Part shown: positions 1-33,865 of the stretch, piece by piece
Layout of the letters: the number at the start of each line of letters is the position of its first letter
Numbering within the stretch: position 1 is the first letter of the stretch
The notes under the pieces: model-generated
Databases searched by the model: none
What the model was told of the DNA's origin: nothing
The model's input: the letters and a program-made list of their open reading frames with translations, nothing else
Assembly: GCA_002401485.1 (NCBI GenBank)
Contig: NVTF01000010.1
Coordinates: forward strand, 1 to 33,865
Length of the DNA stretch: 33,865 nt
Reading direction: 5' to 3'
Origin: Elusimicrobiota bacterium
Lineage (GTDB): Bacteria > Elusimicrobiota > Elusimicrobia > UBA1565
Program-made: the position numbers and the translations under genes

Positions 1-2
1 GG

Positions 3-59
3 GGCGTGGAAGCGGGCGCTGGAAATCATATCGAGAAATCCCTGGGGGAGAAGACCTAA
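3..59 (+). CDS. 3' end of a plus-strand gene (partial, tentative)
   Basis: Frame 3 is open from the window edge and ends VEAGAGNHIEKSLGEKT before a TAA at 57-59. It looks more protein-like than the other two plus frames. The stop shares the tetranucleotide CTAA with the stop of the convergent 864-aa gene. The same arrangement occurs at 21068-21071 between two better-supported genes, which makes a real convergent gene plausible. With only 18 codons visible, no function can be given. Confidence 0.35.
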   Translation, partial: GVEAGAGNHIEKSLGEKT

Positions 60-2650
60 TTAGGAAAGTCTGAGATGCTTAACTTGATGGCGATGCCCCA
101 GCGGGGGCCCGGCAGCGCGCGCGCTAGTGAGAGCCGGTAATACTCCCCGGCAAATTCGAGAGCTTCTGCGGAGGGTGTTTCGTCGCGGCGAATCGCATCA
201 ATGACGCTTTCTCCCCATGCGACGTGCACCGCGAAAAACTCTGTCCCCGGGACTAGGAAGATGCGGGCGATCCAGAGATCGTTTTGACGGACGTCGTCGG
301 CCGCGATCACCGTCCGGAGGCGTTTATTTACGATGGGCAGTTCTTCGGGATGCGTGCGCATGCGGATCAAGTTCACGATATCGAGACGGTGCACGCTGCG
401 AGCCCCATCAAACATCGTTTCGGCGAAGGCCTTGTCAACGCGTGGGTCAAACAGCGGGTGCTTCAGTGCAGGCGCTCGGTTTTCGTACCAGCCCTCGTCT
501 CCGGGTTTGTTGCCGTCTATGGAATTCATCGATTTGAGCGCGCGGGCCGTGTGCAGGTCTTCTATTTTCCACGCGTCCATCGCGCCTTCCAGGATCGACT
601 TCGCCCGGTCTTGCTGCCCCTTCGTTTCGGGAGTGTCTTCTGTGAGCGATTGCTTCACGATGTTCACGAGTTGCCGGACCGTGGCTTTATAATCCGCATC
701 CTTGGCTGTGAGTTTGGAGACGACCGCGTCGACTTCTTCGGCGTCGCTTTTCCATTCCGGTTGGGGAATTTCCAGAATCGCCCGCGCCGTCCATTTCACA
801 TCGTCGTTTGTGAAATCGAGAAAACGGTGCACGTGGGCGGACCAGCCGGCGGGGATCGAGTCTTTTTCGGGATACCGCGCGTGAATGAGGCGCATGAAAT
901 TCTGGGCCTTTATCGCGTCGTTTTCTTCATGTGCCGCGTCGGCCAGAGCTGAAATCTCATCTTCATTGAGCGTATTGAGTTTCCGAACCGATTCGAGAAT
1001 AAGTTTCGGGACTGAGCGTCCCTTCACGCGGCGGGCAGGCCACTGCTTGGACCAGCGGCGGACGTTGTTCCAACCGACTTGTTTACCGTAGGCCCGGCGC
1101 AGAATTTTTAGAATCTCGGCGTCGGTTTTTCCGCCGTCAAAACTCTCGCCGATACGCCAGGAATTGAGTTCGTTAAGCAGGTTCATATAACTGCCGAAGA
1201 CCGAGCCAAAGAGCGCGTAGGACGGTCCGTCGATTTCGTACGGGACCGCCCAGCCCTTTTTGTCGATCCATCGCCGAAGTGATTCTTGGAACTTTTGGAA
1301 GCGCGCGTGGTTGGCTTCATGGGAGGTTGTATTGAGGTCCGCACGGCTTGGCATGACATAAGCCATTTGGTCTTCGCTTGGGTTGTAGTACGCGGCCGCC
1401 CCTTGATGTTCATCGTAGATGATAGGGATCCCGCGGCTGATGAGAAAGAGTACGGCGCGATAGATGCGCGCTGATAAGGTTTTGTCGGCGAGTTTCGCGG
1501 CGGCTTCTAGAATTTTTCGGGCAAGAAAAAACGAATTCCCGCCGCCCACGAGAAGGTAGTCCCCGACGCGGGCTGATTTCCGTTTGCCGGCGAGGGTGTG
1601 CCGCCGTACGACAGAGAGTTCGTGATTTTTGAGATGGGTGGTGTCCAGGATTTGCGTCGGATAGGAGAGGCGGTCCGACAGCCCGGTCAACAGACGTACG
1701 GGGTAGTCGGTTTCGGCCCGGCGGGATTGAGTGCGGAGGAAAACCGCCGCGGCGATGCGTTCGTCGAGGCTGTCGGATTTTAGAAATGAGTCCCAGAAAG
1801 CGAGCCCGTTTTGGATTGTCAGAACCGAATATTCATCCCGGCTTGTTTCAGAAACCGTGTAATTCTTGATTGTCTGATTGAACCGCTTTTTAACAAGGCG
1901 CGGGAGGCGTTTGTTGAAGGCTTTTACTTCCTTCAGAAACAAGGCGTGCTGACGCATGAATTCTTTTTTACCGACCTTGCGGGCCTTGTCCCACCGCTTT
2001 TCCAGCTCTTCGTGCATCAATTCTTCCATGACGTAGCGAACGTCATAGTCATCGATCGGCGTGTAGGCCTTGATGAAGTCGTCGCGCTCCTTGGCCTCGG
2101 AAATCGCGCGTATGCGCGCTTGAAACTCGTCGTTGATCAAGTCCGAGAGATCGCCTATCTTGAAAGTATTCGGGCCGACGATGATCCGGGTGGTTATGTT
2201 CGAGGCTTGTTGGGCGGGCGAAGGAGTATCCGCCGCGTTCACGGCGCCAACCGACTGTCTGTTATCGAAGATGATGGAGAGTTTTGATTGTTTGCTGCCT
2301 TGGCGTTGGAACAGCTGAGCTGTTTTGGAAACGAGGGTTTCCCGGCGGGCGGGGTTTGCTTCTACCCAGGGTCGATCGGGCTGCACTGTGATGCGGGCGG
2401 CAACGGGCGCCTTCGAAGCTAAAGGATTCGTTGGAATGGCAATTGTCTCAAGAACCGGCAGCATACTTGTGGGTAGGCCGGGCTGAATCGACTGCAGCGA
2501 GAGTGTCGGCGCCGCTAGACCCTGCGACAACATCGGTGTTCGGCCGACGATCACGGTTTTCAGGGAAACGGGCACGGAGCGCAGGGTCCGCGCGTGAGCC
2601 GGCGTCGCAGTCAATGCAAATAAAGCTAGGAATAGTTTTTTTCGGCTCAT
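56..2650 (-). CDS. Large exported protein with HExxH-type motif, unknown function
   Basis: The 864-residue product starts with a clear signal peptide (MSRKKLFLALFALTATPAHA), so it is exported. The next roughly 85 residues are Pro/Ala/Ser/Thr-rich and probably unstructured. The rest is charged and mostly helical-looking, with no family I recognise. Near residue 444 it carries HEANH inside TTSHEANHARFQKF, which fits the HExxH zinc-metalloprotease signature. The surrounding helix is compatible, but I cannot assign a third ligand. A stretch before it (VGDYLLVGGGNSFFLARKIL) is hydrophobic. The gene starts 3 nt after the stop of the secreted metallophosphoesterase, so the two are almost certainly one operon. 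A zincin-like activity is inference from one motif; the protein could equally be a structural envelope protein. Confidence 0.85.
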   Translation of the reverse strand: MSRKKLFLALFALTATPAHARTLRSVPVSLKTVIVGRTPMLSQGLAAPTLSLQSIQPGLPTSMLPVLETIAIPTNPLASKAPVAARITVQPDRPWVEANPARRETLVSKTAQLFQRQGSKQSKLSIIFDNRQSVGAVNAADTPSPAQQASNITTRIIVGPNTFKIGDLSDLINDEFQARIRAISEAKERDDFIKAYTPIDDYDVRYVMEELMHEELEKRWDKARKVGKKEFMRQHALFLKEVKAFNKRLPRLVKKRFNQTIKNYTVSETSRDEYSVLTIQNGLAFWDSFLKSDSLDERIAAAVFLRTQSRRAETDYPVRLLTGLSDRLSYPTQILDTTHLKNHELSVVRRHTLAGKRKSARVGDYLLVGGGNSFFLARKILEAAAKLADKTLSARIYRAVLFLISRGIPIIYDEHQGAAAYYNPSEDQMAYVMPSRADLNTTSHEANHARFQKFQESLRRWIDKKGWAVPYEIDGPSYALFGSVFGSYMNLLNELNSWRIGESFDGGKTDAEILKILRRAYGKQVGWNNVRRWSKQWPARRVKGRSVPKLILESVRKLNTLNEDEISALADAAHEENDAIKAQNFMRLIHARYPEKDSIPAGWSAHVHRFLDFTNDDVKWTARAILEIPQPEWKSDAEEVDAVVSKLTAKDADYKATVRQLVNIVKQSLTEDTPETKGQQDRAKSILEGAMDAWKIEDLHTARALKSMNSIDGNKPGDEGWYENRAPALKHPLFDPRVDKAFAETMFDGARSVHRLDIVNLIRMRTHPEELPIVNKRLRTVIAADDVRQNDLWIARIFLVPGTEFFAVHVAWGESVIDAIRRDETPSAEALEFAGEYYRLSLARALPGPRWGIAIKLSISDFPN

Positions 2651-2653
2651 TGC

Positions 2654-3700
2654 TTAGAGGGCCGCGAAGGCCATCTCTTCTCCCCTACTGGTGACGATGG
2701 TTTCACGTACGCCCTCGGGTCCGGCCTCCACCATGATGTAGTGAGAAATCTTCTGCCCCGGACTTCCGGGATAGGAATAGAGGGGGGACCCGCCGCCGCC
2801 GGAAAGCACGTAGCGAACACCCGCGTATTCGGCGTAGGCCAATGCGTGGATGTGTCCCATATAAACACGTTCGACGCCTCGGCGTGAGACAATCTCGGAA
2901 AATTCCCGCGCTCCTGTTCCAAAATAGGCACGGCTGGTTTTAAGGGCCTTCTCGGCTTCTTCGGCCCCTTGCTCCGGCATTTCGGCGGGCAGCGCCCACC
3001 GTCCCTTCAGATACGCGGGAGGGATATGCAAAGCGACAATCTTGATTTGATCCGTATCCAAGACCGAATCAAGCCAGGTTAATTGATCTTCTGATAAGGC
3101 ACCGCCGGAATCATCGAGACAAACAATTCGGTATCCGCCATGTTCGAAGAAAAAATCGGTATTGCGATAGGACGGGACGGCGCGGGACGCGAACGCCGCT
3201 TTATATAAGGATCGGTCGGCCGGTTTTTTTGGATTGGTTTTTTTACGGTCGTGATTTCCGATGATGGGGAAAAACGGCCGGTCCGCCACCGCCTCGAGTT
3301 TTTCGATGAATTTGGCGTAATTCTTCGGGGTCCCGCGGCTGACGAAATCGCCGAGCTGGAGCACAAAATCATGGGAACGGTCCTGCATATCGGTCATGAG
3401 GGATTGAAAGACCTTCTTCCCTTTAGGAGGAAACACGCGTTCAAACCAAAAGCGCCCGGGTTCCGAGTCCCCGATCAGGGAGAAGGTGAAGGTTTCATTC
3501 TTTCCTCGGGGTGTTTTGGCGAGCTCCGCGCGTTGGGCGTCGTGGCCCCATCTCGCCTGCGCGACGTCCGCGTCGAAGGGCCATTTAATAGTTTTGATTT
3601 GGGTCGCTTGCGTCGCTTGGTGCAAAGCGTCCATAGCGGGCGTGGAAAGCGCTGAGGCATTGTTGACCAATAGCAGGGCCAAGGACGCTTTAATCAGCAT
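2654..3700 (-). CDS. Secreted calcineurin-like metallophosphoesterase
   Basis: The product has 348 residues and a signal peptide (MLIKASLALLLVNNASA). The metallophosphoesterase blocks appear in order: IGDSEP, LQLGDFVSRG, IIGNHDRKK, IVALHIPP and GHIHAL. These supply the usual two-metal ligands, except that the first block reads D-S-E where the family usually has D-x-H. The fold is that of calcineurin-like phosphatases such as purple acid phosphatases and nucleotide phosphodiesterases; the substrate cannot be read from sequence. It heads an operon with the 864-aa exported protein. The ATG lies 5 nt after a TATACT hexamer (minus strand, 3706-3711), so the mRNA is probably leaderless. This choice also places the signal peptide at the N-terminus. 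Confidence 0.9.
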   Translation of the reverse strand: MLIKASLALLLVNNASALSTPAMDALHQATQATQIKTIKWPFDADVAQARWGHDAQRAELAKTPRGKNETFTFSLIGDSEPGRFWFERVFPPKGKKVFQSLMTDMQDRSHDFVLQLGDFVSRGTPKNYAKFIEKLEAVADRPFFPIIGNHDRKKTNPKKPADRSLYKAAFASRAVPSYRNTDFFFEHGGYRIVCLDDSGGALSEDQLTWLDSVLDTDQIKIVALHIPPAYLKGRWALPAEMPEQGAEEAEKALKTSRAYFGTGAREFSEIVSRRGVERVYMGHIHALAYAEYAGVRYVLSGGGGSPLYSYPGSPGQKISHYIMVEAGPEGVRETIVTSRGEEMAFAAL

Positions 3701-3705
3701 GCGCC

Positions 3706-3711
3706 AGTATA
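3706..3711 (-). promoter_or_regulatory. -10 element TATACT of the metallophosphoesterase operon
   Basis: The minus strand reads GCTATACT, then GGCGC, then the ATG at 3700. The gap of 5 nt leaves no room for a 5' leader. I see no good -35. Confidence 0.55.
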
Positions 3712-3827
3712 GCCATGCAGGGAGATTTTCACCTTCCCCTAAAGACCCGATTTTGACGTGGAATTGGGCCTATGCACGCCGTTCGTATGACCAGCTCGTT
3801 GGGAATAATATCGATAGTCCATATACA

Positions 3828-3856
3828 TTGACAAAGTCCAGAAATGGACTTATAAT
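3828..3856 (+). promoter_or_regulatory. Consensus sigma70 promoter of the toxin-antitoxin operon
   Basis: The sequence is TTGACA (3828-3833), a 17-nt spacer, then TATAAT (3851-3856). Both hexamers and the spacing are perfect consensus. Transcription would start near 3863, giving a leader of about 24 nt that contains the Shine-Dalgarno AAAGGAGG. Such a strong promoter needs repression, and the operator-like repeat in its spacer fits that. Confidence 0.85.
3834..3851. promoter_or_regulatory. Operator-like inverted repeat in the promoter spacer
   Basis: AAGTCCA-gaaa-TGGACTT is a perfect inverted repeat with 7-bp arms and a 4-bp centre. It fills the spacer and touches the first base of the -10. 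A further AGTCCA half-site lies upstream at 3816-3821, 19 bp in phase from the one at 3835-3840. The arrangement is what is expected for autorepression by the Xre-type antitoxin or the complex; the binding itself is inferred. Confidence 0.65.
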
Positions 3857-3886
3857 ATTAATCGCTAGGAACAAAAGGAGGGTGCC

Positions 3887-4291
3887 ATGACCAGTGAAGC
3901 TGCTGCGAAGTGGAAGGTAGACCCAAAGACGGCATCAGGACCGGCGCTTAGAACATTCTTCAAAATATCTGAGCGCTGGAAATTGAGCGTAGAGGAGCAA
4001 ATGAAATTGTTGGGTCTAACGGCACGGTCGACGTTTTTCAAATGGAAACAGGAGCAGGGTGGGCGTTTGACGATGGACACACTTGAGCGAATCTCTTATG
4101 TCCTGGGTATTTTTAAAGCGCTGAACATCCTTCTTCCGGATGAAGATTCCGCTGATGCCTGGATTAAGAAGCCCAACGATGCGCCGGCATTCGGCGGCAA
4201 ATCAGCGTTGGATCGGTTGATGTCAGGGCAAGTAAGCGACCTGTTTGTTGTGCGTCAGTATCTTGATGCTCAGAGAGGTGGGTGGGCATAG
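3887..4291 (+). CDS. Xre/MbcA/ParS-type antitoxin of a RES toxin
   Basis: This 134-residue protein matches the layout of antitoxins paired with RES toxins. An N-terminal helix-turn-helix (about residues 25-75, with LSVEEQMKLLGLTARSTFFK) is followed by the MbcA/ParS/Xre toxin-binding region, which ends ALDRLMSGQVSDLFVVRQYL. It should neutralise the downstream toxin and repress the operon. The start is fixed by AAAGGAGG about 5 nt before the ATG. The stop TAG shares a base with a GTG that can start the toxin gene, so translation is coupled. The region looks more AT-rich than the neighbouring genes, compatible with horizontal acquisition. Confidence 0.85.
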   Translation: MTSEAAAKWKVDPKTASGPALRTFFKISERWKLSVEEQMKLLGLTARSTFFKWKQEQGGRLTMDTLERISYVLGIFKALNILLPDEDSADAWIKKPNDAPAFGGKSALDRLMSGQVSDLFVVRQYLDAQRGGWA

Positions 4292-4986
4292 TGATTCCTG
4301 TCCGACATGTCGAACTAAAGCCGTGTTGGCGAATGATACCTTCAAGGTATCCCGAGGAGAAATTATTCGATCGCGTTTCTGAATCCAGGGATCGGGATGA
4401 GATCAATCAATTGGAACAATTGACCAATCCTCGTCTCAGGGAAGAACGGGGGGAGGTCCCAGGGTTTTCATCATCGGAGCGTGCAACAGGAAAGGGGAGT
4501 TCTTATATCATGGCCGCGTTCGCTTATATTAACCCGGAAGGAAGTCGGTTTTCCGATGGATCCTTTGGCGTTTATTACGCCGCCCGGACATTAGCCACGG
4601 CAGTCGCTGAATGTGTTTATCATCGCGAGTTGTTCATGCGGCGAACAAAAGAGCCGCCGATGCGACTTGATATGCGAGTGTTGACTGCAACCTTGAATGC
4701 CGAAATGCATGATATTCGAGGCATGAAATCTAAATTCAAAAAAGTCTACAGTCGCAAAAATTATTCTGAGTCTCGTTCGCTGGCTGTCCAGTTGCGCCAA
4801 GAGGGCTCGTTTGGAATCGCCTATGATAGCGTTCGGGATCCGGGGGGGGAGTGTCTCGCTGTTTTTAGACCGAAAGCTTTAGATCATTGTCGTCGAGAAA
4901 GGCACATGATATTTGAATGGAACGGGAAGAAAATTGCAAAAGTTTTTCAGTTGCAGGAATTTATATCCGAGGATGAATCCCCATAA
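4291..4986 (+). CDS. RES-domain toxin (NAD-degrading family)
   Basis: The product is 231 residues from GTG 4291, or 234 from GTG 4282 as in the ORF track. I prefer 4291 because the AGAGAGG ahead is then at a normal ribosome-binding distance and the start overlaps the antitoxin stop by one base. RES-family features are visible: an early Arg in CWRMIPSRYPEE, the block GVYYAARTLATAVAECVYHRE with its conserved Tyr and Glu, and a late Ser region (SRSLAVQLRQEGSFGIAYDSVRDPGG). Characterised RES toxins deplete NAD+ and stop growth; they resemble ADP-ribosyltransferases. All landmark residues appear present, so the toxin looks intact. Confidence 0.85.
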   Translation: MIPVRHVELKPCWRMIPSRYPEEKLFDRVSESRDRDEINQLEQLTNPRLREERGEVPGFSSSERATGKGSSYIMAAFAYINPEGSRFSDGSFGVYYAARTLATAVAECVYHRELFMRRTKEPPMRLDMRVLTATLNAEMHDIRGMKSKFKKVYSRKNYSESRSLAVQLRQEGSFGIAYDSVRDPGGECLAVFRPKALDHCRRERHMIFEWNGKKIAKVFQLQEFISEDESP

Positions 4987-5024
4987 TGCCGCATTTTCAA
5001 AAAAAAGATCTGAGAAAGCGGCAT
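4986..5024 (+). terminator. Hairpin at the end of the toxin gene (weak terminator candidate)
   Basis: ATGCCGC (4986-4992) pairs with GCGGCAT (5018-5024), with partial pairing continuing inward around an A-rich loop. It overlaps the last base of the toxin stop codon. No T-tract follows, so termination is uncertain. Confidence 0.35.
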
Positions 5025-5092
5025 CAGGGGATCTGCGCCCGTGTAGTCTGCAGTTAACCCCCATCCGGTAGCCCAACATCTCCTCAATTCGC

Positions 5093-5098
5093 TACACT
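5093..5098 (+). promoter_or_regulatory. -10 element TACACT of the MscS gene
   Basis: GCTACACT is followed by GCCCGC and the ATG at 5105, a gap of 6 nt. The same GCTACACT with the same gap precedes the response regulator at 13238. Confidence 0.55.
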
Positions 5099-5104
5099 GC
5101 CCGC

Positions 5105-6226
5105 ATGGAACAGATTCGCGCCTACGAGGAGCTCATCCTCGCCTATCTCAAAACAGAATTCTTAGGAATATCCATTCAACAGGCCCTCGTTGCCTTCGCC
5201 TTCATATTTGGCGGCTTTCTTTTACGAAAGGTGGTGGAACGCTTTTTTGCGGGTATAGAGAAAGCTGTTTCTAAAACCGAGACGCCCTATGATGATCTGC
5301 TTCTTGAGATCGTGCGGTATCCGCTATTGGCCGCCTGTGTTCCTCTTGGGTTTTATTTCGCGCTGCACACCCTGCCGCTGCCGACGAAGCCGGTCGATTT
5401 TTCAGCGCTTTTGTCCGCTGGGTTTAAGACCATCACGGTCATTTTCGTGGTCTGGGTCGCGATTCGGTTTGTGGACGGCGTTTGCAGCGTTTGGGAGGGC
5501 TACGCCAAACGCAGCGATTCGGAAATTGACGATATGCTCGTGCCCATCGTGCGGAAATCCCTTAAGTCCTTCCTGGTTATTGTGGGCGGTATTCTCACCC
5601 TCCAGAACATGGGGTATTCCGTCGGCAGCCTGCTCGCGGGATTCGGTCTCGGCGGCATGGCATTTGCGCTCGCCGCCAAGGACAGCATTTCGAATATATT
5701 CGGCTCGATTGTGATTTTTTGGGACCGCCCGTTTAAGACCGGCGATTGGATTCAGATGGGCGACATTGAAGGAACCGTCGAGGAAATCGGCATCCGGACG
5801 ACGCGCGTGCGGACGTTTGCAAACAGTCAATTAACGATTCCGAACGCAAAGTGGACTACGAGTGCGATCAATAATTGGTCCCGCATGAAGAAGCGCCGGA
5901 TTTCCACGACGATCGGCCTGACCTACGATACGAAGCCCGCACAGATGGAAAAAATTCTTGAGGCCATTAAAGAGTTGATTCGCAAGGACGAGGCGCTGCG
6001 TGATGATTTCTTCTTAGTGAACTTTAAAGGGTTTGGGTCCCATTCGATGGATATTTTCATCTATTGCTTCACTGTGACCACGCAGTGGAAGGAGTTCCTG
6101 GACGTGCGGCAGCGCTTCTTCTTAAATATCGCGAAGGAAGTGGAAAGTGCCGGTCTGGAATTTGCCTTCCCGACGCAGACGCTGCACGTCGCTAAGCCGG
6201 CTGAACTCGCTAAAAGCCAGTTGTAA
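5105..6226 (+). CDS. MscS-family mechanosensitive ion channel
   Basis: The product has 373 residues. The N-terminal part contains four or five membrane segments. The pore-lining helix and start of the MscS beta domain are diagnostic: GSLLAGFGLGGMAFALAAKD, then SNIFGSIVIFWDRPFKTGDW, then an EGTVEEIGIRTTRVRTF block and a SQLTIPNAKW motif. The C-terminal alpha/beta domain (about residues 265-360) forms the cytoplasmic cage. The channel would open on membrane tension to release solutes during hypo-osmotic shock. It appears monocistronic, with its own -10 directly before the ATG. Downstream there is a hairpin and then genes on the opposite strand. Confidence 0.95.
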   Translation: MEQIRAYEELILAYLKTEFLGISIQQALVAFAFIFGGFLLRKVVERFFAGIEKAVSKTETPYDDLLLEIVRYPLLAACVPLGFYFALHTLPLPTKPVDFSALLSAGFKTITVIFVVWVAIRFVDGVCSVWEGYAKRSDSEIDDMLVPIVRKSLKSFLVIVGGILTLQNMGYSVGSLLAGFGLGGMAFALAAKDSISNIFGSIVIFWDRPFKTGDWIQMGDIEGTVEEIGIRTTRVRTFANSQLTIPNAKWTTSAINNWSRMKKRRISTTIGLTYDTKPAQMEKILEAIKELIRKDEALRDDFFLVNFKGFGSHSMDIFIYCFTVTTQWKEFLDVRQRFFLNIAKEVESAGLEFAFPTQTLHVAKPAELAKSQL

Positions 6227-6245
6227 CCGTTTGGCTAATTCTCCT

Positions 6246-6285
6246 CGAATCGGATTTTTGAGGCTTTTTTAAAAAATCCGATTCG
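6246..6285. terminator. Hairpin between convergent transcription units
   Basis: CGAATCGGATTTTT (6246-6259) pairs perfectly with AAAAATCCGATTCG (6272-6285) around a 12-nt loop. It lies between the MscS stop and the stop of the convergent small membrane-protein gene. The A/T-rich inner part of the stem and the loop could supply a T-tract in either direction, so a bidirectional terminator is likely. Confidence 0.6.
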
Positions 6286-6329
6286 TGATTAGGATCAGCT
6301 GATTGGGGGTTCGCGATGAGTTCTAAGAA

Positions 6330-6620
6330 TTAGGTAGTGGGTCCGTTTGCAGCGGATGTCGGAAACAACCCTTTAACGATGAGAGTCATGAACCCGGCCA
6401 TCTCTACGATGATGGCAACGCCGACAGATGTTAAAACCGTTTCCGATAGACCTAATTTAAGCGGCCCGTTTAAATACAGGAGGCCGAAGCTGCCTATGAG
6501 ACATAGCGGATAGGCCTTTAAAAGAAAGCTGACAATTCTTTCTCTCAGAGCGATGTTACTTGCGGCGGCGGCTTGACCCGAGTTTTCAACATCCAGGTCC
6601 TCTACCCGTTGACGCTTCAC
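6330..6620 (-). CDS. Small two-TM membrane protein, hypothetical
   Basis: The 96-residue product has a charged N-terminus (MKRQRVEDLDVENSGQ) and two predicted membrane helices, around LLKAYPLCLIGSFGLLYL and VGVAIIVEMAGFMTLIV. I recognise no family. It begins with GTG, preceded by AGGAAC/AGGAC sequences that can act as a ribosome binding site. It starts 9 nt after the RHH-like gene, so the two form an operon. The membrane protein may depend functionally on its regulator-like partner, but that is inference from position only. Confidence 0.65.
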   Translation of the reverse strand: MKRQRVEDLDVENSGQAAAASNIALRERIVSFLLKAYPLCLIGSFGLLYLNGPLKLGLSETVLTSVGVAIIVEMAGFMTLIVKGLFPTSAANGPTT

Positions 6621-6629
6621 GTCCTGTTC

Positions 6630-6890
6630 CTACGCTGTAACTTTTCCCTTCGGTGAGACTTCGTCCAATGCCGGTGTTGCGAGTTCAACATAGCTGTCTG
6701 ACTCATTATTCATAGCCGCGATGATCGCTCCTCCACGGCTGTGCTTGATAGCCCACTTAAAAAGACTGAGTGCATTATTGAGATATGCAGTTCTCGTGCC
6801 TAAGTTTGTTTCTGCTATTAGTTCGTCCAACTCCTTTGCGCTACTTTCCGACATATCGAATTGAATTCGAATCCGCCTCTCGTTATCCAT
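6630..6890 (-). CDS. Ribbon-helix-helix-like small protein
   Basis: The ORF track starts at 6935, but ATG 6890 is preceded by the strong Shine-Dalgarno GGAGGAG at good spacing, so I take 86 residues. The N-terminal pattern, a basic strand RRIRIQFDMSESSAKELDEL followed by helices, resembles the ribbon-helix-helix (CopG/MetJ-like) fold of small DNA-binding proteins. The acidic C-terminal tail has no assignment. It could regulate its own promoter or the following membrane protein. I see no toxin family next to it, so an antitoxin role is unsupported. Confidence 0.6.
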   Translation of the reverse strand: MDNERRIRIQFDMSESSAKELDELIAETNLGTRTAYLNNALSLFKWAIKHSRGGAIIAAMNNESDSYVELATPALDEVSPKGKVTA

Positions 6891-6911
6891 CTGCTCCTCC
6901 GACTTGCTCCC

Positions 6912-6940
6912 TTGGCGTTGCCTTATTGTGCTCATATAAT
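6912..6940 (+). promoter_or_regulatory. Promoter-like sequence reading rightwards
   Basis: TTGGCG (6912-6917), a 17-nt spacer and a perfect TATAAT (6935-6940) form a good sigma70-like promoter. It faces the doubtful 6939-7109 reading frame and overlaps the RHH-operon promoter. Confidence 0.4.
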
Positions 6941-6953
6941 GAGTGTTTGTAAA
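6925..6953 (-). promoter_or_regulatory. Putative promoter of the RHH-like operon
   Basis: On the minus strand TTTACA (6953-6948) is followed after 17 nt by CACAAT (6930-6925). The leader would reach the GGAGGAG site ahead of ATG 6890. It overlaps an opposite promoter-like sequence. Confidence 0.4.
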
Positions 6954-7109
6954 GTGTTAAATGGTGGTATATTGGGCGGTAAGCCCCAGATCAAAGGCGT
7001 TTCGACACGCTTTTTTGATAGAAAAAACCGTGTGATGCGGCCTGCAGTAGTTGCAGGGATCAGCAAGAAACCCTGGAGCGATGACGACGTTGTTTCCCTG
7101 TTGGATTGA
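6939..7109 (+). pseudogene. Possible DUF433-like antitoxin remnant
   Basis: This 56-codon frame contains NGGILGGKPQIKG, which resembles the conserved N-terminal ILGGKPVIKGTR pattern of DUF433 proteins (often antitoxins). The rest (STRFFDRKNR onward) does not continue the family, and the frame stops early. The good -10 at 6935-6940 overlaps the first ATG, so a start at the in-frame GTG 6954 would fit transcription better. It may be a decayed fragment or chance similarity. Confidence 0.22.
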
Positions 7110-7123
7110 AACTGACCCAATAC

Positions 7124-8092
7124 TTAGGAATTAGGCGACGCGGGCTGCCAGCTCAAGCGGTAATGCGTCTCGAGGCCGAGGTGGTCGGAGAGGGGTTTGC
7201 CTCCGACCAGTTCATCGAACGTCTGTTCTACATGGATCGGGACGATCCGGATTGCAGGCGTTAATCCCGGTAAAAAGAATTGATGGTCCACGTATTTGCG
7301 CCAGACTCCTTCCGGTGCGTCGGTGCCTGAGCATTTCCCGGACATGCAGAATTCAGCTGCATTGGCGATTCCGGGGTAGGCCGCGAAGACATCGTATTCC
7401 GGCCGTTCGGGTTTGAAGTTGAAATCCGCGGCGAAAAACGCGGGGGTTCCCGCAGGGCGCGTAAATCCGATAAATTCGTGCAGCTGCGCGATCTGCTGCT
7501 CTCGAATCTTTCCCGCCTCGACAGGATCATTGCCTGAGTTCGCATTCATGTGCGTGTTGTAGATTTCGATAGGAACCGGCAGGCCCGGCACCCGGACCCG
7601 TACGTGAAGCACGCCTTTATTGGCCCAGCAATCCCAGCCCATGCAGATTTCGTAGTCGATGCTGGATGCGGATTCGATGGGAAATTCACTGAGGATGATG
7701 AGCCCGCTGTTTAGGGGGGCGTCACTGTTGGCGGGGGCGCCGAGTCGGAAATAGGGGTAGTTGGATTCTTCGATGAGTTCCGCGCTGCGGGGATGGAACG
7801 CCTCTTGAATCGTGATGATGTGCGGAGCCTTGTCTTCTTGGCGCAATTTGTCGAGGAGGACCCCGATTTGGGCATATCGCTCGTGTTTACCGGTTTCGTC
7901 ATCCCAGGGGAGAGCGTTTATGTTGTAGGTCAGCACTCTCAGGGTCATCGACCGCGTTTGGACTGATTGCTGCAGGGAGTCGATAGAGTTTGTGAGTGAG
8001 TTTAGAGCGGTATGCAGCGAGTTGGTAAAGGGTGATTGGGCGTGCACCGGAAGTGCGAGTGCGAAAAAAGCGGCCCAAAGCAGTCGTCGCAT
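7124..8092 (-). CDS. Secreted endonuclease/exonuclease/phosphatase-fold hydrolase
   Basis: The product has 322 residues and a signal peptide (MRRLLWAAFFALALPVHAQS). The blocks of the endonuclease/exonuclease/phosphatase superfamily are in order: LRVLTYNINALPWDD, IITIQEAF (metal-binding Glu), IEIYNTHMNA (catalytic His), FFAADFNFKP (Asp/Asn) and PLSDHLGLE (final Asp-His pair). Family members include neutral sphingomyelinases, DNases and inositol phosphatases. The exported location and the NTHMNA form make a sphingomyelinase-like or other phosphodiester hydrolase plausible, but the substrate is not determined. The -10 GATAAT ends 6 nt before the ATG. Confidence 0.88.
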   Translation of the reverse strand: MRRLLWAAFFALALPVHAQSPFTNSLHTALNSLTNSIDSLQQSVQTRSMTLRVLTYNINALPWDDETGKHERYAQIGVLLDKLRQEDKAPHIITIQEAFHPRSAELIEESNYPYFRLGAPANSDAPLNSGLIILSEFPIESASSIDYEICMGWDCWANKGVLHVRVRVPGLPVPIEIYNTHMNANSGNDPVEAGKIREQQIAQLHEFIGFTRPAGTPAFFAADFNFKPERPEYDVFAAYPGIANAAEFCMSGKCSGTDAPEGVWRKYVDHQFFLPGLTPAIRIVPIHVEQTFDELVGGKPLSDHLGLETHYRLSWQPASPNS

Positions 8093-8098
8093 AGGACT

Positions 8099-8104
8099 AT
8101 TATC
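8099..8104 (-). promoter_or_regulatory. -10 element GATAAT of the secreted hydrolase gene
   Basis: The minus strand reads GATAAT, then AGTCCT, then the ATG at 8092: a gap of 6 nt, predicting a leaderless transcript. Confidence 0.5.
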
Positions 8105-8139
8105 CTACACAATTGCAGGCCTAAAGACCTAGCCGTTGT

Positions 8140-9342
8140 TCAGTATTTGAGACGCGGAGACAAAGACCGGAAGCCGAAGAAGAGAATGATGCCGAGCACT
8201 GAAATCCCGTGCCACAGAGCGTTCGGATTGTATTCATATACCGCCGTTCCGATTAAGGGGGCGAGAATGTAGGCAAGGGAAAATGTCATGGCGATGGTCG
8301 CCATGTAGGCGCCACGATGGGATTCACTCGCCCGGTCAGCGACGACTGCCATCGACAGCGGCATCGCGATCATTTCACCCAGGGTCCAGACGAGAACGGT
8401 GAAAATGCCCCAGGCCTGCGAATTTCCCCATGGCATGAGGCCAAAGCCTCCGCAAATGAGCAAGGACCCGAAACCGATCCATTTGAGCCGGTCTGATTTT
8501 TCAATCATCCGAACCAGCTGCATTTCAAACAGCACAATGCAGATTCCGTTTAACGCGAAAAAAGCGCCGATGTCATCTTCACGATACTTATAGACGTTGT
8601 GGAAATAGAGCGGCCATGTAGAGAAGAGCTGGAAAAAGACCATGGCCTGAAATAACTTGAGACCGCAAAAGGCGAGAAACGGCTTATCCGAGAACGGTCG
8701 GCGCTCTCCTTTGAGTTTCGCGCCGCGTTCCTTCGCGCGTTTGGCGGAATTGTCCAAGTCTTCGCGCAGCACCCACCAAAGAAAGAACGCGGCGATCCAG
8801 CAGGTAACTCCGTCTGCGATGAACAGCCACCGGTAATTGCGCACGGCAAGAAATCCGCCGAGGGCCGGGCCGACGGTCATGCCGAGGTTGGCCGCTAAGC
8901 GCAGCAGCACGAAGGCGCGGGCGCGAACTTCAGGGGCGGCGACCTGCCCGAGTGCCGTGGAGCTGGCGGGCCGGTAACTTTCCATGATGAACGCGAGTAC
9001 AAACATGGCGGGCAGGATGGTACTCGGTTCTGAAATACGGGCGAAAATTTGAAACGCGGCGCCGGTGAGCACGAGGCTCGCGATCATGATTCTGCGGGGG
9101 CCGATTTTATCGCTGGCACGTCCGGAACAATAAGAGCCGGTTAGAGCCCCAAGGCCGTAGAGAGCCAAGGCCCATCCAGCCGTGCTCACGGGAAGCCCCC
9201 GGTCACTTGTGAGGTAGAGGGTCATAAACGGCATGACCATGGTCCCGGCGCGGTTAACAAAGACGGTCGCAGCCAGCAGCCAGATAGGCTTGCTCAGCCC
9301 CGCATAGGCGGCGAGGTACTGGTTTTTGAAATGACGGAACAC
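8140..9342 (-). CDS. MFS transporter
   Basis: The 400-residue, strongly hydrophobic product has about 12 membrane segments. The MFS signature between helices 2 and 3 is visible as GSYCSGRASDKIGPRRIM. The first helix contains NRAGTMVMPFMTLYLT, as in drug- and sugar-efflux MFS proteins. The central loop (REDLDNSAKRAKERGAKLKG) is basic. The substrate cannot be assigned. The GTG start lies 6 nt after the stop of the DUF819 gene, so the two membrane proteins are probably co-transcribed. Confidence 0.9.
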   Translation of the reverse strand: MFRHFKNQYLAAYAGLSKPIWLLAATVFVNRAGTMVMPFMTLYLTSDRGLPVSTAGWALALYGLGALTGSYCSGRASDKIGPRRIMIASLVLTGAAFQIFARISEPSTILPAMFVLAFIMESYRPASSTALGQVAAPEVRARAFVLLRLAANLGMTVGPALGGFLAVRNYRWLFIADGVTCWIAAFFLWWVLREDLDNSAKRAKERGAKLKGERRPFSDKPFLAFCGLKLFQAMVFFQLFSTWPLYFHNVYKYREDDIGAFFALNGICIVLFEMQLVRMIEKSDRLKWIGFGSLLICGGFGLMPWGNSQAWGIFTVLVWTLGEMIAMPLSMAVVADRASESHRGAYMATIAMTFSLAYILAPLIGTAVYEYNPNALWHGISVLGIILFFGFRSLSPRLKY

Positions 9343-9348
9343 CCGTTG

Positions 9349-10554
9349 CTACCGGATGAAGCCGTGCACGATCTGCAGGAGAAACGCCGTTAAGAGGCCG
9401 GCATAGGTGCCGAGCACGTAGCCGCCGACGGCGAGAAGAACGCCTACGGGAGCGAGCGCCGGATGAAACGCACTGGCGACAATAGGAGCGGAGGCCGCGC
9501 CGCCCACGTTTGCCTGGGAGCCGACAGCAAGGAAGAATATGGGGGATTTAATTTTGCGGCGGGCGACCAGGAGGACGATTGCATGAATGGCCATCCACAC
9601 CGCGCCCACCAACACGAGGGCGGGAGCATCGGCGACGCGGGCGAATTCCGCTTTTGCACCGATGGTCGCGACCAGGAGGTACAGGAACAAGGAACCGATT
9701 TTGCTCGCCCCCGCTCCCTCGAGATTGCGGACCTTGGTGAAGGACAACGAGACCCCTGCGGTCGTGACAAGAATGACGACCCACGTAAAGCCGCGAATAA
9801 TCGAGCCGATCGGAGGCAAATGGGCCGCTAAAGTTTTAGAAACCGCAACCACAATAAAAGCGAGCGCGGTGATTGCTAAAAGATCAGCCAAATTCGTCGG
9901 TCGCGCGGTTTTCTTCTCGAACGCTTCAACCTTCTCGCGCAATTCATCAATCGATTTCCGGTCTGCGCCGATCGCTTTATCCATTTCCTTTTCGCGTCCC
10001 GCAAAATACAACAGGCAGGCCATCCAGACGTTGGCGACGGCGACATCCACGACCACCATCATGCTGATGGTTGATTCATGTGCGCCGACACTTTCACCGA
10101 TCGCGATGAAGTTCGCCCCGCCGCCGATCCACGATCCGGCGAGAGCCGCGAGGCCTTTCCAGGCCTGATCCCCGAATTCGACCGGGACAAAACTCCCGAG
10201 AAGGCCGTAGGCGATCGGGGCTCCAATCACGATGCCTGCGGTGGCGAGCAGGAACATGATGATGGCATGCCGTCCAAGCTTCATGATGGCGGGAATATCA
10301 ACGGATAGGGTCAGGAGCAGCAGACTCGCGGGCAGCAGCCACTTCTTTACATAGGTATAGAGAGGCGACTGCAGCGGGATAATGCCTATGTTCGAAAGAA
10401 CGGTGGGGACAAAATACGCGAATACAAGCAGGGGAACGATCTTAAAAACTTTTTTACCGGTCTTGTGGTCGTTTGCCTTGAAGAGAAGGGCGAGGACCCC
10501 GAGAAGAACAGCAAGAACCGCGTTGGGATTCTCAATTAGTGCGGGAGAGACCAT
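9349..10554 (-). CDS. DUF819 family membrane protein
   Basis: The 401-residue product has about 10-11 hydrophobic helices. Blocks typical of DUF819 proteins are present: GSWIGGGANFIAIGES in the middle and FLAVGSQANVGGAASAPIVA near the end. The repeated Gly-rich, inward-looking motifs resemble those of transporters; no substrate is established from sequence. A hydrophilic loop (DKAIGADRKSIDELREKVEAFE) separates two membrane halves. It heads an operon with the MFS gene. A TATTAT hexamer ends 8 nt before the ATG, and AAGGGA could serve as a weak ribosome binding site. The YaeQ-like gene diverges from a 38-bp shared promoter region. Confidence 0.88.
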   Translation of the reverse strand: MVSPALIENPNAVLAVLLGVLALLFKANDHKTGKKVFKIVPLLVFAYFVPTVLSNIGIIPLQSPLYTYVKKWLLPASLLLLTLSVDIPAIMKLGRHAIIMFLLATAGIVIGAPIAYGLLGSFVPVEFGDQAWKGLAALAGSWIGGGANFIAIGESVGAHESTISMMVVVDVAVANVWMACLLYFAGREKEMDKAIGADRKSIDELREKVEAFEKKTARPTNLADLLAITALAFIVVAVSKTLAAHLPPIGSIIRGFTWVVILVTTAGVSLSFTKVRNLEGAGASKIGSLFLYLLVATIGAKAEFARVADAPALVLVGAVWMAIHAIVLLVARRKIKSPIFFLAVGSQANVGGAASAPIVASAFHPALAPVGVLLAVGGYVLGTYAGLLTAFLLQIVHGFIR

Positions 10555-10562
10555 TCCCTTAA

Positions 10563-10571
10563 ATAATACTA
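10563..10571. promoter_or_regulatory. Overlapping divergent -10 elements (DUF819 / YaeQ-like)
   Basis: Minus strand: TATTAT (10568-10563), 8 nt from the DUF819 start. Plus strand: TACTAT (10566-10571), about 21 nt before ATG 10593. Only 38 bp separate the two starts, so the promoters overlap and may compete. Confidence 0.4.
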
Positions 10572-10592
10572 TAGGGATGGTGGGTTTAGGTC

Positions 10593-11126
10593 ATGCATCC
10601 GTATAAAATACGAGCAGATATGCGCGTCAACGACGATTGGCGAAAGCTGGTCTTTGTCGCGATTCAAAACGAGACGCCGGAACATCTCGCGTTGAAGCTT
10701 GCCGCCTATTTGTCTTTCTGGAAGGAAGAGCTCACGATGGAAGCCAGCGCCAAACACCCGGCGTTGGCCGGATCGCCCTTTCGCCCCGATCTTCTGGGGA
10801 CGAATATCGAGGGCCAGGTTTCCGTTTGGATTGAATGCGGCAAAACAGCGACGAACAAACTCGAGAAGGTGCTGCGCAAATGGCCTGACGCTAAGATCGT
10901 TTGCTTTAAGGAAAGCGAGTTTGTAGGACGCCAGTTTCGAACAACAGTCCTGGATGAGATTCCCCGCGGGGAACGCGTTGAGGTTTATTGTTGGAAGGAC
11001 GGCGGGTTCAAGGAATGGATCGACCTCCTTGCTGAGAAGACGGAGATCTTCGGCGAAGCGGGGGGTGTTTCCTTTAATCTCGTTGTCGGTGAATCCGTCT
11101 ACGTCGCGGATCTCGTTAAGGTTTAA
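10593..11126 (+). CDS. YaeQ-like protein
   Basis: The 177-residue product aligns by eye with the YaeQ family. The N-terminal YKIRADMRVNDDWRKLVFV matches the family's opening strand region. HPALAGSPFRPDLLGTNIEG followed by VSVWIECGK reproduces the conserved core. The RPD and ExxK-like elements of that core resemble the PD-(D/E)XK nuclease superfamily to which YaeQ structures were related; whether it cuts nucleic acid is unknown. I keep the first ATG because the second (10620) would remove conserved N-terminal residues. The C-terminus ends 4 nt inside the tail of the convergent transglycosylase gene, which is common in compact genomes. Confidence 0.72.
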   Translation: MHPYKIRADMRVNDDWRKLVFVAIQNETPEHLALKLAAYLSFWKEELTMEASAKHPALAGSPFRPDLLGTNIEGQVSVWIECGKTATNKLEKVLRKWPDAKIVCFKESEFVGRQFRTTVLDEIPRGERVEVYCWKDGGFKEWIDLLAEKTEIFGEAGGVSFNLVVGESVYVADLVKV

Positions 11127-13126
11127 ACAGGCGGGGTGGTGACGATGCCGTTGCGGCGGTAGGGGTGAATATCCCAGCGTTGGCCGGCAATTCTTGAACT
11201 TCGGTACCAATGTGTTCCGGTGCTGTTGCGGCGCCAGCGCCCGGAGCGGGACGGTTCGACGCTTGCAAGAGTTCCTTCCAGAGCAGGCACCCGTTCTGCG
11301 ATGCGAATGGTGCCGTCACCTCTAAATCCCTCTCCGCGGTCCCATTGCTGCAGGTCCCGGTAGGATTGCGCTGACCAGGCCAACGCCTGGCGGGACGTAA
11401 AATATTTTTCTCGAAACGCGCGGGTGCCGGGATCGAAGCGGGAGTCCCCGGTCAATTGATAATAGCGGTACGCCGCGCGGGTGACGTGGCGAACGGTCTC
11501 CTTAATGTTGGCCACGCGTTTTTCACGGATCATCAACCCGTGCCACTTCACCTTGGTGTTGTAGAGCGCCCAGGCGAGAACGATATCCCCATCGACTCTA
11601 TCGAGCCTGCGTTTGTAGACTTTTTCCGCGCAGGCGATATTCTTCGAGCGGTTTTGCAACTCGGCGCGCGAGAGCCCGCATTCCCATCGCGCCGTTTCCG
11701 GAGTGATTTGAAGAACGCCGCGTGCGTTTGCGTGCGAGGTCCCTGCGTTTACGCCGCCTTCCGCTTCGGAAAGAGCGATGAGCGCGTTTGGATCGATCTG
11801 CCATTCTCCCGTTGTGGCTTCCCGGCGGATCGCGTTGACGAGATTGACCGGGACATTCCTAAAGGACTCGCGGCGCCCGGTGGGCGGTTCTCCGCGCAGA
11901 ATCGCGTGGGATTCTTCGCGGGCGCGGCGGACGATTGCATCGATAGGGGAAACGGGAATAACGGGTTTGATTCTTCGTGCCGTTCGAGGAGACAGCGGGT
12001 CCAAGGCGCGGCGGATTCCCTGCTGATGGGCGAGTTGAAATCGTCCTAGGTAGTACTTGGCGTTAGGGGGGATGCCTCCGTGTTTGCGGACATTGCCCGG
12101 TCCTACGTGAAAGGCGGCCACCGCGCGGCTGAGGTCGCCGCCGAATTGAGATTGAAGTCGATCAAAAAGGATGGCACCCGCGAGGATGTTCGCCCGGTCG
12201 TCAGAAATGCCTTTTCCAAGAATTTCCTTCTGTTCGGCGTTTGCTTCGCCTTGCGCCCATCGGAAGGTCGCCCGGCTGAGACCCATGGGGCCGTGGAGGC
12301 CGCTGCCCTCTCCAAAGCCGTTGCTATAGCCGCGGGAGGCGTAGATGAGTCCACGGAGAATATCCTGAGTTTTTGCGTCGTCGCTGGCGGCCGTGACGAA
12401 TCCATCGTGTTGAAGAGGGGGGGGCGGCGCGTCTGCGTGCGGGTCGATGAAGATTTTGGCGCGCGGTTTGCTCCGAGCGAGACGAATTTGTTCGCTGATC
12501 ACTGCGGGGTCCCGGGGGCTGCCGGCGGCATCGAATAAAACGGCGGCCGCGTCCATGTCGTGCAAGTTTTTAATCGCTGAGAAGTCAAAAACAGAGCCGC
12601 CGTTTTCTGAGGTGAGCAGCGCGCGGGGAAAGGAGGGACCGAATTTCTCGCGGAGGTATTGATCGAAGGCACCGGTATCGGACTTCAAATCTTCGGCCAT
12701 CTCGCGTGCGTCGGCGAACTCGACCGTCTTGTGATCCACGCGGGAAAGTTCGATGCGCACCTTGTCTTTGGGCTTAAAGCGGGTTTTTGCGTGAGCGATT
12801 TCAGCGGCGGCCTGGCTGGGCGTCCACGCGGTGACCGTCCAGCGGACAAATGTTTGGCCGTCCAAGGATTGCTCGACCCGCCCGGAAAGGAGCTTTTGAG
12901 GCGCTTGTGTTTCAAGGGTTGTTTCCAGCTTCCGGGCAAGGGATTGTTGATGGCGGGTCTGGGCGATCTCGTTTAATCCCGCAACGGGCTGAATATGGAG
13001 GTACAGGTGGTAGGCGGTCGGCCTTTCCTTAACAACGGGGTTTTCAGCAGCGGGTGCAGGGGGAGCAACAGCGAGAGCGCTTAATACGGCGGTCACGGCT
13101 GCGTAGTTCAACTTACGGCGCCACAT
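11123..13126 (-). CDS. Exported lytic transglycosylase with two SLT-type domains
   Basis: The product has 667 residues from ATG 13126. The track start (13168) would include the promoter and bury the signal peptide MWRRKLNYAAVTAVLSALAV. The Pro-rich N-terminal segment precedes a domain of about 200 residues without assignment. Two transglycosylase (SLT/goose-lysozyme-like) regions follow. The first (about residues 240-385) has HGPMGLSRATF, AVAAFHVGPGNV and a C-terminal YYLGRF. The second (about 430-560) has IALSEAEGGVNAG, ARGVLQITPETAR and VLAWALYNTKV. The second keeps a Glu at the catalytic position; the first has YASRGYSN there and appears to lack it. The enzyme would cleave peptidoglycan glycan strands in the periplasm. 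Confidence 0.88.
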   Translation of the reverse strand: MWRRKLNYAAVTAVLSALAVAPPAPAAENPVVKERPTAYHLYLHIQPVAGLNEIAQTRHQQSLARKLETTLETQAPQKLLSGRVEQSLDGQTFVRWTVTAWTPSQAAAEIAHAKTRFKPKDKVRIELSRVDHKTVEFADAREMAEDLKSDTGAFDQYLREKFGPSFPRALLTSENGGSVFDFSAIKNLHDMDAAAVLFDAAGSPRDPAVISEQIRLARSKPRAKIFIDPHADAPPPPLQHDGFVTAASDDAKTQDILRGLIYASRGYSNGFGEGSGLHGPMGLSRATFRWAQGEANAEQKEILGKGISDDRANILAGAILFDRLQSQFGGDLSRAVAAFHVGPGNVRKHGGIPPNAKYYLGRFQLAHQQGIRRALDPLSPRTARRIKPVIPVSPIDAIVRRAREESHAILRGEPPTGRRESFRNVPVNLVNAIRREATTGEWQIDPNALIALSEAEGGVNAGTSHANARGVLQITPETARWECGLSRAELQNRSKNIACAEKVYKRRLDRVDGDIVLAWALYNTKVKWHGLMIREKRVANIKETVRHVTRAAYRYYQLTGDSRFDPGTRAFREKYFTSRQALAWSAQSYRDLQQWDRGEGFRGDGTIRIAERVPALEGTLASVEPSRSGRWRRNSTGTHWYRSSRIAGQRWDIHPYRRNGIVTTPPV

Positions 13127-13132
13127 ACCTAC

Positions 13133-13138
13133 AATATA
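13133..13138 (-). promoter_or_regulatory. -10 element TATATT of the transglycosylase gene
   Basis: The minus strand reads TATATT, GTAGGT, ATG (13126): gap 6 nt. It lies inside the over-extended track ORF, which supports the shorter start. Confidence 0.55.
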
Positions 13139-13169
13139 GTGGCGTGGGGCCCGGAATACCAGAATCAAG

Positions 13170-13191
13170 AGGCCTAGTTCTTCGTAGGCCT
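13170..13191. repeat. Inverted repeat in the divergent promoter region
   Basis: AGGCCTA (13170-13176) and TAGGCCT (13185-13191) form a perfect 7-bp inverted repeat around 8 nt. The flanking A and T residues could extend the stem. It sits between the transglycosylase and response-regulator promoters and could be an operator or a small terminator hairpin. Confidence 0.4.
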
Positions 13192-13225
13192 TTTGGGAAA
13201 ACTACCGCTTTTTATTCTTTTCCGC

Positions 13226-13231
13226 TACACT
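13226..13231 (+). promoter_or_regulatory. -10 element TACACT of the response regulator gene
   Basis: GCTACACT, then GTCCCG, then ATG 13238: gap 6 nt. It is nearly identical to the MscS promoter at 5093. Confidence 0.55.
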
Positions 13232-13237
13232 GTCCCG

Positions 13238-13933
13238 ATGACCGAGCCCAGCAAGGAGACGATCCTAATCGTCGAAGACGACCCCGCGATCAGGCATATG
13301 CTGCGCGACAGCCTCGCGATTGACGGATTTCGTGTGATCGAATCTGACAGCGCTGAGCGGGGCTTTCAACTATTTGTAACCCGGGAGCCCGATCTTGTTG
13401 TGCTCGACGTTCAGCTCCCGGACGGGTCGGGATTTGATGTTTGCCGCAAAATCAGGGCGAGCTCGGGAAAGTCGAAGACTCCGATCATGATGCTGACCGC
13501 GCAAGGTCATCTGGAATCAAAAATTACCGGATTGTCGGCCGGGGCGGATCAATATTTGGTCAAACCGGTGCATCCGCTTGAATTTATGCAATGGGTCAAG
13601 GCCCTCTTGCGGCGTGTTGAGTTTGAATCGGGCGGCGGAACAAAATTGGTGCTCGGCGAATTAACACTCATGGTGGAAACGCGCGAAGCCTGGTTTGAGT
13701 CGATGCCCTTGAGCCGACTCACACCCAAGGAATTTGAGCTGCTCCATTATTTGGTCAAACACCGCGACCGGGTGGTCAGCCGCAAAGAAATTCTCTCCAA
13801 GCTTTGGAAAACGGTCGCCGTTGATCATACCGTGGATACCCATGTTCGCAATCTGAGAAAGAAGCTTCCTACCGTCATCTCGGATCGGATCCAAAATGTC
13901 CGAGGCAGGGGATTTCACTACTTCTACGATTAA
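13238..13933 (+). CDS. OmpR/PhoB-type response regulator
   Basis: The product has 231 residues from ATG 13238; the track start 13193 lies upstream of the -10. The N-terminal receiver domain has the acidic pair IVEDD, the phospho-acceptor Asp in VVLDVQLPDG (about residue 56), the Thr in MLTAQG and the Lys in YLVKPV. The C-terminal winged helix (about 140-230) has TPKEFELLHYLVKHRDRVVS, TVDTHVRNLRKKL and the wing RGRGFHYFY. It should bind DNA as a dimer when phosphorylated. No histidine kinase is adjacent, so the partner is unknown. The hybrid kinase at 19500 is the nearest, but it carries its own receiver. Confidence 0.95.
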   Translation: MTEPSKETILIVEDDPAIRHMLRDSLAIDGFRVIESDSAERGFQLFVTREPDLVVLDVQLPDGSGFDVCRKIRASSGKSKTPIMMLTAQGHLESKITGLSAGADQYLVKPVHPLEFMQWVKALLRRVEFESGGGTKLVLGELTLMVETREAWFESMPLSRLTPKEFELLHYLVKHRDRVVSRKEILSKLWKTVAVDHTVDTHVRNLRKKLPTVISDRIQNVRGRGFHYFYD

Positions 13934-13945
13934 TCCCCTTCCCCT

Positions 13946-14437
13946 TTAAAGCGGAAGACTGAAGTTCCACGAGATACGATGGTGGGTGCGATCGGTGCTG
14001 CTGATCGCGTATTGCAGATTGTGGTGTTTGCCGGTCGGATAGGAAATTGCGGTATAGAGATTCCCGTCTGCGGCATAAGAGGCTTGGAGGGATGTTTTTT
14101 GAATTCTGATGGCGAGTTTTGCGACCGGCGTGCCGCCCAAGGTGTAATCCGCTTTTAGATTGAAATTCCCGCGGGCCCCCCACGATGATCCCAGAAGATG
14201 TTTGGAGAGGCGGCGTCCTCTCAAATCGACGGTCAAATCGGGTACGGGAACGAGTCCTTCCAGAGCTTTTCCCGCTTTTGCGACAGCACGTTCAACCGCC
14301 TTAAAAGCCTCGACCTCAGGCAGTTTTATGGAGCGGAAGGCTTCACGAACTTCGGATGGAATTTCGGTCGCATTCGCCTCGGACGGGCTGAAAGTGGTGG
14401 TCAGGAGCAGCGCTAAGGTGATCGTTATCTTCTTCAT
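13946..14437 (-). CDS. Secreted hypothetical protein
   Basis: The product has 163 residues from ATG 14437, where a signal peptide begins (MKKITITLALLLTTTFSPSEANA). The track start 14533 adds a non-conserved-looking stretch and skips the promoter. The mature part begins with a helical segment (VREAFRSIKLPEVEAFKAVE) and continues with beta-rich repeats such as NLKADYTLGGTPVAKLAI and ASYAADGNLYTAISYPTG, suggesting a small beta-barrel or sandwich. I recognise no family. It converges on the response regulator gene with only 12 bp between the stops. Confidence 0.7.
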   Translation of the reverse strand: MKKITITLALLLTTTFSPSEANATEIPSEVREAFRSIKLPEVEAFKAVERAVAKAGKALEGLVPVPDLTVDLRGRRLSKHLLGSSWGARGNFNLKADYTLGGTPVAKLAIRIQKTSLQASYAADGNLYTAISYPTGKHHNLQYAISSTDRTHHRISWNFSLPL

Positions 14438-14443
14438 GGTTTC

Positions 14444-14449
14444 AGGATA
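14444..14449 (-). promoter_or_regulatory. -10 element TATCCT of the secreted hypothetical
   Basis: The minus strand reads TATCCT, GAAACC, ATG (14437): gap 6 nt. The same TATCCT hexamer is used at 24869. Confidence 0.5.
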
Positions 14450-14537
14450 CTCCAGGTACGAGCAGTCTCCCATGAAAGTTTCCTTGAATATTAAAAGTAT
14501 TAAAAAATAAGGAGAAATTAGAAATACCATCAAGACC

Positions 14538-14566
14538 TTGTAAATTCCATGAACCGGGGTTATGCT
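14538..14566 (+). promoter_or_regulatory. Promoter of the arrestin-like/ATPase operon
   Basis: TTGTAA (14538-14543), a 17-nt spacer and TATGCT (14561-14566). The predicted transcript would begin about 11 nt before ATG 14584, so it is nearly leaderless with no Shine-Dalgarno. Confidence 0.5.
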
Positions 14567-14583
14567 CGCAATAGTGAAAAACT

Positions 14584-15309
14584 ATGGGATTCTCACTGAA
14601 TATTAATCTGGGCTCCAAGGGCTGGGGAGCGTCCCATGAGGGATCGGTGCTCCCGGAGACAGACTATGCCCCGGGGAGCGGAAACCGGGTCCTTATTGAC
14701 CACAAAGATGCGGTCTCGGTGGCTATACTCCCGATGATTTTGGGAGTTGTTTTTACCGGAATTTCCGTCTTTATTTTTTTTGAGAACAGCTATAGTTCCG
14801 AATGGATTTTGAAGATTATCATGTGGATTTTTGCCCCTATCGGCCTCTTTTTGTTCTTTAAGGGTGTGCAGACCCTGATCCTATCCATGAAATTCGCGCC
14901 CGGCCGCCTTGCGCCGAGTGTTTGGCCGCTTCGTTTGGGCCAGTCTTTTTCAATGGAATATCGCCGACGTTCTAAAGCCGATGGCACGGTTGATCGAATG
15001 GCGGCCCGGATTTACATCGTTGAAACCGCGATTTATCAACGCGGAACCGATACGGTTACCGATACTGAAGAGGTGTATACCCAGGATCTGGGATATGCCA
15101 TCGCCTCGCAGGGCGGCGATCAAGTCTATCGCGGGCAATGGGATGTTCAAATTCCCGGGGACGGCATGGCGTCCTTTGATGTGAGCCGCAACAAGGTCGA
15201 TTGGATGGTGGAAGTGAAAATGTACGATGGCGAGAAAGAGATCGATGATTCCACCTTCAAGTTGGTGGTGCTGCCTGAAATTGCGGCGGCCAACGAGGTC
15301 TCCTCATGA
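14584..15309 (+). CDS. Membrane-anchored arrestin-like beta-sandwich protein
   Basis: The product has 241 residues. After a short polar N-terminus there are two membrane helices (SVAILPMILGVVFTGISVFI and the stretch around IIMWIFAPIGLFLFF). A C-terminal domain of about 140 residues is rich in beta strands (RLGQSFSMEYRRR, YRGQWDVQIPGDGMASF, VDWMVEVKMY). The strand order and the VDWMVEVKMYDG/FKLVVLP ending resemble arrestin-like or Spo0M-like folds; this is pattern recognition, not a database result. The stop overlaps the next start as ATGA, so the two proteins are made in linked amounts. The domain probably faces the cytoplasm and may interact with the downstream arrestin-like partner and ATPase. 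Confidence 0.7.
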   Translation: MGFSLNINLGSKGWGASHEGSVLPETDYAPGSGNRVLIDHKDAVSVAILPMILGVVFTGISVFIFFENSYSSEWILKIIMWIFAPIGLFLFFKGVQTLILSMKFAPGRLAPSVWPLRLGQSFSMEYRRRSKADGTVDRMAARIYIVETAIYQRGTDTVTDTEEVYTQDLGYAIASQGGDQVYRGQWDVQIPGDGMASFDVSRNKVDWMVEVKMYDGEKEIDDSTFKLVVLPEIAAANEVSS

Positions 15310-15680
15310 TGGAGATTGAGTTTATCAACGCGTCGAATCAAGTCGCGGGAGGCGCGGTGGCGGGGCAGCTAATCCTCCAACCGAAGGAAGATGTTCGCAT
15401 TCAGGCGTCTTCGGTTTCCCTGCACTGGAGAACGGAGGGCCGGGGCGACACGAATGAAGCCGAGGTCTCCAAGGTCGATTTAGGGGCTCTCGGGGATCTT
15501 TCCTCGCGGGATCAGCGCCGTTTTGCATTTGAATTGCCGATCCATCCCGATGGCCCTATTACCTACGATGGAACATTGATACGGGTTATCTGGGAAGTGC
15601 GTGTGCATCTCGATGTTCCGTGGGGTTGGGATAAGAAGCAGGTTTTTCCTGTTCGGGTGGTGCCGCGCGGGGGTGTATGA
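15306..15680 (+). CDS. Soluble arrestin-like beta-sandwich protein
   Basis: The product has 124 residues with no signal peptide or membrane segment. The sequence is a run of strands: NQVAGGAVAGQLILQPKED at the start, a central RRFAFELPIHPDGPITYDG, and LIRVIWEVRVHLDVPWGWD near the end. This pattern (gamma-strand GxVxGxVxL opening and a Tyr-Asp-Gly turn before a long strand) is typical of arrestin-like domains. It overlaps both neighbours by ATGA junctions, so three genes form a single translationally coupled block. It probably binds the membrane-anchored partner or the P-loop ATPase. Confidence 0.65.
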   Translation: MMEIEFINASNQVAGGAVAGQLILQPKEDVRIQASSVSLHWRTEGRGDTNEAEVSKVDLGALGDLSSRDQRRFAFELPIHPDGPITYDGTLIRVIWEVRVHLDVPWGWDKKQVFPVRVVPRGGV

Positions 15681-16306
15681 ACGATCCCTATCACGCGGTG
15701 GGACTGCACCGTAATCCGTTTCGCATCGACCCCGATCCCGGTGTTGTCGAATCACTGTTTCTGAGTCGTGCCTCCCCGAAAGTTCCGGCGCCGAAGGGTC
15801 GACGTTTCCTGCAGGTGATGGGTCCGAGGGGTGCCGGAAAAACAACGTTGCTGCTGCATTGGCGCCGCACCGTTTCGGGTCCGTATCGGTATGTGCCGCC
15901 GAGTCTCGAGCGGTGGCTGCCGCTGCCGATAGCGCCGCTTGTGTATTGGGACGAAGCGGACCGGGTTCCGGCGGAACTTTTCTATCCCGCATTGGCGGCT
16001 TCCCGTCTCTTCGAGTCAACGGTAGTGGTGGGAACCCACGAGGATTTAGGCGCGGCGGCCGCGCGTTTTGGTTTTACGGTTGAGACCTTTGAGATTCCGG
16101 TGATCCGGCCTGAAGAAGTCATGCGTTGGGCGGAGGTTCGCATTCGTGCCGACTCCATGGAACCGGGGTCGCCGGGACTTGTTCTCGAGTATGAAGAGGC
16201 CTGCAGGGTCGCCCGGGACGCCGATCGCAGTTGGCGGCGGGTGGGGGGACACTTGCACCGTTGGGCGGCGGGCATTGTGAATCGGTCGACGACAAGTTAC
16301 ACTTGA
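15677..16306 (+). CDS. Small P-loop ATPase (AAA-like)
   Basis: The product has 209 residues. Walker A is MGPRGAGKTTLL (about residues 55-66) and a Walker B-like strand follows as PLVYWDEAD. A sensor-like Thr follows in VVVGTHEDLG. The N-terminal HAVGLHRNPFRIDPDPG resembles the opening of ExeA/TniB-type ATPases, and the C-terminal helices (EVMRWAEVRIRAD, RRVGGHLHRWAAGIV) resemble an AAA lid. It is shorter than most AAA+ proteins and lacks a clear arginine finger. Its start overlaps the arrestin-like gene stop, so it likely acts on or with those proteins. Confidence 0.75.
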   Translation: MNDPYHAVGLHRNPFRIDPDPGVVESLFLSRASPKVPAPKGRRFLQVMGPRGAGKTTLLLHWRRTVSGPYRYVPPSLERWLPLPIAPLVYWDEADRVPAELFYPALAASRLFESTVVVGTHEDLGAAAARFGFTVETFEIPVIRPEEVMRWAEVRIRADSMEPGSPGLVLEYEEACRVARDADRSWRRVGGHLHRWAAGIVNRSTTSYT

Positions 16307-16322
16307 GGAAGGAGATATTCTT

Positions 16323-17078
16323 ATGATGCGAAGCGCTAACCCGACGCTCAGCCAAGATACCTTTATCGACGCCGCCCGCATGCTGCGTGAGGCCGAGCCT
16401 TCCTCGATGACAATCGACGGAACCGTCAACAAGACCGGCCTCTTGCTTGCGGGCTGCATGCTGACTGCCGGATTTACCTGGAATCGTTTTTTTACCGAGG
16501 GGGCGGCCTCCGTGCAGGGTTTGATGATGATCGGACTCTTCGGCGGATTGATCGCCGCAGTCGTCACCATTTTCAAGAAGGAATGGGCACCGGTGAGCGC
16601 TCCGGCGTACGCATTGCTTGAGGGGTTTTTTCTCGGCGGTATTTCAGCGCGTTTTGAGGCGATGTTTCCTGGAATTGTAATCCAGGCGGTTGGATTAACG
16701 TTTACGACTCTCTTTTCACTGTTGATGGCCTATAAGTCGGGCTTGATCCGGGCGACCGAGAACTACAAACTCATGGTGTCGGCCGCGACGGGCGGCATCT
16801 GCCTGCTCTACCTGGTTAACTTTGCCATGAGTTTCTTCGGGGCGCAGGTTCCCTATATTCATGAGAGCGGGCTGATCGGCATCGGCTTCAGCATGTTTGT
16901 GGTCGGCATCGCCGCCGCAAACCTTGTTCTCGATTTCGATTTTATCGAAGCCGGCGCCGAGCAAGGCGCGCCTAAATTTATGGAATGGTACGGGGCGTTC
17001 GGGCTCATGGTAACGCTTGTCTGGCTGTACCTCGAAATTCTGCATCTCCTCGCGAAACTTCAGTCCCGTCGGGATTGA
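16323..17078 (+). CDS. Bax inhibitor-1/YccA-like membrane protein
   Basis: The product has 251 residues and seven predicted membrane helices. The N-terminal MRSANPTLSQDTF and TIDGTVNKTGLLLAGCMLTA match the BaxI_1-type proteins of bacteria. The last segments contain NLVLDFDFIEAGAEQGAPKF, with the conserved acidic pair, and WYGAFGLMVTLVWLYLEIL. Related proteins are linked to ion leak and stress protection; the bacterial role is unsettled. A good Shine-Dalgarno (GGAAGGAGA) precedes the ATG. It follows the ATPase gene by 16 nt in the same operon. Confidence 0.9.
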   Translation: MMRSANPTLSQDTFIDAARMLREAEPSSMTIDGTVNKTGLLLAGCMLTAGFTWNRFFTEGAASVQGLMMIGLFGGLIAAVVTIFKKEWAPVSAPAYALLEGFFLGGISARFEAMFPGIVIQAVGLTFTTLFSLLMAYKSGLIRATENYKLMVSAATGGICLLYLVNFAMSFFGAQVPYIHESGLIGIGFSMFVVGIAAANLVLDFDFIEAGAEQGAPKFMEWYGAFGLMVTLVWLYLEILHLLAKLQSRRD

Positions 17079-17084
17079 GTTTTT

Positions 17085-18506
17085 GTGCGTTTGATCCTGT
17101 TCTCCGCGCTTTTCTGTATCGTCGTTTTACCGTCGGGGAATGCGGAGGATTATAACGCCGCCCAGGCAAATATCGATGCGATAGAGGCGATGATTCGCGA
17201 GAAACGCGAGGATATTCTCTCGTCGGGATCCCAATATGAGCGGCTGCAGAATCAGAGGTCGCTCGAGCAATCGGAACAAGCCCTCCGCGATGCCCGGCGA
17301 ACGTTGGATGAGATAAAAAAATCGCTCCAGCCGGGAACGAAGGAGTGGGACCAAGAGCTGTTAATCAAGGATGGCCGTGAGTTTCGATCCATTCCTGGTA
17401 GAGAAAAGGATAAGGACAAGGAGGACGAATATAAATACGGAGTCGGGGCTCCCGACGTTGGGCCCGGCGCGGCGATGGATCCGCGCGTGCATCAGCATTC
17501 GTGGGTTGGCGAACCCGGTTCGGGTCCCCGAGGCCCCTTAAAACCGATTGAAATTCCGAAGGTTCCCACGGGGCAGCCTGCGATGAATGGCGTCGATCGG
17601 GTGCATCCCGGCGAGATTCTTTACGGCCGGCCCGCCGGATTTCGCAACAGCCATCGGGGACCGATCCAAGACCCTCGAGAGAGGAAACGTCGTCACGCCG
17701 AGTCTGTCAGCGAATTAAAAAATGCGCCCATCCCTCCTTCGACCGGCAGCGCGCTTGGGGCTGTGCCCGATGTTGATGACGGGGGGCCGATCTTAAATCC
17801 CAATGGTTTCGGGGACACCGGGCGATCCTTTCCCAAGTTGGCGCCCAACGGATTCACCTTCGATGGCCCGGAAGGAGAAATGCTGAAGCAGTTTCCGGAA
17901 CTGGAGATTCGCGAGCGCGGGGTGAGGGGGGAAGGCATCACCCTGATCCGGGATGCGGGGCGCCGTTTGCGTTTAGGAGACACTGGAGGCGCGCTGCGGT
18001 CCGCGGATCGTCTGGCGCAAATCTCTCCGAAGGATCCCGGCGTGCACGAAATGAGGGCTTTGATTCTTAACCGCTTGGGCCGCTTTGTGGAAGCGGAGTC
18101 TGCAGCTCGTTTATCGTTGACGCTGGATGATTCGCGCGGCTCTGCCTGGCGAACACTCGCGTGGGCGCAATTTAAACAAGGCAAGGCGGCCGCGGCGCTG
18201 CGCAGCGCTGAACGCGCGCTGGTGTTGGACCCTCAAGACGCCTCCGCGTTGGCCCTGCGCGCCTACGCCCTGGAGCGTTTGGGCCAACGGAAACAAGCCC
18301 TGCAGTCCATTCAACAGGCCGCCAAAATTCTCCCCGCGTCGTTTGCCGCCGCAGCGGCGCGCGCCGCAGGAGGTGCTCCGGTTTCCCCAAGCCCCGCTCC
18401 GTCCCCGCCTCCCGCTAAGAAGTTCGACCTCCCGCTTTGGGTGGGAGGAGTTGCCGCCGGCGGCCTATTGCTGGGTGTAGGGTGGTTTGCCTTTAAGACC
18501 AAATAG
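17085..18506 (+). CDS. TPR protein with signal peptide and C-terminal membrane anchor
   Basis: The product has 473 residues from GTG 17085, with a signal peptide (MRLILFSALFCIVVLPSGNA). A coiled-coil-like segment (about 25-90, with ERLQNQRSLEQSEQALRDAR) is followed by a Pro/Gly-rich low-complexity middle. Residues about 285-410 hold three or four TPR units, for example GRFVEAESAARLSLTLDDSR and GKAAAALRSAERALVLDPQD. A Pro-rich linker then leads to one membrane helix (WVGGVAAGGLLLGVGWFAF) with a short basic tail. The TPR region is therefore periplasmic and tethered by its C-terminus. It starts 6 nt after the BI-1-like gene. The role is probably as a scaffold; the partner is unknown. Confidence 0.8.
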   Translation: MRLILFSALFCIVVLPSGNAEDYNAAQANIDAIEAMIREKREDILSSGSQYERLQNQRSLEQSEQALRDARRTLDEIKKSLQPGTKEWDQELLIKDGREFRSIPGREKDKDKEDEYKYGVGAPDVGPGAAMDPRVHQHSWVGEPGSGPRGPLKPIEIPKVPTGQPAMNGVDRVHPGEILYGRPAGFRNSHRGPIQDPRERKRRHAESVSELKNAPIPPSTGSALGAVPDVDDGGPILNPNGFGDTGRSFPKLAPNGFTFDGPEGEMLKQFPELEIRERGVRGEGITLIRDAGRRLRLGDTGGALRSADRLAQISPKDPGVHEMRALILNRLGRFVEAESAARLSLTLDDSRGSAWRTLAWAQFKQGKAAAALRSAERALVLDPQDASALALRAYALERLGQRKQALQSIQQAAKILPASFAAAAARAAGGAPVSPSPAPSPPPAKKFDLPLWVGGVAAGGLLLGVGWFAFKTK

Positions 18507-18519
18507 GTAGGCTTTACGT

Positions 18520-19440
18520 ATGGCGCAAATCTCGACGAATTTTGATGGACCTTCCCTCGAACAACAGCCGCTCGGCTCGCGGCCCTTCGCCTACGTGTTG
18601 TCGGGAGGAGCGGCCTTGGGGGCTTGGCAGGGAGGTGTTCTCTGCGCCTTGTCCCAGGAGAAGGGGTGGAATGCGCACTCGGTCATCGGTACCAGTGCCG
18701 GCGCAATTAACGGGGCTGCCTACCTGCAAGGTGATTTCGACCTCTTAAAGGAATTGTGGCGTTCAATTCCACGCGGGCGGTTTATGAAGCGGTCTCTTGG
18801 CTTTTCCCCGCCAAGGCTTTTCTCTTTGGAATCAGTGAAGGAGTATTTGGGAGAGGTTATTTCTGAAGAACGCTGCCGCCAGGGGCGGCGCTGTTGGTTC
18901 TACCCGGTCTCGGTTGATATCGCTCATGGCGAGACCCTGCAATCTGAATTTTCTCCGGAGTCCGAGGGTCCATGGCAGGGACCGTTGATCGATAAAATCG
19001 TCGGGTCCATGGCGGTCCCCTTCGTCTTTCCTCCCGCGCGTGTTCCGCATGAAGACCCGTCCAAAAAAATGCGTGTTCTTGTGGATGGCCATGTCACATC
19101 GCGTCTCTCGTTGGGTGCGCTTGCCTTGCGGGGGGTCCGGGATTTCGTCTTTGTGAACGTCATTAGCCATAAAGAAATGAGAACAAGCAGCTACTCTCCG
19201 CGCGGATTTATTTCAACCATGATCCACCAATTGTTAAACGCGCAGGTCGACAACGGACTCGAACCCTTTCGCGATGGGTTCAAAGAGTTGGGGATTAGGG
19301 CATTTCTCCTTCGCCCCTCCCGACCGCTTGCGATGTCGGTTTTTAAGTTTGATAAACGGGAGTGTCGTGACGCCTTTGAATTAGGGGAACGCGATGCTGT
19401 CCTCTGGGGAGAGTCTCCGAACGGGACTCAGATTCTGTGA
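18520..19440 (+). CDS. Patatin-like phospholipase
   Basis: The product has 306 residues. The oxyanion loop is YVLSGGAALGAWQGGVL, the nucleophile Ser is in VIGTSAGAING (about residue 57), and the dyad Asp is in VLVDGHVTSRL (about residue 189). These are the Ser-Asp dyad elements of the patatin family. No signal peptide is visible, so it acts in the cytoplasm or is delivered by another route. It begins 13 nt after the TPR gene and probably closes the operon that starts at 14584. The likely reaction is hydrolysis of acyl chains from phospholipids; the exact substrate is unknown. Confidence 0.9.
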   Translation: MAQISTNFDGPSLEQQPLGSRPFAYVLSGGAALGAWQGGVLCALSQEKGWNAHSVIGTSAGAINGAAYLQGDFDLLKELWRSIPRGRFMKRSLGFSPPRLFSLESVKEYLGEVISEERCRQGRRCWFYPVSVDIAHGETLQSEFSPESEGPWQGPLIDKIVGSMAVPFVFPPARVPHEDPSKKMRVLVDGHVTSRLSLGALALRGVRDFVFVNVISHKEMRTSSYSPRGFISTMIHQLLNAQVDNGLEPFRDGFKELGIRAFLLRPSRPLAMSVFKFDKRECRDAFELGERDAVLWGESPNGTQIL

Positions 19441-19484
19441 GCTCGAATTGAGTCAGAAATTCAGTTCCCAATAGAGTCAACCGC

Positions 19485-19490
19485 TATACT
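19485..19490 (+). promoter_or_regulatory. -10 element TATACT of the hybrid kinase gene
   Basis: GCTATACT ends 9 nt before ATG 19500. It separates the kinase gene from the preceding operon and predicts a leader of only a few nucleotides. Confidence 0.5.
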
Positions 19491-19499
19491 TATACCCGC

Positions 19500-21071
19500 A
19501 TGAATGGATTCCAGTTAAGCTATGTGCAAGAACTGCTTTCGCATGTTATCAGCGAGGCGCCGGTGGTCCTTTTCGCGCTCGATAAAGAAGGGGTCTTCCT
19601 GATATCGGAGGGAAAAGGACTTGCGAGTTTAGGTCTCAAGCCCGGAGACTTGGTTGGAACTTCCGCGTTGGAATATTATTCCGACAATACCGAACTCGTG
19701 CACGGCATTAAACGCGCTCTCAAGGGCGAGACGTTTAAGAAAACGGATCGTACGAAACAGACCTATTGGGAAACCAGCTACCAACCCATTAAAAAAGAGG
19801 ATGGAAGCTGCGGCGGAACGATTGGGGTTTCCATCGACATCACCGAACGTATGGAGGCCGTGCGCGCGGACCGCGAACATCTGCGCCGGGAACGATCCCT
19901 TCGCATTGATGCGGAGAACGCGAGCCGTTCGAAAGACGAATTCTTGGCGTTGCTCTCCCACGAACTGCGCACGCCGATGACCGCTATGCTGGGGTGGACC
20001 TTTCTTCTGCGTTCGGGCGACATGAATTCCGATGAGTTTAAGTCCGCACTGGATGCCATTGAACGCAATATGAAGGCGCAGGCTCAGATCATTGAAGACT
20101 TGCTGGATGTTTCCCGCATCGTAACGGGGAAAGTTCGGCTCGAAACACGCCCGATCGAAGTGGATTCAATTGTGCAGGCCGCCGTTGATGTTGTGCGCCC
20201 CGCGGCCAAGGCGCGGAAAATCGAATTGAGGATCGAACTTCGCGATCCGACCGCGGTTGTTCTCGGGGATCCGGAACGATTGCAGCAGGCGATTTGGAAT
20301 CTGGTTTCCAACGCAGTTAAGTTTTCAGAGGAAGGCCAGACCGTCTCTGTTTGTATTTCAAAAAACGAGGAGGAGGTGACCATCTCTGTTTGTGATGAAG
20401 GGGGGGGGATTCACGAAGACTATTTGCCGCATCTCTTCGACCCCTTTACGCAGGCGGAATCATCGTTAACGCGCGAGCACGGCGGCCTTGGTCTTGGGTT
20501 GGCGATTGTTCGTCATATCATAGACCTGCATGGCGGAAAAATTACCGCGAAAAGTGGTGGCGTCGGCAAGGGGTCGGTGTTTGAGGTGGTTGTACCTATC
20601 GCCGAATCGGGATCGGTCGCTGTCCCACCGGAAAAGGGACGCCAGGACCGCAAGACCTTGTTTGGCAAGGTCCCTGATCTTACGGGAACCCGTGTTCTAG
20701 TTGTGGATGATGATGCCGGGACGCGAACTATGCTGAAAGCCGTTCTTGAGTACGCCAAGGTTGATGTGACGCTTGCCAGCAGCGCCGCAGAAGGTTTCGA
20801 GTTGGTGCAGAGCGGCAACTTTCATGTGCTCCTCATCGACATCATGATGCCGGGCGAAGACGGACACTCCTTGGTGCGGCGTATCCGTGAACTCAGTCCC
20901 GAGAAGGGCGGGGATGTTCCGGCGACTGCGGTGACCGCCCGTGTCGGTATTGAAGACCGGACGGAAGCGTTGAAGGCCGGATTTCAGATGTACCTGCCCA
21001 AACCCGTTGAACCCGCGGAACTCGTTGTTGTGGTTCAGGCTCTCGCGGCCGAAAAAACCAAAAGAAGCTAA
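19500..21071 (+). CDS. Hybrid sensor histidine kinase (PAS-HisKA-HATPase-REC)
   Basis: The product has 523 residues and no membrane segment, so it is a cytoplasmic sensor. A PAS domain (about 10-120) ends GGTIGVSIDITERMEAV. The H-box is LALLSHELRTPMTAML (His about residue 154). The catalytic domain has NLVSNAVKFSEEG, VCDEGGGIHEDY and GGLGLGLAIVRHI. The C-terminal receiver has VLVVDDDAGTR, the phospho-acceptor Asp in LLIDIMMPGEDG and YLPKPVEP. Such architecture needs an HPt protein or another receiver to pass on the phosphate; none is adjacent. The stop overlaps the convergent small membrane-protein stop as CTAA. Confidence 0.95.
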   Translation: MNGFQLSYVQELLSHVISEAPVVLFALDKEGVFLISEGKGLASLGLKPGDLVGTSALEYYSDNTELVHGIKRALKGETFKKTDRTKQTYWETSYQPIKKEDGSCGGTIGVSIDITERMEAVRADREHLRRERSLRIDAENASRSKDEFLALLSHELRTPMTAMLGWTFLLRSGDMNSDEFKSALDAIERNMKAQAQIIEDLLDVSRIVTGKVRLETRPIEVDSIVQAAVDVVRPAAKARKIELRIELRDPTAVVLGDPERLQQAIWNLVSNAVKFSEEGQTVSVCISKNEEEVTISVCDEGGGIHEDYLPHLFDPFTQAESSLTREHGGLGLGLAIVRHIIDLHGGKITAKSGGVGKGSVFEVVVPIAESGSVAVPPEKGRQDRKTLFGKVPDLTGTRVLVVDDDAGTRTMLKAVLEYAKVDVTLASSAAEGFELVQSGNFHVLLIDIMMPGEDGHSLVRRIRELSPEKGGDVPATAVTARVGIEDRTEALKAGFQMYLPKPVEPAELVVVVQALAAEKTKRS

Positions 21072-21400
21072 CCCATACATGTCGAAAGGAGGGGTCCTCC
21101 GTCTCCGAAAACCTCCAGGCAGAAAATCGCCGCCAACGATGTGATTGTGGCTCTGGACCAAATACTGCTCAAGGGCACACGTCCCTGCATGGAAATGCCG
21201 CGGGCCATATGGGTTGCGATGTGCTTTGCACTGAAGAAAAAACGCTGTGCGAAATAACCCAAAAGCGAAAAGAGTCCCCACATAAGCAGGAAGTCGTTAA
21301 AGGAAGTGGCCGGCGGGGAGTCGTCCATCATACCGCAGGCGGAGGCCTGTACTGCGACGACGAACAGCAACGTGAAGGCTGTGAGAATTTTTTTATTCAT
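21068..21400 (-). CDS. Small exported/membrane protein, hypothetical
   Basis: The product has 110 residues from ATG 21400, where a signal peptide starts (MNKKILTAFTLLFVVAVQASAC). The track start 21436 lies upstream of the -10. The Cys at the signal end (ASAC) could be a lipoprotein acylation site, though ASAC is only a fair lipobox. Further hydrophobic segments (NDFLLMWGLFSLLGYFAQ and TSLAAIFCLEVFG) suggest membrane association. I recognise no family. It is convergent with the hybrid kinase. Confidence 0.6.
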   Translation of the reverse strand: MNKKILTAFTLLFVVAVQASACGMMDDSPPATSFNDFLLMWGLFSLLGYFAQRFFFSAKHIATHMARGISMQGRVPLSSIWSRATITSLAAIFCLEVFGDGGPLLSTCMG

Positions 21401-21406
21401 GCGTTG

Positions 21407-21412
21407 AGTATG
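21407..21412 (-). promoter_or_regulatory. -10 element CATACT of the small membrane protein gene
   Basis: The minus strand reads GCATACT, CAACGC, ATG (21400): gap 6 nt. Confidence 0.45.
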
Positions 21413-21502
21413 CGCCGTGATGCGGCGGGATTCCACGCGACTTCAGTGCGTGACCGTGGTCGCTCTTCTAATTTTAGGTTGCCCTATGGGGGGTGGGGGT
21501 GC

Positions 21503-21508
21503 TAAATT
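21503..21508 (+). promoter_or_regulatory. -10 element TAAATT of the Cys-rich protein gene
   Basis: GCTAAATT, then AAAACT, then ATG 21515: gap 6 nt, with no Shine-Dalgarno. Confidence 0.45.
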
Positions 21509-21514
21509 AAAACT

Positions 21515-21760
21515 ATGAAGCGTCAAAAAGATCGGAAAAAGAAAGAACCTCCGCCGAAGGGGCCTCCCACGCGTGAGGAGCTAATTAAAGAAGAGCACAT
21601 CAAGAAACAAACTCAATTGCGGGAGTCCTCGTGCTCGCTTTCACGCAACCGCAAACACCGGCTCGTGCCGGACCGGCATGAAACCGGAAAATGCAAATTC
21701 TGTTTGCTCCCTTTCTGCCGCTGCAACGCTTGCCGCAAAGAAGCCGCGCTGCGGGCCTAG
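21515..21760 (+). CDS. Small basic protein with a C-terminal Cys cluster
   Basis: The product has 81 residues, highly basic at the N-terminus (MKRQKDRKKKEPPPKGPP). The C-terminal knuckle CKFCLLPFCRCNACRK contains five Cys spaced C-x2-C-x4-C-x-C-x2-C, suggesting a zinc or other metal site, perhaps with His from PDRHETGK. The basic tail and metal knuckle suggest nucleic-acid or ribosome binding, but no family is recognised. The gene stands alone with its own -10 and a strong terminator 4 nt after the stop, which supports it being a real, separately transcribed gene. Confidence 0.6.
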   Translation: MKRQKDRKKKEPPPKGPPTREELIKEEHIKKQTQLRESSCSLSRNRKHRLVPDRHETGKCKFCLLPFCRCNACRKEAALRA

Positions 21761-21764
21761 TCCT

Positions 21765-21811
21765 CCCTAAAAAGTTTATCCCGGGATAAACTTTTTAGGG
21801 GAACTTTTTTT
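21765..21811 (+). terminator. Intrinsic terminator with a perfect palindromic stem
   Basis: CCCTAAAAAGTTTATCCC is followed immediately by its exact reverse complement (21783-21800). After 4 nt comes a run of seven T (21805-21811). The perfect symmetry with no spacer leaves a loop formed by the central bases. It terminates the Cys-rich gene and may also work from the other strand because of the A-rich side. Confidence 0.8.
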
Positions 21812-21882
21812 GGGGCTCTACCGTATAAAGGGGAAGGGTTGCGGGTTCCAAACCCGCCACCGTTTTTTGCTCTTACTGGCCC

Positions 21883-22452
21883 TTATTGTTCGGGAATCTG
21901 GCGGCGCTTGATGCGTAGGCGCAAATGCTCAAGCTTCGCGCGCACATCCACCGGGATATCGGAACGCCGCGCTAAAGGGGCAAGAACATCGGTGTAGCCC
22001 TCGATCATTTTATCCGTGTAGGCGTAATTCTTTTTAAATGTCTCGAGTTCCGTCGTTTTGCGGACCAACTCCGTTCGAATCCGGCGATGTCCCACCGCGC
22101 GTTTTAAGGCCGCGCTGATTTCATCCGGGCTGGATGGCTTGAGCAGATAGTCATAAGCGCCGTTTTTGAGGCATTCGAGCGCGGAATCGACCGATCCGAA
22201 TGCCGTCATAACAATCACCACAATCGTCGGGTCAAGAGCGAGCGCGGATTTTAGGATATCGAGCCCGGAACTTCCGGGAAGCCTCAGGTCTGTCAGAATG
22301 AGGGGGGGACGGTCTTCCGTGATTATTTTCTTCGCGACGTATGCGGAAGAAGCAAGATTAAACGGGAGTTGCGCGTCTTGGATCACAGTCGCGACGTAGG
22401 CGAGGTATTCCTCGTCGTCATCAATGACTAGAATCTTTTCGTGCGACTCCAT
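21883..22452 (-). CDS. Receiver-only response regulator with C-terminal helical tail
   Basis: The product has 189 residues. The receiver domain (about 5-120) has LVIDDDEEY, the phospho-acceptor Asp in ILTDLRLPGSSG, the Thr in VMTAFGS and the Lys in YLLKPSSP. The residues after the Asp resemble NtrC-type receivers, but there is no AAA+ or DNA-binding output. The tail (HRRIRTELVRKTTELETFKK, EHLRLRIKRR) looks helical. It probably acts by protein contact. It is the last gene of the pta operon, 2 nt after the small conserved protein, linking acetyl-phosphate metabolism and phospho-signalling by position. Confidence 0.88.
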   Translation of the reverse strand: MESHEKILVIDDDEEYLAYVATVIQDAQLPFNLASSAYVAKKIITEDRPPLILTDLRLPGSSGLDILKSALALDPTIVVIVMTAFGSVDSALECLKNGAYDYLLKPSSPDEISAALKRAVGHRRIRTELVRKTTELETFKKNYAYTDKMIEGYTDVLAPLARRSDIPVDVRAKLEHLRLRIKRRQIPEQ

Positions 22453-22454
22453 GA

Positions 22455-22718
22455 CTATAAAGTAATCTTTTTTTCGTATTCAGGGAAGTAGTGCGCGATC
22501 ACCATGAGATCAAACGACGACATAATTGATTCCTTGCCTTCCCGTTCCAGAAGGAATTCAAAAGAGCGGCGTACCAGTTCTTCGGCGGACTCTTCTCCCT
22601 TTTTTAATCGATCATAGTCCAACTCCGCAACCGTGACGCGATGGGACGTGGAGGATCCTCCTTCTGAAACCGTGACTCTGTAGGCTCCGTTTTCCGCGGT
22701 GACTGTTATCTCAGCCAT
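22455..22718 (-). CDS. Small conserved-looking hypothetical protein
   Basis: The product has 87 residues. It begins with beta strands (MAEITVTAENGAYRVTVSEG), then a helix (ESAEELVRRSFEFLLEREGK) and the ending KESIMSSFDLMVIAHYFPEY. I have the impression that this ending recurs in small proteins of other bacteria, but no function is known to me. The start codon overlaps the pta stop as TAATG, and the receiver gene follows after 2 nt, so it is firmly inside the operon. Confidence 0.72.
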   Translation of the reverse strand: MAEITVTAENGAYRVTVSEGGSSTSHRVTVAELDYDRLKKGEESAEELVRRSFEFLLEREGKESIMSSFDLMVIAHYFPEYEKKITL

Positions 22719-23692
22719 TATCGCAGCGACGCATCGGCTTGCAGGCCTGTGACGGCCGCGAGGTTCACGATATCGTCGACCGTGGCGCCGCGGCTTAGGT
22801 CGTTGACCGGCTTGGCGAATCCTTGGAGGATCGGACCGATCGCTTCCGCATTGGCTAGGCGTTGAACGAGTTTGTAGCCGATGTTCGCACTTTGCAGATC
22901 GGGGAAGATCAAAACATTCGCCTTACCCGCGACCTTGCTGTCAGGAGCCTTCCGGCTGCCGATCTCAGGAACCAGCGCCGCGTCCGCCTGCATTTCTCCA
23001 TCGATCGCCAGCTCTGGCGCCTTTTCTTTTGCGATGCGTACCGCGTCGCGGACGCGATCAACGCTCTCATGTTCCGCCGAGCCGAGGGTGGAGAAAGAAA
23101 GCATCGCAACCCGGGGTTCGATCCCGCAGAGGGCCTTGGCCATACGCGCTGTCGAAATCGCGATCAGGGCAAGCTTCGCCGGAGCCGGTGCGGGGTTGAT
23201 GGCGCAGTCTCCCATAAGAATGACCCCATCGTCGCCGTATTGGCAATTGGGGATGACCATGATGAAGAAGCTCGAAATAGTGCGAACGTCGCGGGCCGGC
23301 TTGATGATCTGCAGGGCCGGGCGGATGGTGTCGCCGGTGGCGTGGGCTGCGCCCGCGAGGAAGCCGTCAACATGATCATGGTGCAGCATCATTGTCCCAA
23401 AGTGAATGGGGTCTTCCATAAGTTTAAACGCGTCGGCCTTTTCGATGCCCTTATGTTTTCGCTTCTCGTAGTAGCTGTTGGCGTAGAGTTCTCGGCGGTC
23501 GTCTTTGGAGGGATCTATGACGGTGATGCCGTCTACCGACTTCGATCCGAGCACGATGGGCTCGGCGAGTCCTTCTTTTTTTAGAATCGCCGCCGCCTCC
23601 AGCGTGCGCTTGTCAGCGCCTTCGGGCAAAACGATTTTACGGGGATTTTTTTTCGCTGCGTTCCGCAGCCGAGCAATGATGTCCTGTGCCAT
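22718..23692 (-). CDS. pta: Phosphate acetyltransferase
   Basis: The 324-residue product has the length of the single-domain bacterial enzyme. Diagnostic stretches are KIVLPEGADKRTLEAAA, DHVDGFLAGAAHATGDTIRP, AMLSFSTLGSAEHE, ADAALVPEIGSRKAPDSKVAG and NVLIFPDLQSANIGYKLVQR. The enzyme interconverts acetyl-CoA and acetyl phosphate, normally with acetate kinase, in the cytoplasm. No ackA is in the window. The start is supported by the Shine-Dalgarno AGGAGGAACC. The C-terminal GLQADAS matches the family end. It heads an operon with a small protein and a receiver protein. Confidence 0.95.
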   Translation of the reverse strand: MAQDIIARLRNAAKKNPRKIVLPEGADKRTLEAAAILKKEGLAEPIVLGSKSVDGITVIDPSKDDRRELYANSYYEKRKHKGIEKADAFKLMEDPIHFGTMMLHHDHVDGFLAGAAHATGDTIRPALQIIKPARDVRTISSFFIMVIPNCQYGDDGVILMGDCAINPAPAPAKLALIAISTARMAKALCGIEPRVAMLSFSTLGSAEHESVDRVRDAVRIAKEKAPELAIDGEMQADAALVPEIGSRKAPDSKVAGKANVLIFPDLQSANIGYKLVQRLANAEAIGPILQGFAKPVNDLSRGATVDDIVNLAAVTGLQADASLR

Positions 23693-23723
23693 GGTTCCTC
23701 CTGACAGTGAGGAACTTTACCAA

Positions 23724-24644
23724 TTACTGGCGGAGGGAGACCGGCACGACAGCCTTGCCGCGGAGCATGTGATCGGTCAGGAGGTCGCTCAGTCCCTGCA
23801 CGCGAAGCCGGGTGGCGCCTTCCTCGGTGAGGATCCGAACAATGCCGTTCATGTCGCGAATGAGGTGTTTGGCGTCGCGGCTGTAGACCAACACAAGCGT
23901 CTCATCCTTTGCGTCAGCGCGCACTCCCGTGATTACCGTACCTTTCGCCGAACGCAGGCAGGTCTCGTAGACGGTGACAAAGGCGGCGGCATTTTTGAGC
24001 GATTTGCTTTCGATGCCGCATTGGTCCACGATGGGCTGCAGCGAGCTCGATTGGCGGTCGGAGGCGGGCCGTTCAAGATCGATAAGGGAAACGGTGTGAC
24101 CGAACAGTTTCCCGTCGCGCAATTGAAAGGAGGACTCGAGATCACTTTTTACCGTGCTGCCGGGGGGAATCAAGCCGCTAATCATAATGACGACGCCGTG
24201 GGTTCCTTCGGCTGCGGTGATCTTGACGCCATAACGTTTGGAGAGGTCGGTGAGGCAGCTGCTTAACGCGGCGACGACTTCTTTTGTGCTGGGCTGACGC
24301 GCGTAAACATAGTCGACCGATTGGCAGGACTGCATCTCTTTGAGTACGTCGCCAAATTTGTTGCCGCCTTCGATCGGCACACCCTCGATGCGGGGAGCAT
24401 CCCACCCGCCGTCTTGGGGTGATGTGGGAAGTTCAGGAATGGATTTCCACCACGGGGCCGCATTCTTGGTTTCGCCTTTGGGAATGGGCATTTCGGAAGG
24501 GGGAGAGATTTCAACGATATCGGCACGGCCTTCGCCGAAGAAATCGGACAGCCATTCCATTTCGGAAAAAATGCTCGCGTCGCTGGCGGCCGCCGGAGCG
24601 GCAAAAATGAAGAACGCGATAGAGGTGATAATAAAGCGATGCAT
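23724..24644 (-). CDS. Secreted hypothetical protein
   Basis: The product has 306 residues with a signal peptide (MHRFIITSIAFFIFAAPAAA). The mature part opens with an acidic Pro-rich stretch, then alpha/beta-looking sequence with VKITAAEGTHGVVIMISGLI, ETLVLVYSRDAKHLIRDMNG and the C-terminal ILTEEGATRLRVQGLSDLLT. Several Cys (QSCQSV, SSCLTD, VDQCGI, ETCLRS) could form disulfides in the periplasm. I recognise no family. No Shine-Dalgarno or close -10 is evident before ATG 24644. A TATCAT about 30 nt upstream on the minus strand could serve as its -10. Confidence 0.75.
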   Translation of the reverse strand: MHRFIITSIAFFIFAAPAAASDASIFSEMEWLSDFFGEGRADIVEISPPSEMPIPKGETKNAAPWWKSIPELPTSPQDGGWDAPRIEGVPIEGGNKFGDVLKEMQSCQSVDYVYARQPSTKEVVAALSSCLTDLSKRYGVKITAAEGTHGVVIMISGLIPPGSTVKSDLESSFQLRDGKLFGHTVSLIDLERPASDRQSSSLQPIVDQCGIESKSLKNAAAFVTVYETCLRSAKGTVITGVRADAKDETLVLVYSRDAKHLIRDMNGIVRILTEEGATRLRVQGLSDLLTDHMLRGKAVVPVSLRQ

Positions 24645-24794
24645 TATTGATTCTCGGGGTTTTGACGTACCTTAATGATACGCCCAGCACCAAAATGACA
24701 GTATGACGACCGCCAATTGATTGTGTTGATGGCGATCAACCCCTTCGCTCTAGGTCCATCGGGCCGAGCGTTTTAATGGTTCTGAGGCATAAGA

Positions 24795-24810
24795 CCTATA
24801 CGCGTATAGG
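24795..24810. promoter_or_regulatory. Perfect 16-bp palindrome upstream of the giant membrane protein gene
   Basis: CCTATACGCGTATAGG is exactly symmetrical and lies 59 bp ahead of the -10 at 24869. The 237-bp intergenic stretch 24645-24881 also holds GTTGAT-ggcg-ATCAAC nearby. Its size and position suit a dimeric activator or repressor site; the binding protein is unknown. Confidence 0.45.
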
Positions 24811-24868
24811 CGTTATTCCCCGTCGAGGATTAGGTGGTTTGGCCCACAGAGAATCAACCGTTGGGTGG

Positions 24869-24874
24869 TATCCT
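24869..24874 (+). promoter_or_regulatory. -10 element TATCCT of the giant membrane protein gene
   Basis: GGTATCCT, then GTTGTCT, then ATG 24882: gap 7 nt. It lies inside the over-extended track ORF that starts at 24834. Confidence 0.5.
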
Positions 24875-24881
24875 GTTGTCT

Positions 24882-27800
24882 ATGATGAAAAAGATCCTCC
24901 TCCAATTTCCCGTTCAAAAATCCATTGCTTCCGCTCTTGTTGCTGCGCTTTTAATGACGACTCCCGGACTCGGCGTTTATGAAGCGGCCGCAAAGATCGT
25001 CGGAAACACAAGCGTGACAACGATCCCCTCCGGCTTTAACGCACCGGTGGGTCTTGGTCACATCTTCGGTTTGGGCACAACAAAGGCTGAAGCATTTTTG
25101 AAGGTGGACAGCCTCGGATCTACTCTAACCGTTATCGATGCGCCGGTTTTTTTGCCGGAACAAACCCTTGCTGTTGCCTCTGCCGCGAAGTCGGACCCTA
25201 GGTCCTCTGTCCCGACAATAGCGATTTCCCCTGCTGGCATAAAAATTGCTGCTCGAATTTTAACGAGCCATGCCCCTGCAATTCGCGCGCCGCGTGTTAC
25301 GGCAAAACAAACCCTCACCACTACCGTTGAAGCGGTGCGTCATGAGTCGACCTCAGGCCGGGTTTCCGGGGCGCCGCTCACCCGACTTTTTGATTTCTCC
25401 AGACGCTCGCGTGATTCCAATGTCCCGGCAGTGCGCGGCTCCTACTTCGGATCACGCGGCAGCCGCCTTAGCCGCTCGGCTGAAGCCGCTGTTAATGCAG
25501 CCGATGAGCCCGCCTCTCCTTCCTCTACTAAGGAAAAGGCCGTGAAAAAGGGTCCGAGCAATACCCTTGTGATCGGACTCGCCGCTGCCGGAGCCGTCGC
25601 CTCGTTTTATTTCGCGCCCGTAATCCTCGCGGCCGCAGCAACCGCTCTCACGTTTGCGGGGCTGTCGACGCCGCTGTGGATTACCTCAGGATCGCTTTGG
25701 ACGACACTAGGCGTGAGCGCGCTTGGAGTTGTTGTCGGTTCTGCGGTTTCGCAGTATCCGTTATGGCTTTCCTTCCCTAGGGATGTTATTCAAAGCGCCA
25801 CGAATGCGGGTGCCAACACCTTTAAGTTTTGGGCGCGTTTCGGCCGCATTTTAGATTCGGTTTTAACCGGCCGATCAACGGAAGACGCCAATAAGGCGGA
25901 TTTGCCCGCTAACATTTTCAAATATCCGGTGCTTGCCTGGCCGTTTTTCTTAACAGGCCTTGGCGTGGTCCCCATCGTGATGGCTACCGGTGCGGTCGCT
26001 CTAGGCTGGCCGGTGTTGACGGTTTGGGGCATCGGCGCCGCTTTAATTTTTGGAGGCGCTCCCGTATTCTTTGCTGCCGGCCTCCTTTATAAGGTTGTTG
26101 AGACTCCTATTCGGGCTGCGCTGCGCGGACTTAAACAGGTCGCGTTCCAATTTTTTCCTTGGCTGATTGACTTTTTCAACTTTTTAGGACGTGTTCTTCG
26201 TAAGCTCTTCCCGTTCATTGGCGGCGGGCTTTGGGGCATCGTCAGGACGGCGGGTTTTGGCATTGCCGCAGGGTTTTTGACAACCGCTCGTCCGATCTGG
26301 GAGGGTGTTGCGGATTCGGAGATCGCTGAGCCGGATCTTCAAAAGCGGGACCGTCTCTATTCGATTCCCCGAAAGGTCGGCATTATAGCGGTGCGGATTG
26401 CGGGTGGATTGACCGCTCTCGTCGCGGGTGTTCTTGGGGCCGGCATTGGGCTGGTGCTTTCGCTGCCTTTCATGCTCGTGCATCCGCTTCATATCGCATT
26501 GGATTGGGCCAAAATCGAGACGGGAACAATCGCAGGGTTCACGAAACGTTTCCACGATAACCTTGACGATGAGGAAGGGTTGGGAGAGCTGGCGCAAACC
26601 GAATTCGAGGCCGCCGGCGACCAACGGTCTATTTCCTTGGCGCATGCAGTCGCACGTTTGGCGAATGCACCGCTGCACGCGGGATACCTTTCGGTCGCGC
26701 TCATTGCGACGGCGCTGACGGCTTATTTCCGAACCTGGAGCCGTTCCTTGGGTTGGACAACACGGCCGGAACGCGTCACCGCTGAGCCGCTTGATGGAGT
26801 CAAAGAAATTCGGGATGCCGACAGCAAACGCATATCCGCGGCTCCTGAAAATCCTCACTTCTGGGCTCCGTTCCTTCTCGGAACTCTTGGGGCACTCGGC
26901 GGCTCCGCCGCCGTCTATACCACCGTGCTCGGCGGCGCTCTTTCGCTGGCATGGCTGCCGCTTGCGTTATTGGCGTTAGGGACTGCGGCAGGCGGATTTA
27001 TTGGATTAGCAATTTCCCAGCCGGCGGCGTGGAGCAATCTCTTTGGCGGCATCAAGAAAGAGGCTGTTGACGGCGCGACAGCGTCTTATCGGGCTTCCGC
27101 GAGACTCGGACTTCGCACGGACGCAGCACTTCGTGATCGTGCGGTGAGTGAGCATTTGTATAGAAACGCTCCGGCGAATCTTCTTCAGTACCCGTGGCTC
27201 GCCCTTCCCGGCGTAATTGTGGGATACGTCGCCGCCGTTTTCGGCTTCATTGCTGGTCCCATTGCCGTTGTTGTTGGAACCGCGACGCAAGCGGCATGGA
27301 CCGGTTTCCTTTCGCTGGTCGAGCGATTTATTCCGGCGCTCAAACGAGTTCTTAAACGCATAGTGAAAATTCTGCGCAACGCCATTCCCTTTGCGGGTGG
27401 TTTGATCTGGGGAACTATCCGCGGTCTGTTTATCACTGGGGTCGCTTCAGCGGCAGTTGCCGCAGGACCGATTTTTGACGCGGTGTTCGATAAAGATCTC
27501 GATATCGATGAGTCGCGTTACGATATGGACGGCATCTCCAAGATCATTGCAGTGCGCGCCTTCCAGCTCGTTGCTGTGATCGGGCTGCTCACCGCGGCAC
27601 TGCTTGGTTTCGTGACCGGTTTGATTTATGGATTGCCGTATACCGCGGTCTTCGCTCTCGGGAAAGCCTTCGATTGGGGCAATGTCGGCGGTAAATCCGA
27701 GAATTTCTTCCGTCTCTGGGAGAAAGAATCGCTGCGTGATGAGGATGTTCGCTTCGAACAGCTCGTTCGTTCGGGTTTCTCCGAAGATGAAAAGAATATC

Positions 27801-29654
27801 TCCTTGTGGCAGGGTATCGCGCGTTTGGGCAATACACTCGGCGCTGCGGCGATTACGCCGTTGACAAGCATTCCGATTGCGGTGTCGGTATTCTTCCGCA
27901 CCATTTACCGGGCGGGGCGTGCGGCACGCGATCGTGAGCCGGGCGTAAGCACGTATGAGTTCGCTTCCGATCTCGAGACCGCGCTTAACCGACATGAGGG
28001 TTTTGTTCGAGCCTACCAAGGACGCCGCCGCGGCACGGTCGAAACCGTATTTACGAGTGAATCCTCTTATCGCCGAGCACTCGCGGAGGGACTCATTCGC
28101 TCACGGATGAAGGGTTTTGATATAGAGATCATCTACGAAGATGCCGAAGGCGTCGACGGGGATGATCTCAAACGCGCTCGAGGCTCACTTGATGAAGAGG
28201 CCGACTCCGTTCAGGAAAAGAAAGCGGATGATCTTTCCGGAGCCGGAGCCGGAGCCGGCGTCGCGGCCGTTCTTGGTTTGCTCGGCGCCGTTGCTGCCGG
28301 GTATGCGGGTTTTGCATTCGCGCTTCCTCTTCTAGGATTGACGGGTTGGTCATGGCTGCTTGGTTTGGCCGGGTCGGCCCTGATCGGCGCGGGGATTGGG
28401 TTCGCGATTTCACAACCCTCCATCCTTCGCCAGTGGCCGCACGCCATCGGATCGGCGATGCGCGACGGTGTTGATGCGGCATGGAAATTCTGGACCGGCT
28501 ACGCCGGACGTTACGCCATGACGCTGAAGGGGGATCGGGTTCCGGCTGCCTCTACGCTGGGAACGGTTCACTACGTTGGTGGTGTTGTCGGCGCGGTCGG
28601 AACAGGCATTGCGGGTTTTATTTACGGGCTCGTCTCGGTTCCGTTGGAGGCCTCCCTGGTCGGCGCCCACAAGGTCGCACTGGGCTTATGGCCGTGGTTG
28701 AAGGGCGTGTTCAAGACTATCGCTCGGGTCGCACGGCGATTTTTCCCATTCGTGTTCGGGGGCATTGTCGGGCTGGTTGTCGGCGTTTTTGGAACAGCGC
28801 TTTTTGGAGCGTTGTTGTTGGGTCGCCCCTGGTTTAAATACGTGGTTGCGGAAGATTACGATACCGATACAACCGGTAAGTTCTTAGGAACGACGGCGCT
28901 TCGCATCGTCGCTTCCATCATCGGCGTGATTGCGGGTCTTGCGGGAGGCGCGGTTTTCTTCGCGGTGCCGGCTGCCATCGGCTTCTACGCCTTTGGAACG
29001 TGGGGGATCACCCTTGGCTTGGCAGCGGCGCTGCCGTATTCGCTTACCCTGAGCGCCGCATTGGCTTTCTGGATGGGGGACATCGGCGGCAGGGCCCAGC
29101 GCTTCTTTGATTTGTGGGCTAAGTCCGCCTTGCGCATAGAATTGCATCGTATGAACAAGCTCACCGACAGCATGGAGTTTAACGAGAAGCGCACCAATGG
29201 CGAGATTCAGCCGGCAGACGGTTGGATCCGACTTGCTAATGTTTTTGCGGGTACGCTCGCGGCGGCGATTGCCGGCATCGTTGCCAGTTTGGTCACCTAT
29301 CCGCGGAGCCTCTTTCGCGCGGGCAAGGATCTGTCCGCTGGGAAAACCCTGGATGGGAGTCAGGGTTTTGACGACTTCTCGCCGATCTATGACTCCCGCA
29401 GCGGCAGAAAAGTCTTCAATAAAATAGCCGCCGGAATTTCCCTTGCCTCAGGCATCGTCTTCTCTATCTGGATGCTTGGTTGGGGTCCGTACGGATTGTT
29501 GACGGCATTGTGGAAGGCCGCCGTGATCGTTGCGCTCGCTTACCCGGTCGGCTGGGTCGCCGGATGGGTTTTGGGTCTCATCGCCGGCTTTGCAATCGGC
29601 GCCGTCGTCTGGCTCTCCCGCCAACTAGCCAAAACCCCACCCCAAGCCAAATAA
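24882..29654 (+). CDS. Giant polytopic membrane protein with three internal repeats
   Basis: The product has 1590 residues from ATG 24882. The N-terminus has a signal-like helix (QKSIASALVAALLMTTPGLG) and about 170 residues of Ala/Ser/Arg-rich, probably disordered sequence. Three repeats of about 430-460 residues then begin near residues 228, 663 and 1121, and a partial fourth near 1511. Each repeat opens with two membrane helices ending SQ(Y/P), continues through an amphipathic part, then a basic helix leading into an (L/I/F)PF-x2-GG membrane block (LRKLFPFIGGG, LRNAIPFAGGL, ARRFFPFVFGG). Next come more helices, a DWxxxxG/FWMGDIGG-x4-FF loop, and a closing (A/I)RLAN helix before R-rich residues. 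I recognise no family. Transport, secretion or lipid handling are all open. Confidence 0.85.
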   Translation: MMKKILLQFPVQKSIASALVAALLMTTPGLGVYEAAAKIVGNTSVTTIPSGFNAPVGLGHIFGLGTTKAEAFLKVDSLGSTLTVIDAPVFLPEQTLAVASAAKSDPRSSVPTIAISPAGIKIAARILTSHAPAIRAPRVTAKQTLTTTVEAVRHESTSGRVSGAPLTRLFDFSRRSRDSNVPAVRGSYFGSRGSRLSRSAEAAVNAADEPASPSSTKEKAVKKGPSNTLVIGLAAAGAVASFYFAPVILAAAATALTFAGLSTPLWITSGSLWTTLGVSALGVVVGSAVSQYPLWLSFPRDVIQSATNAGANTFKFWARFGRILDSVLTGRSTEDANKADLPANIFKYPVLAWPFFLTGLGVVPIVMATGAVALGWPVLTVWGIGAALIFGGAPVFFAAGLLYKVVETPIRAALRGLKQVAFQFFPWLIDFFNFLGRVLRKLFPFIGGGLWGIVRTAGFGIAAGFLTTARPIWEGVADSEIAEPDLQKRDRLYSIPRKVGIIAVRIAGGLTALVAGVLGAGIGLVLSLPFMLVHPLHIALDWAKIETGTIAGFTKRFHDNLDDEEGLGELAQTEFEAAGDQRSISLAHAVARLANAPLHAGYLSVALIATALTAYFRTWSRSLGWTTRPERVTAEPLDGVKEIRDADSKRISAAPENPHFWAPFLLGTLGALGGSAAVYTTVLGGALSLAWLPLALLALGTAAGGFIGLAISQPAAWSNLFGGIKKEAVDGATASYRASARLGLRTDAALRDRAVSEHLYRNAPANLLQYPWLALPGVIVGYVAAVFGFIAGPIAVVVGTATQAAWTGFLSLVERFIPALKRVLKRIVKILRNAIPFAGGLIWGTIRGLFITGVASAAVAAGPIFDAVFDKDLDIDESRYDMDGISKIIAVRAFQLVAVIGLLTAALLGFVTGLIYGLPYTAVFALGKAFDWGNVGGKSENFFRLWEKESLRDEDVRFEQLVRSGFSEDEKNISLWQGIARLGNTLGAAAITPLTSIPIAVSVFFRTIYRAGRAARDREPGVSTYEFASDLETALNRHEGFVRAYQGRRRGTVETVFTSESSYRRALAEGLIRSRMKGFDIEIIYEDAEGVDGDDLKRARGSLDEEADSVQEKKADDLSGAGAGAGVAAVLGLLGAVAAGYAGFAFALPLLGLTGWSWLLGLAGSALIGAGIGFAISQPSILRQWPHAIGSAMRDGVDAAWKFWTGYAGRYAMTLKGDRVPAASTLGTVHYVGGVVGAVGTGIAGFIYGLVSVPLEASLVGAHKVALGLWPWLKGVFKTIARVARRFFPFVFGGIVGLVVGVFGTALFGALLLGRPWFKYVVAEDYDTDTTGKFLGTTALRIVASIIGVIAGLAGGAVFFAVPAAIGFYAFGTWGITLGLAAALPYSLTLSAALAFWMGDIGGRAQRFFDLWAKSALRIELHRMNKLTDSMEFNEKRTNGEIQPADGWIRLANVFAGTLAAAIAGIVASLVTYPRSLFRAGKDLSAGKTLDGSQGFDDFSPIYDSRSGRKVFNKIAAGISLASGIVFSIWMLGWGPYGLLTALWKAAVIVALAYPVGWVAGWVLGLIAGFAIGAVVWLSRQLAKTPPQAK
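25567..26871 (+). repeat. Protein repeat unit 1 of the giant membrane protein
   Basis: The unit opens with two helices ending VVGSAVSQYPLW, holds RKLFPFIGGGLWGIVR and ARPIWEGV, then LDWAKIETGTIAGF, and closes LAHAVARLANAP and YFRTWSRSLG. Boundaries are approximate, set by eye. Confidence 0.6.
26872..28245 (+). repeat. Protein repeat unit 2 of the giant membrane protein
   Basis: The same order of landmarks as unit 1: GLAISQPAAW, LRNAIPFAGGLIWGTIRG, AGPIFDAVFD, FDWGNVGGKSENFFRLW, LWQGIARLGN and FFRTIYRAGRA. A charged insert (about EDAEGVDGDDLKRARGSLDE) separates it from unit 3. Confidence 0.6.
28246..29414 (+). repeat. Protein repeat unit 3 of the giant membrane protein
   Basis: Landmarks: GFAISQPSIL, ARRFFPFVFGGIVGLVVG, GRPWFKYVV, WMGDIGGRAQRFFDLW, GWIRLANVFAG and YPRSLFRAGKDL. 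A partial fourth unit (GISLASGIVFSIWMLGWGPY onward) ends the protein with the opening helix pair only. Confidence 0.6.
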
Positions 29655-29655
29655 C

Positions 29656-29722
29656 TGGGGCCGTACGTTGAGTTGTTGAGTTATTCCTGTGGAATAACTC
29701 AACAACTCAACGTACGGCCCCA
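29656..29722. terminator. Perfect 32-bp inverted repeat between convergent stops
   Basis: Two exact 32-nt arms flank a 3-nt loop (TGT). The arm contains two tandem copies of GTTGAGTT. The repeat fills the gap between the TAA ending at 29654 and a minus-strand TAG at 29724-29726 almost to the base. There is no T-tract after either arm, so it is not a textbook intrinsic terminator. A bidirectional transcription block or RNA-stability element is the simplest reading. Confidence 0.65.
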
Positions 29723-29723
29723 A

Positions 29724-30017
29724 CTATGGGTACATGCGGGTGTAGAATTTTGGGGTTGTGTCGGGCCAGACCTTTCCGCCTCTTGATGTGACGCGTGTGC
29801 GGACGTAGGGGTCGTAAAGGCCTTTTAGATTGATCTGGAAGTAGTTTGGATCCGGAGTCCAGTGGCGTTTGACGATGAAACCAGTGTCGAAGGCTGCCAT
29901 TTGGTCAGATGCGATCGTTGCGAGTTGGAATAACCCGGAACCCGGATGAAGTTGTCGATTCTCCAGCGTGAGGATGACCCGGACGTTCCGTTGTGGATCG
30001 GTATTTTTGACGCATCA
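29724..30017 (-). pseudogene. C-terminal remnant of a minus-strand gene
   Basis: The minus frame is open from about 30017 to a TAG at 29724 and reads like real protein: LENRQLHPGSGLFQLATIAS, DPNYFQINLKGLYDPYVRTR and TPKFYTRMYP. A TGA precedes it in frame, and the only ATG is at 29900 (58 codons, no Shine-Dalgarno or -10). It ends exactly where the convergent inverted repeat begins. I infer the decayed 3' end of a lost gene. Apart from this remnant and the promoter before 30100, I see nothing else in 29727-30099. Confidence 0.35.
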
Positions 30018-30064
30018 GCCGTTTCTGTTTGGCGCGGTGACGCCGATTTTGATTCCCCCGAGCC

Positions 30065-30093
30065 TTGACGCGAAAGCGTCCTTCCGTTACCGT
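30065..30093 (+). promoter_or_regulatory. Promoter of the 162-aa membrane protein gene
   Basis: TTGACG (30065-30070), a 17-nt spacer and TACCGT (30088-30093), then TCCTCC and ATG 30100. The -35, spacing and 6-nt gap make this the clearest leaderless promoter in the window. Confidence 0.65.
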
Positions 30094-30099
30094 TCCTCC

Positions 30100-30588
30100 A
30101 TGGTCCCAGCACGCGCTTTCGGTGAAATGCCGGGTCAACGGCCTGCGGATAGGCCCCCGCGCAAGCCGTGGTGGGCGACTAGCGGATTCTGGTCGCTGCT
30201 CAGGGCTTTTATCGGTGTCTGTCTGTTTGTCTACGGAGAACGCGCCTCACTTTTGCGGGCTGTGCGCAATCGTATGCCCGATGACAAACAAATCGCTGAG
30301 ATGAAAATTGTGGGCCGCGACATCCAAAAAATTGCCGAAGATTTCGCGGACGAATACGCACCGGAAAGCGCCGCCGAGGAAAAAGCGACCGTCTCTGCCA
30401 AGACTCTTGAGGCTCCGAAGCGGGCTTCGGGCCGTCGGAAGACTAAAACCGGACCGCGGCGTCAAGGAAAGGTGGATATCTCGGATAAACGATTTAAGGA
30501 TTCCGGCAACGCCGAGGAATTCCGGCAGCGGATGGACGCCCCGTGGTTGGAATCGACTTTTAAGGTCCCTTTTTCTCAACCGCGTTAG
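30100..30588 (+). CDS. Small single-TM protein with basic tail, hypothetical
   Basis: The product has 162 residues from ATG 30100. The track start 29968 lies far upstream of a good promoter, so it is rejected. One membrane helix (SGFWSLLRAFIGVCLFVYG) is followed by a cytoplasmic-type tail: acidic-helical EIMKIV-like sequence (AEMKIVGRDIQKIAEDFADE), then a Lys/Arg-rich stretch (KRASGRRKTKTGPRRQGK). I recognise no family. It is the first gene of a short group with the 26-residue ORF and the 104-residue protein. Confidence 0.6.
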   Translation: MVPARAFGEMPGQRPADRPPRKPWWATSGFWSLLRAFIGVCLFVYGERASLLRAVRNRMPDDKQIAEMKIVGRDIQKIAEDFADEYAPESAAEEKATVSAKTLEAPKRASGRRKTKTGPRRQGKVDISDKRFKDSGNAEEFRQRMDAPWLESTFKVPFSQPR

Positions 30589-30596
30589 GGCGCGGC

Positions 30597-30677
30597 ATGT
30601 TGATTACCGGGGGCATGGCGGGTGCGTTCGGATTGTTGGGATTTTTGTTATTTAAGAACAAGGGGAGACCTCTATGA
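30597..30677 (+). CDS. 26-residue single-TM microprotein (candidate)
   Basis: This frame, too short for the ORF track, encodes MLITGGMAGAFGLLGFLLFK plus NKGRPL. It is a single membrane helix with a basic tail, typical of bacterial microproteins. It starts 8 nt after the 162-aa gene, and its TGA overlaps the next ATG as ATGA, which suggests translational coupling. GGGGAGA inside its end is the ribosome binding site of the next gene. Confidence 0.45.
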   Translation: MLITGGMAGAFGLLGFLLFKNKGRPL

Positions 30678-30988
30678 ACCAACCACAATCAGGTACACCG
30701 GGCGGCGGGCAGCAAGGCGGCAGTACTGGGCCCACGGCCTTTCCAGAGATCGGGTTTTCGATGGATCCCAAGATGGTCCCCTGGCACGACGCTGTTGTTT
30801 GGTCTGAGCGGAGCCATAACGGACATCGGTTGTATGAATGGCTGACGAAAGAACATGTGGCGAAAGTGGGCTGGACGAATGGAGTTGTTTCTGTCGAGGT
30901 CGCAAACGATTCATTCCTCTGCAAGGATGTTCGCTACTTCATCGTTCAGGCACCGTTTGTCGCGGTCGGGCAGAATATTGCCGTATAG
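30674..30988 (+). CDS. Hypothetical 104-residue protein
   Basis: The start ATG is preceded by GGGGAGA at good spacing. A Gly/Gln-rich N-terminus (QPQSGTPGGGQQGGSTG) leads to a compact domain with DAVVWSERSHNGHRLYEWLT, TNGVVSVEVANDSFLCKDV and YFIVQAPFVAVGQNIAV. It has no signal peptide or membrane segment. I recognise no family. It is convergent with the REC/MBL gene, with 13 bp between stops. Confidence 0.6.
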   Translation: MNQPQSGTPGGGQQGGSTGPTAFPEIGFSMDPKMVPWHDAVVWSERSHNGHRLYEWLTKEHVAKVGWTNGVVSVEVANDSFLCKDVRYFIVQAPFVAVGQNIAV

Positions 30989-31001
30989 GGCGGGGGAGAC
31001 G

Positions 31002-32222
31002 CTACGCGAAAAATGAGTTGCCGGGAGCGGCGAACGTCACGTCAAGAGGATTTCCCGACTCGAGCAGTTTTTGACGCAGATTGCTGATCGCCGACCCGAG
31101 CGCGTCCGGACCGTAACGTGCATCGGAATTAAAAAGCACCAATTTCCTCACGCCCGCCTCCGTCGCAGCGAGTACCGCCGCTGAGGGCGAGGAATTTCCT
31201 TGGTCTTTATACGCGACGAAATCCGCATCGAGATAACGCGCGTCGTGCACCAGAATATCGGCGGCGTGCGCGAAATTTCGAAATTTATTGCGAAACTCGA
31301 TGGAGGTGCTTTCCTCATCGGTCGGGTATTCGTTGTCGGGACAATAGACGACGCTTCTCCCCTGAAATTCAACCCGGTAGGCCAGGCAGGAACGGGGGTG
31401 CAGAGTGAAAATAGCGGACGCCCGGACACCGGCCCATAAGTTGAACTTTGATTCCGAGACGGCGAAGATTTGAACTGCTGGACGTGGAGGTCCGTTCGCA
31501 TACAGTTTCTTGTTGAGTACCCCTTGGAGCGGTTCGCCGTGATCGTTGGGGCCGACGATGTTGAGGGTGTATTCTTCTCCAAACGCGGAGGCGAGATCGG
31601 CAAGCCCTGCAACCCGGTCGGGCTGGTAGTTGGAAAGCAGTAGCCAGACTTGTTTTTCGATGGGTTTTTGTTTATTTGCAAGTAAATCTTTAAGACCGGT
31701 TCCGGCATCCAGGATCAGTAAATTGGGGCCGAGATCGATGGAAATGCAGCTGGTGGGCTGGCCGACCGCGGGCGTCCCGCCGGACGAGGTCGAGCCCCAA
31801 ATTTTTCCGATCGAGGCGGCCGGTCGCGGCGTCATTGTTGAGCCGGCGGTTAAAGCGCCGGGAGCGCCGATTAATTTATGGACGATGGAGCGCAATTCTT
31901 CAATCTGGAGGGGTTTACCCAAGAAGGCTGCGGCACCGCAGAGATGTGCCTCGTCCTGAACTTGTTTGTATCGCTTCCCTGAGGTGACGATCACTTGGGT
32001 ATGACTCAAAGCGGGGTTGGATTTTATGGTGCGGCATATCGTCAGCCCGTCCATCATGGGCATCATGATGTCAACGATGACGAGTCGGGGGCGTTGGCGT
32101 TTGATTTCGGCTATCGCGCTTTGGCCGTTGTAGTACTTATCAGTGGTGTATCCCTTTCCACGGAGGGCCTCGGTTAGGAGTTCCGCATTGTAGGTATCAT
32201 CGTCAAAAATAAGGACATCCAT
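31002..32222 (-). CDS. Receiver domain fused to an inactive metallo-beta-lactamase fold
   Basis: The product has 406 residues from ATG 32222; the track start 32279 is a TTG upstream of the -10. The receiver (1-120) is intact: LIFDDDTYN, the Asp in VIVDIMMPMMDG, the Thr-type VTSGKR and the Lys in FLGKPLQ. The C-terminal domain follows the MBL-phosphodiesterase order: GKIWGSTSSGGTPAVGQPTS, NLLILDAGTGLKDLL, FTLHPRSCLAYRVEF, VVYCPDNEYP, ADILVHDARY. The metal site is lost. Where HTHWDH-type ligands should be, it has SNYQPDR; the later His positions read DQGNSS and LFNSDARYG. I infer a phosphorylation-controlled binding protein rather than an enzyme. Confidence 0.85.
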   Translation of the reverse strand: MDVLIFDDDTYNAELLTEALRGKGYTTDKYYNGQSAIAEIKRQRPRLVIVDIMMPMMDGLTICRTIKSNPALSHTQVIVTSGKRYKQVQDEAHLCGAAAFLGKPLQIEELRSIVHKLIGAPGALTAGSTMTPRPAASIGKIWGSTSSGGTPAVGQPTSCISIDLGPNLLILDAGTGLKDLLANKQKPIEKQVWLLLSNYQPDRVAGLADLASAFGEEYTLNIVGPNDHGEPLQGVLNKKLYANGPPRPAVQIFAVSESKFNLWAGVRASAIFTLHPRSCLAYRVEFQGRSVVYCPDNEYPTDEESTSIEFRNKFRNFAHAADILVHDARYLDADFVAYKDQGNSSPSAAVLAATEAGVRKLVLFNSDARYGPDALGSAISNLRQKLLESGNPLDVTFAAPGNSFFA

Positions 32223-32229
32223 TGCCCAT

Positions 32230-32235
32230 AGGGTA
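32230..32235 (-). promoter_or_regulatory. -10 element TACCCT of the REC/MBL gene
   Basis: The minus strand reads TACCCT, ATGGGCA, ATG (32222): gap 7 nt. The divergent PfkB gene starts 76 bp away. Confidence 0.45.
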
Positions 32236-32286
32236 GGTCTGCGGCTTCCCAGTGTCAAGTCCGGGAATTTCTTGGCCAATTTAGGC

Positions 32287-32292
32287 TAGTCT
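32287..32292 (+). promoter_or_regulatory. -10 element TAGTCT of the PfkB-type kinase gene
   Basis: GGCTAGTCT, then ATTCCT, then ATG 32299: gap 6 nt. Confidence 0.5.
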
Positions 32293-32298
32293 ATTCCT

Positions 32299-33111
32299 AT
32301 GGCCGACATTCTAGTTGTCGGAAATTATTGCCACGATACAATCTACACCCGTCGCGGAACACATCGCTGGGCGGGAGGCTCATCGCTTTATATTGGGGCG
32401 GTTTTAACGTCGCTGGATGCTGAATTCGACGTGGTCGCCCACGTGGGGGCAGATTTTGCCTATGAGGGTGCCGTCACCAAACCCGCGCGGGTGATCGAAG
32501 GACGACGTACGACAGCCTGTATTGATGATTACCGCAGCGGGGCGAGGTTGGAGAAGTTTGAGGCCCTTTGCGCGCCGATTCGGCCTGACGATCTTCCCGA
32601 GAAAATCGAAATCGGACTCGCCTGCGCGATTGCCGGGGAAATTCTTCCCGAGACATTTAATGTGCTGCGGGAGCGGTCCGCCATTCTAATCGCCGACGCG
32701 CAGGGACTGCTCCGCGCGATTGACGATAGTGGGCGGGTTCGTCTTGTTAAATTGACCGATACTGATTTTGCCAAGACCGCGTCACGTCTCGACTTTATAA
32801 AAGCGAACGAAGAAGAGGCTAAATTCCTGGATATTCAAGAGTTGCGGAAATCAGTCGGTGTTATCATCACGCGTGAAAAGAAAGGCTGCATTTTCCTCGA
32901 CGCGAAGGGGGATATAGAAATTCCCGGGTATCCGGTTGACGCGATCGATCCGACCGGCGCGGGGGATTCCTTTACTGGGGGATTTTCTTATGGCTTGCAG
33001 CGCGGATGGTCTCTAAATAAAGCGCTTAGACTCGCGAATTTGTGCGGATCGGCTGCGGTGCGAGGCCCTGGACCTGCAATTCTCGCCGAAATCGATCTCG
33101 AAGGGTTATAA
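32299..33111 (+). CDS. PfkB-family carbohydrate/nucleoside kinase
   Basis: The 270-residue product is slightly short for the family. The N-terminal WAGGSSLYIGAVLTSL replaces the usual GG-x-GxNxA substrate loop. The C-terminal signature DPTGAGDSFTGGFSYGLQRG carries the catalytic Asp and anion hole (about residue 217). The ATP-site strand VGVIITREKKGCIFLD precedes it. It phosphorylates a small sugar-type or nucleoside substrate in the cytoplasm; which one cannot be told. The next gene starts 6 nt later but has its own TATAAT inside the end of this gene. Confidence 0.9.
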   Translation: MADILVVGNYCHDTIYTRRGTHRWAGGSSLYIGAVLTSLDAEFDVVAHVGADFAYEGAVTKPARVIEGRRTTACIDDYRSGARLEKFEALCAPIRPDDLPEKIEIGLACAIAGEILPETFNVLRERSAILIADAQGLLRAIDDSGRVRLVKLTDTDFAKTASRLDFIKANEEEAKFLDIQELRKSVGVIITREKKGCIFLDAKGDIEIPGYPVDAIDPTGAGDSFTGGFSYGLQRGWSLNKALRLANLCGSAAVRGPGPAILAEIDLEGL

Positions 33112-33112
33112 T
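33107..33112 (+). promoter_or_regulatory. -10 element TATAAT of the last gene
   Basis: A perfect TATAAT overlaps the PfkB stop codon (TAA) and is followed by TGCTC and ATG 33118: gap 5 nt. Confidence 0.5.
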
Positions 33113-33117
33113 TGCTC

Positions 33118-33865
33118 ATGAATCGCGCCCTCTTGCGCCGTCTCCCGTTTCTGTTTTTCCTCTCAGGTTTCTGCAGCTTGTTGTACCAGGTTGTTTGGAT
33201 GCGGATGCTGATCCGTGTTTTTGGCATTACCTTGTACGCCACATCGACGATTGTGGCCGTTTTTATGGGCGGGCTCGCGTTGGGCAGTTGGTTTATAGGA
33301 CGCAGGCTTGAGCGTCGCGAGCCCTCGCTGCGATTGTATGCAGCCATCGAGATCGCGGCGGCCTCGACTTCACTCATCGCGACCTTGGCGATTTCTCAAT
33401 TGCCCGGGTTTTTTCAAGTTCTCGCGGCATTTTGGGAGCTTCCTCAATGGGGTGCGAGTTCTCCGCTCGCCGCCTCTGTTCGTCTGCTGTTGACCGCACT
33501 CGTGCTTGTTGTGCCTACAGCCTTGATGGGCACTACATTGCCGATTCTCGTTCGCATCATGACGCACCGCACGGGGGAGATCGGGCGCCGTCTCGGCTTG
33601 ATGTACGGTTTAAATACCTTAGGAGCCGTTGTGGGTGTTCTCTCTGCGGGGTTTTTTCTCTTACCGACACTCGGTCTTCAAAAAACCACCATATTGGCTG
33701 CAGGACTTAACGGCATAATAGCTGTGGTGGCGATCTGCTTGGGACGTACTGAAAAAATGGAAGCTCCCCCGGTTTTAGAAGAGCCGGATAAAGATTATTT
33801 TCCGGAGAAACAAAGAAAAATTTCACAAAAAGCTTTAGGTCTCAGCCGGGAAGAAAAAGGTCTCA
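33118..33865 (+). CDS. Polytopic membrane protein of the fused MFS/spermidine synthase type (partial)
   Basis: The frame from ATG 33118 runs open off the window edge (249 codons seen), which is why it is missing from the track. The N-terminal SGFCSLLYQVVWMRMLIRVF, then FMGGLALGSWFIGRRLERR and VPTALMGTTLPILVR, match the membrane half of fused MFS/spermidine-synthase-like proteins. At least six helices are visible. The last 40 residues (EEPDKDYFPEKQRKISQKAL) are charged, as expected for a linker. Whether an aminopropyltransferase-like domain follows lies outside the window. Confidence 0.85.
   Translation, partial: MNRALLRRLPFLFFLSGFCSLLYQVVWMRMLIRVFGITLYATSTIVAVFMGGLALGSWFIGRRLERREPSLRLYAAIEIAAASTSLIATLAISQLPGFFQVLAAFWELPQWGASSPLAASVRLLLTALVLVVPTALMGTTLPILVRIMTHRTGEIGRRLGLMYGLNTLGAVVGVLSAGFFLLPTLGLQKTTILAAGLNGIIAVVAICLGRTEKMEAPPVLEEPDKDYFPEKQRKISQKALGLSREEKGL

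Follow-up and report, generated by a model that had tools for sequence, protein, structure and literature searches.

A two-gene arrestin-like pair and a small P-loop ATPase recur together across bacterial phyla and may form a membrane-tethered adaptor unit

Three overlapping genes of an Elusimicrobiota draft genome encode a predicted membrane-anchored arrestin lobe (g1), a soluble arrestin lobe (g2) and a small P-loop ATPase, and the same set of genes is found in genomes of other phyla. We propose, with a probability of roughly 60%, that this trio is a single unit, a membrane-tethered two-lobe arrestin adaptor with its own dedicated ATPase and under ATP control. That the three genes belong to one functional unit is very probable in itself, while for the ATP-controlled adaptor mechanism the chances are a little short of even.

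The window, i.e. the whole stretch of 33,865 nucleotides that was analysed, belongs to contig C123, in a draft genome of 2.9 Mb that is 78% complete. The open reading frames of g1 (14584..15309, 241 aa), g2 (15306..15680, 124 aa), the ATPase (15677..16306, 209 aa) and a Bax inhibitor-1-like membrane protein, BaxI_1 (16323..17078; PF12811, 258.7 bits), were confirmed at these positions, all on the plus strand. The end of g1 overlaps the start of g2 in the ATGA at 15306-15309, and the end of g2 overlaps the start of the ATPase gene in the ATGA at 15677-15680, while BaxI_1 starts at 16323, 16 nt past the ATPase stop, and is preceded by an AGGAG motif. This agrees with an earlier note on this DNA, which had described three genes coupled by ATGA overlaps and followed by a BI-1-like gene. 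Further on, on the same strand, come genes for a TPR protein with hydrophobic stretches at both termini (17085..18506) and for a patatin-like phospholipase (18520..19440), both assigned by profile matches and followed in the neighbourhood and synteny comparisons. As the same order of the three genes recurs across several phyla, the arrangement of the trio in the window is not a product of chance.

The g1 protein is composed of a short N-terminal segment, a two-helix hairpin (about residues 42-103) and a C-lobe-type arrestin domain (about 105-232). The two helices are placed at about 42-69 and 72-100 by hydropathy and at 43-67 and 74-103 in the AlphaFold2 (AF2) model, so that the note's description of one beta protein held by two membrane helices is borne out. 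The AF2 alignments for g1 and g2 had two rows each, the window sequence and that of an Actinomycetota relative (L003), and the g1 model is of low confidence (pLDDT 59). Foldseek searches with this weak model ranked TXNIP and ARRDC3 first (E-values of 6e-6 to 1e-4, the N domain of TXNIP at 6e-6), and found Spo0M too. No Pfam match was obtained for g1, Spo0M included. At the sequence level, g1 aligns to the transmembrane part and C-terminal lobe of fused planctomycete proteins (see below), and this homology together with the weak structural model assigns g1 to the predicted members of the arrestin clan. The charge distribution, read by eye, suggests that the arrestin lobes are cytoplasmic.

The g2 protein scored 23.9 bits against Pfam Spo0M (cut-off 23; covering 21-136 of 213) and 23.6 bits against Arrestin_N, just under the cut-off of 24.9. 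In a whole-genome profile search its Spo0M score was 21.6 bits, below the cut-off, and it was the sole match to that profile in the genome. Neither g1 nor g2 matched Pfam Vps26. The AF2 model of g2 (pLDDT 75.6, from the two-sequence alignment) gave Spo0M 5cl2 as the best single Foldseek match (E = 3e-7), along with the N-lobes of ARRDC3 and TXNIP, VPS26 and beta-arrestin, and the fused planctomycete proteins align with the g2 sequence over their N-terminal lobe. Pfam and Foldseek thus both identify g2 as an arrestin-clan lobe, of N-lobe type. The note had seen an arrestin/Spo0M-like beta-sandwich pair by eye, and structure prediction followed by Foldseek agrees for g2 as well as for g1, the latter through a low-confidence model. 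Elsewhere in the window's class, two genomes encode arrestin-like proteins of a single lobe that have one hydrophobic stretch at the N terminus (L130:4967-5530 and L131:4440-4955); no ATPase match lies close to either.

In the window the two homologous lobes lie in two genes; in fused relatives they lie in one chain. Five planctomycete loci (L020, L022, L023, L024 and L025) contain an ATPase gene followed by a gene for one protein with a g2-like lobe, two helices and a g1-like lobe, and in a further one (L101) the opposite fusion, g1-g2 in one protein, precedes the ATPase. All five of the former proteins pass the Arrestin_N threshold (40.5-65.3 bits) and three of the five pass Arrestin_C, one fused relative reaching 16.7 bits against the Vps26 domain, under the cut-off of 27. 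Searched against the PDB, the profile of the fused proteins found TXNIP (1e-8), ARRDC3 and VPS26C (6e-5). Because fusions in both orders occur in other genomes, we regard g1 and g2 as two lobes of one arrestin, and these fusions argue strongly that the lobes form one clamp. The resemblance of the two beta proteins to arrestins therefore stands, but the note's picture of them as two separate adaptors does not. The proteins of L022, L024 and L025 also contain a conserved C-terminal domain (approximately positions 341-495 of the A5 profile), which has further matches in numerous stand-alone planctomycete proteins about 250-600 aa in length.

The ATPase contains an N-terminal GLxxNPF motif, the Walker A motif GPRGAGKTT, the Walker B motif YWDEADR, a GTHED motif and a conserved Arg near the C terminus. 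Walker A GPRGAGKTT and Walker B VYWDEAD are kept in two family alignments (A1 and A4), where the GTH motif is conserved as well. Matches of the window protein to Pfam AAA_16 and AAA_22 are weak (AAA_22 15.7 bits, cut-off 27), while a trio relative from a planctomycete (L076) passes AAA_22 with 30.7 bits against the same cut-off, and the fold class of this small AAA-like protein is, on these profiles, uncertain. A PDB search yielded matches limited to the P-loop and no closer relative, and naming the protein from the PDB was dropped on that ground. In the larger class of planctomycete ATPases the Walker B motif reads DG instead of the DE of the window protein, and some members of this class may thus bind rather than hydrolyse ATP.

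A first search, in which genome contigs were queried with the ATPase, found two relatives. One of them, an Actinomycetota metagenome-assembled genome (MAG; L003), encodes a membrane arrestin lobe, a small arrestin lobe and the ATPase in the order of the window, and the ends of its genes overlap. On the Anabaena cylindrica plasmid pANACY.03 the order is likewise g1-g2-ATPase with a 4-nt overlap of g1 and g2, and the ATPase gene is split by an inserted 444-codon ORF (L008:3924-6429), presumed from its position to be a transposase. Upstream of this plasmid trio, at a distance of a few kb, are the genes cas1 and csx18. In another Actinomycetota-group genome, from an Actinomycetota-centred search (L089), the order is ATPase-g1-g2.

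The ATPase matched in 11 of 392 planctomycetes, and five of these matches are the loci described above with the g2-helices-g1 fusion. In a test independent of the ATPase, 294 planctomycetes were searched with the fused arrestin profile only, which gave 23 loci with contiguous g1 and g2, 22 of them split and one a g1-g2 fusion. The ATPase family lies directly downstream on the same strand in 19 of these 23 loci (L075-L083, L085-L087, L097-L099 and L101-L104), a count for which the ATPase profile was iterated on the same loci, so that its E-values are partly circular. A profile containing none of these split-trio planctomycete sequences matched ten of their ATPases with E-values from 8e-4 to 1.5e-9; in an all-against-all BLAST comparison the 19 ATPases fall into a single family. 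In three related planctomycetes (L105-L107) the g1-g2 pair is kept and no ATPase occurs in the stretch examined; a conserved protein of about 240 aa, common to the three, is encoded downstream of g2. In an Alienimonas genome (L074) the pair is on one contig and the ATPase on another, and in the related genome G601 some 34 kb separate the ATPase from g1-g2, all three genes nonetheless being present. The note had asked for co-occurrence of the trio in other phyla, and this is what the Actinomycetota, the Anabaena plasmid and the planctomycetes provide; its association of a small GPRGAGKTT ATPase with the beta proteins likewise holds outside this genome.

The pairwise distances of g1, g2 and the ATPase over 25 loci correlate with coefficients of 0.76-0.84, values never reached in 2000 permutations, kinship of the hosts being a contributor. 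In the g1 and g2 trees the window sequence groups with the two Actinomycetota-side trios, and in the ATPase tree with the same two and G601. This grouping with trios of other phyla in all three trees suggests that the trio was transferred as one unit. Among 199 genomes of the window's phylum, the ATPase was found in no other. In a genome of the same genus (G001, locus L129), g1, BaxI_1, the TPR gene and the patatin gene are found in the same order, while g2 and the ATPase are lost. Between g1 and BaxI_1 a scar is left (about L129:5023-5190, minus strand), in which the first part of g2 can be read and, in another frame, the last part of the ATPase gene. Read in this way, the scar is the trace of one internal deletion that took both genes together, the alternative being a MAG assembly error at this place. 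Because G001 keeps g1 and the scar, the trio is judged to be old (ancestral) in the window's genus, and an acquisition unique to the window genome is rejected. Synteny with G001 on both sides of the trio also disfavours a contaminating contig.

Taken as a whole, the recurring gene order across phyla, the fusion of the lobes, the correlated distances of the three genes, the retention of all parts in G601 and the joint loss in G001 are our reasons for reading the trio as one unit. Against it stand the persistence of g1 without g2 and the ATPase in G001, and the loci without an adjacent ATPase, both those with a g1-g2 pair (L105-L107) and those with fused arrestins (L091-L094). In the proposed mechanism, g1 would provide the membrane hairpin and the C-lobe and g2 the N-lobe, and together they would make up one split arrestin clamp at the cytoplasmic face. 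The arrestin surface would capture clients at the inner membrane, and these would be membrane proteins, by analogy only. From the strong association of the genes, we infer that the ATPase acts on the clamp: it would bind it, and ATP binding or hydrolysis would load, release or remodel clients. The three proteins would then probably form a physical complex.

A different reading makes the trio a nucleotide-switched envelope sensor, in which the membrane protein perceives the outside or the state of the membrane and the lobes signal to a STAND/NACHT-like NTPase that works as a switch and not as a motor. Planctomycete g1 proteins carry an added DUF3592 domain between two further helices, which would be outside if the lobes are inside, and planctomycete ATPases combine a DG-type Walker B with sub-threshold NACHT matches, as such a sensor might. 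However, the window g1 lacks DUF3592, the window ATPase has the DE form, and the neighbourhoods of the trio loci share no output domain or transcription factor; we regard the sensor as unlikely. A mobile conflict or defence system directed at phages or plasmids would be consistent with the patchy spread, with the window genome as sole carrier of the ATPase among the 199 of its phylum, and with the plasmid copy close to cas genes. It is very improbable, since the trio is ancestral in the window's genus, has no effector domain and, in planctomycetes, no common defence neighbours; moreover, a phage or defence origin was rejected on the absence of matches in phages or viral contigs, to PADLOC (window proteins, E up to 0.1) and to PHROG (window trio).

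The neighbouring genes bear on a last alternative, in which BI-1, TPR and patatin proteins form one larger envelope machine with the trio, as might be thought from BI-1 following the ATPase on the same strand at only 16 nt. BaxI_1 is present in five of 11 ATPase genomes, but apart from the window genome only one has it within 5 kb of the ATPase. This is L025, where it is encoded on the other strand, some 3.3 kb away from the ATPase/arrestin pair of this planctomycete, the only such case among the other trio loci; in G547, G358 and G240 it is far from the ATPase or on another contig. With this exception the three genes are missing at the other trio loci examined, no fourth gene was conserved across the trio loci in the neighbourhood comparison, and all three genes remain syntenic in the same-genus genome that lost g2 and the ATPase. 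BI-1, TPR and patatin were thus rejected as conserved partners, contrary to what the note had suggested, and the larger machine is hardly credible.

What is known of the arrestin clan in bacteria comes mainly from Spo0M (PF07070, 5cl2), the sporulation-control protein of Bacillus subtilis, which has the arrestin-clan fold in common with the lobes of the trio. In the 5cl2 structure Spo0M forms a single chain of about 250 residues, whereas the lobes of the trio are encoded by separate genes or joined by a transmembrane hairpin, and are accompanied by an ATPase gene. FtsZ is among the division and membrane proteins with which Spo0M co-precipitates in B. subtilis (PMC5325327). The alpha-arrestins TXNIP and ARRDC3, and VPS26 and VPS26C of retromer and retriever, have a two-lobe architecture like that of the trio and are found by sequence with the fused relatives; unlike the trio, they are not encoded together with an ATPase. 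No membrane hairpin is known to separate the lobes in these eukaryotic proteins. The AAA+ protein NSF is large and has two domains. Eukaryotic arrestins bind it, arrestin-1 raising its ATPase activity (PMC11173308), and this arrestin-NSF interaction (also PMC2515105) is one parallel to the trio. Here too an arrestin and an AAA+ ATPase meet at membranes, as proposed for the trio, whose ATPase gene has only about 200 codons and is dedicated to the arrestin. The pairing of PspA/ESCRT-III proteins with an AAA+ ATPase also resembles that of arrestin and ATPase in the trio, the PspA/Snf7 fold being helical, of ESCRT-III type, and not that of an arrestin. PspA/Snf7 operons pair a membrane-associated structural protein with an AAA+ ATPase, with a proposed role in membrane remodelling, in a report that makes no mention of arrestin, Spo0M or DUF3592 (PMC11237479).

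No described system with the composition of the trio was found in the open-access PMC literature, subscription papers and preprints being outside its scope, which accords with the note's statement that it knew of none. Within the reach of open-access searches the individual folds are known and their assembly is apparently undescribed. We tentatively suggest, leaning towards doubt, that it represents a class of bacterial machine that is widespread and so far undescribed, in which a dedicated ATPase drives or gates a membrane-embedded two-lobe arrestin. This arrestin would pick out inner-membrane clients and remodel them, in function like the arrestin/retromer-type cargo adaptors of eukaryotes. 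If true, arrestin adaptors coupled to dedicated ATPases would exist in bacteria, and the trio, which bears on the origin of the eukaryotic arrestin/VPS26 adaptors, offers a small, genetically tractable three-gene set for testing. Many copies of the trio are found in planctomycetes, bacteria noted for their complex membranes. Tandem arrestin-type membrane genes also occur side by side in planctomycetes, at L090:5341-8566 and L084:5263-7858.
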